Below are positions 1-64,000 of a stretch of DNA of 64,000 bases, piece by piece; the first letter of the stretch is position 1, and each line of letters opens with the position of its first letter. The position numbers and the translations under genes are program-made. A model generated the notes under the pieces. That model ran no database searches. It saw only the letters and a program-made list of their open reading frames with translations, and was not told the DNA's origin. The DNA is taken from positions 1,798,001 to 1,862,000 of the forward strand of contig NZ_AP025018.1 in assembly GCF_019977735.1 (NCBI RefSeq). The letters run 5' to 3'. Source of the DNA: Calothrix sp. PCC 7716 (GTDB taxonomy: Bacteria > Cyanobacteriota > Cyanobacteriia > Cyanobacteriales > Nostocaceae).

Positions 1-1058
1 ATCATCATCACCATGACCATCATCATGGGCGCCATTTGCCAGAAATAGAGGCGATGATTTTGAAGGCACAGTTACCAGCGCGTGCAGAAGCATGGAGTTT
101 AGCGGTGTTTCGGCAGTTAGCGGTTGCAGAGGGTGCAGTACATGGTGTCGCACCAGAACAAGTACACTTTCATGAAGTTGGCGCCGTCGATGCGATAGTT
201 GATATTGTAGGCACTTGTTTGGGTTTAGATTGGTTAGGTATTGATAATAATGAAGATGGTTTACCTTTACTTTATTGTTCAGCATTGCCAACAGGTGGTG
301 GAACAGTGAAAGCAGCACATGGAGTAATGGCTGTTCCTGTTCCTGCGGTATTAAAGTTATGGGAAGCGCGCGGAGTCCCTGTTTATAGTAATGGTATTGA
401 GAAAGAATTAGTAACGCCAACTGGTGCAGCGATAGTGACGACTCTAGCAAAACAATTTGGCGCCGCTCCAGCAATGAGTATAAAGCAAGTTGGACTTGGG
501 GCTGGAAGTATAAATTTATCTATATCAAATGTTTTGCAGGCTTGGTTAGGTCATTCAAACTCAGAACAAAATGTTTCATTAGAGAGCAGTCCTTACATTG
601 AAACAGTTTCTGTTCTTGAAACGCAAATCGATGATTTAAACCCGCAAGCTATAGGTTATTTGTACGATGAATTATTGACTGCTGGCGCATTAGATGTATT
701 TACGCAGTCCATCGGTATGAAAAAATCACGTCCAGGAATTTTATTAACTGTGATTTCGAGGCAGGAAAAAATACAGCAAATTCAAGAAATTTTATTTCGG
801 GAAACTACAACTTTAGGAATTCGTTGTTCGACGCAGCAACGTACTACACTGCAACGTCAAATGGAAACGGTCGAAACTGGTTATGGAACTGTATCTGTAA
901 AAATTGCATGGCTTGGAGAAGCGACGAATAAAGTAGTGACGAATGTTCAACCCGAATACGAAGATTGTGCTTCTTTGGCAAGAAAATATAATATACCTTG
1001 GCGCCAAATTCAACGTCTAGCTTTACAAAGTTGGTATCAAAACAATAAGGATAGTTGA
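1..1058 (+). CDS. larC: Nickel pincer cofactor biosynthesis protein LarC, 5' end outside the window
   Basis: LarC inserts nickel into the pyridinium dithiocarboxylate mononucleotide precursor to make the nickel-pincer cofactor of lactate racemase and related enzymes. The protein carries the family signature HFHEVGAVDAIVDIVG near its start in the window and a C-terminal region typical of LarC. The frame is open to the left edge and begins with a His/Asp-rich stretch (HHHHDHHHG), a metal-binding insert often seen in LarC, so the true start lies upstream and the TTG at 36 is not the start. It ends with TGA at 1056-1058 and is followed at once by a G/C hairpin. The family assignment is confident; the role in this organism is inferred. 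Confidence 0.9.
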   Translation, partial: HHHHDHHHGRHLPEIEAMILKAQLPARAEAWSLAVFRQLAVAEGAVHGVAPEQVHFHEVGAVDAIVDIVGTCLGLDWLGIDNNEDGLPLLYCSALPTGGGTVKAAHGVMAVPVPAVLKLWEARGVPVYSNGIEKELVTPTGAAIVTTLAKQFGAAPAMSIKQVGLGAGSINLSISNVLQAWLGHSNSEQNVSLESSPYIETVSVLETQIDDLNPQAIGYLYDELLTAGALDVFTQSIGMKKSRPGILLTVISRQEKIQQIQEILFRETTTLGIRCSTQQRTTLQRQMETVETGYGTVSVKIAWLGEATNKVVTNVQPEYEDCASLARKYNIPWRQIQRLALQSWYQNNKDS

Positions 1059-1067
1059 TCCCCCCAA

Positions 1068-1086
1068 CCCCCCTTAACAAGGGGGG
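1068..1086. terminator. C/G-rich hairpin after larC, terminator-like dispersed repeat
   Basis: An 8-bp arm CCCCCCTT and its complement AAGGGGGG enclose a 3-base loop, 10 bases after the larC stop. There is no clear T-tract, so intrinsic termination is only possible. Almost the same sequence follows the gene ending at 25007 (arms 25018-25036), so this is a dispersed repeat that sits just after stop codons. Confidence 0.45.
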
Positions 1087-1150
1087 CTAAGAGATAATGC
1101 AAATTCCCCCGAATTCACGGGGGATAATTTGGATTATATTATATCCGTTT

Positions 1151-1717
1151 TTACTTAGATTCCTTAAGACCACGCTTTACTGTTTCAGTTTCATCAATGC
1201 CTGCTCGCTTGATGCCTTCAATTGGATTTCCAATTGTTTTTTCAGTTTGATCTGCTGCATAGCCAGGAGCATCTTTTGCATTGTTCTTGATGTTTGTCAA
1301 GCCCTTTTTGGTAGACTTACCGAAACTATCTGCTTCGTCCTGCAATTTCTCTTTAACAGACTCAGCTTTTTCTTGAACGTTTTCTCCTAATTTGTCGCTA
1401 TCTCTTGCAACGCGACTTGCATTTTCAGCAACGTTAGATGAACTTTTCTTAATATTTTCTTCTGCTTGACGCTTAAGTGCTTCAGCACGAGATTTTACGC
1501 TACCAAGTGCGCGTGAGTCTCTATCGCTAAAGTTATTCATTCCGCCTTCGTAATCATTAAGAGCACCTGTATCTTTTGGTGCATAATATTCAGATTTTTC
1601 TCCGGCATTAGGCTTTAATGTAGCAGCTAGGGAAGTACTGACGCTTGAAAAAAACAAGAACAAGCCTAATACTACAACAGCTAAAGCCTTTAACGGACGC
1701 AAGTTTTTCATTACCAC
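1151..1717 (-). CDS. Exported helical LEA-like / low-temperature-induced-type protein
   Basis: A 188-residue protein. Residues about 1-32 form a signal peptide (KNLRPLKALAVVVLGLF followed by a small-residue stretch ending near SLAA). The mature part is very polar, Lys/Glu/Ala-rich and predicted helical, with heptad-like segments around residues 75-150 resembling late-embryogenesis-abundant repeats. Cyanobacterial proteins of this style are often called low-temperature-induced proteins, and the exact function is unknown. The ATG three codons in (MKNLRPLK) is an equally likely start. It lies 39 bp downstream of a second exported protein gene in the same direction, so the two may be co-transcribed and may respond together to stress; that is inference. 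Confidence 0.7.
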   Translation of the reverse strand: MVMKNLRPLKALAVVVLGLFLFFSSVSTSLAATLKPNAGEKSEYYAPKDTGALNDYEGGMNNFSDRDSRALGSVKSRAEALKRQAEENIKKSSSNVAENASRVARDSDKLGENVQEKAESVKEKLQDEADSFGKSTKKGLTNIKNNAKDAPGYAADQTEKTIGNPIEGIKRAGIDETETVKRGLKESK

Positions 1718-1756
1718 TGCTCCTCTCTATTTAAGTTTCTAATTGATTGGTTATAA

Positions 1757-2269
1757 TTATTGAACGGCTGGATTTGGCTTGAATTCAGGTCGAGATCCGG
1801 CTTCGTCTGCCTTATCTTTTAAAAACGCAGATGCATCTTTAACTGATTCAGTTACTGTTTCAACTCGGTCTTTAAGACGTTCACCAACACCTTCTTCGCG
1901 TTGAATTAAACCACCTGGTTTTGGTTGAAAATCTTTTTCGGTGATGATGGGCATTTCAGCCTCTTTTTGAGCGCGACCTGCTGGAGTTTCGGCGCCGGGA
2001 TATAACATTTCGGTTTCGCGAGTTGCTACTCGTTGTGTAGTATCTAAACTCGCCTGTTCGTTACCCTTTTCATTTCTTGTAAATTTATCCCCACCACCCT
2101 TGTAAGGATTATTGGCGCCACCCATTTGTACTGGTTGGTTATTTGGATTAGCAGCTTGTGTATCTGTTGATGCACAGGCAGTTGTTATCATCAACAAAAC
2201 TGCAAATAGGGTAGCAGTTACAATTTTGCGTAAGCTTACTAGTTTGATACTAGAAAATAAGGCTTTCAC
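1757..2269 (-). CDS. Exported lipoprotein-like protein of the low-temperature-induced type
   Basis: A 170-residue protein starting MKALFSSIKLVSLRKIV with a hydrophobic segment ending LLMITTACAS. This reads as a type II signal peptide with the lipobox cysteine near residue 32, so the mature protein is probably membrane-anchored. The body is hydrophilic with a Glu/Lys-rich helical tail (ERLKDRVETVTESVKDAS). The start MK(A/T)L(F/L)SSI resembles cyanobacterial proteins annotated low-temperature-induced. It has an apparent ribosome site (AGGAGG-like, in the reverse complement of 2273-2281) and precedes the related exported gene at 1151-1717. Function is not known. Confidence 0.7.
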   Translation of the reverse strand: MKALFSSIKLVSLRKIVTATLFAVLLMITTACASTDTQAANPNNQPVQMGGANNPYKGGGDKFTRNEKGNEQASLDTTQRVATRETEMLYPGAETPAGRAQKEAEMPIITEKDFQPKPGGLIQREEGVGERLKDRVETVTESVKDASAFLKDKADEAGSRPEFKPNPAVQ

Positions 2270-2527
2270 TTAGCCCTCCTGGGATTCAAGATTAATTTGT
2301 ATAGCAATTCGCTTTGTCCTGCGGATAACTCCGTTAACGCAATTTCCACACGTCGGTTGTCGTCATGAATGCGATAAGCAAGACAACAACAATTCACAAT
2401 ATAGAAAGATTAAAGAGTCGTTGTCCTCTAACAAAAGACTAGTAATCATTAATCTTGAGAGTGATATGCTACAACTCAAGAGAGATATCAATGAACTTTT
2501 TGATACAACATCGCATCTACTTGTAAA

Positions 2528-2579
2528 GGCGGGTTTACAAGATAGGAACGCTTAATTGCAAAATATTTGTGAACCCGCC
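2528..2579. repeat. Inverted repeat upstream of the flippase-like gene
   Basis: GGCGGGTTTACAA (2528-2540) can pair with TTGTGAACCCGCC (2567-2579) over 13 positions with one G-T wobble and a 26-base loop. It ends 23 bases before the ATG at 2603. It could fold in the 5' leader of that gene, or be one of the GC-rich dispersed palindromes common in filamentous cyanobacteria. No regulatory role is shown. Confidence 0.5.
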
Positions 2580-2602
2580 CTTGCTACAATGTTGTAAAAA
2601 CA

Positions 2603-3553
2603 ATGATGTCGATGTTCAAGCGGATACTGCGCTGGCTAATTTTGGGTGGAACATTATTTTTTTTGGCAAAAGCCTTGAAAGATAATTGGTACTCAGTAAT
2701 GGCTATTCAAATTGATGAAGCCGGATGGGCTATTCTTAGTATTGCCACTGGTGTAACTTTACTGGCACATACTTGGGCAGGTTTGGTATGGACTTGGGTG
2801 TTAAGAGAATTAAAGGCACCTGTGCCAACTTTCCATTTTATCCAAGTTTACCTCAAAACTAACATTGCGAAATATTTACCTGGTAACGTTTGGCATCACT
2901 GGGGAAGAATTGTTGCAGCCAAAAAAGCGCAAGTACCTACAGGGGTTGCGACATTAAGCGTTTTACTCGAACCATTATTAATGGCTGCAGCAGCTTCAGT
3001 GGTGATTGTTTTATTCGGCAACCAGTTTACCGCATTAACAGACAACACAATTGTGCAAATTATGCAAGTGCTTTTGTTAATAGTAGTGCTTTGTATTTTC
3101 CATCCCCGCTTTCTCAATCCGATTTTAAATTTTCTACAAAAGCTGAAGTTAAAGAATAAAAAAACTGGTTCTACCGAAGAATCCTCGGAATCTACGACAA
3201 GTTTACGTTTAGAACGCTATCCTTTAAAGCCGTTATTGGGAGAACTGACTTTTTTAGTATTGCGTGCTTCAGGGTTTATTTTAACTGTATTTGCACTTGC
3301 CCCTGTACAGTTACATCAGCTTCCCATACTCTTGAGCGCATTTAGTCTTGCTTGGTTGCTCGGATTGATTACACCCGGCGCCCCAGGTGGTTTGGGAGTT
3401 TTTGAAGCAACAGCGATTGTTATATTACAGTATCACTTTCCTAGCGCCTTAGTAATTAGCGCAGCTGCTTTATACCGCTTAATCAGCATTTTCGCTGAAA
3501 GCGCAGGTGCAGCACTCGCGTTTGCAGATGAGCGATTAACCATTAACTTTTAA
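2603..3553 (+). CDS. YbhN/UPF0104-type integral membrane protein (lysylphosphatidylglycerol synthase TM-region family)
   Basis: A 316-residue protein with about eight hydrophobic segments, for example around residues 12-24, 42-64, 126-145, 152-168, 212-232 and 240-290. The motif NIAKYLPGNVWHHWGR (residues about 89-104) and the late segment GLITPGAPGGLGVFEA are hallmarks of the UPF0104/LPG_synthase_TM family. These proteins are thought to flip or handle lipids in the cytoplasmic membrane, and the substrate cannot be read here. Codons 1, 2 and 4 are all ATG, with no strong ribosome site to choose between them. The 3' end overlaps the convergent gene at 3550-4890 by four bases. Confidence 0.8.
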   Translation: MMSMFKRILRWLILGGTLFFLAKALKDNWYSVMAIQIDEAGWAILSIATGVTLLAHTWAGLVWTWVLRELKAPVPTFHFIQVYLKTNIAKYLPGNVWHHWGRIVAAKKAQVPTGVATLSVLLEPLLMAAAASVVIVLFGNQFTALTDNTIVQIMQVLLLIVVLCIFHPRFLNPILNFLQKLKLKNKKTGSTEESSESTTSLRLERYPLKPLLGELTFLVLRASGFILTVFALAPVQLHQLPILLSAFSLAWLLGLITPGAPGGLGVFEATAIVILQYHFPSALVISAAALYRLISIFAESAGAALAFADERLTINF

Positions 3554-4890
3554 GCTTTTAACTGTGAAAACACTCGGTAAGCGTCTAAGTCATTAATATG
3601 ATTTTTATTCTCATTTTCATTGGCTGCTTTTTCTTGTTCCATCATGATTAAGTTGTATTCAACGTTTTCAGCGTAAATAGCAAATGTGATATTAAAAATT
3701 TCGATAAAATTAATTACCCATTTACATTCGTCTTCTGGATATTTATCATAATAACGAATTAAATCAGCAATCCTCATATCTAAATGATTACGTGAATTTT
3801 TGGAAATTAAAACTATCTTAAGTAGCACAACCACTAAAGTTAGTGGATTTCCTTGAGAAAGTAACATAATGAATAAAGTCGAGGGTTCGCGTCCGTTTTC
3901 CGTAGTCAAACAGTCGATTACTCTGTTACAAGTCCTTAGAACAAAATCTTTATTAATAGTGCGTTCGTGATATTCTTGTTTCCAAAAATCAAGTTTATCA
4001 GCTAGTTGCTGTTTAAGAGTTTCAACAAAATCTTGCTGTTGAACCGAAAAAATTAAATACTTTTGTAAACTAATTTTAAAATCTAAAAAGCTTTGATTTT
4101 GAACTTGTTTTATAAAAATATTTGCAATATTTTCATAGCTAAAAACACCTTTCTTTAAAACGATAGTTTTGATTAACCTAAGAACATTATCTCCTAAAAT
4201 ACTTGGATTTCGATAGCGCGTACTAATTGAACTTGTCGGCACACATGCTTGTGATTGTGAGCGCGCGATATACATTGCTAGCTCAAACTTATACTTTTCT
4301 TTCAAAACCTTAGAAAGTTTCCTAGCAGCTTCTTTTTGCTCTTTAGGGTTATCTTCTTTCAAAGATTGAGCAAATAGTAAAAATGAGCTATAGCGATTAA
4401 CCCAATGTCCCTTCACTTGTTCATCATGACGATGAGCAAATAGCTGTAACTCTTGATAATCTGTACTTTTAAGAAAATTATCTAACCAAGTTCGAGCTAT
4501 TTTAATTTTAGAAGGAGTATTAGGCGTAAGCTGAAGTTTATAGTTACCTATTAACTCAACCAACTCACGAATATATTTGTTTCTTCTAGTACTTTCCCAG
4601 TTATTAATTAAAATATAGCAGCAGCGCTTAATAGTATTGCTAAACTCCTGCTCTGAATGTTCTAAAAAAACGATATACAGCCCCAAAGAAGACTTTGAGG
4701 CTTCTGAGTCCAGGCAATCGATAAAAGAACGCTTAAAAACTCGTAGAACTTCCTCTGGTTGCCAGCTTTTTACAATTCGCAGTAAAAAACTGTACATTTT
4801 TTCTTGGACGTTCTGTAATTTAATGCGTTTGTCCTTCGATTTTGGAAGATGTCGATTACCCTGACCATGTGGCAAGCTATTAACGGTCAT
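3550..4890 (-). CDS. Unrecognised soluble helical protein
   Basis: About 446 residues from the ATG at 4890 (MTVNSLPHGQGNRH); a TTG six codons upstream would give 452. It has no signal peptide and no membrane segment. The sequence is rich in Lys, Gln, Leu, Ile and aromatic residues and is predicted almost wholly helical. I recognise no catalytic motif. The length and lack of frame breaks support a real gene. It converges with the flippase-like gene and overlaps it by four bases. Upstream are an AT-rich region and a palindromic repeat array. Function unknown. Confidence 0.6.
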   Translation of the reverse strand: MTVNSLPHGQGNRHLPKSKDKRIKLQNVQEKMYSFLLRIVKSWQPEEVLRVFKRSFIDCLDSEASKSSLGLYIVFLEHSEQEFSNTIKRCCYILINNWESTRRNKYIRELVELIGNYKLQLTPNTPSKIKIARTWLDNFLKSTDYQELQLFAHRHDEQVKGHWVNRYSSFLLFAQSLKEDNPKEQKEAARKLSKVLKEKYKFELAMYIARSQSQACVPTSSISTRYRNPSILGDNVLRLIKTIVLKKGVFSYENIANIFIKQVQNQSFLDFKISLQKYLIFSVQQQDFVETLKQQLADKLDFWKQEYHERTINKDFVLRTCNRVIDCLTTENGREPSTLFIMLLSQGNPLTLVVVLLKIVLISKNSRNHLDMRIADLIRYYDKYPEDECKWVINFIEIFNITFAIYAENVEYNLIMMEQEKAANENENKNHINDLDAYRVFSQLKA

Positions 4891-5125
4891 TATGCTACCC
4901 AAGACCAACAGTCCTCTTTCTCCTTGTCACCAGCTTAACCTTGCATAATACGAGTATCAATCTATCCTCACTAAAATATTTATTTTTTTCACAGAAAATT
5001 AATAAACTCCCAATTTTATATGTAAATTCATTGAACTTTATTTAAGTAACTACTGATATCCACCAAGACAAATGAAACATTTATGCTACATATCTATACG
5101 TGTTTATACAAATTTACTATTAGAC

Positions 5126-5271
5126 TTAGGAAAATTACAATTGCACCCAAAATTCCTAGAGGATAAGTCGTATATCTATATATCCTCTAGGAAAATTACA
5201 ATGGCGCCGAAATTCCTAGAGGATAAGTCGTATATCCATATATCCTCTAGGAAAATTACAATGGCGCCGAT
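5126..5271. repeat. Tandem hairpin array A (two full 60-bp units plus a partial)
   Basis: Each full unit has a perfect 13-bp inverted repeat, TTCCTAGAGGATA / TATCCTCTAGGAA, around a 15-base loop. Arms are 5153-5165 with 5181-5193, and 5213-5225 with 5241-5253, a period of exactly 60 bp. The spacer between hairpins is AAAATTACAATGGCGCCG. A degenerate right arm plus spacer precedes the first unit at 5126-5152. A second array with the same arms but different loops and spacers lies at 49963-50262. There is no ORF, and the function is unknown. Confidence 0.85.
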
Positions 5272-5517
5272 GGTCTATGTCATTAATTTTGTGGTGTTAA
5301 CATAGCAAATGCTGAAGCTGTATAAAAATTACGCTAGCTATACAAATGAATTAGTAAAATAGCGGGTTTTCTGCGTTCACGGAGTGTCTCCGGAGGGCGA
5401 TAAACACGTAATTCTTCAAAAAATAAGTAGTAATATTTACGTTAATTTCATCGTGTGAACGCAGGATGCCCGTAATGTTTTACTGGGGGATATACAATAA
5501 GTACGAGTCAATACAAC

Positions 5518-5543
5518 AAGAGACCGAGTATAATCGGTCTCTT
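5518..5543 (-). terminator. Hairpin downstream of tRNA-Leu
   Basis: A perfect 10-bp inverted repeat AAGAGACCGA / TCGGTCTCTT with a 6-base loop, 16 bases beyond the 3' end of the tRNA-Leu gene on its transcribed strand. It is followed by GTTGTATTG, only a weak T-tract. It is the likely end of the tRNA transcript, although a processing role is also possible. Confidence 0.5.
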
Positions 5544-5558
5544 AAAAAGTCTATTATA

Positions 5559-5961
5559 TGGGGGCGGAGGGACTTGAACCCTCACGACCGTTTAAGGTCA
5601 ACGGATTTTCATCCTTTTGTAGCTTTCACTACTACCAACTTTGAATCAACTGTAGGTTTTAAGGATTGGACTCTCCCTTTACCCTCGGCTTAACGTTAGG
5701 GTAGCTCCCGTCGAGTCTCTGCACCTTCCAATAAGTTAGAAGTAGAGACGCAATTAGTTACGTCTGTACGAGTTAGGAGTTAAAAACACTCAGCACTCAG
5801 CACTTTTCACTCTTTACTTTCTTTGGCTTGGCTCAGGATTGCCGTATCTATAAAAATATAGAATTAGGTTTCCCTGAATTTGAGAGCTTACACTTGAAGG
5901 ATTTCTCACAGCAAGGCTCAGTTGTCTAAGTCCGTAGCGTCTACCATTCCGCCACGCCCCC
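5559..5961 (-). tRNA. trnL: tRNA-Leu(UAA), split by a group I intron
   Basis: The 5' exon is 5928-5961 (34 nt, starting GGGGGCGTGGCGG and ending in CTT). The 3' exon is 5559-5609 (51 nt, starting AAAATCCGTT). Joined, they give a 7-bp acceptor stem GGGGGCG/CGCCCCC, an anticodon stem ACGGA/TCCGT with loop CTTAAAA (anticodon TAA), a leucine-type long variable arm and a T-loop GGTTCAAGTCC. CCA is not encoded. The intron sits between anticodon bases U34 and A35, the classic position in cyanobacteria and plastids. The exon borders follow from restoring the anticodon stem and loop. Confidence 0.95.
5610..5927 (-). ncRNA. Group I intron of tRNA-Leu(UAA), 318 nt
   Basis: The intron follows the U of CTT and ends in G before AAAATCC, as known trnL(UAA) introns do. 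Conserved core pieces on the transcribed strand include AAATTCAGGGAAACCTAA, GGCAATCCTGAGCC and GACTCGACGGGAGCTACC. There is no homing-endonuclease ORF. The extended middle stem (P6b region, about 5735-5815) contains CTGAGTG heptamer repeats and a TAGAGACG-type palindrome, both of which recur elsewhere in the window. The short ORFs across this locus are chance readings of RNA. Confidence 0.93.
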
Positions 5962-6214
5962 AAGATATAGTTTGGGTTTACTCGTGAAGGCATCAACTGC
6001 CCCCTATATATTTGAGCATCAATTATGTGATTTGTCCAACATTTTTACAAAAAAGTTGAAAAAAATTTTGGAATCAAGATTTATGAGCAGGTGGCACCGT
6101 TAAAATCAATCAAACTGGACTTCCCGCAAGTGGGCAAAGAGCCTATTATGGGAATAGTGCAGTTATCTCAAAACAACAGAACCTTATATGATGACGACGC
6201 TTTTATCTTCGACG

Positions 6215-6427
6215 ATGATTGTACCCCTGCTGTACTTGGCTCTAGCTGGAGCTTATCTTTTAGTGTTGCCGTTCATCATCGTGTATTACATGAAGCTACG
6301 CTGGTACTCAGTAAGCTCATTCGAGCGTGCATTTATGTATTTTTTAGTATTCTTGTTCCTTCCGGGGTTGCTCGTTTTGTCTCCTTTTCTCAATTTTCGA
6401 CCCAAGCGTCGGCAAATTGAAGCTTAG
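6215..6427 (+). CDS. ndhL: NAD(P)H-quinone oxidoreductase subunit L (NDH-1 complex)
   Basis: NdhL is a small membrane subunit specific to the cyanobacterial and plastid NDH-1 complex, which works in respiration, cyclic electron flow and CO2 uptake. The start [19 protein letters not shown] and the block [19 protein letters not shown] are characteristic. Two transmembrane helices lie near residues 5-25 and 40-60. I prefer the ATG at 6215 (70 residues), which matches homologues starting MIV; ATGs at 6188 and 6191 would add nine residues. No strong ribosome site decides this. It is followed by the DUF3007 gene and trpA, an order known in other cyanobacteria. Confidence 0.93.
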
Positions 6428-6475
6428 AATAATAGATCAGGCTCAAATAATTTTTCGATAGGTCATGACAACTTT

Positions 6476-6784
6476 ATGCGACGTATAGACGCGATTGTTA
6501 TTGTATTAGGCGTTTTCTTATCAGGTGGCTTAGGGTACATAATATTCCAGCAATTTGGCTTTGATAGTCAATCTGCTGGTATTTGGACTCAAGCGGTACT
6601 TGTCGTCGGCTTAATTGGTTGGCTCGTGACCTATCTCGGACGCGCGGTCGGTAATAAAATGACTTACCATGAGCAACGTCAACAATATGAAGAAGCTTAT
6701 TTTGAAAAACGTCTAAACGAGCTTACCCCCGAAGAACTAGAAAAAATTCAAGCCGAAATTGAACAAGAAAAGAAAACTAAATAG
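6476..6784 (+). CDS. DUF3007 family membrane protein
   Basis: A 102-residue protein with two membrane helices (about residues 5-25 and 38-58) followed by a charged helical tail (YHEQRQQYEEAYFEKRLNEL). This layout and the block RRIDAIVIVLGVFLSGGLGY fit the cyanobacterial and plastid DUF3007 family, whose function is not established. The gene lies 48 bp after ndhL and 35 bp before trpA on the same strand. The neighbourhood suggests a photosynthetic-membrane role by association only. Confidence 0.88.
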   Translation: MRRIDAIVIVLGVFLSGGLGYIIFQQFGFDSQSAGIWTQAVLVVGLIGWLVTYLGRAVGNKMTYHEQRQQYEEAYFEKRLNELTPEELEKIQAEIEQEKKTK

Positions 6785-6819
6785 TTTCTAAGTACTAATA
6801 AAATTTGAATATTTGATCA

Positions 6820-7614
6820 ATGACTGCTATTTCTGATTGTTTTAAGACTTTGGCGCAAACTAATTCGTGTGCCTTAATTCCTTTCATTACTGCTGGAGAC
6901 CCAGATTTACATACTACTGCGGCAGCTTTACAGGTTCTTGACCAGAACGGCGCCAGTATAATTGAGTTGGGGGTTCCATATTCAGACCCGCTTGCAGATG
7001 GGCCTGTAATTCAGGCAGCAGCAACACGCGCACTTCAAAATGGAACGACGCTGCCATCTGTGTTAGAGATGTTGAAAGCAACCACACCAAAAATTTTGGC
7101 GCCCATAATTCTTTTTACTTACTACAACCCAATATTAAATCGCGGTATCGATAATTTTCTACTAGACGTAAAATCATCGGGTGTTGCTGGGCTGGTAGTT
7201 CCCGATTTACCTTTGGAAGAATCTGCGACCCTACTTGAACCCGCCGCTGCTATGGATATTGATGTAACGCTGTTAGTGGCGCCAACTAGCTCAAAGGAAC
7301 GAATTGAGGCTATTGCTCGTGCGTCACAGGGTTTTATTTACTTGGTCAGCGTTACCGGAGTAACAGGAGTACGTACTCAAATCGAAACAAGAGTATCAGA
7401 TTTAATTAATCAAATACGTGCGGTTACTGATAAGCCAATCGGTGTAGGCTTTGGAATATCACAAGCCGAACAAGCTCGTCAGGTTAAAGACTGGGGTGCC
7501 GACGCGGTAATAGTCGGCAGTGCTGTAGTTAAACGTTTGGCTGAAGGTACGCCACAACAAGGTTTAGAGTCGGTGAGTGAATTTATTTATAGTCTCAAAC
7601 ACGCAATTACTTAG
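6820..7614 (+). CDS. trpA: Tryptophan synthase alpha chain
   Basis: A 264-residue TIM-barrel enzyme cleaving indole-3-glycerol phosphate to indole and glyceraldehyde 3-phosphate and passing indole to TrpB. The catalytic Glu lies in [16 protein letters not shown] (with the conserved Asp), and the phosphate-binding glycines lie in [21 protein letters not shown] and [11 protein letters not shown]. Length is normal for the family. It begins with ATG at 6820 and lies in the ndhL-DUF3007-trpA order. No other trp gene is nearby, as is usual in cyanobacteria where trp genes are scattered. Confidence 0.97.
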
Positions 7615-7893
7615 TTCATAAATAATTTCAATACTAATCAGTGCTTTTTACCCTGAAAGGTGATTATAAAAAGTGTTAAGAGTAACAAGAGTATCACCCT
7701 ACGTAGTAGACAATTTAACAGTTATCGTCTTGAATATATAAAGCGTATGTCGGACGGTTAACTAATAGATGGTGCCATGTATCCAGATTTGGCGGTCATA
7801 TAAAGTTAGTTGAGGTATAAATAGATGAATAAGTGTGAGAGTGTATAAGGAAATTATGAATATTGTTACATCGCTTGAAGGGAAGGGGGCGCG

Positions 7894-8547
7894 ATGAGTG
7901 AAAGCATGGCATTTATTGGTGGAGTAGCAGTTGCTGGACTCGCAGCATTAGTACTACTCAAGGGAACAGGCAACCCAGCTCAATCTGGTTTTGTTCCTCC
8001 ACAAATTCAGGCGCCGATTGTACCACAGCAAGTAGTACCACAGCAGTTTGGACAATACGGTTATCCAGGAGTTGGTGTTGTTCCAAATCCTGTGCCAAAT
8101 GCTCCTAATGACCAGTTACGTTTGGACAACGAGCGCGCAAAAATGCAACTCGATGCTCTTCAACGTGACAACGACCGACTCAAAGCCGAAAACCAACAAC
8201 TCAACTTCCAACTTCAATCCGTTATTGGTAGTGCCCAACAAAGAGCATTACAAGATCAACAAAACCAACAGCGAGCAAATGCATTACAGCAAACCCAAAC
8301 TCCTTGGTGGTCGTCTGGAATTATTTGGGCTGTCGGAGGAATGGCTTTAACGGTTGGTGGGGGTATTGTTGTAGCTGGTGTGTCAAGTTTGTTCTCACAA
8401 AAACCACGCCCTGTTCGTACTGTTCAAGTAGTACATCCATATACCGGGCCGACACCACCACTTGCTCCCACCCGTCGTGCGGAATTTTTACCAGGTCGCA
8501 ATGACGCTAGACGAGTTGAAACTCACGAGTATGAGGATACATATTAG
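7894..8547 (+). CDS. Unrecognised membrane protein with coiled-coil and Gln/Pro-rich region
   Basis: A 217-residue protein. Residues 5-24 form a hydrophobic helix (AFIGGVAVAGLAALVLL). Residues 30-75 are Pro/Gln/Val-rich, 75-130 form a probable coiled coil (LDNERAKMQLDALQRDNDRL), and 142-165 form a second membrane helix (SGIIWAVGGMALTVGGGIVVAG). The tail is basic and Pro-rich. A good ribosome site, GAAGGGAAGGGGG, precedes the ATG. It stands alone between trpA and a long gene-poor region. I do not recognise a family. Two membrane segments flanking a coiled coil suggest a structural or scaffold role, which is inference. Confidence 0.65.
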   Translation: MSESMAFIGGVAVAGLAALVLLKGTGNPAQSGFVPPQIQAPIVPQQVVPQQFGQYGYPGVGVVPNPVPNAPNDQLRLDNERAKMQLDALQRDNDRLKAENQQLNFQLQSVIGSAQQRALQDQQNQQRANALQQTQTPWWSSGIIWAVGGMALTVGGGIVVAGVSSLFSQKPRPVRTVQVVHPYTGPTPPLAPTRRAEFLPGRNDARRVETHEYEDTY

Positions 8548-10035
8548 ACATTTGTCTAGCACAATTGAAAATTAATTATGGGACGATGATTTTAGTGATA
8601 AGCATTGCTTGAAATTACCTTTATCACTAATATTCTTTGTCCCTTTTGATTTGTTACATTATTTCACTATAGGTTGAGTCCTACATAAAGTCGCTACAAG
8701 TTTGCGTGGACAGTTTTTCAACTGTCTTTTAAGTATTTAATACTAGTTTAAACGTTATCTCTATATAACTTTGTATCAATTTTAATATTATGCTTGATCA
8801 AAATATATCGATTAAGTAGTTATTTGAATGAGTATATAAGTATTATGATATACTTGCGTGTAGAAAATACTGAGACTTTCATTAATTAGTTATTCAATCA
8901 AATTTATTGCGGCGCCGCAAAATAAATTGAGCAGTTATTAAATATTTACTCTAAGCAAAAACGTGGCACTTTAAATATATAATAAAGATATAATAAAACA
9001 ATGACACTTTGCTTCAATCATGAAATTAGCCCTTGAACCATCACAACTTTTATAAGTGCTATACTTCTTGAATACCAGCAATAGAAATCTGCGTTTCTGA
9101 CCAAAAAGTAATTTTATTTTATTGCTCAACTCTAAAAACAAATCTCTACTAACTGCTTCTACGTCTTAGGACATATCGTATAAAATAACACATATCTTCC
9201 GAATGAAGTATATACGGATAAATCTGCACGTGGCAATATAAGAAAAAATACTGAACAATTTTTCATCACCCTGATTGCTTATGGTTCATTTCTGGGTAAT
9301 ATTACTTAAGTGTTACCTTTAGCTTCTAGGGATTCGGCTGCATCGACTAAAGTGTTGTGACTCGGATAAGCCTCCATGAGTTCTAGGTAGCGACAGACAT
9401 CATGATTATTCATGATTAAAATATGCGCGGATATGTTTTTTTTACAGGAACATAATAATCCAAGAATGCGTCTGCGCTTTTTGAACAGTCTCTTTATGAA
9501 CGTGTTCTATATCCTCACACAGAGATCAAAGTAAGCTCTTTCGTAGAAGAGCAAAGATATCATCAACACAGCAGCAGTAATCGTTACTTTATACGAAGTT
9601 GTTGATGTTGTTGAAAATTATAGTGACTGTTGTAGTTTAGTTGAATAAATTCAGCTCGATTTGATATGCTTGCTATCTTTTATTGTTAGCAAGTAATACA
9701 ACTGTCTCTATATGCTTCTACTATTTTTGTTATTCCTAAAGAGAGATTGCAAAGATAATTAAAATAAAGCAAAAATTGCCGTAAAAATGTCAACCATATT
9801 GTGAGGATGGATAGAATGAGCGATAATGTGCCTTAAATAGAAAAAATTTTTACAAACAATTTAAAGGAAAAATGCATCTTTTTTTACGCCTGCGTTCGCA
9901 TTTAACTATCAAAAATTTTAGCTTCATTCCCCCAGGAGTAAGGCTTTGATAACAAATCGAAACATCTAACGGTTTTGAATTCAATTGAAAGCCTTGATTT
10001 AAAGTAAATCCAATTCTATTAGTTGATGCCTAACA
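8548..10035. other. Gene-poor AT-rich region of about 1.5 kb
   Basis: I see no ORF over 60 codons, no tRNA and no tandem array here. It holds one GCGGCGCCGC palindrome near 8910-8920, several short broken repeats (for example around 9560-9620) and one 35-codon minus-strand ORF (listed separately). The last 200 bases are the likely promoter and leader region of the surface operon starting at 10036. The rest could be decayed coding DNA or a long untranslated RNA, but nothing visible proves either. Confidence 0.6.
9306..9413 (-). CDS. Possible 35-residue protein or gene remnant
   Basis: ATG at 9413 to TAA at 9306 gives a 35-residue peptide whose composition looks protein-like (CRYLELMEAYPSHNTLV then DAAESLEAKG). 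It stands in an otherwise unreadable region. No clear ribosome site is visible. It may be a small gene, the end of a decayed gene, or chance. Confidence 0.28.
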   Translation of the reverse strand: MNNHDVCRYLELMEAYPSHNTLVDAAESLEAKGNT

Positions 10036-10971
10036 ATGACATCTATATTATCGTGGTTGAGGCGTAAGCACCTCTTTTTTCCGGTTTTTACACTCAGTAT
10101 ATTTACTTACGGAATTATCCCTGGTTCTGCTCAAACTGAAATACCAAATACTGCGCGTGTAGGCGCCGACAATATCCCCGAAACACCCAATGGTAGGGTT
10201 GTTGACTCTAACCAAGTAGTAGTTCGAGCGGGACAAGCAGCGTTAGAAATTATCAAAACTGGAGACCGCGCAGCTGCGGAACCAGGTGATACCGTTATTT
10301 ACAGACTAGCAATTAGAAATACAGGTAGGGTCGCAGCAAGAAATATCACGGTTACAGACAGGTTGCCGTTAGGATTGCTTTTTATTAATAGGTCAGTTCG
10401 AGGCAGCATTGGCGACCGAACTGTACAAATAAGTCTAAGCAGTGGTACTAGAAATACGGTAACAATAAGTACACCCGAAGAGCTACAACCAAACCAATCA
10501 TTAAATGTTTCTTATGCGGTAGAAGTAACACCTGATGCTGTACGCGGAACGGGTAGAAACCTTGCACAAGCGCGCGCGGGCAACCTCACGAGTAATCAGG
10601 CGAGTCATACATTGCGTGTGCGCGCTGGTATTATATCAGACTGTGCGACTTTGATTGGGCGAGTATTTGTTGATAAAAACTTTGATGGAGAACAACAGCG
10701 TAACGAACCCGGAGTGCCAAATGCTGTTATTTACATGGATGATGGCAACCGCATTGTCACCGATGCAAATGGTCTGTACTCGTTGGCAAATGTTGTATCT
10801 GGGTATCGGTCGGCAGCACTTGATTTAACGAGTTTGCCCGGTTACGCTCTAGCACCGAACAAGTACTTCATCGAAAGAAACAGTCAGTCACGAATGATTC
10901 GACTGGCGCCAGGAAGTATGGCACGAGTAAATTTTGCAGTCACGCCAGCGTTTTCAGAGGGTAAACGATGA
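10036..10971 (+). CDS. Secreted DUF11 / SdrD-B-like repeat protein, first gene of surface operon
   Basis: A 311-residue protein. Residues 1-33 form a signal peptide ending near PGSAQT. Residues about 70-195 form a DUF11-type beta-sandwich (VIYRLAIRNTGRVAARNITV, then TDRLPLGLLF). Residues about 205-290 form an SdrD-B/Cna-B-like domain (GRVFVDKNFDGEQQRNEPG) whose acidic loop (DKNFDGEQQ) is a typical calcium-binding motif of that fold. No LPXTG or membrane anchor is visible, so it is exported or held by a partner. Its stop overlaps the next ATG (ATGA at 10968-10971), indicating translational coupling to the beta-barrel gene. An extracellular structural role is inferred. Confidence 0.82.
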   Translation: MTSILSWLRRKHLFFPVFTLSIFTYGIIPGSAQTEIPNTARVGADNIPETPNGRVVDSNQVVVRAGQAALEIIKTGDRAAAEPGDTVIYRLAIRNTGRVAARNITVTDRLPLGLLFINRSVRGSIGDRTVQISLSSGTRNTVTISTPEELQPNQSLNVSYAVEVTPDAVRGTGRNLAQARAGNLTSNQASHTLRVRAGIISDCATLIGRVFVDKNFDGEQQRNEPGVPNAVIYMDDGNRIVTDANGLYSLANVVSGYRSAALDLTSLPGYALAPNKYFIERNSQSRMIRLAPGSMARVNFAVTPAFSEGKR

Positions 10972-13900
10972 AAACAAACTTAGAGAAACCAAATCAAAGC
11001 GCGAATATTTCTAATAAATTGCAGCTAAATCACTACGGATGTCAAAGGGTCAAGACCCCACACACGATAAGTAAACCAGGTTCTTCAGTTTTACGTTACG
11101 CCCTACACAAGGCAATGTCCGTCAAAGGTAACGCAGTCGTCCCTTTCCTTGCTGCTATTTTTATACCTTCGTTGGGCATTTTTAGTGTATTTGTACCGAA
11201 AACAGCACAAGCTGCAAATTTAACGGCGCCATCACTTTCAACGAGTCGCGATAATGCTAGCTCTACTTTAATAGCCGAAGCCGAAGAAGGAACAACACCA
11301 GCGAGCGGACAAGGAAGTAGTAATTTAATAAATCCTACCTTCAACAATCCGATAATTCCTTCTTCCACCCCAACGGTACCAAACCCGGATAGTTCTTTAC
11401 AAAATCAAGAGCCTAATTCTTCAGTACAACCTTCGGCACAACAAGTTAATCAACAACAAACGCAACCAACTGCTTTACCAGTCGGACTTACCGCCCAGAA
11501 AGTTAAGCTAGATATTGCGCCAGCAGGAGAAGAGCGAGCGCAAGCAGATGGACGTTCGACAATTAGGTTACGTGGGACATTAACCGACGAAAAAGGTCAG
11601 CCCATTACAGGTGATGTACTTGTAACATTAACTAGTTCAGCTGGTAAATTTGTTGGCGCCGACCAAAGTCGTGATGCTTCTGGTTTTCAAGTTATCGCAC
11701 GTGATGGGGAATTTATCGCCACACTGCAAACCGATATAAAACCCCAACAAGTGCGGGTTCGGGCGGCAGTTGATAAAATTCGAGTCAGAGATGGTGCGCG
11801 CATTTCTCCCAGAGTTGACCAACTTGATCCCCGCATCGTCGGTCCACGCTCGGATGATTTTTTTCCACAGCAAAACGACACGACAATATTAAACAGCACC
11901 ATTGACTCACCGTTAGAGGCTTATACCCAAGTTGAGTTTGTGACGTTTTTACGTCCTTCACTCGCTACAGGTATTATCAATTTGCGAATTGGTGCGGGTG
12001 GTACCGATTATTGGGGTAGTTTTAGTGATTTTCTTAACCCTAGTAGAATTGACGATGGTACAACGGTAGATTTTAAAGCGAGCGTTTTTGCCACGGGTAA
12101 AGTTGGCGAATGGTTATTTACTGGAGCATTTAATAGCTATCGTCCCATTAACCAAGATTGCGAAGGCAGAAACAGATTATTTGGCAGTATTCAGTTTTGC
12201 GAACAGCAATATCCTGTTTACGGTGATAGTTCGACGATGATTCCGACTACACCGTCTATTGATAGTGTTTACGCAAGATTTGAACGAACTCCATCAATAC
12301 CAGGCGCCGAACCTGATTATTTGATGTGGGGTGATTACAACACCGAAGAATTTTCTCGCATTTCACAGTTATATACAGCGACAACACGCCAATTGCACGG
12401 TTTGAAGTTGAATTACAACTTTGGACCATTGCAAGTCACGGGGATGTACGCCAATAACATCGAAGGATTTCAACGTGATACTTTTGTACCTAATGGTACG
12501 AGCGGAAATTACTTCTTATCGCGGCGCCTGCTTGTACCAGGAAGTGAAACTGTATATGTAGAAGCAGAGGAAATTAACCGTCCCGGTACAGTAGTTGAGC
12601 GTCAACCATTATATAGAGACGTAGATTACGAAATTGATTACGACCGAGGTACATTACTATTCCGGCGCCCAATATTAGCCACTGATTTAAACCCGTTTGG
12701 TGCAACTTTGGTACGGCGAGTAGTTGTTTCGTACCAAAACGAAGGTGGTCAAGACTCTAATCTCTATGCTGGACGAATTCAATATAACTTCTCGAATGAC
12801 CTGGAGAGGAAATCATTTTTAGCAGGAAGTTATTTGCGTGAAGACCAAGGAGATAATGACTTTGAACTTTACGGTGCCGATTTTTTAGTTTCACTTGGTA
12901 ACGTTGGCAAAATTATCGGTGAAATAGCACGCTCGAATAGCGATTTAATAACCGGAGATAACGTTAGCGGCAATGCGTACAGACTCGAAGCAAATGTCAA
13001 CTTTGGTGAAAGAGTTTTAGGTGAAGGTTATTACAGAGCAGTAGAACCGAATTTTGTCAACAATGCTACGACCAGTTTTTCACCTGGACAGACTCGTTAC
13101 GGAGCATCTGTATTGGCTAGAGCGACGGACACTACTAGCTTCCGGTTTTCTTATGACTTTGAAGAAAACTATGGTACTGCACCCGGTCGTGTTGTAGACT
13201 TCTTCGACTTATTCAACCCGCAACCCCTGGCACGTCCTGGTGAAAGAATTAGTAACGAACTAAGAACTTTCCGCGCTGGTATTTTACAACGCTTTGGTAC
13301 TAGTCGATTAAGTCCAGAAGGAAGTGTGGAATATGTGAATCGTTCTCGCGAAGACAGGGTAAATAACGCTCTTAGCGGTGATGCAAATCAACTAGTATCA
13401 CGTCTAAGAGTACCTTTAGGAGAATCATTACTATTCCAGGCGCAGAATGAACTCAATATTGATGGGAATGACCCGCTATATCCCAACAGAACCACACTGG
13501 GATTAGATTGGAGAGCATATCAAGGAGTGACATTCCGGTTAGCGCATCAATTCTATGACAGTAGCGAATTACTTCAAGGTAACTCTATAACTACTTTCGA
13601 CACGTTACTAGACCATAAGTTCTCTGAAAACACTGCAATTACGGGACGTTATTCAGTACTGAGTGCATATAACGGACTTCAAGGACAAGGCGCCGTTGGA
13701 CTAAATAATAGATGGGTACTGGCGCCTGGTTTGCGGATGAGTGTCGGTTACGAATATGTTTTCCGAAATCTTTTCAACGCCACTGCTGCTGGACCTCGTT
13801 ACGAGCAATACTATACAGTCGGACAAACCGCATCCTCCCTAGGGTTATTTTCTGGTTCAGTTTATAGCCTTGGTCTTGAATATACCGATAACCCAAATTT

Positions 13901-15302
13901 TCAAGCTAGTACGAGATTTGAATATCGTGATGGCGACGAAAGCAATAACCTTGTAATTTCTGCTGCAGCGGCGGGTAAAATTTCACCTGCATTAACAGCT
14001 TTAGTTAGATATCAACAAGCAGGTGAAGCAAACGTATTTTTACCAACCTCTTCCAGCATTGGTGGTACTGATGGCGTTAGATTTCAAGACCTCGGTGATA
14101 CCTCAAACTTAAGAATTGGTTTAGCATATCGCGACCCAACAAACGATAAATTTAACGCCTTATTCAAATACGAATGGCGCCAAAATTTCGACTCAATACC
14201 CGAAACACAACTAATTGGTTCAACGGTAACTGGTCATGTACTTTCAATGGAAGGTATTTATGCACCAGACTGGCGTTGGGAATTTTTTGGTAAATTTGCA
14301 CTACGTAACGGTGTAACTTTTGCTTCAGGTGATAGATTTGATGGCACAGCGAAATTGGCTCAATTGCGTGCTACATACCGTTTAGGTTATCGCACCGATT
14401 TAGCTGTAGAAGGTCGCTGGATTGGTCAAGATTCTAACAGTAACAACGGTTACACCGAGTATGGTTTAGCAGTTGAAAGCGGTTATTACTTAACACCCGA
14501 TTTACGATTAGCAGCAGGTTACAGTTTTGGTAGCGTCGATGTTAACGCTGATAGAGACTTTTCGGGTTATCGTTCTGAAGGTGGCTTTTATGTAAACGTC
14601 AGCTTAAAACTCAACGAACTATTAGGTGGATTTGGGTTACAAAAACCTGTACCCAAACAACAGCAAGAATCTGTAGTTCAGCCAGTTTCAACGGCGCCAC
14701 AAACACCACCAAATCCATTCCCAGTTAATCCACCAGTTAATCCAAATAACGAGGTTCAACCTCAAACAACACCTCAAACCACACCTCAAACCACACCTCA
14801 AACCACACCTCAAACCACACCTATTAATCAATCAAGCAGCAACTTAAATAGCAAGTCTTCTTACTGTCATGCTGACGAAGGAAGCATCTTAAACAACTCA
14901 AATCCTACAGAGATTCTTCCCTGCGGTCAGAATGATAAAGTTTCACAGCAAAGTGAGTTGAAACAGCCAACAGATGTTCAATCTTTCGTTAATGAACGTA
15001 CAAACGATTTTGGTGAACCTCAAGAAGTAACTAAAAATACTGAGTTGACTAGTGAAAATGCATGGTTCCAACCTCAAAAGGATATTAATAATCAAAATAT
15101 CCATTTAGAGGAGCAAAATGTAGTTTCATATCCTACACATTCGGAAAGTGAACTAGGAATTAAACCCCTAACACCAGTAAGTAAATCGGGGCAACAGCAG
15201 CTTTTGGACAAACTCAGAAAATTAACTCAGGCGCCAATTGACTTCAACCAGTCTTTCAACGCTGTTACTGTTCAAGGTGTAGAGGAGAGGAGTAAGGATT
15301 AA
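10968..15302 (+). CDS. Large outer-membrane beta-barrel protein with Ig-like domain and disordered tail
   Basis: A 1444-residue protein. The start is followed by an unusually late signal segment (residues about 55-82, ending PKTAQAA). A Gln/Pro/Ser-rich linker (about 110-175) leads to a bacterial Ig-like (Big/invasin-type) domain at about 178-275 (STIRLRGTLTDEKGQPITG). Residues about 320-1230 alternate polar and aromatic residues in many amphipathic strands ending YVNVSLKLNELLGGFG, as in an outer-membrane barrel. After the barrel comes a 200-residue Pro/Gln/Thr-rich tail with a TTPQ repeat, unusual because barrels normally end at their last strand. Its TAA overlaps the next ATG by one base. 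It is probably the membrane hub of the operon (inference). Confidence 0.75.
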   Translation: MKTNLEKPNQSANISNKLQLNHYGCQRVKTPHTISKPGSSVLRYALHKAMSVKGNAVVPFLAAIFIPSLGIFSVFVPKTAQAANLTAPSLSTSRDNASSTLIAEAEEGTTPASGQGSSNLINPTFNNPIIPSSTPTVPNPDSSLQNQEPNSSVQPSAQQVNQQQTQPTALPVGLTAQKVKLDIAPAGEERAQADGRSTIRLRGTLTDEKGQPITGDVLVTLTSSAGKFVGADQSRDASGFQVIARDGEFIATLQTDIKPQQVRVRAAVDKIRVRDGARISPRVDQLDPRIVGPRSDDFFPQQNDTTILNSTIDSPLEAYTQVEFVTFLRPSLATGIINLRIGAGGTDYWGSFSDFLNPSRIDDGTTVDFKASVFATGKVGEWLFTGAFNSYRPINQDCEGRNRLFGSIQFCEQQYPVYGDSSTMIPTTPSIDSVYARFERTPSIPGAEPDYLMWGDYNTEEFSRISQLYTATTRQLHGLKLNYNFGPLQVTGMYANNIEGFQRDTFVPNGTSGNYFLSRRLLVPGSETVYVEAEEINRPGTVVERQPLYRDVDYEIDYDRGTLLFRRPILATDLNPFGATLVRRVVVSYQNEGGQDSNLYAGRIQYNFSNDLERKSFLAGSYLREDQGDNDFELYGADFLVSLGNVGKIIGEIARSNSDLITGDNVSGNAYRLEANVNFGERVLGEGYYRAVEPNFVNNATTSFSPGQTRYGASVLARATDTTSFRFSYDFEENYGTAPGRVVDFFDLFNPQPLARPGERISNELRTFRAGILQRFGTSRLSPEGSVEYVNRSREDRVNNALSGDANQLVSRLRVPLGESLLFQAQNELNIDGNDPLYPNRTTLGLDWRAYQGVTFRLAHQFYDSSELLQGNSITTFDTLLDHKFSENTAITGRYSVLSAYNGLQGQGAVGLNNRWVLAPGLRMSVGYEYVFRNLFNATAAGPRYEQYYTVGQTASSLGLFSGSVYSLGLEYTDNPNFQASTRFEYRDGDESNNLVISAAAAGKISPALTALVRYQQAGEANVFLPTSSSIGGTDGVRFQDLGDTSNLRIGLAYRDPTNDKFNALFKYEWRQNFDSIPETQLIGSTVTGHVLSMEGIYAPDWRWEFFGKFALRNGVTFASGDRFDGTAKLAQLRATYRLGYRTDLAVEGRWIGQDSNSNNGYTEYGLAVESGYYLTPDLRLAAGYSFGSVDVNADRDFSGYRSEGGFYVNVSLKLNELLGGFGLQKPVPKQQQESVVQPVSTAPQTPPNPFPVNPPVNPNNEVQPQTTPQTTPQTTPQTTPQTTPINQSSSNLNSKSSYCHADEGSILNNSNPTEILPCGQNDKVSQQSELKQPTDVQSFVNERTNDFGEPQEVTKNTELTSENAWFQPQKDINNQNIHLEEQNVVSYPTHSESELGIKPLTPVSKSGQQQLLDKLRKLTQAPIDFNQSFNAVTVQGVEERSKD
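14760..14822 (+). repeat. 12-bp tandem repeat coding for TPQT
   Basis: Five copies of CCTCAAACCACA (the first with one change) run in frame within the tail of the barrel protein and encode repeated Pro-Gln-Thr-Thr. Such a repeat can change length by slippage without breaking the frame. Confidence 0.9.
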
Positions 15303-17701
15303 TGGAAGAATTTAAACATTATTGGTCAAAACAGAGGAGTAAAAAAAAGGAAAAAGGGAAAAGGAAATTAACTTTATTACCCTTTACCACTTGCCCTTTA
15401 CCCCTTACTTTACTGGCTTTAAGTTTGTCTTTATTACCATCAAATGTTGCATTTAGTCAACAAAATGGTGTTAATAGTGGTAGTAGTATTAATAAAAATA
15501 ATATTGCCCAACAACCAACGGCGCCTGCGAATGTAGCAACTCCGACTCCGGCACTGCGAATAATAGTAAATAGCAACCAAGACGGAAATATTCAGCAAGA
15601 TAACCAATTAACATTACGGGAAGCAGTTGAACTAGTTAACGGGACGCTAAAAGTAGAGCAACTTAGTCCTGCTGAAAAAGCACTTGTCACACCTTCGACA
15701 TCTGTGGGTTCCAGGATTGAGTTTAATTTGCCAGCAGGCGCCACTACAATTCAACTGCAAAGAATATTACCTGACTTGGCATCTCCTAATTTAGTAATAG
15801 ATGGTACAAGCCAACCAGGTTATGATGCGACAAAATCCGCGACAGCGGAAATTGCAATTCCCGTACCAGTTGTTGCTATAACTCCGGCGCCTAATATTGA
15901 AATTTTCCGTGGGTTTACAATAGTTGCCGACGCTATAACAGTGCGTGGTTTAAGTCTATATGGATTTAATGCAAGTCCTGTTAAACAGCAATTGGGAAAT
16001 TTACTTATATATGACGGTATTCCCAAACCTGTGACACTAACCACACCACCTGGAAATATTGTCATTGCCCATAGATTTCCACCACCCGATACAAGTAAGC
16101 AACAACCTACACCCAGTAATAACTTCCCGTTCTCTAATAAAGATGTTCCACCAAAGAATGTTGTTATTGAAGATAACTGGTTAGGGTTAACAGTTGATGA
16201 ACAAATACCCCAAGAAACCTCAGCGTTTGGGGTTTATGTGTTCAACTCGCAGGGTACAACAATTCGCCGCAACCGTATTTATTACAGCGACGGTAGCGCA
16301 ATTATTACTTCTGTACGTGGTGAAAATACTTTAGTAACGCAAAATATTATTGTGGGTAATGGTTTGGCTGGAATGCCAGACGCTTTACGATTTGAGGGTA
16401 TTGTTACAAATTCCCAAATTACAGGCAACTTAATTTGTGCGAATGACGGTGCGGGTGTGTATTTATTTAAACCCGATGGGAATGTATTGCTGCAAAACAA
16501 TAAAATTACTTACAACGGCAGGCGCCTGCGTAGGGCAGCAGTATATTTGATGGGTAGTAACCATCAAGTAATTGGTAACGAAATTGATAATCAAACCGGG
16601 CCAGGGGTGAGCGTCACATCATTTCCACGTAACGATATTGGTAGCAGTAGCCCTGCGGTTCGCAATATTATTCGTGGTAATAGATTTGCCTCGCTTGAAG
16701 GATTAAGTATCGACTTAATTACCCAGCAAAATCTTGAAGTTAGCGACTTTCAACGTGGAGACGGCGCCAACCCCAAACGTAACTCTGGCAACCGTCGTCT
16801 AGATACCGGAAACGGTGCAGTAAATGCGCCCGAATTTAGAACGCGCGCTTTCTCACCAACAGGTAGTTCTATAACCGTTCAAGGTAAAGCTGACCCAGGT
16901 TCTGAGGTAACAATTTACAAATTAAGCGATTATCAACGTGGCAAACAAGCTATATACGACTATGGCTACGGCGCCTTAAATGTTCCATTAGCAACTGTAC
17001 AAGCTGATAAAGACGGTAACTTTAGTACCAGTATTGCGAACGTTACCGAGGGAGATGGAATTAGCGCCATTGCTACTGACCCCAAATATGGAACATCCGA
17101 ACCATCAGTAGCAGCGGTGATTGGTCAAGCGGGGACTTTTCCAAATCTGACTCCCAACTCGCGACCGCAACCAATAGTGCCACCGCAGTGTACATCGCGA
17201 CCAAAACCACCCGAACCACCACCACCACCACCCCCACCACCACCACCACCACCATTAAAGATTCGTGTACCGCGTAATATTCACTTCGCGTTAGACAAAT
17301 CGTTTATTAGTCCAGCTTCTGCACAAGTTTTGGATAGGGTGGCAGAAGTGTTGTTACAAAATCCAGTAATTGTAATTGAAATTGTTGGACACACTGACCC
17401 ACGTGCAAGTGACGCATATAACTTGGCGCTAGGTAGACGACGGGCATTATCAACACGTAACTACTTATTACGTAGGGGTGTGGCGCCTGAGCGAATGACA
17501 ATACGTTCAGCGGGTGAATCACAACTTCTTAACCCAGGTTCGACAGATATTGTAGATTTCGCAAGAGACAGACGTGCGGAAATTATCTTCAAAGATATTC
17601 GAGGAGTAGACATCATTATTGAATCACAAGAAGACGATTTACAAATCGAACAGCGAAGACAAAATCAAACACCACCCGCGCGTCGTCCCCGTAGGAGGTG
17701 A
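15302..17701 (+). CDS. Exported beta-helix protein with polyproline linker and OmpA peptidoglycan-binding domain
   Basis: A 799-residue protein. A hydrophobic export segment lies at about residues 22-50. Residues about 90-500 contain repeated Asn/Ile-rich turns (VIEDNWLGLTV, TTIRRNRIYY, NSQITGNLICANDGAGVYLF) typical of a right-handed parallel beta-helix of the NosD/CASH type. Two small beta-domains follow, then a run of about 13 prolines near residue 640. Residues about 655-775 are an OmpA C-terminal domain (IVIEIVGHTDPRASDAYN, ALGRRRALSTRNYLLRRGV, DRRAEIIF), which binds peptidoglycan. The start overlaps the stop of the barrel gene (TAATG). Operon logic suggests this protein ties the barrel assembly to the cell wall; that is inference. 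Confidence 0.83.
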   Translation: MEEFKHYWSKQRSKKKEKGKRKLTLLPFTTCPLPLTLLALSLSLLPSNVAFSQQNGVNSGSSINKNNIAQQPTAPANVATPTPALRIIVNSNQDGNIQQDNQLTLREAVELVNGTLKVEQLSPAEKALVTPSTSVGSRIEFNLPAGATTIQLQRILPDLASPNLVIDGTSQPGYDATKSATAEIAIPVPVVAITPAPNIEIFRGFTIVADAITVRGLSLYGFNASPVKQQLGNLLIYDGIPKPVTLTTPPGNIVIAHRFPPPDTSKQQPTPSNNFPFSNKDVPPKNVVIEDNWLGLTVDEQIPQETSAFGVYVFNSQGTTIRRNRIYYSDGSAIITSVRGENTLVTQNIIVGNGLAGMPDALRFEGIVTNSQITGNLICANDGAGVYLFKPDGNVLLQNNKITYNGRRLRRAAVYLMGSNHQVIGNEIDNQTGPGVSVTSFPRNDIGSSSPAVRNIIRGNRFASLEGLSIDLITQQNLEVSDFQRGDGANPKRNSGNRRLDTGNGAVNAPEFRTRAFSPTGSSITVQGKADPGSEVTIYKLSDYQRGKQAIYDYGYGALNVPLATVQADKDGNFSTSIANVTEGDGISAIATDPKYGTSEPSVAAVIGQAGTFPNLTPNSRPQPIVPPQCTSRPKPPEPPPPPPPPPPPPPLKIRVPRNIHFALDKSFISPASAQVLDRVAEVLLQNPVIVIEIVGHTDPRASDAYNLALGRRRALSTRNYLLRRGVAPERMTIRSAGESQLLNPGSTDIVDFARDRRAEIIFKDIRGVDIIIESQEDDLQIEQRRQNQTPPARRPRRR

Positions 17702-17719
17702 AAATAAAAATGGTGATGC

Positions 17720-17773
17720 TGTAGAGACGTGATTAATCCCTGCGGGAAAACCTCCGGTTTACACGTCTCTACA
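17720..17773. repeat. TGTAGAGACG-type inverted-repeat element
   Basis: TGTAGAGACGTG (17720-17731) and CACGTCTCTACA (17762-17773) are perfect 12-bp inverted arms around a 30-base centre with its own GC-rich hairpin. Related palindromes occur at 31668-31697 (inside mnmE), at 42136-42165 and, degraded, in the tRNA-Leu intron and near 42703. It lies between the third and fourth surface genes and may end or attenuate the transcript. Confidence 0.75.
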
Positions 17774-17815
17774 TTGCAAACAAAATTGTGTGTTGTCTAT
17801 AGGACTGAGGAAAAG

Positions 17816-19429
17816 ATGAAAGCTTTTTTTAAACGAACCTTATTAATGTTTAATAGCGGCTTGCATCGTTCAGCGGAGCAACCTCTCAAAGTCAATCGAA
17901 AATGGCAAAAAACTCTCAAATCTCTACGTTATTATTTTCTGGCTTTATTGCTAGCAGTAACGCAAATAGTTTTTTCTGGAGGTATGGTTAAACAAAAAGT
18001 AATAGCACAAACTCAAAATTTATGTCCTGCGGGGGATGTTCCTACACCTGTTAACTGGAGACCAGCAGTTGGGGCGCCTGCGATAGCCGCTCAAACAATT
18101 CAAGTTGGTGAAGTAGCAGTAAGTTTCGAGTTTGCAGAAAGTGTTCCTGGACAAGTTATCGATAATGCAGAAACCCGTATCGATAATGATGTTTATGGTG
18201 GGATACCCGGTCCTAACTTACGGTTTAATATCGGTCAAGATAAAACTCCGTCACCTGGAAACGCGACTCTAAGTATAAACTTTTCTAGACCTGTAATAAT
18301 TGCATCACCCCTTACGATTCTTGACGTAGACCGTGATGGTGAACGCGATATCGGATTTACCTACCAAGATAGAGTGACAGTTACCGCATTTAATGGTGAT
18401 GTCCCTGTTGGAGTTGCTTTAAGGTCACTTACTCCTAATACTCGTGTAACAGGAAACACTGTTGTAGGTATTAACGAGAATTCTTTTCCAGATAGACCAG
18501 ATGCAAACGCTTCGGCGACACCAGCAGGTCAGTTAAATCGTATAGATCTGCTTTACGAACCAGGTACAGAATTTGGTCAACCTCGACAAGATGAAACTAT
18601 TGGTTTGGCGAGATTTAGTATTTGTCTTCCTGCTCCTCCTGGCGCCACAATTGGCGATACGGTATTTAACGACCGCAACAGTAACGGTAGACAAGATGAA
18701 GGTGAACCCGGCATTGGGAACGTAACTTTAATTTTACGTGACTCGCGCGGTCGAGAGGTTCGCAGAACTACAACAAATAGCAACGGTATTTATAGTTTTA
18801 TAAATTTACCGTTAGGCAACTTCACAGTTGAAGCGCTACGACCAAACAATGACTTTAACCCAACAACAAACACGACTTTACCAGCCAATCTTAGCGAGCC
18901 AAACCAATCATTATTAACTGTTGATTTTGGCTTTAATACAAATCGCCTCGGTGCTGCGGGGGCGCCAAATATTCGTTTAATTAAGCGAATAACGGGAGCT
19001 ACACGCAATGGTCAACCAATTAGTGGCATAAACTTTAACACCTTTGTTGCAGACCCCAATAATAACAACGATGATGAATTACCATCACCAGAACGTTTTA
19101 GAGGAGTTTCGACGTTTGAGGCGCCTGTGCAGTCACGAGATGAAATTGAATACACAGTTTATTTTCTTGCTGAAGGTAATGATTCTAGTAACAATGTTCG
19201 ATTTTGCGACTTAGTGCCAAACGGAACTACTTTCGCGAACAACAGCATCAACATTAGTGGTGCTGGTAGTGGCGCAGACAGTGGTAGATATTTAACACCG
19301 CTTGCACCATTAGAAACATTTACTAACATTTGTTCTGGCAGCAATAATAACGGTGCCGTAGTAGCAAATTTAGGAAACATACCTAGTGGGAATTTTGGGT
19401 TTGTACGCTTCCGTGTTGGTATTAATTAA
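17816..19429 (+). CDS. Secreted SdrD-B / DUF11 protein, first tandem paralogue
   Basis: I choose the ATG at 17816 (GAGGAAAAG just upstream) rather than the ATG at 17729, whose first codons lie in a repeat. The protein is 537 residues. A basic N-terminus and hydrophobic segment (YYFLALLLAVTQIVFSGG) form an export signal with cleavage after VIAQ. Then comes a lectin-like beta-domain (RIDNDVYGGIPGPNLRFNIG, LTILDVDRDGERDIGFTYQD). An SdrD-B-like domain follows (GDTVFNDRNSNGRQDEGEPG), with EF-like Asp/Asn calcium loops. The DUF11-like end (DEIEYTVYFLAEG, FCDLVPNGTTF) closes it. The gene at 19561 is a close paralogue. Probably an extracellular matrix or surface protein. Confidence 0.82.
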   Translation: MKAFFKRTLLMFNSGLHRSAEQPLKVNRKWQKTLKSLRYYFLALLLAVTQIVFSGGMVKQKVIAQTQNLCPAGDVPTPVNWRPAVGAPAIAAQTIQVGEVAVSFEFAESVPGQVIDNAETRIDNDVYGGIPGPNLRFNIGQDKTPSPGNATLSINFSRPVIIASPLTILDVDRDGERDIGFTYQDRVTVTAFNGDVPVGVALRSLTPNTRVTGNTVVGINENSFPDRPDANASATPAGQLNRIDLLYEPGTEFGQPRQDETIGLARFSICLPAPPGATIGDTVFNDRNSNGRQDEGEPGIGNVTLILRDSRGREVRRTTTNSNGIYSFINLPLGNFTVEALRPNNDFNPTTNTTLPANLSEPNQSLLTVDFGFNTNRLGAAGAPNIRLIKRITGATRNGQPISGINFNTFVADPNNNNDDELPSPERFRGVSTFEAPVQSRDEIEYTVYFLAEGNDSSNNVRFCDLVPNGTTFANNSINISGAGSGADSGRYLTPLAPLETFTNICSGSNNNGAVVANLGNIPSGNFGFVRFRVGIN

Positions 19430-19560
19430 TTATTTTTTAGGCGCGAACAACATCGCGTCTTCCTTTACTTTATTATTCTATCGTTAATTAATAATTAATG
19501 AAGAATTAATCGTATCTTAACTTTTTTATTATTTTTAGATGATTAACTAGGAAAAAACCA

Positions 19561-21153
19561 ATGAAACCTTTAATTATTAAAATCAATAATCGAAAAATAC
19601 GAAAATTTATTAAACCTCTCCGGTATTTTTTTCTAATTTTAATGATGGCAGTAACACAAATAGCCATCTTTGGTACGACGCCGAATCAAAAAGTAGTTGC
19701 TCAGACACCAGGAGTATGTCCAGCAGGTACAACTCCAACAATTGTTAACTGGCAACCAGCAGTTGGTGTAGAAGCAATTGCCGCTCAAAACTTAAATGCT
19801 GGTGGGGTAGGAGTCAGATTAAGCTTTGCAGAAAGTGACCCAGGACGAGTTATTGAATCAAATTTAGTTGAGTTTAATAGAGAGATTTACGGAACTCGAA
19901 TTGATAATGATGTTTATGGTGGTTTACCTGGACCAAACTTGAGATTTCATATTGGTATTGGTAAAGCACCTGCACCAGTTGGTAGTAATGCGACTTTAAC
20001 TGTAAATTTCGATAGACCCGTTACGCTTGCATCTCCTTTAACTATTCTTGATGTAGACCGAGATGGCGCCAGAGATATAGGATTTACATACCAAGATAGA
20101 GTGACAGTTAGTGCATTTAATGGTAGTAATCCTGTAAGCGTTGCACTCCAGTCACTTGGTAGTACAACTCGCGTGACAGGAAGTACAGCAGTAGGTATTA
20201 ACGAGAATTCTTTTCCAAGTAGACCAGATGGTAACGTATCTGTTACACCTGCCGGTCAAGTAACTAGCGTTCAACTTTTATATGAACCAGGTACCGAATT
20301 TGGTCCACCTCGACAAGACGAAACAATAGGTCTTGCCAGAATAAATATTTGTGCCCCCTCAAACACTGGTTCGATAGGTGACACAGTATTTAATGACCGT
20401 AATGCTAACCGTGTTCAAGACCAAGGGGAAAGGGGTATACAAGGCGCCACCTTAATTTTACGAGGCGCCAACGGTGAAGAGATTTCTCGAACCACCACTA
20501 ACAGCAATGGTATTTATGGTTTTACAGGTTTACCGATAGGTAATTACACAGTAGAAGCACTGCGACCCAACAATGATTTTAGACCAACAACGAACACAAC
20601 TTTAGCCGCAAACTTAACACAAGAGAACCCAAATCGACTTGATATAGACTTTGGGTTCCGTTCAACAGCATTAGGCGCCGCAGGAACACCAAATATCCAG
20701 CTAATCAAACGAATAACCAACGCTACACGTAACGGGCAACCGATTACAGGTACTAATTTTAATACTTTTGTACCTGACCCCAACAACAATAACGATGATT
20801 CGCTCCCAGCAGCAGAGAGATTTCGAGGAGTTCCCAACTTAGAGGCGCCAGTACAATCGGGTGATGAGATAGAATACACAGTTTATTTCTTGACCGAGGG
20901 AGAAGAAAACATAACTAATGTACGCTTCTGTGACTTAGTACCCAACGGCACTACATTTACCAGCAACAGTATTGGTATAAACGGTGCAGGTAGTGGCGCC
21001 GACGGTGGTAGATTTTTATCTCCACTCGCACCATTAGATACATTCACCAATATATGTCCTGGCAGCAACAACAACGGCGCCGTAATTGCGAACCTAGGTA
21101 GTGTCCCCGGTGGTCAATTTGGGTTTGTCCGTTTCCGCGTCAGCATTAATTAG
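19561..21153 (+). CDS. Secreted SdrD-B / DUF11 protein, second tandem paralogue
   Basis: A 530-residue protein with the same domain order as the gene ending at 19429: signal peptide (residues 1-45, cleavage near VVAQ), beta-domain with NDVYGGLPGPNLRFHIG, SdrD-B-like domain (GDTVFNDRNANRVQDQGERG) and DUF11-like end (FCDLVPNGTTFTSNSIGING). Long stretches are identical to the first copy, so the pair arose by tandem duplication and has since diverged. AGGAAAAAACC precedes the ATG as a ribosome site. The 131-base gap to its neighbour holds AT-rich DNA and a possible promoter. The STRR repeat cluster follows the stop. Function is inferred as cell-surface. Confidence 0.82.
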   Translation: MKPLIIKINNRKIRKFIKPLRYFFLILMMAVTQIAIFGTTPNQKVVAQTPGVCPAGTTPTIVNWQPAVGVEAIAAQNLNAGGVGVRLSFAESDPGRVIESNLVEFNREIYGTRIDNDVYGGLPGPNLRFHIGIGKAPAPVGSNATLTVNFDRPVTLASPLTILDVDRDGARDIGFTYQDRVTVSAFNGSNPVSVALQSLGSTTRVTGSTAVGINENSFPSRPDGNVSVTPAGQVTSVQLLYEPGTEFGPPRQDETIGLARINICAPSNTGSIGDTVFNDRNANRVQDQGERGIQGATLILRGANGEEISRTTTNSNGIYGFTGLPIGNYTVEALRPNNDFRPTTNTTLAANLTQENPNRLDIDFGFRSTALGAAGTPNIQLIKRITNATRNGQPITGTNFNTFVPDPNNNNDDSLPAAERFRGVPNLEAPVQSGDEIEYTVYFLTEGEENITNVRFCDLVPNGTTFTSNSIGINGAGSGADGGRFLSPLAPLDTFTNICPGSNNNGAVIANLGSVPGGQFGFVRFRVSIN

Positions 21154-21332
21154 TGAAAAGTGCTGAGTGCTGAGTGTTGAGTGCTGAGTGTTGAGTGCTG
21201 AGTGCGCTCGTGCTGAGTGCTGAGTGCGCTCGTGTGATAGAGGTTATGAGTTAGTAAAAAGTGTGCTTGTGCGCTCGTGCGGAATTGTAACTCCTGCTAT
21301 ACTCAGCACTCAGCACTTTCTACTCAGCACTT
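21153..21332. repeat. Heptamer (STRR-type) repeat cluster
   Basis: Degenerate tandem copies of GTGCTGA/GTGTTGA run from 21153 to about 21235, with GCGCTCGTG inserts, and inverted copies (ACTCAGCACTCAGCACTTT) return at 21301-21332. The whole can fold as a long hairpin. Such short tandemly repeated repetitive sequences are typical of heterocyst-forming and related filamentous cyanobacteria. The same heptamer sits in the tRNA-Leu intron near 5785-5810. Confidence 0.85.
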
Positions 21333-21388
21333 TACTGTATGATGTGGATGGTTTTTACCCGTCGCCGATAGATTAATTATTCATATTT

Positions 21389-22051
21389 ATGCCAAAAACT
21401 CAGAAAATTAGCTGGATTGCTTCTTTAATTACTAGCGCACTTGTTTGTTCTTCGGTTTTGATAGGTGAAAGCATTGTCCAAGCGCAACGGTCACCACGTC
21501 CAGTAGATTTACTCAGATCAACGTGTGTTGCCAGTGGCTCTGGTACTGCACGAGAAGATAATACTAATGTTTCAATAGGAAGGGCTGTATATTCAAGTCG
21601 ATTTTTTTTGGGTCCTGGATATCGTTCTGCATCACTAACTTGTAGAATCAAGCCAGATAATAGCCCAAACCCAATTTTTCAAACATTGAATTTAGGGTTT
21701 GGGATGCGTGATAGTGATAGTCGCAGTTCAAGTGTAGATGTCAGAGTGTATTTAGACGGCAAACCAGCAGATTCTCGTACTGTATCTCCTTCACAGCAAA
21801 ATTCACTGTCATTAGATGTTAGTAATGTCAGTAATGTTTCAATTGAAGCTATTTGTACTAGTGGCTCACAGTATTGTGACCGTGTTTTCTTTTACGAAGC
21901 AAATCTGTTTCGTCCCAATACTCAAACGCAGTCTGCACCCGAACCCCAACCAACTCAACAATTTAATGTTCCTGGGGCGCCTACATCACCTACACCCGTA
22001 CCACCCCCACCAACAACGGCGCCTGCCCCTATAACTCCACAAAAATATTAA
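21389..22051 (+). CDS. Small secreted protein with Pro-rich tail
   Basis: A 220-residue protein. Residues 1-34 form a signal peptide (WIASLITSALVCSSVLIGES, cleavage after VQAQ). Residues about 40-175 look like a compact beta-domain with cysteines at intervals (LLRSTCVASGSG, SLTCRIK, AICTSGSQYC), likely disulphide-bonded outside the cytoplasm. Residues 180-220 are Pro/Thr-rich. I do not recognise the family. It closes the surface-protein cluster on the same strand but is separated by the STRR repeats, so it may have its own promoter. Confidence 0.7.
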   Translation: MPKTQKISWIASLITSALVCSSVLIGESIVQAQRSPRPVDLLRSTCVASGSGTAREDNTNVSIGRAVYSSRFFLGPGYRSASLTCRIKPDNSPNPIFQTLNLGFGMRDSDSRSSSVDVRVYLDGKPADSRTVSPSQQNSLSLDVSNVSNVSIEAICTSGSQYCDRVFFYEANLFRPNTQTQSAPEPQPTQQFNVPGAPTSPTPVPPPPTTAPAPITPQKY

Positions 22052-22103
22052 TATTTACCATGCGTAGAGACCTACCGTAGTTTGTAGGGTGGGCAATGCC
22101 CAC

Positions 22104-22282
22104 CTAGCCCTGTCAAGGTGAGCATGGGTACTAACCATTTATAAGGGTTTTAGCCTTTCACTGATTAAAATTTGAAAGCAAAAAATAATATTTGCGCTCA
22201 ATTTTATATTCCAGAGTTGGGGGTACAACGTAAGAATAAGGCTTTTATCTAGTACTGTATTGGTACACCTTGACAGGGCTAG
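22104..22282. mobile_element. MITE-like element, about 175-179 bp with terminal inverted repeats
   Basis: CTAGCCCTGTCAAGGTG (22104-22120) and its exact reverse complement (22266-22282) bound AT-rich non-coding DNA. A TA lies at each outer end, as expected for an IS630/Tc1-type insertion at TA. GCAATGCCCACCT occurs just outside both ends (22093-22105 and 22282-22294). There is no ORF, so it would need a transposase from elsewhere. The IS630 in this window has different ends. Confidence 0.6.
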
Positions 22283-22321
22283 CAATGCCCACCTTACTAT
22301 CTAGGTAATATATGGTTAATT

Positions 22322-24340
22322 TTAAGGAGATTTTTTAGATTTAGGAGTTGCATTTGGTTCTGGACTACCAAAGAAAAATTGTTGTAGATTTTCTTCAAGA
22401 GTGAGGTTGTCCTGTTTTTTAGGCGCCTTTGTTTCGGTTTTCGCGGGTCTGCCAAGATTAGGAACCTGCTGTTGAGACGATAAATTTTCGGCACTAGTAG
22501 CTATATTATCAGCAGCTTGTTGCAACAGCGGATTGATTTTGTCACGCCAGTACTGAATATTAGGTAGTTTTTCAGGCTGCTTCTGATAAGAAGTGACTTT
22601 ATCCCAGTTACCTTTAGCGACTGCCTCGTCAATATCTTTAAATAATGATTCGGCTTTTGACCAGTCTTGCTGCCATTGAGAAATCATTTTACCTGTCTCC
22701 TCAATTCCCGCAGGTACCGATTTTAATAAATCAATAGCTCCTTGTAAGTCACCAGATTCATACTTTTCGCGTGCTTCTTCGACTACTTTGCTGTCTTGCT
22801 TTTCAGTTTGTTCATCAATATTTGGTGTAGTTACTTTATTTTCGTCTGTATTTTTATCTATATTACTTTCGGTATTGTTATCCTGATTTTTATTTGGCAA
22901 CGGCAACCAATCAACTATTGTTTTTGGTTTTGGTACTGGACGCGCGGCAATAGCACTACTATCGTTAATAATTTTCGTAGCAATACCCTTATCGCGTAGA
23001 CAGTTTGCCCATTCAGAACTGTTACCAATAACATCTGAGTGAACCCATGCGACTTTACCCGTATCTAGTCGTATTTGTACCCATCCACGTTTTGTACGTG
23101 TACCAGTAACTTCTAAAGCAGTACGACCTGAAACGGTTTGCAAAATTGTATCAGAGGATATAGCCGCAGGTTCAGAACGAATATTGGCTGTTTCGCTGGT
23201 TATAGCCATACAAGTTTGTGATGCTAGGGTATCACCACCTTTTGTCCAATTCGCTGTAAGACTTTGGACATTTTTTACGAATTGTGGCGCCGCATATGCC
23301 GCACCACCAGCAAGTAAAGCTAAAATGAATAACTGTAATATATCGGGGCCTGTTGCTGCTTTACGTATAGCTTTAACATTTTCTGGTGCGTATCCACTAC
23401 TACCACCTATATTTCCAGGCGCCACAGCAATTGTTTGTTGCCGAGAAGAGAGCGAGGAATGTTTTACAATTGGATACTGTGTTTTGCGGTACTCCTGATT
23501 CTCTGGTGCGGCAGGTACAAACGCACGCAATGCTTGTAGAGCTTCGGTAGCGTTTTGGAATCTGTCTTTAAAGTGATAGCGAATCATCTTATTTAAGATG
23601 ACACCTAACTGTGGACTGATGGAAGCATTTTGCCAAAGAATTTCGCCAGTGTGGGGGTCTTCTTGTAAATCTACAGGCGCCACACCAGTTAGAGCTTGAA
23701 TAGCAATAATACCTAGGGCATAAATATCACTGTTAGGACGAGGTTTGCCTTGACCTTGTTCAGTAGGCATGTAACCTGGTGTACCAATTGCTACCGTAGA
23801 TGAATGTTGAACACCGACAGTGCGAGTGTAGGCAGTAGCGCGTAATTGTTTAACGGCGCCGAAATCAACTAATACTAGCTTATTGTCACCACGGCGCCGG
23901 ATAATATTATCGGGCTTAATATCGCGGTGAATAACTCCCTGTTGATGGACAAATTCGAGAATGCTAAGGATTTCATCTAAAAGTTGAACAACCTGACCTT
24001 CGCTCCAAGTTTCTCCCGGAACGAGTTCTTCACTAAGAGTATGACCTTCAATAAATTCTTGTACTAAATAAAATTCTTGATTATCAACAAAATAAGCTAA
24101 AAGCCGAGGAATTTGGTTATGACTCCCCAGTTTTTCCAGCGTTTCTGCCTCGCTTTGAAACAAGCGTTTAGCAGTATCAAATATTTTAGAATCGTTACTA
24201 GAAGCAGGTTTAAGATGCTTGACTACACAGATGGGGTTGCCAGGTCGTTTGGTGTCAAGAGCAATGTAAGTTTCACCAAAACCGCCCGTGGCAAGAACTC
24301 TGATAACTTTATAACGATAGTCTAGTAGCTTGCCAATCAT
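22322..24340 (-). CDS. Membrane-anchored Ser/Thr protein kinase with SH3-like domain
   Basis: The start is the ATG at 24340, because GGAGG lies five bases upstream; this gives 672 residues (an upstream ATG would give 695). Kinase domain, about residues 10-270: P-loop ATGGFGETY, catalytic Lys in VVKHLKP, HRDIKPDN, DFGAVKQL, and GTPGYMPTEQGQG in the activation region. One transmembrane helix lies near 350-370 (LQLFILALLAGGAAYAAP). A bacterial SH3-like domain follows at about 395-455 (TANIRSEPA ... GKVAWVHSDVIG), probably sensing outside the membrane. A charged helical tail closes it. It is divergent from the gene at 24528. The substrate is unknown. Confidence 0.9.
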   Translation of the reverse strand: MIGKLLDYRYKVIRVLATGGFGETYIALDTKRPGNPICVVKHLKPASSNDSKIFDTAKRLFQSEAETLEKLGSHNQIPRLLAYFVDNQEFYLVQEFIEGHTLSEELVPGETWSEGQVVQLLDEILSILEFVHQQGVIHRDIKPDNIIRRRGDNKLVLVDFGAVKQLRATAYTRTVGVQHSSTVAIGTPGYMPTEQGQGKPRPNSDIYALGIIAIQALTGVAPVDLQEDPHTGEILWQNASISPQLGVILNKMIRYHFKDRFQNATEALQALRAFVPAAPENQEYRKTQYPIVKHSSLSSRQQTIAVAPGNIGGSSGYAPENVKAIRKAATGPDILQLFILALLAGGAAYAAPQFVKNVQSLTANWTKGGDTLASQTCMAITSETANIRSEPAAISSDTILQTVSGRTALEVTGTRTKRGWVQIRLDTGKVAWVHSDVIGNSSEWANCLRDKGIATKIINDSSAIAARPVPKPKTIVDWLPLPNKNQDNNTESNIDKNTDENKVTTPNIDEQTEKQDSKVVEEAREKYESGDLQGAIDLLKSVPAGIEETGKMISQWQQDWSKAESLFKDIDEAVAKGNWDKVTSYQKQPEKLPNIQYWRDKINPLLQQAADNIATSAENLSSQQQVPNLGRPAKTETKAPKKQDNLTLEENLQQFFFGSPEPNATPKSKKSP

Positions 24341-24527
24341 ATATCCTCCAAGCTTGTTGACACCTGAATAAACAGGTGGTAATAAATATCTCCAAATCCT
24401 CCGCAGCAAAATCCGCTATCTTAATAAAAGATTTTGCATTAAACCCAACTTTTTCGTAAATATTTTTTTAAACATAGTTTTTGAATTTAGTTCGTGAATT
24501 TTAATACCAGAGTATAAAAAATCACTT

Positions 24528-25007
24528 ATGCCACCCAAGATAACCGACTCCAACATATGGCAGCAGGCAGAAACCCTGATGCAACCAGCATTTATCCGTC
24601 TCATCGACAATATCCGCAAACAGCTTGACGTATCAAACTGGAAAGGAACCTATCAAGACGTACTAGTATGGGCGCCGGGTACCAGCGACGAAACCAAGGC
24701 AATGGTAACTTCGTTAGTAGAGGAACTCGAAACTGCAACCCCAGAACGAACAGAAGATATCAAGCGCACCCTCGAAAAACTACCAATGCCCCATCCAGGA
24801 TATCATCTGTGTCTACAGCGTCAAGAGCAGCGACTCAACATTGATATATGGGAATTATGTTACGAAGTATGTTTCCAAAATTATGCGTCAGGCGAAGCAG
24901 TATCTATAGATACTAGTTTAATCGATGAACAAGGAGAAGTGGATTGGAATACATTAGACATAAAAGCCAAGCAAGTCATTGACACCGTGTTCCAAAATTT
25001 ACCTTAA
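24528..25007 (+). CDS. Conserved cyanobacterial protein of unknown function
   Basis: A 159-residue soluble acidic protein (MPPKITDSNIWQQAETLMQP). No membrane segment, signal peptide or catalytic motif is visible. Residues about 10-45 are amphipathic helix, and the centre (PHPGYHLCLQRQEQRLNI) looks conserved. It diverges from the Ser/Thr kinase gene with 187 bp between the starts, so the two may share a regulatory region. A C/G-rich hairpin follows its stop by ten bases. I believe similar proteins occur in other cyanobacteria, but no function is known to me. Confidence 0.65.
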   Translation: MPPKITDSNIWQQAETLMQPAFIRLIDNIRKQLDVSNWKGTYQDVLVWAPGTSDETKAMVTSLVEELETATPERTEDIKRTLEKLPMPHPGYHLCLQRQEQRLNIDIWELCYEVCFQNYASGEAVSIDTSLIDEQGEVDWNTLDIKAKQVIDTVFQNLP

Positions 25008-25017
25008 TCCCCCCTAA

Positions 25018-25036
25018 CCCCCCTTAATAAGGGGGG
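25018..25036. terminator. C/G-rich hairpin after the gene ending at 25007
   Basis: CCCCCCTT (25018-25025) pairs with AAGGGGGG (25029-25036) across a 3-base loop, the same element found after larC. It is a possible terminator and lacks a T-tract. Confidence 0.45.
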
Positions 25037-25041
25037 GACAA

Positions 25042-25260
25042 GAAGCATCTCTATAATGTCATGCTGAGGTACGAAGCATCTCTATAATGTCATGCTGAGG
25101 CACGAAGCATCTCTATAATGTCATGCTGAGGCACGAAGCATCTCTATAATGTCATGCTGAGGCACGAAGCATCTCTATAATGTCATGCTGAGGTACGAAG
25201 CATCTCTATTAATGTCATGCTGAGGTACGAAGCATCTCTATTAATGTCATGCTGAGGCAC
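25042..25260. repeat. Seven tandem copies of a 31-32 bp unit
   Basis: Units begin GAAGCATCTCTATAATGTC and continue ATGCTGAGGYAC, starting at 25042, 25073, 25104, 25135, 25166, 25197 and 25229. The last two carry one extra T (ATTAATG). The array ends in the dispersed repeat at 25261. Near-identity of units points to recent expansion. There are no variable spacers, so it is not CRISPR. Confidence 0.93.
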
Positions 25261-25314
25261 GTTAACGCAGTTTTCCCGTTATCCGGAGGTATCCCGAAGG
25301 GTAGGGTAGCATCT
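25261..25314. repeat. Dispersed 54-bp repeat, copy 1
   Basis: The stretch starting GTTAACGCAGTTTTCCCG and ending GGGTAGGGTAGCATCT recurs at 33774-33828 with one extra base (GGAGGATATCCC against GGAGGTATCCC). It contains short internal palindromes. Nothing shows a function. Confidence 0.85.
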
Positions 25315-25798
25315 AAAAGATTTTAAAGTTTATTTAAAAGTAAAGTTTTAACCCGTTTTCAATATAAAGCAAGTAACATTTTACTCCATACTACTGAATA
25401 TAATTAATTTTGAAGAGTAAGAGAAATAACCACAAAGGACACAAAGAAAGAAAGAATTATTAACCCAGTTAACTTAATAAAACAGACCAATAGCTCGCGT
25501 TATTCATTTTGGTAGTAAAGATATTTACCACAGAGACACAGAGCGCACAGAGAGGAGAGTTTCTTTAGCTTAAAATTAGGCACCTATTTTCCAGAATTAA
25601 TGACACCAAGAAGAAGTTTGAAGGCGCCCTTCCACGTCATGAGTCTACCCTATCATAAGTAGAAATCCTTAAGATTACGGGAAATGCTACCTTGCCATAA
25701 GCGGAAATCCAACCCTGCGGGAAAACTGCGTTTACGCTTTACATTGCACGTACTATTGACAATTTATACCTATTCTAAAGGTTGGCGCCTAAAATTCC
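25315..25798. other. Intergenic region with decayed dispersed repeats
   Basis: No gene is visible. It contains ACCACAGAGACACAGAG near 25529 (also at 58182-58198), an AACCACAAAGGACAC variant near 25429, and GTCATGAGTC and CTGCGGGAAAACTGCGTT fragments related to the repeats at 25261 and 33758. It lies downstream of the dynamin-like gene and may hold its terminator. Confidence 0.6.
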
Positions 25799-28111
25799 TT
25801 AACCAAGCATTATAGGAATCTGCTTAGGTTTCCAGCTATCTAAAGAAGCGCGAAGTGGAGCTAATTCGTTTAAATACTCATTTAAATTAACTTTCTGAGC
25901 TTCAAGACTAGCACGAATTTCCATTTTTTCAGATTCTCTTGTTTCCCGTTCTTTCAACAAAGTGTCAAACTCATCCTGAAACTTTTTAATATAATCATTA
26001 ATTTGACATTCAGCATTTCTAAAATCTGCTGAAACCTGTTTATCAATAACTCTCTCCAAAAGATGATGGTTTCTCTTAACCTGTTCATCAATCTTTTGTT
26101 TGATTAACTTTGTTGTTTCTCGCAAGTCAATTTCATAAACATCACCAGAACGATCTACTTCGACTTCATAACTTTGATTTGAACAGCAATGATTTCTAGT
26201 TTCTTTTCTCTTATAAGCTGCTTGCTGCTTTTGTATTTCTGTATCTATTCCGGCAAACTCAAATTCTGGAAATTGAATACCATTAATATTCATTCTCACC
26301 TGCAAAGAATGTCCAAGATAATCGGATAAATCGTTTGATATAACTTGAATATTTTCTTGAATATTATGTATTAATTGGTGTCTGATATTTGTACCATCTA
26401 TAATTAATTTATCTTGAGTATCAAGCCATAAATTTTGGATATGAGGAGCGCAAAATTGATTAATTATTTTTTTAATTTTTTCAGCTTCTTCTTTATCCTC
26501 AACTATTAATTTATAGGGGTTTAAACAATTATCGATAATCATATACTTAGGAGCAGATTTGGTTAGCGTATTTAATAAAGATTCACCAGCTTTAACACTT
26601 CCTCTAATAACTTTTCTTAAACCTTTTAAAGCAGGAAATAGTTCTAAGATTCCTTCACTTATTTCTATAATGGCGCCACCAAGAAAATTTGTTGGCGATG
26701 TAGTATTATTTAGTGGTTGAATCTTTTGTAATTCTTGAGACCGGGAAGACGCTATCTGCTCAATTTCATCTTGTATATTAGCTTTAGCAACTTGAGCAAA
26801 TATGTCAATACCTTGGCTAAATCCATTTAGTAGTATCTTTTTTTGCTGTTCTACGGATTCTTTTACATCTTGTACCTTACTTTTAGAATAATCAGCACGC
26901 TTTCTATAATCAGCTACTTTTTCCTTTAGGGTTTCAATTTCCATATCCCAAGCACTAATCTGTGTGTTTAAAGTATCCTCGATACCTTTAGTCGCTTTAT
27001 CAAGTTTTGCTAAGGCATCACTGAGAAGATTCCAACCTGAATTTTGTACTACTGTTTGAATTACAGATTGTTCGATTGTTGCTATTCCACTGTCCATCAA
27101 AGCTTTTGGTGCAATATCAGCCATTTTTGGCACACGTATATCACCGTCTTCATCTTCTTCAAAATATCTGGCTAGGAAAAACTTTTTAAAGTCCTTTTTA
27201 TGCTCATCAGTTGCTTGCTTACTATATATTAGTTTTGCTAACAACCCTTGCCATGCACTTGCTGAATAAATAACTGGTTCTGGTATGCCAAACCCAATCA
27301 AAGCTTGCCTTAAATCTACTATAACGTCTTCAATTGCTCTGTCTTTCTGTGCTTTTCTGTCAACCTTATTGAGGATAAAGTAAATTTTTCCGGTATTTTG
27401 CGCCAAAAATTCTTTTCGCTGCTCGATTAAATCTTGGAGTAGTTCGGAGTTTGTATTGTCCTTGAACGAAGAGTAATCCAAAATAAACAAAATGGCATTA
27501 CAAGTTCGCAAAGCTTCTAAAGCTGTTTGTTTGAGTGCTACTGTACTAAGACTAGGAGATTCCCACTCGTTAGGGCCAGGAGTATCTACCAAAGTAAAAC
27601 CGTTTAAAGATGTCAGTTTGCTAATTGCCTCAATCGGATGCTGTATTTCAAAGCGTGTAACATTATCTTTATTTGCTGTACGTCGAATCTCACGTGTGCG
27701 TTCTAATAATGTGTGGCGAAGCTCTTCCGCATTTTCTACAGGAATCTCAAATGGTTTCCTTTGTCCCTGTCGATACTCTAACAGTTTTGGTGTAGCTTCA
27801 GCACTAATTGGTCGTATATCAGTACGGCAAACTGTACATGCTTCTGACTCACTAGCTAAAATATCGGCGCCAATAATAGCATTTAGGAAAGTGCTTTTAC
27901 CAGCTTTCATCGCAGCAATGACGGCAACTTGGTATTTTTGCTCTTTTAAAGCGGTCAGCGCTTTGTTAATGTCATCCTCTACACTTTGTAAACTTTTTGT
28001 ATCATCTTCCTGATTAAGACGACTTTGACGAATTTCAGAGAGATACTGTAAAAGTCGCGTACCAATACTATGTATATTTTCGTGCGTTAATTGAAACTGT
28101 TCAGAAGACAT
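25799..28111 (-). CDS. Bacterial dynamin-like GTPase
   Basis: A 770-residue protein from the ATG at 28111, which has AAGGTGAG eight bases upstream; the GTG at 28123 would add four residues but uses that same site. The GTPase domain holds G1 AAMKAGKSTFLNAIIG (about residues 60-75), G3 LVDTPGPNEW and G4 NKVD. Long helical stretches (about 370-450 and 660-760) would form the dynamin stalk. An amphipathic region near 490-520 (GGAIIEISEGILELFPALKG) could touch membrane. Such proteins remodel or protect membranes, and some act against phage. No dynamin partner gene is adjacent. Confidence 0.88.
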   Translation of the reverse strand: MSSEQFQLTHENIHSIGTRLLQYLSEIRQSRLNQEDDTKSLQSVEDDINKALTALKEQKYQVAVIAAMKAGKSTFLNAIIGADILASESEACTVCRTDIRPISAEATPKLLEYRQGQRKPFEIPVENAEELRHTLLERTREIRRTANKDNVTRFEIQHPIEAISKLTSLNGFTLVDTPGPNEWESPSLSTVALKQTALEALRTCNAILFILDYSSFKDNTNSELLQDLIEQRKEFLAQNTGKIYFILNKVDRKAQKDRAIEDVIVDLRQALIGFGIPEPVIYSASAWQGLLAKLIYSKQATDEHKKDFKKFFLARYFEEDEDGDIRVPKMADIAPKALMDSGIATIEQSVIQTVVQNSGWNLLSDALAKLDKATKGIEDTLNTQISAWDMEIETLKEKVADYRKRADYSKSKVQDVKESVEQQKKILLNGFSQGIDIFAQVAKANIQDEIEQIASSRSQELQKIQPLNNTTSPTNFLGGAIIEISEGILELFPALKGLRKVIRGSVKAGESLLNTLTKSAPKYMIIDNCLNPYKLIVEDKEEAEKIKKIINQFCAPHIQNLWLDTQDKLIIDGTNIRHQLIHNIQENIQVISNDLSDYLGHSLQVRMNINGIQFPEFEFAGIDTEIQKQQAAYKRKETRNHCCSNQSYEVEVDRSGDVYEIDLRETTKLIKQKIDEQVKRNHHLLERVIDKQVSADFRNAECQINDYIKKFQDEFDTLLKERETRESEKMEIRASLEAQKVNLNEYLNELAPLRASLDSWKPKQIPIMLG

Positions 28112-28350
28112 AACAGCGCTCACCTTTGAAGCAAAAGCTAGTTAAAACACGTACAGTTTAAATTAACAAGTCAAATAATGCCTTCAGTAATTTCACTGGG
28201 GTAGAGATATGCGGGTGCTATTTCTACCTCAAAAGTCTTAATTTGAGGCGCCACTGTAGCTACTGGTGGTTCAAAATGTAATGACAAACGCATGAGCGCG
28301 GACACGTATAATATCAGCACGTCCAGCTACTCGTACAGAAAGAAAATTAT

Positions 28351-28647
28351 ATGAAGAATCCTGAAGAAGAGCTTAAGTTAAATTTACGTCATCGTCCGAC
28401 TGAGACGGTTTCTATTAAAATACCAACTGATACATTAGAATCGCTTCAAAAAATAGCTGCTATTAGAGATATGTCTGTAGAAGCTTTACTTAAGTTTTAT
28501 ATTGGTCAATGTTTAAGGCAGGACTTAGCGAAGCAATTTTCTGGGCGCCTTATGGAATCTACAGCACAAGTTTTGGCGAGACATATACAATCTGAAGAGG
28601 AGGTTACAAGAATTATTCAAGAAATTCAAGCGGAAACATCGCTGTAA
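28351..28647 (+). CDS. Small ribbon-helix-helix-like protein
   Basis: A 98-residue protein. The segment TVSIKIPTDTLESLQKIAAI followed by RDMSVEALLKFYIGQ reads as a beta-strand plus two helices, as in CopG/Arc-type DNA-binding domains. The C-terminal half is a charged helix. This fold suggests a transcription factor or antitoxin. Its 3' end overlaps the convergent ATPase gene by 22 bases. No toxin gene is directly downstream on its strand. The assignment is from pattern only. Confidence 0.6.
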   Translation: MKNPEEELKLNLRHRPTETVSIKIPTDTLESLQKIAAIRDMSVEALLKFYIGQCLRQDLAKQFSGRLMESTAQVLARHIQSEEEVTRIIQEIQAETSL

Positions 28648-29972
28648 TTATTATTTTTATACTCCTTTAATTCTACGGTTAAGTCCCATCTGTCATGAAT
28701 TAAATCAGGGGAGTGGGTTGCTAATAACACGTCAAGTTCTGAGACTTTGGTAATTTTTTGTAAGTCTCTTAAAAATTGCACTTGCCACTCTACATGCAGC
28801 GATAGCTCTGGTTCATCTATAAGGATTAATGCATTAGGTTTTGCTTTGAATAATAATTCGTAGAGCATAATTAACTCGTGCTGCTCACCTGATGATAAAT
28901 TGTCTGGAGATAGTGAGCTACCATTACGATTAAATATAAAACCTTTTTCTTTGTTGATGTTTAATTGTTTATAGGAAAATCTTTGATTGATAATTCCTTT
29001 GAATATATTTATTCGTTCTGCAAGGTCTTCAAATAAACTGAGCTTTTTGTCTACGTCATCTATATATATAGATAAAACTTGCTTCGTACTATCGTCTATT
29101 TGCTCTTGAACTTCAAAGTCTGGGTAATTATCTTTTTCTAGTAATCCTATACTAATTAAGTAAGAGCGCTTTTCCTCTAGTGTACTTAGTTTTTGTCGTA
29201 GTTCTTCAAAAGTTAATGACTTAGCATTTGTTTGCTGAACTAACCGAATAGGAAAAGTTTTATCTAGGGATTGCGATAATGAACCATACTCTGCTAGTTT
29301 AGCTTTAATTAAACCTGAAAGTTCATTTGCATATGCAGCAACTGACAGCATCATAGGTGGTTGCTGTTCTAATTTTGGATTTATGTTATGGGTCGATAAA
29401 TTAAGAAGTCTTTGAGATTCAATAAAACGAATATTAATCGAGTCTTTTAACTCTTGAAGCCAATCTGGTTTTTTTATATAATTTGAGGTTATAGGTAGCA
29501 AGTTACCAAAGTTTTCAAAAACATCTTCTAAAGTCAAAATCTCGTTAGTATCAAGGTTAACCCATGCTCTAAGGGATATCCTTTCTAATTGAGGAAGAGT
29601 TTCTATAATGGATAAAGAAAAATCTAATGTATTAAGATCTAATACCTTTGTTTCAAACTGTTTTTCTTCGCTCCAATTTTGCTTTTTATAATTTAGTACG
29701 AAGTTTTTGTTAATTTTTATATTATCTACTTGATTTATTTGATTTACTCGTACATAACTACAATCATCAAATTTTATTTTTAACTCATCAAAATAAATTT
29801 TAGAGAGTTCATAAAAATTTAGAGTAAATAAGCTATTAATTATCCGAAGCAAAGCGGTTTTGCCAACGCCATTTTTACCATGAATGATGGTGATACGCTC
29901 ATCTAGTTTCATGGTGACAGTATGATTGAATATACCAAACAAGTTACGCGCGCAAATTTCTGTAATTCTCAT
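28626..29972 (-). CDS. ABC-type AAA ATPase (RecF/SMC-like, AAA_21 style)
   Basis: A 448-residue protein with a full ABC-type ATPase core. Walker A is IIHGKNGVGKTALLRII (about residues 29-45), the signature motif LSSGEQHELIMLYELL, Walker B ALILIDEPELSLHVEWQ, and the H-loop ATHSPDLIHD. The middle (about 150-330) is helical and could form the arms of an SMC-like protein. No TOPRIM or nuclease domain is present, unlike OLD-family proteins. Stand-alone ATPases of this type occur in phage defence and DNA repair, and a partner nuclease is not obvious next to it. It overlaps the 3' end of the convergent RHH-like gene. Confidence 0.85.
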   Translation of the reverse strand: MRITEICARNLFGIFNHTVTMKLDERITIIHGKNGVGKTALLRIINSLFTLNFYELSKIYFDELKIKFDDCSYVRVNQINQVDNIKINKNFVLNYKKQNWSEEKQFETKVLDLNTLDFSLSIIETLPQLERISLRAWVNLDTNEILTLEDVFENFGNLLPITSNYIKKPDWLQELKDSINIRFIESQRLLNLSTHNINPKLEQQPPMMLSVAAYANELSGLIKAKLAEYGSLSQSLDKTFPIRLVQQTNAKSLTFEELRQKLSTLEEKRSYLISIGLLEKDNYPDFEVQEQIDDSTKQVLSIYIDDVDKKLSLFEDLAERINIFKGIINQRFSYKQLNINKEKGFIFNRNGSSLSPDNLSSGEQHELIMLYELLFKAKPNALILIDEPELSLHVEWQVQFLRDLQKITKVSELDVLLATHSPDLIHDRWDLTVELKEYKNNNYSDVSA

Positions 29973-30084
29973 ACTTAGATATTAATATTTATGGGTACAA
30001 TATTTAAAGAATGGTGCGTGACGCTACGAGTATGACGTAAAAGTACACGATTTGTTATGGCGCCACACACCCTACGTTTTAATT

Positions 30085-31290
30085 TTACTTGCGAGCAAAG
30101 TTAGATGGGTCTTGATCTCGTCGATGGTTAGTGGGGATGGGAGCTGGCTGACCATTACCTACAAGGGAGGCAGTTTTTTCTAGGGATTCCCTCAATCTCT
30201 TGGCTGCGTAGATGGACATGTCGCGCGGTACATTAATGCGGTCGCGTAAATATCGCAGAGCGACATCAGAACCCGATGGTGGTACACAGTCAGAGCCTGT
30301 CATCATGTGTGTTAAAGCACAACGGAGGGCTTGATCGAACAATTGATTATCGGCGGGGTTAACTCGAATAATATTAATGCGGTGTTCAATAGTTCTTTTA
30401 AGAGCTTCCATACGGGAGTTTTCAGGTTCTGGATAAGTTACATCTGGTAGCCCAAACCAGGGGCCGTTATCCACGCGCGCTTTATTGAGAAGCATCTGGG
30501 GTTCGCCGTTTTCCCAACAACCCCCCATTTGGGGTGGCAAATCATGTACGTGGGTGTGAAAGTCGCTCTGGGTACCGCAGTAGGTAGGTCGGCTTTCCAT
30601 TGCCGCAAACCATGCGTTGAATCGAGGATTTTCTTCTCGCAGGGAATAACCTTTGTAGTAATAAAGACTCGCATTCATCCGTTCGACATAGGGTGTAAAG
30701 ATAACATCAACTGTGCCAAAGTCCGATAGAAAGTAAGGCCCTGGAGTACGACCCAAAGCATCCTCGACTTTAGCCACCACTTCTATAAATTGTTCTCGGT
30801 TGCGTTGTTCTTGTTGAGAAGAAATTGCTCTTGTACATAGCCAACCGCACCAAGCTCTAAATAAAAGTCGTTCTAATTGACGTAGAGGAAGCACCGTGCG
30901 GTCTTCCATTCCTTGGTTCAATGCTCCAAAAACCTTTTCTAAAGCAAGCAATATGTCATCGCTTTCCTTAATAATGCGTCCATCTAACTCAATTGCGGGT
31001 AGCATTCCTGATGGTACCTTACGTTTGTACCAACTTTCTTTCTCCCCATAGCAAAACATTGTTACTTTTTCGATGCGGTAAGGAACTTGTTTTTCTTCTA
31101 ACCATAGCCAAACTTTTTGACAGTAAGGACACCAAGCGTGCTTATCACGGTACAACGTTACCCGCACATCAGATTCGGAGTGTCCAAACAAGCGTAACGT
31201 AGCTTTTGAGTTGGTGGGACCATTAACGGTATCTATTTGATAGTTCGTGAGGGTTTCTAATTCTTGCCAGCTTAGAGGTGCGGTAGTCAT
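30085..31290 (-). CDS. Glutathione S-transferase family protein
   Basis: A 401-residue protein. A thioredoxin-fold GST N-terminal domain begins near residue 38 ([20 protein letters not shown]), with a CPYC pair that in this family can bind glutathione or act redox-like, and the cis-Pro region [11 protein letters not shown] follows. Residues about 140-260 form the helical GST C-terminal domain. A further 140 residues at the C-terminus are unusual for a classical GST and are typical of the longer cyanobacterial type. The likely role is glutathione-dependent redox or detoxification chemistry, with unknown substrate. It lies 46 bp upstream of the mnmE stop side, on the same strand. Confidence 0.85.
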
Positions 31291-31336
31291 AAGGTGAGCT
31301 TCTGCTAAACAATCAATTAAGAATTAAGATACACTT

Positions 31337-32719
31337 TTACTTACCAATACAAAACCGACTAAATATTTTATCTAATACAGATTCCGTAACCTCTTCTCCT
31401 GTAATTTCACCTAGGGCATAAATGGCGCCACGTAAGTCAATACTCCAAAAGTCAAGAGGTAAGTCTTGTTCGATAGTTAATAATACTTGTTCTAAACATG
31501 AAGAAGCTTGTGTCAGTGCGGCGCCTTGACGTTGGTTAATGGCAAAATCTAATTCAGCAGCAGTAATTTTACCAGATTGGATTTTTTCTAAAATTGCTGT
31601 TTCTAAAGCGTCTATTCCTTGGTTTTTGGCTGCTGCTGTTTTGACAACATTATTTATTTCCCCAGGATGTAGAGACGCGATATATCGCGTCTCTACAATA
31701 TCGATTTTATTAATAACCAAAATTAACGGGCGCCCTTTGACGTTAATATATATTTCTTCATCGTCAGGTGTCCAACCAGTTGAAGCATCGATAGTTAATA
31801 ATACTAAATCTGCTGACTCGGCAGCTTTGCGCGAACGTTCTACACCAATCTTCTCTACAGTGTCTTCTGTCTCTCTTATTCCCGCAGTATCTAATACCTG
31901 TACAGGTATACCACCTACAACTAATTGCGACTCTACAACATCGCGCGTCGTGCCAGGTAAATCTGTAACAATTGCCCTATCGCTACGACTCCACGCATTT
32001 AGTAAACTAGATTTTCCGACATTTGGGCGCCCAACAATAGCAACTTTTAACCCCGTTCGCAGCAATTCTCCTTTTTCTGCGGTGGCAAGAATACGATTTA
32101 TTTCTAAGCTAATTTTTTGAAGTTCCGCAGTGATAAACTCATAATCTAATGGTGGTAAATCATCTTCAAAGTCGATACGTGCTTCAATTTCCGCTAAAAC
32201 ATCCAAACAATCTGCACGCAATTTTTTAATTGGTTGAGCAAGTTTCCCTGTAATACCAGCCAGTGCAGTTTGTGCAGCTTGTGGAGATTTGGCGCCAACT
32301 AAGTCAGCGATACCTTCAGCTTGCGTTAAGTCTAGGCGCCCATTTAAAAATGCGCGTAGTGTAAACTCTCCTGGTTGTGCAAGACGGGCGCCTGCTTCTA
32401 AACACAACTGTAACACTTGCTGCACTGCCATAATTCCCCCATGACAGTGAAACTCCACCACATCCTCGCGCGTATATGAGCGGGGTGCTTTCATTATTAA
32501 TAACAGTGCTTCGTCTACTAGTTCTTGGGTTTGAGGATGACGAATGTAACCATATAAAATGCGGTGACTTTCCCAAACTTGTTTACCTGGTGCATGAAAG
32601 AGCTTTTTGGCAATGTCTATAGCTTCAGAACCAGACGCGCGTACTATCCCGACGCTACCTTGTTGTGGGACAATAGCGGTAGCGATGGCAGCGATGGTTC
32701 CAGTAGTGGCGAAAGGCAT
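31337..32719 (-). CDS. mnmE: tRNA modification GTPase MnmE
   Basis: MnmE with MnmG installs the carboxymethylaminomethyl group on U34 of certain tRNAs. The 460 residues show an N-terminal tetrahydrofolate-binding domain ([15 protein letters not shown]), the embedded G domain with [22 protein letters not shown] and NKIDIV, and the invariant C-terminus FCIGK. The length is normal. The codons for [10 protein letters not shown] in the G domain coincide with a perfect 30-bp palindrome of the dispersed TGTAGAGACG family (31668-31697); the frame is kept. The ATG at 32719 fits homologues. Confidence 0.96.
31668..31697. repeat. Perfect 30-bp palindrome inside mnmE
   Basis: TGTAGAGACGCGATA is followed directly by its exact reverse complement with no loop. 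It is read through as ten codons between the NKID motif and the end of the MnmE G domain. The same outer sequence (TGTAGAGACG) marks intergenic palindromes at 17720-17773 and 42136-42165. Confidence 0.92.
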
Positions 32720-32778
32720 AGCGTTTAGATAACCAGGATGGGATATTTATATTTTGCAATATTTATTTTAGGGCGGGA

Positions 32779-32961
32779 ACATCTGAAATAGTCAAACATT
32801 TTATCGGTGGATTGGTAAGTGTTGATTTGTTTGCCACAAATTCTGCGGGAAGGATTTATGAAGTAGTAGACGGTCAGCAACGTTTAGCTACTTTTATAAT
32901 TACGATCGCTTTAATTGTTCTAGCAATTGATAACCTGTTGTTATCCACGTCGCAGCAATAA
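32779..32961 (+). pseudogene. DUF262 (GmrS-like) fragment
   Basis: A 60-codon open stretch reads SEIVKHFIGGLVSV then AGRIYEVVDGQQRLATF. The block YEVVDGQQRLAT is the DUF262 nucleotide-binding signature (ParB/Srx-like fold, found in GmrSD-type anti-phage enzymes, usual form DGQQRLTT). Complete DUF262 proteins are several hundred residues, and only the part around this motif survives. No start codon fits, and it ends at TAA 32959-32961. It belongs to a row of broken defence-type genes. Confidence 0.75.
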
Positions 32962-32995
32962 AATTTATATATTTTTAGAAAGCAACTTTAGAGTT

Positions 32996-33082
32996 TTATT
33001 TCCCTATTAGTTTTTCAGCAAAGCGAGCAAAAGTAGGGCACCGATTAAGTTTAGTTAAATCTTCTAGGTTTTCAACAATCAT
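32996..33082 (-). pseudogene. Possible C-terminal remnant of a partner of the ATPase fragment
   Basis: A 28-residue reading from the ATG at 33082 to TAA at 32996 (VENLEDLTKLNRCPTFARF) directly follows and overlaps the ATPase fragment in another frame. The pattern with RCPTFARF resembles the end of DUF4276-type proteins, which often follow AAA ATPase genes. The match is short, so this is tentative. Confidence 0.35.
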
Positions 33083-33338
33083 TTTCGGTTAACTGGAGAT
33101 ACACATTACGCTCGAATTCCGAAGTAACGCTAGCTTGTAAATCACGAGCATAAGGAAGTATATATTGTAGAGTTTCTACAATCCCATTAAATACATTATT
33201 ATCAAGTTTATATATACTTAAAAGGTATTCAGCTAAATCAGAACCATCACTTGCTAAGAGGATGTTTGAAAAGTCGGCAGTTGAGTAAAAAAAGCTCTCA
33301 GGGCGTAAGCTGTTAATAAGTAAAGACAACAGCACCAC
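33072..33338 (-). pseudogene. AAA ATPase internal fragment
   Basis: The 88-residue reading contains LRPESFFYSTADFSNILLAS and DGSDLAEYLLSIYK. This is the segment between Walker A and the signature region in many RecF/AAA_21-type ATPases, where the pattern is dGsnLa..L. Both the Walker A and Walker B parts are missing, so it is a truncated gene. The GTG at 33338 is not a natural start. It abuts the chimeric transposase/DUF3883 fragment, which runs the other way. Confidence 0.6.
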
Positions 33339-33352
33339 TCTCGTGACTAACT

Positions 33353-33703
33353 ATGACTAAATCATACTCCACTAACCTTACTCAGGAACAATGGGAGCTT
33401 ATAGAACCTTTAATTCCACCAAAGACAGAAATGGCGCCAGTGCGACGAATTGAAGTAAAAGGGCAAGCGCAATTGCATCAACAAGTTTCCCTGACGGTAA
33501 ATGAGTGGCGTAAAGCACAGCAATTAGGAGACTCTTACTGGCTATATGTAGTTTGGGGATGTAAGACTGATAATCCGCAGTTGTTAATGATACAAAATCC
33601 TGCGAAAGCATTAGTAGGCGCCGCAAAAGAAATCAAGCAAGTAACACGGTATATTGTTGGCGCCGAAGCATTGCAGCAAAATGCTATAAATGATAAGCAA
33701 TAA
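33353..33703 (+). pseudogene. Chimera: IS5-family transposase start fused to DUF3883 tail
   Basis: Residues 1-24 (MTKSYSTNLTQEQWELIEPL) are the start of an IS5-family transposase. Residues about 28-105 (VRRIEVKGQA ... VSLTVNEWRKAQQLGDSYWL, then YVVWGCKT and MIQNPAKALV) are the C-terminal half of a DUF3883 domain, a nuclease-like domain at the end of defence helicases and related proteins. The fusion point is near residue 26, next to a GGCGCC site. Neither parent is complete. The frame is open for 116 codons with an ATG, so the hybrid might still be translated. Confidence 0.75.
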
Positions 33704-33757
33704 CTATACTGCAAACGGCTAAAATATACACTTGCGTCATGCCCAACTAAAAGCAAT

Positions 33758-33859
33758 GTCATGAGTCGCGAACGTTAACGCAGTTTTCCCGTTATCCGGA
33801 GGATATCCCGAAGGGTAGGGTAGCATCTTTAAGATTTTCACGTCATGAGTCGCGAACGT
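33758..33859. repeat. Dispersed repeat copy 2 between 18-bp direct repeats
   Basis: GTCATGAGTCGCGAACGT occurs at 33758-33775 and again at 33842-33859. Between them lies the second copy of the 54-bp repeat (33774-33828). The direct repeats may mark an insertion or a two-unit array of the same family as the 25.0-25.3 kb array. Confidence 0.8.
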
Positions 33860-33964
33860 AAACTTAGTCTGGTATCATGTGTTTCTTAGCTGAGATGGGC
33901 AAACATCATGTTCTGGGTCCCACCATAACAGAGTCATAACACCTTGATCTAAAATTCCCCAAAC

Positions 33965-34110
33965 CGCTTCAAAAAACCTAGGAAAATCTGGAACTCCTAA
34001 ATCCACGCACAATCGCGGTTCATTGTACGATTTCCTCCACCCATCTCAGGATGGCACTCTAACCGTCCTAACGAGGACTTGCAAACGTCTGTTCATTCGG
34101 GTAATTTAAT
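33965..34110 (-). ncRNA. Candidate omega (re)RNA at the right end of the TnpB element
   Basis: On the TnpB strand the 3' end of the gene and the next 100 bases contain TCCT-CGTT-AGGA, CCATC-CTGA-GATGG and ACAAT-GAACCGCG-ATTGT hairpins and then an enclosing AACCGC/GCGGTT stem that ends at the element border. This is the place and the kind of structure of TnpB guide RNAs. The guide would be the flanking host sequence beginning TGGGGAATTTTAG. The 5' limit is a guess. Confidence 0.45.
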
Positions 34111-35672
34111 CCACCTGAGTCAATATACTCATTGGCAACCGAATTACCAAATTCAAGGAAACTATTCTCAGTTGTCCCGTTGCGTAAGCTAGAGGAGGCT
34201 GTTGGCCTAGGCTGAAAGAAAGAGTGTCGGGCTGAACCTTTCACCCTCTTACTGATTGCGTTCCAGTATGACCAGACGTGCTTCTTGGGTTCCTTACCTT
34301 CGTAGGCGGTTCTGGCTGGAACGCTCTCAGAGTAGTTCATTGCACGGCGTGCAAGTACTAATGCTGCAGAACAACCTGAATTCATCCCGTAAGTGGACAT
34401 AAATTTTGCCATGCCAATTAGAGATGAGTACGCAGGATTAACGGTAATTAATTTAATTCCTAATTTAAAGCATCTTGAGGAAAGTAATTCATAAAAACGC
34501 CGATAGGCAAAACCAGAAATCATCCGATTATAACGTTTATGTTTGGCGCCATTATTTAGTTGTGCTTTTTTAGCATCAAAATCTAATTCTTCAATAACAA
34601 TGGGGCATTTAAAAGCAAGTGAAGCGGTTGTCAATTCTGTGACGACTGATGCTAAGACTGCCTCTGTTTGATTATGGGACAAACTATGAAGATTAAATTT
34701 AATGTCTCCAAATCGTTTGGGATTGCCATCAGCATTTACTTTACACCATGCAACCGAGTTGATATTTAAATCTACACCGATACAACCCAACATGACTGAA
34801 TCAGATGTGATGGGTCGATATACATCAACTGTAATATGTACCTGCCAGACACCATATTTATGTTGAATTATCCGGTAAGTAATCGCTTGTCCACATGCCC
34901 ATGCTTGTCTAATTTCTTTGTCACCATAGCCATTTAGATTAATTGGTATTTCTACATACTCACCATACTTCGCTTCTAAAGCATAAGGCACACGAATTTT
35001 TAATATGTCAAGAGAATCTTTCTCGAAACCGATAATTAATTGACAAACTTGATTCCCGTTTGACTCGTCCTTACTGCCAACAAAATAAATGGTTTCTTTA
35101 TTGCCTAAATTCACGTGCAATTGTTTTGATTTTAAATGTTTAAGCTGAGACCTGTACTTATGTAACTTGCGTTTTTGATGATGGAGCTTATTTTTCGCAC
35201 TCTGGTAATAGGTGCCTGTATCGCGTCCAAAAGCTCTCGATGATGCTTGGTCAAATTGGGGTTTATATTTTGATGGTATTTTTGCTTTTTTACCTGGCTT
35301 TGCAGTTTGATTATATTTAACGACTGCTTGTAAATATTCAATATGCTTTTTTACTTTCTTTTCGAGGGCATCGACTGAAGCTTTTAAAGATTTTATTTTC
35401 CCTTCAAGAGTTTTTATATGTCGTGCAGATGATTCTTTCGAGCTTTTGATTTCGCCTTCTATAAATGTAATAATACTCGAAGCTTGACGCTTATTAATTG
35501 CAAACCTATCTTGCAGGGTCTTATTCAAAGAAGTCAACTTTTGATTTTCAAGCAATCCTTTAAGACTAAATATTGATGCCGACATCGAAATGGCTGCATA
35601 GTCTGCCAAAAACAAACCTGAATTGGTATCTGTATGTATTTGCTTTACATAAGTTTGCTTTCTTGACGGCAT
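34068..35672 (-). CDS. TnpB-related RNA-guided nuclease-like protein
   Basis: A 534-residue protein, longer than typical TnpB (about 400). Residues about 60-190 are a helical, Lys-rich RNA-binding-like region. RuvC-I is GCIGVDLNINSVAW with Asp301, and RuvC-II is PIVIEELDFD with Glu361/362. The RuvC-III position is TYGMNSGCSAALVLARRAM (about 428-445), where I see no Asp at the usual place. No CxxC zinc-finger pairs are clear. AAGGG lies upstream of the ATG at 35672. It may be an active member of a divergent branch or a nuclease-dead one. It was probably carried into the toxin gene as a cargo of this element. Confidence 0.85.
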   Translation of the reverse strand: MPSRKQTYVKQIHTDTNSGLFLADYAAISMSASIFSLKGLLENQKLTSLNKTLQDRFAINKRQASSIITFIEGEIKSSKESSARHIKTLEGKIKSLKASVDALEKKVKKHIEYLQAVVKYNQTAKPGKKAKIPSKYKPQFDQASSRAFGRDTGTYYQSAKNKLHHQKRKLHKYRSQLKHLKSKQLHVNLGNKETIYFVGSKDESNGNQVCQLIIGFEKDSLDILKIRVPYALEAKYGEYVEIPINLNGYGDKEIRQAWACGQAITYRIIQHKYGVWQVHITVDVYRPITSDSVMLGCIGVDLNINSVAWCKVNADGNPKRFGDIKFNLHSLSHNQTEAVLASVVTELTTASLAFKCPIVIEELDFDAKKAQLNNGAKHKRYNRMISGFAYRRFYELLSSRCFKLGIKLITVNPAYSSLIGMAKFMSTYGMNSGCSAALVLARRAMNYSESVPARTAYEGKEPKKHVWSYWNAISKRVKGSARHSFFQPRPTASSSLRNGTTENSFLEFGNSVANEYIDSGGLNYPNEQTFASPR

Positions 35673-36329
35673 TTAATACACCCTTTTATATCAATTCCAC
35701 GACTTTAATTATTATATATTTATTATTATATATTTTACTCGCTTCGAGTCAATTAAGAATTATTACAAATGATGTTGAAGTAAGGAGGAAGAAGGAATTC
35801 GTAATAGCTAATAAAAATGCGCGTTCTGATGTCCTTGCTTCAATCCCACTTTTTTAAAGGTGGGTACTTAGATGCGAATTTCTTCGTGAATAATACATAC
35901 TTATTTTTCGGAGTTTATTATGTATAAATATTTACTACTGAATCATTATCCTCAGAATTATCGAGATTTTAAATCAATAATCCTATGAAATCCTATGATT
36001 TTGGGTTACTGCTGATAACCCTTTGCTTACCAGTTAGACGTAGAGACACAAGTTGATCTAAATCATCTTGCTTAGTCTCACGTAAACGTGTTTGGGCTTC
36101 TGTGCATAAATCTTTGACATTTACTGAATGATTGAATTTTTTACCCTCTACAAGAATTTCAGACCAGGTCATACTTTCAAAATTCGCCAGCTTATCTTTA
36201 ATGTAAAGAAGCGTCTGAGCATCTAAGTTATGCCAACCGTAGGGGTCAACCATTTCTATTTTAGAAACACGCCACGACGGATTCATCTTATTATAACTAT
36301 CTGGAGATGAAACTATTTTTGCTTGTCTA

Positions 36330-37655
36330 GTACATAACGGCGGAAATAAAACAACCATTAAATAGCTAATGCTTTACCCTTATATGTCCACTTAAAAGGT
36401 TTAGCCATTGTTTTATTAAAGTAATCAATAAATTCAAGAATTCGGGTTTTGAGGTCAGCTTTGCTTTTGAAGCTAGCACGCTTGAGTAATTTACGAACTA
36501 AAATACTGAACCAAATTTCAATTTGATTGAGCCAAGAAGAATGCTTTGGTGTATAATGGAAGACAATTCGATGGTCGGGATTTTTTAAAAATTCCGCACG
36601 AGATTTCATAGATTTGAGTACACCGCTTTCTCCTTTAATACCTAAGTCGAGATTTAAACCCTCTTTTTCTGCAATTAAACGAACGAGTGATTCAGACTGA
36701 TGAGTGTTAAGACAATCCATAATTAAGTGCCATTTAGGAGCATTGGGGTCGCTTTCAATAACTTTACGAATATGTTCAGCAAAATCCTCTTCTGTTCTGG
36801 TATCTCCACAGCTTGGTTCAATAATTTGACCAGTGGCAATATCAAAACTAGCTATTAAACTTTGTGTACCATGACGAACGTACTCAAACTCTCTTCTTTC
36901 AACTTTACCCGGTCGTATCGCTAAGTCTTTTTCTATACGCTCAGTTGCTTGAATACCAGTCATTTCATCTATCGATACTGTGCGCTCACCGTTTTCGTGA
37001 CGTTCGATTGCACTGATATATAAGCCAGTAATATCTTCAAGTTTTTCATCAAATTCTTCGTCCAGAGGGGGGGGTTAACCAGTAGCGACTCTGGTGGGGC
37101 TTAAGTTCTGCTTCTTCTAATAATCTTCCTACATGTCGAACAGATATGCTTTCAATAATTCCTTGTTTCATAATTTCGTCTGCTAGTTCTCGCGCTGTCC
37201 AATGACTTATCGGTCGTCCATAGTCTTCAGGGGGTGAACATGCAAGCGTAAATAATCCTAAAACTTGTTCCATACTAAATTTAGCTGGGGCACCTACACG
37301 CTCAGAGTCTTGTAATCGTTGAGTTATTGTTAAGTCACTTCCAGATGTTAAAAACCATCGCTCTCGCCATAAACAAGCTGTATGCCGACTAATATCCAAG
37401 ATTCGACCGATTTCCCGATGATTTTTACCTTCTGATGCCAATAAAATGATTCTTGCTCGCATTGCTAGTTGCTGCGGCGTGCTATGACGATTTACCAACT
37501 GTTGGAGTTCCAAACGTTCAAAATCGTTTAAATTTAATGGTTTTGGAGCTAATCCTGTCACACCCTGACTCCTACTATGTTTACTAAAACAGCTTAAAAA
37601 AGCTTATTGCTTAATTTACCATAACAGTGGTCAATTTATTTCCGCCGTTGTGTAC
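36330..37655 (-). mobile_element. IS630-family insertion sequence, 1326 bp
   Basis: The ends are inverted repeats: GTACATAACGGCGGAAA at 36330 and its match GTACACAACGGCGGAAA read inward from 37655, differing at one base over 21. A TA lies at each outer border (36328-36329 and 37656-37657), the target duplication of the IS630/Tc1/mariner group. Removing the element with one TA restores an open frame in the host gene, which confirms the borders. It carries one transposase gene in two overlapping frames. Confidence 0.95.
36358..37561 (-). pseudogene. IS630 transposase, reading frame broken at a run of eight C
   Basis: The first part (37561-37049, GTG start) is the helix-turn-helix half (REIGRILDISRHTACLWRERW). 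The second part, open from about 37075 to 36358, is the DDE half (LIMDCLNTHQSESLVRLIAE, FHYTPKHSSWLNQIEIWFS). The first frame reads TGG TTA ACC CCC CCC TCT; the second needs CCT CTG GAC. With seven instead of eight C in the run at 37067-37074 the two halves would be one protein. So it is either a one-base insertion or a transposase made by slippage on the run. The part before the ATG at 36963 is real coding sequence. Confidence 0.9.
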
Positions 37656-37725
37656 TAGTTGGAGAAGGCGTTACTTTTATCTTTGGCTGTTTCTTTTTGC
37701 CCATACAAGATTAAACTCAAGAAAA

Positions 37726-38154
37726 TTACAAACTGCTGTAGTATTCTGCCATCGCAGCATGAGTAATTTCTCTGTCACCACGTTCTCTAGGCGCCAACCC
37801 TTTGCGAGCATCTATCCAAGGGTCTTCTGTGTGCGTTAAATCACTTAACCACTGTGAGGAATGTTGACCGTAAAAGCTGATTACTTCATCAATAGTTTCA
37901 CGTTGAGTTTGGCTAAGGTTACTGGAATTTCCTTCTCTTAACTGTGAAACTTCAAATTCACCTTGATGACTATTATATAAGGCTGGTATTACGGGTCCAT
38001 TTGCCCAGGCTTCAACACTTTCAGAAAAAAGAGGTGCATCATCCCACACAAGAGACCATGCTTGGGAGTAATAAACAAGCTTTTGAAGCTTCATTGCTGG
38101 CAAAGCTCCCATTTTTTCTAAAATATAAGCAGCCACATCATAAACGTTTGCCAT
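37726..38154 (-). CDS. DUF4065 (Panacea/SocA-like) antitoxin
   Basis: A 142-residue protein from the ATG at 38154 (MANVYDVAAYILEKMG), with AAGGTGG upstream; a GTG at 38166 is also possible. The block MKLQKLVYYSQAWSLVW and WANGPVIPALYNSHQGEF are the Panacea (DUF4065) signature seen in SocA and other antitoxins that neutralise unrelated toxins. The gene is intact. The next gene, 21 bp downstream, is the one destroyed by two insertions, so this antitoxin appears orphaned. By family knowledge its partner would be a toxin held inactive by this domain. Confidence 0.9.
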   Translation of the reverse strand: MANVYDVAAYILEKMGALPAMKLQKLVYYSQAWSLVWDDAPLFSESVEAWANGPVIPALYNSHQGEFEVSQLREGNSSNLSQTQRETIDEVISFYGQHSSQWLSDLTHTEDPWIDARKGLAPRERGDREITHAAMAEYYSSL

Positions 38155-38222
38155 AGTTACCACCACCTTATCTTTATCTTTTCGCCACTATAAAGGCACA
38201 CCAAAACACAACTTATAAATTT

Positions 38223-38384
38223 TTACCTTTCTTGTATTGCTCTATGGAGTCGTGCAATCAAGTTTCGTGTGAAATTGCTGGTACTTCTATCTTCTTTAGT
38301 AGCAAGGGTTTCAAGCTCACAGAAAAGCTCTTGAGACACATATACTACTAATCGCTTATCGTTACCCTTCGAGTCTCTCACCAT
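38223..38384 (-). CDS. 53-residue ribbon-helix-helix protein
   Basis: ATG 38384 to TAA 38223. The pattern RLVVYVSQELFCELETLA then STSNFTRNLIARLHRAIQ is beta-strand, helix, turn, helix, as in CopG/MetJ-type DNA-binding proteins. It is 43 nt downstream of the truncated ATPase gene and 68 bp upstream of the Panacea start, all on the minus strand. The nearest GGAGG is 30 bases before the ATG, too far, so translation may be weak or coupled. It could be an antitoxin or autoregulator of the locus. Confidence 0.55.
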   Translation of the reverse strand: MVRDSKGNDKRLVVYVSQELFCELETLATKEDRSTSNFTRNLIARLHRAIQER

Positions 38385-38427
38385 TTGGTCTACGTGTACT
38401 ACTAAGGTTTTGAATTCCTCCTCAAGT

Positions 38428-38880
38428 TTATCTTAACCAGGCACATAATAACGTTTTACTATGCACACACTGTATACATAAACAGCGTTCTCCATCAAGG
38501 ATTAAGCGGACGCGCTTACTGTCTCCTGGTTCAATTAAAGAACGTTCAGTTCTGGTTGCAGCCCATCTTTTAAATAACGCGCGCGTAGCAGTAATTTCTT
38601 CATCCGTAAATAATACAGACAATTCAATATGCGGCGCCCCCCAACGTTGGTAGCGACCAGGAAGAAACCCTAACCAATCAAAATCTGTGACTCGTTGAAT
38701 TTGCTTTGTTGCCAGTGCCAAGGGAAGCGCAATAGCTTGTAGCAAGGTTGTCTTCCCCGTACCATTATCGCCTAACACCAAAAACCTGTTACTAATGGTA
38801 TTGATGGTTTGATTTTGGAACGACACCTCCAGATTCTCAAAGCGCTTAAAATTAGTAATACTGATGGACTCAACTTTCAT
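38428..38880 (-). pseudogene. N-terminal fragment of an AAA/ABC-type ATPase
   Basis: The 150-residue reading begins MKVESISITNFKRFENLEVS and has Walker A LVLGDNGTGKTTLLQAIALP. Relatives are about 400-450 residues with a signature motif and Walker B; both are absent here, and the last 18 residues (from CLCIQCVHSK) look unlike the family. So the 3' two-thirds were lost. The start is intact and could still give a short product. Confidence 0.8.
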
Positions 38881-39026
38881 AGAAATCCTGAGCTACACAG
38901 AAGTTCACCTAGTTCCAATATAAAACGCGCTTTCTTCAAAGCGTTTAAGAAAAAGGCGCCTTTACTTATATTATGGGTAATATAAACTTACAAAGTAAAA
39001 GGCTTTGGACTCCTCAAGTTATAAAT

Positions 39027-39242
39027 ATGACATCAGAACTAATTGCGAAACTAAAAACTTTGGCGCCTCAATAGCAACAACAAGTGTTAGATTTTGTTGA
39101 GTTTTTAGCACAAAAGTATGCTCAACCGAAGCTTACACAAAAAAAACGAGTTTTAGGTCTAAACAGGGGAAAATATTGGATGAGCGATGATTTTAATGAC
39201 CCGCTACCTGATGAATTTTGGTTGGGGGAGGATAAAATATAA
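39027..39242 (+). pseudogene. DUF2281 antitoxin-like gene with an internal stop
   Basis: The frame from the ATG at 39027 reads MTSELIAKLKTLAPQ, then TAG (39072-39074), then QQQVLDFVEFLAQKY and ends near YWMSDDFNDPLPDEFW before TAA 39240-39242. That is the DUF2281 antitoxin pattern (usual form PPEQQQEVLDFVEFL; Asp-Asp-Phe..PLPDEFW tail). The TAG replaces a Gln or Glu codon, so one point mutation broke it. No PIN-type toxin follows. Confidence 0.8.
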
Positions 39243-39309
39243 TATTTTTTATGTTGGGTTGCGCGTTGCTTACCCAACCTACGTTATTGAGGGTTATTTG
39301 TTCGCAGTG

Positions 39310-39374
39310 AGAAACCTGGTTTCTTTTGGTGACGCTGAAAATTGTTATGCTTAGTGTGAAGAAACCAGGTTTCT
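39310..39374. repeat. 16-bp inverted repeat next to the DUF3891 stop
   Basis: AGAAACCTGGTTTCTT (39310-39325) is exactly complementary to AAGAAACCAGGTTTCT (39359-39374). It starts six bases past the stop of the minus-strand gene at 39380 and may act as its terminator. It is related to the AGAAACCGGGTTT hairpin at 48345-48376. Confidence 0.65.
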
Positions 39375-39379
39375 GGGGT

Positions 39380-40132
39380 TTATTTGGCGAATGTCCATTC
39401 TAGGGTTTTGATAGGCGCCTTTTGCAATGCTTCTGTGAGTTCGTTGTTGTCGGTAAATTGTAGTTGGTCTAGATAGGAAGCTTCGAGTCTAACGGTGAAT
39501 TTGTCGTCTTTGAATGCCCAAGGTTTGACTGTGATGTTACCGTCGCTACGCATTGATACGCTGTAGCTTTGTCCGTCACCGTCTTTGGCTATTTCTAACG
39601 CGCGGAAATCATCGGTTTCTTCAGCGCTGGTAGTACCTTCGGGAATTTCTTTGTTGCAAAGAATGAGTGACATTCTATCGCACCATTGGAAGAAGGCATA
39701 CGCTTTAGCAGCATCGTCCTTTGTGATTTCTAACTCTTCAAGCCATTTTTGTTGATTCGCTATTTGTTCGTCTAAAAATTCGTCTATTTCTTTTGATTGA
39801 CCGCGCATTCCTTCTATTAAATAGCTCATGTGCATCGATATCAACATTGCTACCCAGCGTCCGCGATACTGAGCGTTTTGTATAAGTTTACGCACACGTT
39901 CTAAATCAACTTCTTTTTCGAGAGTGAAATCGCGTGGGGCACCTGCTGGTGTAAGATGATTTCCTTCCCACTCTTTTTCTAAGTCATCGTGGTGCGAAAT
40001 TGCGGCAATTGTTTCTAACCAACGTTGCGGGCGTAATTCTGGATGCCAATTTCCGGCTATTTGGGCAGCGAGTAATGCGTGGGCACGATGGTATATTACC
40101 TCCCATCCTTGTTCATGTAGGTTAACTATCAT
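39380..40132 (-). CDS. DUF3891 family protein
   Basis: A 250-residue protein. The start MIVNLHEQGWEVIYHRAHALLAAQIA and the motif AISHHDDLEKEWEG, with paired His and Asp residues, resemble a metal-dependent HD-like site and match the DUF3891 pattern. The block MSLILCNKEIPEG lies in the second half. There is no signal peptide or membrane helix. It diverges from the ABC permease gene with 146 bp between starts. Biochemical function is not established. Confidence 0.8.
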   Translation of the reverse strand: MIVNLHEQGWEVIYHRAHALLAAQIAGNWHPELRPQRWLETIAAISHHDDLEKEWEGNHLTPAGAPRDFTLEKEVDLERVRKLIQNAQYRGRWVAMLISMHMSYLIEGMRGQSKEIDEFLDEQIANQQKWLEELEITKDDAAKAYAFFQWCDRMSLILCNKEIPEGTTSAEETDDFRALEIAKDGDGQSYSVSMRSDGNITVKPWAFKDDKFTVRLEASYLDQLQFTDNNELTEALQKAPIKTLEWTFAK

Positions 40133-40278
40133 GCTTTGACCTGGAACTTTGGTGTAGTATTAGTTTGCTTTTATATCATGCAAAAGTTAAACTTTCTTAA
40201 TCATCTACCGACAGAACTAAAATACTACTATCGAGAGGTAGATTTACAAATTAAAACTTATACTCAACTAGTCAGCTT

Positions 40279-41184
40279 ATGTTTAAATATATAAACAAAA
40301 ATGAACTTCGTATTCAGCAACTACTAACACCTTATTTATTTTTACTACCCGCTTTAGTCATTTTAGGCTTAACGGTATTTATCCCTGCACTTCAAGCATT
40401 TTATTTGACCTTTACGCAAATTCAAGACTTTGGCGGGTCGCAAACATGGGTGGGTTTGGCAAATTTTGTTCGTTTATCTAATGATTCTACATTTTGGAAG
40501 ACTTTGGGTAATACTATATTATATCTAATTGTAGTAGTACCAATTCTAGTTACGGCGCCTTTGGCTCTCGCTATTTTAGTTAATCAGAAACTACGCGGTA
40601 TTACCTGGTTTAGAGCAGCATATTATGCACCAGTTGTAATTTCAATGGTGGTTGCTGGTATTGCATGGAACTGGTTGTATCAAGAAAATGGCTTGATTAA
40701 TCAACTTCTTCAAAGTTTAGGTATTATCAAAGAAGGTATTCCCTGGTTAACTAGTCCAAGATTTGCCCTTTTCAGTGTAATGGCTGTAACCGTGTGGAAA
40801 GGTTTGGGTTATTACATGGTTATTTATCTAGCTGGGTTACAATCAATTCCTGCTGATGTCTACGAAGCTGCTTCAATAGATGGTTCTGACGGTGTGCGTA
40901 AACACTGGGATATTACTTTACCTTTAATGCGTCCTTACTTAGCTTTAGTTGCTGTAATTTCGGCTATTTCTGCTACTAAGGTGTTTGAAGAAGTATTTAT
41001 TATGACCCAAGGTGGCCCACGCAATAGTTCTAAAACTATTGTTTATTATTTGTACGAGCAAGCTTTTACTAATTTAGAGATTAGCTATGCTTGTACTATC
41101 GGTTTGGTATTGTTTTTGATTATTTTGGCTTTATCGGTTTTAAGATTATTGCTCAATAATGGCGCCGAACAACCTTTAGGGTAA
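40279..41184 (+). CDS. Sugar ABC transporter permease (MalF type)
   Basis: A 301-residue protein with six membrane helices (about 17-40, 74-98, 112-132, 155-180, 210-230, 265-288). The permease EAA loop is clear: YEAASIDGSDGVRKHWDITL, which contacts the ATPase. It would be one half of the membrane channel of a carbohydrate uptake system. No binding protein, second permease or ATPase is adjacent, so partners must be elsewhere, as is common in cyanobacteria. The ATG at 40279 has no obvious ribosome site. A 38-codon reading overlapping its start is judged spurious. Confidence 0.92.
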   Translation: MFKYINKNELRIQQLLTPYLFLLPALVILGLTVFIPALQAFYLTFTQIQDFGGSQTWVGLANFVRLSNDSTFWKTLGNTILYLIVVVPILVTAPLALAILVNQKLRGITWFRAAYYAPVVISMVVAGIAWNWLYQENGLINQLLQSLGIIKEGIPWLTSPRFALFSVMAVTVWKGLGYYMVIYLAGLQSIPADVYEAASIDGSDGVRKHWDITLPLMRPYLALVAVISAISATKVFEEVFIMTQGGPRNSSKTIVYYLYEQAFTNLEISYACTIGLVLFLIILALSVLRLLLNNGAEQPLG

Positions 41185-41346
41185 ATTTATACATCTTGTG
41201 GAGCGAGCATCCTTGCCCGCCCTAAGTATATAAACACAAAGGACGGTTATGGGGAGAATTCATTCGAGTTTTTCCACCCTAATCGACAAAACACTTTTTA
41301 TATCAGCAAGAATATTTATATTGTCACGGGTATTAATATTGTTATG

Positions 41347-41389
41347 CTGAACGCAGTGAAGCATCTCTAAGATTCTTCACTGCGTTCAG
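41347..41389. repeat. CTGAACGCAGTGAAG palindromic element
   Basis: Perfect 15-bp arms (41347-41361 and 41375-41389) with a 13-base loop, flanked by GTTAT/ATGACAA. It is one of the dispersed short palindromes of this genome. The triplicate at 49745-49845 and the 31-bp array at 25042 share parts of it (GAAGCATCTCT). Confidence 0.8.
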
Positions 41390-41439
41390 AATGACAATTT
41401 ATGTTACTACATAAATCATGACAATTTTTCGTTGAAATA

Positions 41440-41646
41440 TTATTTCTGGTAGTCAGCATCTACCCAGCAGCGAGGCAAGCTTTCACCAGAAGGGAAAATC
41501 AAATTTGATTTCTTTAATGGTTCAGGGTCTTGTTCTTCTTGTCCTGATTGGTCTTGCACTGTTACACTATCTTGATTTGGGCTTATTAGTGCCTGCAAGT
41601 CATTTATCTCTACTAAAGTTCCGGTTTCTTTGTCTTGTAGAAGCAT
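41440..41646 (-). CDS. Small acidic protein, unknown
   Basis: A 68-residue soluble acidic protein (MLLQDKETGTLVEINDLQAL) with no signal or membrane segment. Residues 1-25 look like a short conserved beta-hairpin plus helix, the rest is Asp/Glu/Gln-rich. It stands alone in the opposite direction to its neighbours. Real-gene status rests on composition and a complete start-to-stop frame. No function is recognised. Confidence 0.5.
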   Translation of the reverse strand: MLLQDKETGTLVEINDLQALISPNQDSVTVQDQSGQEEQDPEPLKKSNLIFPSGESLPRCWVDADYQK

Positions 41647-41929
41647 AAGCCTTGATTGTTATTGTTGAAAATTACTATTTTGTTTAATCTATTTTCAGGC
41701 TATCCTGATACAAGATGCTTTTCACCAATCTAAAGAGAGATATTAAAGATTATTTAAGTCTAATTATAATTATATATCTTTTGGATTATCAGATATAAAT
41801 ATTTATACAACTTGAGTGGGATGCCAATACTCACTTATTACGAGATATTAAATATTAGGTGAGGTAAAGAACTTTATCTCATTAAATTGATAAAAAAATC
41901 AGTTTGATAATTAATAAGGAGCTAAGACC

Positions 41930-42118
41930 ATGAGTTTAGAAGAAAAAGCAAAAGCTGCTGCGAAAAATATCGAAGGCAAAGCGCAAGAAGCACTTGGTAA
42001 TGTAACTGGTGACCCCGCAGATAAAGCTGAAGGTCAAGCAAAGCAAGTAGAAGCTGAAGCACGCAACGCTAAAGAAGATGTCAAAGATGGTGTTAAAGAC
42101 ATCGTTGATAAAGCATAA
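41930..42118 (+). CDS. CsbD family stress protein
   Basis: A 62-residue, highly charged helical protein. The block AKNIEGKAQEALGNVTGDPA is the CsbD signature. CsbD-like proteins are small general-stress proteins of unknown biochemical role. AAGGAG lies ten bases before the ATG. An almost perfect 30-bp palindrome (42136-42165) follows the stop by 17 bases and may terminate the transcript. Confidence 0.93.
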   Translation: MSLEEKAKAAAKNIEGKAQEALGNVTGDPADKAEGQAKQVEAEARNAKEDVKDGVKDIVDKA

Positions 42119-42135
42119 TTTGTAATATAACCAAA

Positions 42136-42165
42136 TGTAGAGACGTTACATGTAACGTCTCTACG
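42136..42165. repeat. TGTAGAGACG-type palindrome after the CsbD gene
   Basis: TGTAGAGACGTTACA followed by TGTAACGTCTCTACG, 14 of 15 pairs and no loop. It belongs to the same family as the palindrome inside mnmE and could be read as a terminator for both convergent genes. Confidence 0.85.
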
Positions 42166-42177
42166 TCCGTATATGTA

Positions 42178-42615
42178 TTATTTAAAATATGTTTCACCTG
42201 TAATAGATTCTGGTACATATTCACTACCATCAGGCATAATGGCGCCACGTAAAAAGGCATCATTAAAGTTGGCGCCTGTCAATACTGCTTCTAGCATAAA
42301 AGCATGACTAGCATTTACTTCTACTAAAACAGCATTCGTTAAAATTGCAGCATTCAACTGAACTTCACTCAAATTAGCTTTGAGAAGCATTGCATGATTT
42401 AAATTTGCTTTCATTAAATTGGCTTTGACTAAATTCGCTTGACGTAAATTAGCAAAACTAAGATTTGCGCTCGATAAATCTGCTTCTACTAAATTTGCTC
42501 GACTCAAATCTATACCACGTAAATCCATACCAGATAAACATACGTTCGCCAAATTAATGCCTGCAAAATTTCTTTTCCCTTCGGCATATTTTTGCAATAG
42601 CTCCTCTGCGGTCAT
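42178..42615 (-). CDS. Pentapeptide-repeat protein
   Basis: A 145-residue protein with about 15 consecutive A(D/N)LXX repeats (residues 20-125; for example NLVEADLSSANLSFANLRQA), which fold as a right-handed quadrilateral beta-helix. The first 15 residues (MTAEELLQKYAEGKRNF) are the short helix common before such repeats in cyanobacteria. The repeat unit is regular, and the end (MPDGSEYVPESITGETYFK) caps it. Function is unknown; proteins of this class may mediate protein interactions. Confidence 0.93.
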   Translation of the reverse strand: MTAEELLQKYAEGKRNFAGINLANVCLSGMDLRGIDLSRANLVEADLSSANLSFANLRQANLVKANLMKANLNHAMLLKANLSEVQLNAAILTNAVLVEVNASHAFMLEAVLTGANFNDAFLRGAIMPDGSEYVPESITGETYFK

Positions 42616-42784
42616 TGAATTCTCCTCAAATTAAATATGTGTATAGACCCGTAATTTTGGTGCTGGGACGCAGAATTACAGTGTATGAGCAGCAATTTTC
42701 AATGTAGAGACGCAAGATTCCGCTATATAGACGCACACTCTTGGTGTATAAACGCGGTATGTCGCTTCCTACAGTAATATTCGA

Positions 42785-44911
42785 TTAAATGGAAGTTGGC
42801 AGTCTGAGAGTAGCGGTTGTTCCCTGACCTTCTCCAGCACTGTAAATATCAATTGTACCACCATGCATTTCGACTAAATGCCGTACTAAAGATAACCCTA
42901 ATCCTAACCCTCCATGTACGCGCGTAAAAGAACCATCTGCTTGACGAAAACGGTCATATATATAAGGTAGAAAATTTGTGCGAATACCTTGTCCTGTATC
43001 CTTAACCTCGAGCTGAACATACTGCTGTTGAAAAAGACGAACTGTAACGCTTCCTCCTTTGGGTGTAAATTTGATAGCGTTAGAAACTAAATTCCAAACA
43101 ATTTGCCTTAAACGTTCCGCATCTCCACGCACTGGATTAATATTTTGGTCGAGGTATGTCTCGATATGAATTGATTTTGCTTCTGCTGCTAGTTGTAACG
43201 ACGATATCGCCTCCTGAGTTATCATTGCAAAATCTACAGTCGCTGCATCTAAACACAACTTACCTGTAATAATACGGGAAACATCGAGTAAATCATAGAC
43301 TATTTTCATCAAATTTTTAGCATTGCGCTCAATCGTCTCGACTCCTTTTTGGACAGCATTATCTGTCGAATTGCGACGCGCGAGCGTTTGTGCCCATCCT
43401 AATATAGCGTGCAGCGGTGTACGCATTTCATGAGACATCGTAGCCAAAAATTCGTCTTTGAGACGATTTGATTCTTGCGCTTGGTGGTATAACTGCGAGT
43501 TATCAATAGCCATTGCTGCGCGACAAGCTAAGTCAACAGCCAATACCAAATCTGACTCTGTATACCTACGTTGTGACTCAGATGTTGCTAAAAATAACGC
43601 TCCAAAAATTTGACCGCGCGCAATTAACGGTATCATCATACATGAACAAGGTTGTAATTGCTCATATATATTGAGAAGTTCCTCGTCTTGCGTGATTGAA
43701 GTTGCCGTATTATAGTCACACTCAGTTATCAAAATCGGTTCTCGACTTTGAAAAACTCTAGCAGTCAAACTATTTGGATTCTTGATATGATTTTGATAAC
43801 GGTTGGCTAACTCATCAACTAGTCCCTGTTTCTCACTCATACAGTGCATCGCAGCAACCGACTGAAAAGAACCATCCGAACCCAGTTTCTGCACTAAGCA
43901 ATAATCTGCCAAAAATGGTATAACCAAACGTACTACTGTTGATAAAGTAGTTTGAGTATCTAACGAAGTTGCTAACACCCGTCCTGCTTCCGATAAAAAA
44001 GCATATCTAGCTTGTGCAAGTTCGACTTCTTGACGTGCATTTTGTTCGCGTATAAATAATGAATGTCGTTCTGTTTCTATTTGTTTACGCTGCGTAATAT
44101 CTCGAAAATAAATCGAAATTCCATTTACCGAGCGGTAGATATTATGTTCTAGCCAAAGATTAAGCTTTGGGTAGTAAGCTTCAAATTGTACTGACGTTCC
44201 AGTATCCGCAACTTCGTGACATTTGTGATAAATTGGTGTGTCAACTAACTCTGGGTATACTTGCCAAATATTTCTACCCAGTAACTCACTTTCGTATTTT
44301 TGTAAAATCTGTGTGGCTTTTTCGTTAACAAAAGTGTAACGCCATTCATGGTCAAAAGCCACAACTCCATCAGTAATGCTTTCAAGGATTTTTGCAAACT
44401 GAGCATTTGTATGACGTAGTGCAGCTTCCGCCATTAAATGCTGTATCATTTGATTTAAAGCGGCGCCATCAGTTTCAGCTAGTTTTACAGTTTGATAAAG
44501 CAACTGATATTCTAATGGATTAGACACAAATAGTAGTCCAGATTGCTGTTTCTGAAGCGTTGAAACGGATTGAGTCAGTACAACCAAGCCATTTTCTGAA
44601 GGATAGACGTAAAATTCTATCCAATTATTAAGTAAGGTGTTGAACTCTTGCCAGCGCATTGGAACTTGCTGACTTACTGCGTTGTGGCAGTTTTGATAAA
44701 AAACAGGTGTTCCCGCTTCTGTCCATACTTCATAAACATTTTTACCTATCAAATCTTCGTGACATTTATCAAAAATTTTGGCGCCTTCATCATTGATAAA
44801 GATAAACCGCCACTGTCGGTCAAGAATAATTACACCATCGGTAATACTATCTAGAAAAGTAGCCATTTTAGTTTTTACCTCGGACGAACCAATATTGAAA
44901 TTAAAGTCCAT
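42785..44911 (-). CDS. PAS-PAS-GAF sensor histidine kinase
   Basis: About 708 residues from the ATG at 44911 (a TTG two codons earlier is the alternative). Two PAS domains (about 15-125 and 170-285; each with RF/YTFVNEKA-like cores), a GAF domain (about 305-470), HisKA with the phosphorylated His in FLATMSHEMRTPLHAILGWA, and an HATPase domain with N box (IVWNLVSNAIKF), GxGL boxes DTGQGI and GGLGLGLSLVRHLVEMHG. There is no membrane segment or receiver domain, so it is a soluble sensor. No response regulator gene lies nearby. The signal is unknown. Confidence 0.93.
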   Translation of the reverse strand: MDFNFNIGSSEVKTKMATFLDSITDGVIILDRQWRFIFINDEGAKIFDKCHEDLIGKNVYEVWTEAGTPVFYQNCHNAVSQQVPMRWQEFNTLLNNWIEFYVYPSENGLVVLTQSVSTLQKQQSGLLFVSNPLEYQLLYQTVKLAETDGAALNQMIQHLMAEAALRHTNAQFAKILESITDGVVAFDHEWRYTFVNEKATQILQKYESELLGRNIWQVYPELVDTPIYHKCHEVADTGTSVQFEAYYPKLNLWLEHNIYRSVNGISIYFRDITQRKQIETERHSLFIREQNARQEVELAQARYAFLSEAGRVLATSLDTQTTLSTVVRLVIPFLADYCLVQKLGSDGSFQSVAAMHCMSEKQGLVDELANRYQNHIKNPNSLTARVFQSREPILITECDYNTATSITQDEELLNIYEQLQPCSCMMIPLIARGQIFGALFLATSESQRRYTESDLVLAVDLACRAAMAIDNSQLYHQAQESNRLKDEFLATMSHEMRTPLHAILGWAQTLARRNSTDNAVQKGVETIERNAKNLMKIVYDLLDVSRIITGKLCLDAATVDFAMITQEAISSLQLAAEAKSIHIETYLDQNINPVRGDAERLRQIVWNLVSNAIKFTPKGGSVTVRLFQQQYVQLEVKDTGQGIRTNFLPYIYDRFRQADGSFTRVHGGLGLGLSLVRHLVEMHGGTIDIYSAGEGQGTTATLRLPTSI

Positions 44912-45437
44912 CCTCAAGGTGTGAGCATAAAAATGTCAGTTTGTTGTCCGCCTTTAGCTAGAATGTAGTTTATGTAACATTTGAGTTTACCTTCTGCTTA
45001 TAACACCGTGTACTCTTTGCTTCGAGGCGCCTGTGAACCTGACGAATTTACTCTTACAGCATTGAGGACGCGCGCATTGTTCAAAAAAGTTTTTATTTTA
45101 GTTCCATTTCACTAGAATACTTGAATTTTTTATAAAGTCTTCCCTCTTATTGGTGAACCACATACATTTATTGCTCAGTCATAAGAGCTATATATGTAAT
45201 ATTTCTAAATATTAGATTTATTAATAGTATCTATAAGTAAAACTTAATATAACTTCAAAGTTTATGCATCAAGATAGAAGGCGCCTGTAAAAATTAGAAA
45301 TAATATGCATACATAATAAAAAAGCATCAAACGAGGTCAGCTAATATAAAGACCTTGAGAATAAAACTGGTAGGGCGCTAAGTTCAATATATAGAACTAG
45401 CGCTTTACTACTATTAAACCCAGTAAAATCAAAAATC
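44912..45437. other. AT-rich intergenic region without visible genes
   Basis: A divergent promoter region between the histidine kinase and the bestrophin gene. It contains two GGCGCC sites and several short AT-rich direct repeats. I see no RNA gene or ORF worth listing. A TAGGGCGC-ish inverted pair near 45370-45415 (AGCGC...GCGCT) may form a weak hairpin in the bestrophin leader. Confidence 0.5.
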
Positions 45438-46523
45438 ATGCTGCGTAAATTCCTTAAAATACAACTCAAATTTCTCAGAATTGTTCCATCGAATCAAAAG
45501 CGCAACAGCAAAAGCAAAAATCAAAGTCAAAAGCAGTTGCAAGAAACGAGCAATTCGTTACGTTTAAAGTATCGTCTTTACAGAGGAAAACTACCAAATC
45601 ACCTACAAGTAGTATTACAACCTGTTAGTTCGTTACTTCCGGCAGTAATTCCGTGGACTATCTTTTTTGCAGCGTATGGTTTTTTGGTATCGTTACTTTT
45701 TCATTTTGGTTTTTCTGTAGCGCTGTCTGAAGACGGTAATATTCTTACCAAAATAATTTGGAGTTTTAATATTATTTTGACTTTATTACTAGTTTTCCGG
45801 ACTAATACTGCTCACGAAAGATTTTGGGAAGGCAGAAAACTCTGGGGAGGTTTAGTCAACGCAATACGAAACTTAGCTCGTGATATTTGGATAATAATTA
45901 AAGAGAAGTCACCCGAAGACCGACAGGAAAAGGAAGCAACATTACTACTCATTGCTGCATTTGCCATTGCGATGAAGTTACATCTAAGAGGGCAACCAGT
46001 CAACGAAGAGTTAGAATTATTGATGAGCGAAACTCAATACCGAAAACTCCAACAAGTAAACCACCCTCCATTACAAATTGCTTTTTGGATAGGAGATTAT
46101 TTACAGCAGCAACATGACCAGAAATGTTTAGATATTTATCAACTTACGGCTTTAAATCAACTAGTCAGTGAATTAGTAAATATTTTAGGAGGTTGCGAGC
46201 GTATTTTAAAAACACCTCTACCGTTAATATACGGTATTATATTAAGAATGTTGGTAATTGTTTACTGTATAGTTTTACCACTTGAACTTGTTGACAATGT
46301 ACAGTGGTGGACAGGTGCCATTAATGCATTTATTGGTTTTAGCTTACTGAGTATCGAACATGTCGGAGGTGAAATCGAAGAGCCTTTTGGTTCTGACTCG
46401 AATGACCTACCTTTAAATGTTATATGCAACACTATTCTGTCAAACGTGCAAGAAATAATTTCCTTCACTCCACAAAGTGCCCGTCTAGATTCAAAATTAA
46501 ACTTATATAAAAATTCGGTTTGA
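45438..46523 (+). CDS. Bestrophin-family ion channel
   Basis: A 361-residue membrane protein of the bestrophin/UPF0187 family. Conserved blocks are PAVIPWTIFFAAYGF (first pore helix), FRTNTAHERFWEGRKLWGGL (the family-wide NxAxxRxxxGRxxW motif) and GCERILKTPLPLIYGI. Four main hydrophobic segments lie at about 75-100, 112-130, 265-290 and 295-310. Bacterial members form pentameric channels; in plants and algae relatives conduct anions across thylakoids. An extra basic, Gln/Ser/Lys-rich N-terminus of about 40 residues precedes the core. The ATG at 45438 gives the longest form. Confidence 0.9.
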   Translation: MLRKFLKIQLKFLRIVPSNQKRNSKSKNQSQKQLQETSNSLRLKYRLYRGKLPNHLQVVLQPVSSLLPAVIPWTIFFAAYGFLVSLLFHFGFSVALSEDGNILTKIIWSFNIILTLLLVFRTNTAHERFWEGRKLWGGLVNAIRNLARDIWIIIKEKSPEDRQEKEATLLLIAAFAIAMKLHLRGQPVNEELELLMSETQYRKLQQVNHPPLQIAFWIGDYLQQQHDQKCLDIYQLTALNQLVSELVNILGGCERILKTPLPLIYGIILRMLVIVYCIVLPLELVDNVQWWTGAINAFIGFSLLSIEHVGGEIEEPFGSDSNDLPLNVICNTILSNVQEIISFTPQSARLDSKLNLYKNSV

Positions 46524-46686
46524 TAGTTACGCACCATAAACACCATAAATATTTCTTACTGTGCAGTTCATTTGGCGCCACCAGTAATATAGGAGTTAGG
46601 ACTAGCAATTGTTGCCCGATTAGTAAAATTATCTAAAATCAGATATAGAATAAAATTTTGGTGGGCTTTTACCCACCATTGAAAAA

Positions 46687-47145
46687 CTAATTAATCTCTT
46701 CTTTCATCGAGTCAATTGTTGCAGATAGCTCTTTGCGCTTTGATTCGTTCTTGAGATAGCGGTTCACAAACCAAGCACTATAACCAATACCAATCAGTTG
46801 GAAAAATTCTTTAAGCAATGGAAAAGTATTGATGGCGCCAACAACTGCTAGCATTATCCGCAGTGCGAAAACTGTTGCGACTAATGCACCAAAGCTAATA
46901 AACAAAAACTTGTACTCGCTATAGAACCAAGCTGCATTACTAGGTAACTCTGCCAAAAAGTCAGAAATTTGGGCACCGATTTTTTCTAAGTCGGTTTCAC
47001 TCTCGGTCGCAGGAGGCAGCATTGGACGGGTCGCAAGCTGTGAACTTCCTAACGCAGCAGTATTTTGAGAAATCTCTGAAATTTCAGAGATACTGTCAAC
47101 GTACTCTGGCTCTTTATATTTTTGTGTTGGTAGTTGAGCTGTCAT
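46687..47145 (-). CDS. CAAD-domain thylakoid membrane protein
   Basis: A 152-residue protein. The C-terminal 100 residues are a CAAD domain: an amphipathic region (LEKIGAQISDFLAELP), two membrane helices (about 80-100 and 108-130), and a charged tail. The domain was named for its presence in cyanobacterial aminoacyl-tRNA synthetases, and it also occurs in stand-alone curvature-thylakoid (CURT1-like) proteins that shape thylakoid membranes. The N-terminal 45 residues are Ser/Thr/Glu-rich and disordered. A strong ribosome site, AGGAGG, precedes the ATG at 47145. Confidence 0.9.
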   Translation of the reverse strand: MTAQLPTQKYKEPEYVDSISEISEISQNTAALGSSQLATRPMLPPATESETDLEKIGAQISDFLAELPSNAAWFYSEYKFLFISFGALVATVFALRIMLAVVGAINTFPLLKEFFQLIGIGYSAWFVNRYLKNESKRKELSATIDSMKEEIN

Positions 47146-47408
47146 ATGTGCCTCCTAGTATACTAAACAATGGGTTTTATTGCTTTAAATCAAGCTTTGA
47201 ACCAAACTTGTAAAAATTTATTGAGCATTATTACTATTATTTCCACATTTCTAGAAAAAAATTAACTCAATCACTCGGAGTAAGCTAGATATTTCTTCCG
47301 ATGGATTATTACAACGTAAAGAACTAGACATTTGCTGTATCTACCTTTAGAAGCATTTTACAGCCTTATCAGCATTATAAAATAAAATTGTTATTATAAA
47401 ACTGCTAT

Positions 47409-48047
47409 ATGCGTATACAAGATTTTATTCAAAGCTTGTTAGGTCAAGCTCCAAAGCCTGTCTTACTATTCGATTCAGTCGAAAAAGCCAACGATATCGC
47501 TTTTATGCTCAAAGGCGAGTGGGATGGTTGCAATGGTGTGGTTATAACAAAGTGCGATGAAGTTGCGGTAAACACTGCTGCGAGTCTGCTCGAAACGTCA
47601 TGGTGTTATCAAGGAGACGCTAAAGCTGTTATTGAGAGTTTAAAACCTTTAGAACTTAAACACCGTTATGCAAGAGGAGAGCGAATTTTTATCAACGCTA
47701 ACCTGAGATGTGCTGAACTTGTAGGCGCCGATTTAAGCGAAGCTAATTTCAGTTGCGCTAAACTAGATTGCGCGAACCTTATTGAAGCTAATTTAAGCAA
47801 AGCCACTTTAACTGGCGCATCAGCTATCGAAATCAACTTAAAGCAGGCAAACTTGAGAGATTCACAGCTAATAAGAACCAATTTCAAACACGCCAATTTA
47901 GAAGGTGTTGATTTGAGAGGTGCAAATTTGACTCACGTTTGCTTAGAAGGAGCTAATTTAACAGGCGCCGACTTTAGAGGAGCTAAACTTCAGTATACAA
48001 ATTTAATCAACTGTAATTTGACCGATGCTGTTTTCGATCAAATTTGA
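47409..48047 (+). CDS. Pentapeptide-repeat protein with N-terminal domain
   Basis: A 212-residue protein. Residues 1-90 form a small alpha/beta domain (LLFDSVEKANDIAFMLKGEW) that I do not recognise. Residues about 95-210 are pentapeptide repeats (ANLRCAELVGADLSEANFSC, ANLEGVDLRGANLTHVCLEG) giving a beta-helix of about five coils. It resembles the other pentapeptide protein at 42178 only in the repeats. Function unknown. Confidence 0.88.
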   Translation: MRIQDFIQSLLGQAPKPVLLFDSVEKANDIAFMLKGEWDGCNGVVITKCDEVAVNTAASLLETSWCYQGDAKAVIESLKPLELKHRYARGERIFINANLRCAELVGADLSEANFSCAKLDCANLIEANLSKATLTGASAIEINLKQANLRDSQLIRTNFKHANLEGVDLRGANLTHVCLEGANLTGADFRGAKLQYTNLINCNLTDAVFDQI

Positions 48048-48100
48048 GAAATCAAGATAGTGCATTTGTTCGGTTTTCCTGACAATCAACTCACCCTAGT

Positions 48101-48340
48101 TTGAAAAAACTTCGTCAAAATATAAATAGAGTTATATGGTATGTGATTATGTTCCCATTTTATTTTTGGAATAATTCTTGTTATGCCTCAGATGCTGTTT
48201 CTCGTAAAGCACGCTTGGAGCGGAAGTTAAGTTTTCTGAGAACGATGCGTGATGATATTGAAACCAGATTAGCTGGTTTAAATGCTGCTATTACCAACGT
48301 CGAACAGCAGTTAAATCAAGAAGACGCAACTAGAGTATAG
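48101..48340 (+). CDS. Small membrane or exported coiled-coil protein
   Basis: A 79-residue reading from a TTG at 48101; the ATG at 48149 would give 63 residues. A hydrophobic segment (VIWYVIMFPFYFWNNSCYA, about 11-29) ends like a signal peptide, followed by a Leu/Arg/Glu heptad coiled coil (ARLERKLSFLRTMRDDIETR). No clear ribosome site decides the start. A strong hairpin follows the stop by four bases, which supports a real transcript end here. Function unknown. Confidence 0.5.
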   Translation: MKKLRQNINRVIWYVIMFPFYFWNNSCYASDAVSRKARLERKLSFLRTMRDDIETRLAGLNAAITNVEQQLNQEDATRV

Positions 48341-48344
48341 TCTT

Positions 48345-48376
48345 AGAAACCGGGTTTCCCAAAAAACCCGGTTTCT
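48345..48376 (+). terminator. Hairpin terminator after the small coiled-coil gene
   Basis: AGAAACCGGGTTT (48345-48357) and AAACCCGGTTTCT (48364-48376) form a 13-bp perfect stem with a 6-base loop, followed by ATTTAATAAAT. The stem motif is also a dispersed repeat of cyanobacteria, but position and T-rich tail fit termination. Confidence 0.7.
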
Positions 48377-48479
48377 ATTTAATAAATGTTGAACACCATT
48401 TTTTGGCTATTTAAATGACAGGTGCCGAATGCCAAAAACGATGCATAATAAAAGATGATGGTTTGTATTTGTGTTACCT

Positions 48480-49736
48480 ATGCATCATTTGGCAGAGTCA
48501 ATAAACGTGTCATTGATTTTAACGGGCGAGAATATAATTATAGCTTGTTGTTATTTTGCGATATCATCAGGAATATCATATGGTGTATGGCGTAACAGAC
48601 ATGCAGGGGTTGACCCACTTGTAATGGCAGTAGCAGGAATATTTCTTAGTTGTGCAATTGGTCATGGTATGCATGGTGCTGGGATGCTGGGACTACCTAA
48701 TTCAATTGCTTGGCAAGCTGCAACAGATTTAGCTACAGTAATAATTGCCATATATTTTCTGAGTTTTTATCGAAGCTTTGATTTGCTAGCACGCTTCAGT
48801 CAAATATTTTCTTCTAAAGTCGAGCTTGAGAATAAGAATGAAATTTTAGAAGAAGCAATGAGGAAATTACAGCGTACTCAAAGTCAATTAATACAACAAG
48901 AGAAAATGTCTGGTTTAGGGCAGTTAGTGGCAGGTGTTGCACACGAAATCAATAATCCTGTAAATTTTATACACGCCAATCTCGATTATATGCAGGAATA
49001 TACTCTTGACCTACTGGGATTTGTAGAGCTTTATCAAAAATATTATCCGACACCAGTCGCAGAAATTAGCGTGCGAGCAAAAAAAATTGATTTAGAGTAT
49101 ATCAAACAAGATTTGTTCAAAATTCTCAACTCGATGACAATAGGTACAGAGCGCATCCAAGAGATAGTATTATCGCTGCGGAACTTCTCGCGTATGGATG
49201 AAGCAGAATTGAAAAAAGTAAATATTCATGAAGGAATTGACAGTACATTGTTAATTTTGCAGCATCGTTTTATAGCTAGTTCTGAAAAATTAGAAATAGA
49301 GATTATCAAAAACTATGGCGCCATTCCAGAAGTAGAGTGTTATCCAGGACAATTGAACCAAGTGTTTATGAATATTTTATCAAATGCGGTTGATGCTTTG
49401 GAAGAAATAAATCACGAGCGAAAAAAGCAAAATATAAAAGGCAATTCAAATAAAATTACAATTAGCACCTCCATAGTGGATTCGCAATGGGTAAAAGTAA
49501 AAATTGCCAATAATGGGCCAGATATTCCCGAACATCTACACCAACGTATTTTCGACCCATTTTTCACTACAAAACCCGTTGGTAAAGGTACAGGCATGGG
49601 AATGTCTATCAGCTATCAAATTATTACTGAAAGACATCAAGGTAAGTTAATGTTTACATCAATGAGTGGCGCCGATACAGAGTTTATAATCCAAATTCCC
49701 ATTTGTCAAAAGTCTCTTGCGACGCTACGAACTTGA
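48480..49736 (+). CDS. Membrane sensor histidine kinase
   Basis: 418 residues from the ATG at 48480 (a GTG at 48471 adds three). Three hydrophobic segments at about 15-33, 45-68 and 78-97 include the unusual run GHGMHGAGM, a His/Met-rich loop that could bind a metal or haem. A coiled coil (about 115-145) leads to HisKA with the phosphorylated His in LVAGVAHEINNPVNFIHANL and an HATPase domain (QVFMNILSNAVDALEE, FDPFFTTKPVGKGTGMGMSI). The HEINNPVNFI form is typical of many cyanobacterial kinases. No response regulator is next to it. Confidence 0.9.
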   Translation: MHHLAESINVSLILTGENIIIACCYFAISSGISYGVWRNRHAGVDPLVMAVAGIFLSCAIGHGMHGAGMLGLPNSIAWQAATDLATVIIAIYFLSFYRSFDLLARFSQIFSSKVELENKNEILEEAMRKLQRTQSQLIQQEKMSGLGQLVAGVAHEINNPVNFIHANLDYMQEYTLDLLGFVELYQKYYPTPVAEISVRAKKIDLEYIKQDLFKILNSMTIGTERIQEIVLSLRNFSRMDEAELKKVNIHEGIDSTLLILQHRFIASSEKLEIEIIKNYGAIPEVECYPGQLNQVFMNILSNAVDALEEINHERKKQNIKGNSNKITISTSIVDSQWVKVKIANNGPDIPEHLHQRIFDPFFTTKPVGKGTGMGMSISYQIITERHQGKLMFTSMSGADTEFIIQIPICQKSLATLRT

Positions 49737-49744
49737 TTAAAATT

Positions 49745-49845
49745 AAATTGTCATTTTGAACATAGAGAAAAATCTAAATTGTCATTCTGAACATAGCGAA
49801 AAATCTAAACTGTCATTCTGAACGTAGTGAAGAATCTAAAAAATC
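49745..49845. repeat. Three tandem GTCATTCTGAACAT-type units
   Basis: ATTGTCATTTTGAACATAG, ATTGTCATTCTGAACATAG and CTGTCATTCTGAACGTAG follow each other at about 37-bp intervals, each continuing (C/G)(A/G)AAAAATCTAAA or similar. They are related to the palindrome at 41347. They sit just after the histidine kinase stop. Confidence 0.75.
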
Positions 49846-49962
49846 AGCTTTTTAGAAAACATTTATAACTCGAATGATAGATGATATAAATAGTTACTAA
49901 CAGCTTTGATAAGCATGGCTTAATATAGAAAATTTTCTGATATTTCTATGTTCAAAGCAACA

Positions 49963-50262
49963 GGCGCCAAAATTCCTAGAGGATAAATAAGGTGTAAACA
50001 TATCCTCTAAGAAAATCTTCACACGATGCCGAAATTCCTAGAGGATAAATCAGATGTAAACATATCCTCTAGGAAAATCTTCACACGATGCCGAAATTCC
50101 TAGAGGATAAATCAGATGTAAACATATCCTCTAGGAAAATCTTCACACGGCGCCAAAATTCCTAGAGGATAAGTCAGATGTAAACATATCCTCTAGGAAA
50201 ATCTTCACACGACGCCAAAATTCCTAGAGGATAAGTCAGATTTGCATTGTATTTTCTAGTAC
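49963..50262. repeat. Tandem hairpin array B (four units plus a half, 62-bp period)
   Basis: Left arms TTCCTAGAGGATA start at 49973, 50035, 50097, 50159 and 50221, exactly 62 bp apart. The right arms TATCCTCTAGGAA lie 15 bases further on at 50001, 50063, 50125 and 50187; the first has one mismatch and the fifth has decayed. The arms and loop length equal those of array A at 5126-5271, while loop sequence (AATCAGATGTAAACA) and spacer (AAATCTTCACACGATGCCG) differ. No ORF and no variable spacers are present. Confidence 0.92.
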
Positions 50263-50361
50263 TTTATGAAAGTGGCCGACACCTAACTCTAACTTTGACC
50301 CTCTAGTATATGCATTATCAGAACTGATGGTGTAACCAAATGTATGCAGTTATTGATGTAG

Positions 50362-50751
50362 TTAGGGTGCATCAAGATAGATAAGCTTCTTAGCTTTATG
50401 AGACCAACCACAAAACTGTAGATCAGTATATGAGAGACGAGCAAGTCCGTTTGCCCATTGAAGTGGAGCAGGGAGACGACTGGGTTGGTAAGAAAGAGTA
50501 GCTGAATGGCAAAGAGCAGTAAGCAACGAAGCTATTTCTAATGGGCTATGTCCATTAGGGTTGATTGATGTACGGAATTTTACTGGTGTTGTTAGTATTC
50601 CATATTGCGGTGAAATACAGGGGTATAAGGCGGTAAAATCTGACCCATCAAGCAAAATTGTTGTACCTGGTTCGGGTTCTAGTGGCGCACAATGGATTAG
50701 AGGAGAGCCAGATTTTGAGTACTCAATCAGCGTAAAATTAGGGTTGAGCAT
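50362..50751 (-). CDS. Unrecognised small protein
   Basis: I choose the ATG at 50751 (MLNPNFTLIEYSKSGSPL), giving 129 residues. A longer reading to 50904 passes through a dispersed repeat (TTGGGTTGCG...CAACCTACG) and repeated ATCCGTTAC, and is not credible protein. The rest has conserved-looking Pro/Gly/Trp positions (LQWANGLARLSYTDLQFCGW), no signal and no membrane helix. Function unknown. Confidence 0.55.
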   Translation of the reverse strand: MLNPNFTLIEYSKSGSPLIHCAPLEPEPGTTILLDGSDFTALYPCISPQYGILTTPVKFRTSINPNGHSPLEIASLLTALCHSATLSYQPSRLPAPLQWANGLARLSYTDLQFCGWSHKAKKLIYLDAP

Positions 50752-50869
50752 AGCTTCATAATAGTTGGTTTCTATATATAATGTTGGGTTGCGCCTGCGG
50801 CGTACTACGTAAACTATTGCCTCCACCCAACCTACGGTATCCGTTACATCCGTTACATCTGTTGCAAGT

Positions 50870-51310
50870 TTATTCTTCGATTCCAAATTCGTTGATAACT
50901 GCATTTAAATCGCGTATGCGACGTGAGAGAACGCGAATAATATTTAAAGCAATTTCGGGTGTTTCTTCGATAGCGTCGTGTAATTGTTCTTGAGTTAATT
51001 CTAAACAATCTGATTGTTCGAGGGTTGTTGCAGTAGCAGAACGAGGTTGAGCGTCAAAAACTGCCATTTCTCCAAACGATTCACCTTGAGGAAATGTGGC
51101 AAGTTGTCGGTCTTCGATATGAACTTTGACGCGACCAGAAACTACTATAAACAGTGAGCGTCCTTCTTCTCCTTGTCGAAATATTGTATGATTGGCGCCA
51201 AACGACCATTCGTCCATAACTGAGGCAAGACGAACAATAAAATCATCGCGTAATTCTTGAAAAATTGGAACTCGACGAACAAATAATAAACGGTCAACGC
51301 TGGTTAACAT
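50870..51310 (-). CDS. Cyclic-nucleotide-binding domain protein
   Basis: A 146-residue protein that is one complete CNB domain: the beta-roll IFRQGEEGRSLFIVVSGRVK and the phosphate-binding cassette FGEMAVFDAQPRSATATT (Glu and Arg that contact cAMP or cGMP). There is no helix-turn-helix, so it is not a Crp-type regulator. It starts 35 bp after the stop of the large transporter-HEAT gene on the same strand and probably shares its transcript, so it may regulate or attach to that protein. Confidence 0.92.
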   Translation of the reverse strand: MLTSVDRLLFVRRVPIFQELRDDFIVRLASVMDEWSFGANHTIFRQGEEGRSLFIVVSGRVKVHIEDRQLATFPQGESFGEMAVFDAQPRSATATTLEQSDCLELTQEQLHDAIEETPEIALNIIRVLSRRIRDLNAVINEFGIEE

Positions 51311-51345
51311 ATTAATATATTGGCTTAGGTTTACTAGTGGTTATT

Positions 51346-54300
51346 TTAAAGATATTTTTGAATTAACTCTTTGACTTGGGCTGCAATTAAAGGATGGGGG
51401 TCTTTTTGTAACTGTGGTAGTAGTTCAATGAGTATACGACGTGAAGCTATATTTAAATAACAAATAGCTGCTTCACGCACAAAACTGGTGGGGTGACGTA
51501 AGTTTTCAATTATTTGCTCTGTGGTCAAACGAATCAAAGCAGCAGAAGCAAAATGAAAACAACATGCTAAACACCAGTCAGATAGTGAGTTTTCGAGAGT
51601 CACTAAATGACGAATTCGATCACTAACTACCATTTGCTCGTATTTACATATTTTTGCTTCTATTAAAGCTTGAAGTTTTTGTTCTGGGTGACGTTTATCT
51701 AAAATTATTAGCAGTAACGATTTATTGGGTAATGTAACTGTATGCTCTAGTATTTCTAAACCCCGCGCGAGGTTTTTTGGTGATTCTGATAAAACATTGA
51801 ATGCTGCCGCTTGGATTGTATCTTGAGAATAAAGTAGCTTTAAAAACAAAAATAATCGCTCTTTTATATCTAATTCTAAATCGAGTAACGCACGCTGTAA
51901 TAATTGGCACATATCCATTACTTTACGACTAGATAGATAATCAGTAATGAATTCGCGTGTTTTATATTCTAAATAATTTGCGTATACTTCACCTTGTGTT
52001 TCTAAATCTCTATACGCAGCATATATCTCACTTAAAAAGGCTATTTCCTCATCGATTAATCGTTCTACGTGAGTTTCATACGATTTCTCGACTAAACCAG
52101 AAATTCCTTCTTTTTCATTTCGTTTAAGTAAGCTACGAAGAATACGGTCGCGGTTTTTACCCTTCGATGTTTCTAAGCTTTTCCATAACGTATCCATTGC
52201 TTCCCAAGTCGGAATTTCTCCTATTGTTCGCCATGCATACATTCGCACTATTTCTGGTTTATGTGGATTTGTCGCTAAATCAAGTACTAATGGTAATCCT
52301 TCGTTTTCGAGTTTGACGATAGCACGCATCGCACAAGTGCGCGTTGATTTATAGTAAAGTCCACCTAAAAGTGCAGGGTAGTAATCTTCTAATCGTGTTG
52401 CTGCTATCATTTCTAGCACCGCACGACGCACCCGCAATGATTTGTCTTCTAATAAGTTTGGAATTAAAAGCCGTAACGTTTGTAAATAAACTGCTGCGTT
52501 TAATGCTCTGACTGCATCTACTCGTTCACGTTCACTCGAACTAGTTAGCATTGCTTTGAGTGTGCGAGTACCTGCGACTTTTTGCTGCGTTGTTCCTTGA
52601 CGCAATAGTAATGCTGCGGCAGTTGCGCGAATAATGGGATGTTCTTCGTTGAGGAATTGTTCGAGCTTACTTAAGTTGGGATTATCGGATGCTAGCCAAA
52701 CATAACGCAAGACTAACGCGAATATTTCAGGGTTTACCTCGGTTTCAGATTGTTTGAGCAGTGAATTGACTTGTGGTACGTATGTTTTTGTTGCACCTGC
52801 ATCAAGCATTGCTTCTAAAGAAGATATTTGTAGTGTGTTTGGTAGTTTGGTTAATAATGGCGCCAGTACTTCTGCTGCTCCTTGTGGGTCAATAGTAGCT
52901 AACAATTCAATACATGAACGTTTATCACTTTCGCTACCTGATTCTTTTAGTGCTTTGACCACCGCTTGTTTAAATGTACGCACGTCAACATCGGCGCCTG
53001 TTAGTTTACCCCTTCCTGCGCTTAACACCAGCAAATCAACATAAAGTGACCGTAGCATCCAAAGTAACGCTAAAGTGAGGAGCGCGACAATTGTTGTTTC
53101 AGCTACTAATGCCCAATTTTTTGCTAACGGAATTCGGTTTGCCCCGATAAAAAGAGTAATAAAAATTACAATACCTGCGATACCTGTACCCCAAGCTTCA
53201 GCAATACCCCCCGATAAGGTTTGTACACTCGAACGAAATTTATCAGGAATTGGTTGAAATAGTAGAGGACTACCACTAACTACTAAGGTGTAACGCAGTA
53301 GTTCGTCAAAAAACTTCAAAATTACTAAACCCCAAAAAAAGTGTTGCCCTTGTGTGATTGGTAGCAAACTCAATGATGTAATCGATAAGGGTAGTAAAAC
53401 CGCAATACAAATTGGTAAAGTTGCTGTGGCAAAAAAGACTCCAAACCGTTCGAGGACTCGACTGGATACAAATAACTGCATCAATAGTTCGCAGACCCCA
53501 GTCACTCCGCTAAATATCCCTAAAAAGCTTGCTATCTCTTGACCACTGTAAGTTGTTTCGATTTGAGTTAAATATTGAAAGTCGATTAATATATTAATTA
53601 TTTGTAATAATCCAAAAAAAGCAAATAAGAACAGCGAGTAGTGCCTGAGCTTACCAGAAAGCTGTGGTCGTGCGCGTCCTTCTTTTGAAGCTACCTTTTC
53701 AGGTTCGGGAAATGAACTTTTTTGTTCGCTGCTTAAATAACGCAGGATTAAGGCGCCTGCAATAATAAAAATTGCCGAAACGGGAATGATAATGTTTTTA
53801 AGTCCTACGAATATCAACAGCAGTGGCAAACTAAAACCGCTGAAAATATCCGCAACCAATAGTCCACTACTGATTATGGGGTATGCTCGCTTAATTTCAC
53901 GAATGTTAAAGATGTGATTGGCAGCAATAGAAGTGTTGAGGTCGTTAAGCACATAAAACGCATCAACCCACAAACGTAATAGAAATACGGTAGCTACAGC
54001 AAGAGTTGGATTTTCTAAACCCACACGCAGTACTATTAGCGGTATGAACATGCATGGTGCAATTCCTGCTATTACGTAACGCAAGGAAAACATTTTTTGC
54101 AAACGGGAGTAAAAAAAAACGAGTAGCGTACCCATTACGGCACTCGCAAGATAAATCAAAGGCAACCAACTGGCGCCATACTTACCCAAAAACAGCGCGA
54201 CAGTACTATCTTCTGTCCAACGTAACCCTACGGATGTTGTAGTATAAAAAGCCAGCATTAGCCACGTGCGTCTACTCTCCTCTGGACGCAAATTTACAAT

Positions 54301-54363
54301 CGCCAAGATTTGCTCATTTAAGTTTTTACCTAACCCTTTAGCCGACCAATGATTGAGTTCCAT
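51346..54363 (-). CDS. ADP/ATP-translocase-like (NTT/MFS) protein with HEAT repeats
   Basis: A 1005-residue protein. Residues about 30-440 hold roughly twelve membrane helices with the look of the bacterial and plastid nucleotide transporter (Npt/TlcA) family (RWTEDSTVALFLGKYGASWL, YRLQ-like Arg/Lys loops). Residues about 455-1005 form a series of HEAT repeats (RRAVLEMIAATRLEDYYPAL, REAAICYLNIASRRILIELL). A soluble helical solenoid fused to such a transporter is known in some bacteria; the solute cannot be inferred safely. The CNB-domain gene follows, suggesting cyclic-nucleotide-linked control. Confidence 0.85.
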   Translation of the reverse strand: MELNHWSAKGLGKNLNEQILAIVNLRPEESRRTWLMLAFYTTTSVGLRWTEDSTVALFLGKYGASWLPLIYLASAVMGTLLVFFYSRLQKMFSLRYVIAGIAPCMFIPLIVLRVGLENPTLAVATVFLLRLWVDAFYVLNDLNTSIAANHIFNIREIKRAYPIISSGLLVADIFSGFSLPLLLIFVGLKNIIIPVSAIFIIAGALILRYLSSEQKSSFPEPEKVASKEGRARPQLSGKLRHYSLFLFAFFGLLQIINILIDFQYLTQIETTYSGQEIASFLGIFSGVTGVCELLMQLFVSSRVLERFGVFFATATLPICIAVLLPLSITSLSLLPITQGQHFFWGLVILKFFDELLRYTLVVSGSPLLFQPIPDKFRSSVQTLSGGIAEAWGTGIAGIVIFITLFIGANRIPLAKNWALVAETTIVALLTLALLWMLRSLYVDLLVLSAGRGKLTGADVDVRTFKQAVVKALKESGSESDKRSCIELLATIDPQGAAEVLAPLLTKLPNTLQISSLEAMLDAGATKTYVPQVNSLLKQSETEVNPEIFALVLRYVWLASDNPNLSKLEQFLNEEHPIIRATAAALLLRQGTTQQKVAGTRTLKAMLTSSSERERVDAVRALNAAVYLQTLRLLIPNLLEDKSLRVRRAVLEMIAATRLEDYYPALLGGLYYKSTRTCAMRAIVKLENEGLPLVLDLATNPHKPEIVRMYAWRTIGEIPTWEAMDTLWKSLETSKGKNRDRILRSLLKRNEKEGISGLVEKSYETHVERLIDEEIAFLSEIYAAYRDLETQGEVYANYLEYKTREFITDYLSSRKVMDMCQLLQRALLDLELDIKERLFLFLKLLYSQDTIQAAAFNVLSESPKNLARGLEILEHTVTLPNKSLLLIILDKRHPEQKLQALIEAKICKYEQMVVSDRIRHLVTLENSLSDWCLACCFHFASAALIRLTTEQIIENLRHPTSFVREAAICYLNIASRRILIELLPQLQKDPHPLIAAQVKELIQKYL

Positions 54364-54544
54364 GCATTTGTACGAAAGTGGTGAGCGTCACCCAAGTGAA
54401 CGATAAACGAACAGAACAATTGTTCGTATAGACAGCGCTCACGACAAAAGTCCTGAGCTACTGAGTATTATTTTTCCCACTCCTAGCTCAGGACTATCAT
54501 GTTTTATGTAAATTTTTGGTAATCGTGCAATCGAATAATGCTAT

Positions 54545-55078
54545 TTATTTTTTTGGCGATATCAGCATCATCATGTTCCTACCCTCTTTTTTGGGCATTT
54601 GCTGCACTTCACCAACTGAGTCTAGGTCAGTTGCCATGCGCTTTAGCAGTTCTTCTGCCAAGTCGCTGTGTTGAATTTCTCGACCCCGGAACATGACGGT
54701 AGCTTTTACCTTGTCCCCATCTTTCAAAAAGCGCTCTGCTTGCTTGACGCGCACGTTATAGTCATGCTCTTCTATCTTGTAGCGCATCTTGACTTCTTTA
54801 ACATCAGCAGTATGCTGTTTCTTCCTTGCTTCCCGCGCTTTCTTCTCTTGCTCAAACTTGTATTTGCCATAGTCCATAATACGGCATACAGGCGGTTCGG
54901 CTTTATCTGAGAGAAGCACTAAGTCTAGCTCTTTTTCTTCTGCTAGTTGTAATGCTTCATTGGGTGTTAAAATTCCCAATTGGGCGCCGTCGGTATCAAT
55001 GACCCGAATTTTTGGGAAGCGGATCCGTTCGTTAATTTGGGGCAGGTCGCGACTTCTTCTTTTTTCAATCACAGCCAT
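54545..55078 (-). CDS. infC: Translation initiation factor IF-3
   Basis: A 177-residue protein with the IF-3 N domain ([40 protein letters not shown]) and C domain ([37 protein letters not shown]). It binds the 30S subunit and checks initiator tRNA and start codon. The ATG start gives [14 protein letters not shown], the usual cyanobacterial N-terminus. No rpmI-rplT follows. Confidence 0.97.
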
Positions 55079-55569
55079 TTATGATTTGTAGGAGCTATTT
55101 GCTAAGATTTTGGTTACTATCCGAATGTGTACATAACAGTCAAAGCTAAATACCTTCGTTCCGCAAAGGTTTCTCAACAAAAGATACCTCTGTTCCGAGT
55201 GCGCGCTAATTCACAAACAGGTGCGTTTGCGATAACTTTATTTAGCTATACTTGTTATTCTACTCACTCCAACCCAATTTCTGTCAAATTGTTAACCCTT
55301 ATTACAAAATGTCAGTCTTCATCTGCTATTCTAACAGCTACGACTCTCTAATTTTTCAAACTTTATATCCGTAAATATACGTAATATTTGCGATTATATT
55401 TTTACTTATAGATACCATAAATATTATTAATAGTGCCTCAACAAAGTATGTTTTATCGGGAGAGCGCAAACATACACCGATTAATTTACTTAGAATAGAT
55501 TTAGTAACTGGTAATTATGTCTCTTCAAACTTAAAACTGTTTACAAAATTTAACGTGCGGGAGGTGTGG
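55079..55569. other. Intergenic region between infC and the hydrolase gene
   Basis: Divergent promoter region with no RNA gene or credible ORF. It is AT-rich with short runs of A and T. AAGTATGTTTTATCGGGAG near 55446 and TGTAACTG-like motifs occur, but no clear -35/-10 pair was identified. Confidence 0.5.
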
Positions 55570-56508
55570 ATGGTACAATTGATGTGGCAGCAAAGAGTTG
55601 GGGCACAGCGCGATTGGGTTTGGCGGGGATGGCAAACTCGCTATACATATATTCGGGGTTTACAAACTGGTTGTGATTCTGTACCCATCATTCTTTTACA
55701 CGGTTTTGGTGCTTCCATTGGTCACTGGCGCCAAAATTTAGAGGTATTGAGCGAGCATCATACAGTATATGCCCTTGATATGTTGGGATGGGGCGCCTCT
55801 GTGAAAGCACCTGTAAATTACAGTGTTAGTCTTTGGGCTGAACAAGTATACGACTTTTGGCAGAGTTTTATTGGTAAGCCAGTGGTGATAGTGGGAAATT
55901 CGCTAGGTTCGTTAGTTTCCATAGCTGCTGCTGCTGCCCATCCAGAAATGGTAAAGGGTTTAGTAATGATGAGTTTACCTGACCCATCATTGGAGCTTGA
56001 AGCTATTCCCCCATTTTTACGTCCAACTGTCGCCACAATTAAAAATTTCGTTGCTTCACCTTTGTTTCTTAAACCTTTGTTTTATTTTCTGCGTCAACCT
56101 GGGGTGTTACGTCGTTGGGCAGCAATTGCGTATGCTAATCCAGAAGCGATTACTGATGAATTGATTGATATTATTGCGGGTCCGACCCAAGACAGAGGCA
56201 GTGTTCGTGCATTTACTGCTTTGTTCAAGGCCTCGATTGGCGCGAATTTTAGTCCTAGTGTTAAAGCTATTTTGCCGACTTTAAATATACCAATGTTGTT
56301 GGTGTGGGGAAAGAAGGATAGATTTGTGCCACCTGCATTGGCGCACCTTTTCGCGCAGTACAATAGTAATTTACAGATACTTAACTTGGAAAATGTTGGG
56401 CATTGTCCTCATGATGAGAGTCCGGAGGAAGTAAATCAAGTGATTTTAGACTGGATTGATAGAACATTAGTTCGAGTTACGTCAAGTTCTGTAGTAGAAG
56501 AATGCTAG
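55570..56508 (+). CDS. Alpha/beta hydrolase
   Basis: 312 residues from the ATG at 55570, chosen because GGGAGG lies five bases upstream; the GTG at 55555 overlaps that site. Catalytic features: oxyanion loop ILLHGFGASIGHW, nucleophile Ser in VGNSLGSLVSIAAA, acid Asp in WGKKDRFVPP, and His in VGHCPHDESPEEVNQ. A lid domain lies between (about 150-230). This matches the cyanobacterial and plastid family of alpha/beta hydrolases near chlorophyll-related esterases, but the substrate is not known. Confidence 0.92.
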   Translation: MVQLMWQQRVGAQRDWVWRGWQTRYTYIRGLQTGCDSVPIILLHGFGASIGHWRQNLEVLSEHHTVYALDMLGWGASVKAPVNYSVSLWAEQVYDFWQSFIGKPVVIVGNSLGSLVSIAAAAAHPEMVKGLVMMSLPDPSLELEAIPPFLRPTVATIKNFVASPLFLKPLFYFLRQPGVLRRWAAIAYANPEAITDELIDIIAGPTQDRGSVRAFTALFKASIGANFSPSVKAILPTLNIPMLLVWGKKDRFVPPALAHLFAQYNSNLQILNLENVGHCPHDESPEEVNQVILDWIDRTLVRVTSSSVVEEC

Positions 56509-56558
56509 CCTGGATTGCTTGAGAGTTTGTATCGTAGAAGTGAAAATAGAATCTTACA

Positions 56559-58124
56559 ATGCAGCCAAAATCCTTGAAATCTACCCTAGCGACTTTTTCT
56601 GTAACTCTTGGTTTCGGAACCGTTGCAGCTTTTTTGTCACCTTCGTTTAAAACTGGTGCAGCAGTATTTAGTAGTGCAATTGCTAGTGCAGGTATGGCTG
56701 TACTGAATATTCGAGAAGACAAACAAAACGAACGATTGCTTCGAGAGGTTAAACGTTTAGCAACAGCCTATGGGAATTTAGAATTAAAGGTAGAAAATTT
56801 AGAGAGGTTTTATCAGCTTCAAAGTAGTCATCAGCTTGTAGTTAACCCTGTTAATTCGATATTAACTTCATATACACCTCCAATTATTGCAGCAACAGGT
56901 GCAACGAAGTTAATAGCTGAATTAAATAGATTGAAGGTTAATTTAAGGTTGCCTTACAAGCAGTTGGAGAAAGATGATTTATTTGATGCAGCTATTTTTA
57001 TGGGAGATAACTATCCTGCATTAGCTTTAGTGTATCGAAAGATGAAAGCGAGTATAAGCGGTGACATGCAAGGTGGTTTTTCGTATAAATTATCTGGTAT
57101 TGAGGATAATGATGAGATATGTTTACGTTTTCGAGCCATTTTAGAGAGTAAGGGGTTATGGACTTCTAAGTATATTAAGTCTGAGAAAAGGATTCGGTTT
57201 CAACCACATAGTGGAGATACAAAGGTTAGGAGTTTTTTTGAGGGAGGTTGGTTAGAAAAGTTTGTTGTTTACAAAATATGTAGTTTGCTTTCATTACATG
57301 GTATAAATTTTGAATATTTAATTAATCCTCATGTTAGTTATTCTTTTGAAGAGTCGAAGTATTATGAGCTTGATGCTTTATTTTTAGTTGATAATCAATT
57401 AATTTTGTTTGAAGTTAAAACTGGTGATAAAAGTAATGTGTATCTTAATCAAATCAATGAGCATTCTAAACGCAGGCGCCTAAATCTTTCTAAAAATCGA
57501 GCTTTTTTGGTTACATTATCATTAACTGATAGTGAGACTGAAGACTGGAATCGAAACAATAATAATATCACTATAGTTAATCTGAATAATTTAACAAATT
57601 GTTTTGCTAATAGTTTGGGCTTAGTTACTACTGAAGAATCGAAAATACAAGCTTCTATATTTAGTACCGAAGAATTATATACATTTTTAAATCACAAAAA
57701 ACTGCGTCCTTCACCAGAACACCGTTTGAATGTGATTACAGAGTTAGTCAGCACGATAAAAGCGCTTGAGGAACCATTAACTTTCAATGAAATTAGAAAC
57801 AAAATCGCTGAAAAGTTACAGATATCAAAAGCATTAACAGAAGAAGTTTTACGTGCTATTCGACGTTCTAGTTGTTTTGTTAATGCAGAGGGAGGATCAA
57901 TATCCCAGTTTACACAGTTAAGTGAGCCAATAAAAGGTTTATTATTTGAAGATATTTCAGTTTTAGATAGTAAATGTATTGAGACTTATGCTTCTACAGT
58001 TGTAGCTGAGTATCCTAATTATTTTAACAGCTTACAGAACATTAAAATCTTTGAAGAAACTGTTGGCGCCGACGCTCCTGATATAGAAACAATCAATCAA
58101 CTCAAGCTCAGAAATATCAATTAA
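56559..58124 (+). CDS. Membrane-anchored Card1/DUF1887-like nuclease candidate
   Basis: A 521-residue protein. Residues about 8-50 hold two hydrophobic segments (LATFSVTLGFGTVAAFL, AAVFSSAIASAGMAVL), followed by a coiled coil. Residues about 190-345 match the PD-(D/E)XK part of Card1/Can-type DUF1887 nucleases: EGGWLEKFVVYKI, then YYELDALFLVDNQLILFEVK, with the Glu-Leu-Asp, Glu and Lys that form the metal site. No CARF nucleotide sensor is visible; the membrane anchor takes its place. A C-terminal helical domain (LTFNEIRNKIAEKLQISKAL) looks like a winged-helix or OST-HTH type module. No CRISPR genes are nearby. Function in defence is inferred. Confidence 0.65.
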   Translation: MQPKSLKSTLATFSVTLGFGTVAAFLSPSFKTGAAVFSSAIASAGMAVLNIREDKQNERLLREVKRLATAYGNLELKVENLERFYQLQSSHQLVVNPVNSILTSYTPPIIAATGATKLIAELNRLKVNLRLPYKQLEKDDLFDAAIFMGDNYPALALVYRKMKASISGDMQGGFSYKLSGIEDNDEICLRFRAILESKGLWTSKYIKSEKRIRFQPHSGDTKVRSFFEGGWLEKFVVYKICSLLSLHGINFEYLINPHVSYSFEESKYYELDALFLVDNQLILFEVKTGDKSNVYLNQINEHSKRRRLNLSKNRAFLVTLSLTDSETEDWNRNNNNITIVNLNNLTNCFANSLGLVTTEESKIQASIFSTEELYTFLNHKKLRPSPEHRLNVITELVSTIKALEEPLTFNEIRNKIAEKLQISKALTEEVLRAIRRSSCFVNAEGGSISQFTQLSEPIKGLLFEDISVLDSKCIETYASTVVAEYPNYFNSLQNIKIFEETVGADAPDIETINQLKLRNIN

Positions 58125-58344
58125 TCATCTTGTGGAACGGGCATCCTTGCCCGTAATATTCAGAGGTGTATGCTAGATTTTTACCACAGAGACACAGAGT
58201 ACACAGAGGTAAAAATTCAAATAAGCGCTTATGAGTGGCGCCAATACAACTCACTTAAGCTTGAAAAACAAGAATAAGTAGGTGGGTTATAAAAACAAAA
58301 ACCTTCTCTTATATGTAAGAGAAAGCTTTTGTTTTGTAATATTG

Positions 58345-58462
58345 CCCTGGCACCGAGCAATTGTTGCAGGAGACAACTCTCCAACTATCGTAGCCGCTGC
58401 GGCGTTTCACAACTGAGTTCGGGATGGTATCAGAGTGGTTCCACCACGCAATTAGCACCAGG
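58345..58462 (-). rRNA. rrf: 5S ribosomal RNA
   Basis: The reverse complement begins CCTGGTGCTAATTGCGTGG and ends in ...TGCCAGGGCAA, with complementary ends and the loop sequence CCGAACTC typical of 5S rRNA. It lies 51 bp downstream of the 23S 3' end in the same operon. Confidence 0.96.
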
Positions 58463-58513
58463 AAAAAGTTTAAAAACCTTGAAGACTGCACAGTGACGCG
58501 CTTTGAATTGATA

Positions 58514-61340
<2,827 letters not shown>

Positions 61341-61670
61341 TAATCAATTTAAAGGATTGTTTGTAATTCAATACCCGCGCCCTTCTCGTAATAATTACTG
61401 AGCGTAATTAAACTCAACACGGTTACTGCCTACAATTTGCGTCACTATGCAGTTTTCAAGGTTCTTACTGGAAATACATCCAGCAGGCTTAGTTATCTTA
61501 ATAACTCTAGTTGCTGACTGTATATATACTTACTTTTCATTTTTAATTAATCCGAATCGGATAATAGTTTGAAGCCAAAGTCAATTCTCTCTCGACCTAG
61601 GTGATGACCTTCTTGTTGGTTTTTAAGCACTGAAGTGCTTATTACAAGCAAGTTGGGTAGGTCTCCCTAA
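61341..61670 (-). other. 16S-23S spacer without tRNA genes
   Basis: The spacer is about 330 bp. I find neither tRNA-Ile nor tRNA-Ala. It contains the conserved box-like sequence AACCTTGAAAACTGCATAG (61443-61465 region), a CAGCAACTAGAGTTATTAAG box-B-type hairpin, and the usual start AGGGAGACCTACCC after 16S. Filamentous cyanobacteria are known to have operons both with and without spacer tRNAs. Confidence 0.85.
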
Positions 61671-63157
<1,487 letters not shown>

Positions 63158-63573
63158 GTTGGATTTAATGCTCAGAAAAGCGATGAATCGCTTATTACTA
63201 GGCACTTGTTTGTTTAGCTTCTTTGTGAAAATTCTTTTCAGAACCCTCATCTTGTTTTGCCGAAGCAAAACTCATTTAATGCATTGCTTTGACGAGGATT
63301 GACTTGTTACTTGGCTTCAAACTATTATTTTTTCTCGGTTCGGTTGTTTGCAGCTTCTTTCTCGCTGCCGACCTATTTAAGATAACGAGTCCACAAGAGA
63401 ATGTCAAGCCTTTTTGGAAAAAATTCCAATTTCTTTTTTCACGTTGTAAATGCTGCTTGCAGGCGCCATTTAAACCTTTACACAAAGCTGGTTTGGACAC
63501 CAACCGACAAATAGCCCTTAATCAATAGTCGAGTGTTACCTAGAAATTGATTAACGGCTATCTATATTAGAGG
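63158..63573 (-). other. rRNA operon leader and promoter region
   Basis: No gene is visible in these 416 bases. From the promoter at 63379-63407 the expected transcript starts near 63371, giving a leader of about 210 nt before 16S, with short inverted repeats that would pair with the spacer for RNase III processing. The rest is the gap to the convergent-side ferredoxin gene. Confidence 0.65.
63379..63407 (-). promoter_or_regulatory. Sigma-70-type promoter of the rRNA operon
   Basis: On the minus strand TTGACA (63407-63402) and TATCTT (63384-63379) are separated by exactly 17 bases. The -35 matches consensus fully and the -10 at four of six positions. GGTCGGCAGCGAG follows as a possible GC-rich discriminator. 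It is the best promoter match I noticed in the window and faces 16S. Confidence 0.8.
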
Positions 63574-63798
63574 TTATGGTGTTTTTTGTAGCTCTGGACG
63601 CTCTTCAGGAAGAATGGCGCCTTCAACTGGACAAACCTGTAGACAAATACCGCAGTCAATACAGGTAGCAAAATCAATCCAGTACCAATCAGTACCTTTG
63701 GTATTTTTTCCAGGGCCATCATGAATACAAGCAACTGGACAAGCATTTACGCAGTCAGCAACACCTTCACAGACATTTGTAACAATTGTATGCGGCAT
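63574..63798 (-). CDS. 7Fe-type ferredoxin (3Fe-4S and 4Fe-4S)
   Basis: A 74-residue electron carrier. The first cluster motif is C-x5-C-x3-C-x3-C (VCEGVADCVNACPVACIH), and the second is the full 4Fe-4S motif CIDCGICLQVCP. The first lacks the usual CxxCxxC spacing, so that centre may be 3Fe-4S or atypical. GGAGAGGG precedes the ATG at 63798. The partner enzyme is unknown. Confidence 0.93.
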   Translation of the reverse strand: MPHTIVTNVCEGVADCVNACPVACIHDGPGKNTKGTDWYWIDFATCIDCGICLQVCPVEGAILPEERPELQKTP

Positions 63799-63885
63799 AA
63801 TGTTCCCTCTCCAAACTATTTAGACAATAAAGCTGTACTAAAGCTTTTATACATTAGCAAGATTATGGAAAATCTTGTTGATGAT

Positions 63886-64000
63886 TTACACCGACTCAAT
63901 AACGGGTGGAGCATCAGCTTTTATCCAAGCAATCTGCCCAATACCTCGTCGTACCGCATACTCTCTAATTGCTTTTTCATCTCGTTCCCCTAAGTCCATC
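63886..64000 (-). CDS. C-terminal end of a gene cut by the right edge
   Basis: The minus-strand frame open to the edge ends at TAA 63886-63888 and reads MDLGERDEKAIREYAVRRG then IGQIAWIKADAPPV. It looks like real protein. The ATG at 63999 could be a start of a 37-residue protein, but a longer gene running off the edge is more likely. It lies 87 bp upstream of the ferredoxin start, on the same strand. Family not recognised. Confidence 0.45.
   Translation of the reverse strand, partial: MDLGERDEKAIREYAVRRGIGQIAWIKADAPPVIESV

Follow-up and report, generated by a model that had tools for sequence, protein, structure and literature searches.

The minus-strand gene at positions 63574..63798 of the window (the whole 64,000-nucleotide stretch of Calothrix sp. 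PCC 7716 DNA analysed here) very probably encodes Fed8 (Fx8, Ssr3184-type), a soluble protein that carries one electron at a time and has a [3Fe-4S] and a [4Fe-4S] cluster. Far from being an anomaly, its cysteine arrangement is the standing signature of a cyanobacterial ferredoxin that already has a name. The ferredoxin is already known, and the idea of a three-iron centre is reasonable and already in print.

The open reading frame runs from an ATG start to a TAA stop and specifies 74 residues (MPHTIVTNVCEGVADCVNACPVACIHDGPGKNTKGTDWYWIDFATCIDCGICLQVCPVEGAILPEERPELQKTP), with cysteines at positions 10, 16, 20, 24, 46, 49, 52 and 56. A ribosome-binding-site-like sequence, GGAGAGGG, stands at 63805..63812 (minus strand), its putative role being read from its position upstream of the start codon. 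When the gene was compared codon by codon with 11 hand-picked relatives, the differences were mostly synonymous, with 36 synonymous and 7 non-synonymous codon differences from locus L071, and 3 and 0, respectively, from L007. Proteins 100% identical to the window ferredoxin are found in L004-L007. By its reading frame, its coding conservation and these identical proteins, 63574-63798 is a real, conserved gene. Beyond the ferredoxin itself, the 12.37 Mb host genome contains only two weak matches at E <= 0.01, both short and 42% and 43% identical. A sequencing error or a lineage oddity was rejected as the source of the cysteine motif, because the identical proteins occur in L004-L007 and the pattern recurs in 128 of 129 loci.

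The original prediction described a C-x5-C-x3-C-x3-C motif beside a normal 4Fe-4S motif, and both are present. The first (C-x5-C-x3-CP-x2-C; 63727..63771, minus strand) reads C10-x5-C16-x3-C20-x3-C24, and the second (CxxCxxCxxxCP; 63631..63663, minus strand) reads C46-x2-C49-x2-C52-x3-C56, its cysteines being invariant in two ferredoxin alignments. The first spacing had also been called atypical, and here the cysteine pattern is real but its oddness is not: the C10-C16 distance is canonical, a single ligand is absent, and cyanobacteria widely share the arrangement. The distances from C10 to C16 and to the C20-proline are those of a normal CxxCxxCxxxCP motif, and the C-x5-C thus reads as the usual CxxCxxC in which valine (V13) replaces the middle cysteine, with no insertion or deletion. 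C24 may lie outside the first cluster motif. With a ligand lost at residue 13, the first motif is expected to hold [3Fe-4S] instead of [4Fe-4S]. The earlier guess of a [3Fe-4S] centre is thus the expected outcome, and the literature lists this ferredoxin type in the same way; for a centre of unusual potential the evidence speaks neither for nor against, and the interpretation as a whole is partly supported.

The first-motif pattern stands in 128 of the 129 loci read. These loci comprise the best 80 of 537 confirmed relatives, 29 loci (besides the window's own) from a sample of 292 genomes of the phylum, and 20 divergent loci; the latter two sets (29 + 20) cover 49 of the 132 matches that the 292-genome sample holds apart from the window's own, and some species are possibly counted twice. 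In the single locus without a readable motif, L074, one letter close to the protein start cannot be read. The 128 readable loci contain 72 distinct motif sequences. Position 13 is occupied by V in 108 of them, I in 14, K in 5 and E in 1, and by cysteine in none, a tally that describes the Fed8-type family and not ferredoxins at large, because similarity to the query decided which loci were read. A wider earlier tally had taken in a few other iron-sulphur proteins, three of them with C13, and the 128-locus count is clean of these. Position 24 is a cysteine in all 128 loci, and exactly 24 residues separate the CP from the C46 equivalent in 122. In a distant relative with a 365-aa open frame, a fusion was considered and not so read; the ferredoxin stretch occupies the extreme end of a frame extended upstream.

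At a threshold of E <= 1e-10, a Fed8-type match is found in 133 of the 292 phylum genomes. In the same class, 125 of 139 genomes (the window's own included) have one match each, as against 8 of 153 outside it. Eleven of the 14 in-class misses fall in a single genus, probably Prochlorococcus, whose genomes measure 1.6-1.7 Mb. In the published table, fed8 is absent from four of the five named Prochlorococcus rows (PMC4284462; this and the other articles are cited for the portions available). Wide presence in cyanobacteria combined with absence from several probable Prochlorococcus is thus as published for Fed8 (Ssr3184). Among the eight matching out-of-class genomes, five have lysine at position 13 (L119, L120, L122, L124, L125) and the other three have valine (L121, L123, L126).

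For the two clusters, the following arrangement is proposed. Since residue 13 is valine, site I would have no more than three cysteine ligands, C10, C16 and C56, and would therefore hold a three-iron cluster, [3Fe-4S]. At site II, C20 would join C46, C49 and C52 around a [4Fe-4S] cluster, and C24 would be a conserved spare cysteine. The last cysteine of two-cluster ferredoxins serves the first cluster, and the cysteines of the Fed8-type protein are presumably distributed as in Azotobacter FdI and the clostridial ferredoxins.

Site I may instead carry a [4Fe-4S] cluster in vivo, with the fourth iron held by water, E11/D15 or C24, and the 3Fe form appearing only on oxidation. E11 and D15 are invariant among 32 close sequences, C24 is invariant in the 128 loci, and interconversion of 3Fe and 4Fe forms is described in general terms for some ferredoxins (PMC11430716). 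D15, however, gives way to E, T and S in the distant relatives L114, L115 and L116, respectively. C24 is also found in the aligned C-x7-C relatives, where we take its counterpart to be a non-ligand. Convertible 3Fe/4Fe ferredoxins have an aspartate at the position matching residue 13, whereas V or I stands there in 122 of the 128 loci. Fed8 is, moreover, listed as [3Fe-4S][4Fe-4S] (PMC4284462), and a four-iron site I is considered unlikely. Less probable still is the original prediction taken literally, in which C10, C16, C20 and C24 would together bind a single, self-contained cluster of odd spacing and unusual potential. All 128 loci conserve these four cysteines, but C20 aligns with a cysteine-proline of a known 7-Fe ferredoxin that presumably serves the other cluster, and that ferredoxin also has a cysteine matching C24. 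Structure predictions from 32 near-identical rows (mean pLDDT 42.9) and from 37 rows (mean pLDDT 54.4) were too poor for cysteine geometry or a fold search. The three-iron site I remains the preferred assignment.

The surroundings of the gene agree in part with the published context of fed8, which in some genomes lies beside cluster c (fed2, nuc, suhB, dnaJ, hisZ) and livB, and in several Nostocales together with cluster c (PMC4284462). Upstream of the ferredoxin, the window contains the 3' end of a hisZ-like gene (63886..64000, minus strand), the rest of which lies beyond the window (L113 ORF 886-2091; Pfam PF13393 tRNA-synt_His); the name HisZ is taken from the published gene order (PMC4284462). 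The order in the window's genome is [2Fe-2S] ferredoxin, nuclease-like, suhB-like, DnaJ/TPR, HisZ-like and then the Fed8-type ferredoxin, the suhB-like and nuclease-like names coming from the published order and inspection by eye and not from a family search. The fed2-nuc-suhB-dnaJ-hisZ side is therefore in its published order here, but the livF-type gene is absent beside the ferredoxin. In the window's whole genome, the best match to the livF query is only 46% identical, while the downstream livF copies listed for relatives are 64-92% identical to the same query. Counting only those of the 129 loci in which the side concerned extends for 1500 bases or more (L001-L003, L113, L134 and L135 left out), hisZ is matched upstream in 71 of 120 and livF downstream in 75 of 117.

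On its downstream side, the ferredoxin is followed by a 16S rRNA gene (61671..63156, minus strand; Rfam RF00177), which begins 417 bases after the stop codon and is a neighbour, no part of the ferredoxin's function. In three related loci, L005, L007 and L009, as in the window's genome (61671-63576), a 16S gene lies some 415-435 bases past the ferredoxin stop on the same strand, at a site where many cyanobacteria have a livF-type gene; in L004 and L006 the contig stops 270 and 349 bases, respectively, past the matched coding stretch. In the 16S-23S spacer (61336-61671), tRNA genes are absent at the Rfam threshold, and the spacer of L007 has two. Beyond the rRNA operon, a 521-residue frame (56559-58124) includes DALFLVDNQLILFEVKTG, which by eye looks like a nuclease core.

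Among classified ferredoxins, the pattern CX5CX3CPX24CX2CX2CX3CP defines 7Fe-8S subtype 6, for which one bacterial and one eukaryotic example are given (PMC8928951, PMC11430716), and the Synechococcus elongatus ferredoxin ABB56846.1 is among the 7Fe-8S references (PMC8928951). The window ferredoxin fits this signature exactly, with 24 residues between C20-P21 and C46; no difference from subtype 6 was found, the subtype being defined by spacing alone. In the PDB, the best small-ferredoxin match is the 7-Fe ferredoxin 1bc6 (phmmer 2.7e-9; profile search 4.2e-16); two long polyferredoxins outscore it in phmmer, and long polyferredoxins also do so by profile. The profile search found the 7-Fe ferredoxins 1bc6, 1h98 and 1axq, and clostridial 2[4Fe-4S] ferredoxins were matched in both searches. 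All eight cysteines align with those of 1bc6, including the extra one after CPxx, but the first loop of 1bc6 is C-x7-C and two residues longer (a two-residue gap in the phmmer alignment). The same C-x7-C loop is presumably present in 1h98 and 1axq (Bacillus 7-Fe / Azotobacter FdI). The protein also falls outside the FdxA type, scoring 39.9 against the NCBIfam FdxA_fam cut-off of 65 bits and having C-x5-C where that type has C-x7-C. In clostridial 2[4Fe-4S] ferredoxins (2fdn), whose motif is CxxCxxCxxxCP, the distances are the same as from C10 to C16 and C20, but the window protein has valine 13 in place of the second cysteine, and the extra C24, and so is not of this type. Putatively viral environmental contigs yielded 190 confirmed FdxA-like relatives, the best 80 of which (L136-L215) all have C-x7-C. 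Two actinobacterial plasmids encode FAD-dependent oxidoreductases with an N-terminal C-x5-C ferredoxin (L134:1992-3599, L135:1992-3689), in which aspartate occupies the position of V13.

The closest known system is Fed8 of Synechocystis (ssr3184), described as a [3Fe-4S][4Fe-4S] ferredoxin that is essential for photoautotrophic growth and conserved in cyanobacteria (PMC4284462). The cluster assignment is repeated in two reviews (PMC8066212, PMC4307280) and again alongside a report that deletion of fx8 failed (PMC8887894); the available text of the latter also refers to a triple mutant in which fx8 is one of the genes, and the two statements disagree. The same text gives measured potentials for Fx1, Fx2 and Fx4 only, quotes the general 3Fe-4S range for Fx8, and states that the potentials of all low-abundance Synechocystis ferredoxins would need to be known (PMC8887894). 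No spectroscopic study of Fed8 was recognised in the open-licence literature searched, judged by titles and the beginnings of abstracts. The cysteine pattern itself matters little, being already catalogued; the physiological interest lies in a ferredoxin reported as essential or not deletable in Synechocystis and conserved across most sampled cyanobacterial genomes. It is conceivable, if rather doubtful, that the near-fixed V/I13 locks site I in the 3Fe state and that Fed8 serves one dedicated, essential electron-transfer step of cyanobacteria for which ordinary [2Fe-2S] ferredoxin cannot substitute and with which one small-genome genus (probably Prochlorococcus) dispenses. By gene context, cysteine signature and description, the window protein apparently fits Ssr3184. 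The likeness to Fed8/Fx8 extends to the listed cluster type, the wide cyanobacterial distribution, the absence from the small-genome genus and the neighbourhood on the hisZ side, and the difference lies downstream, where the published livF-type gene gives way to an rRNA operon in the window genome.
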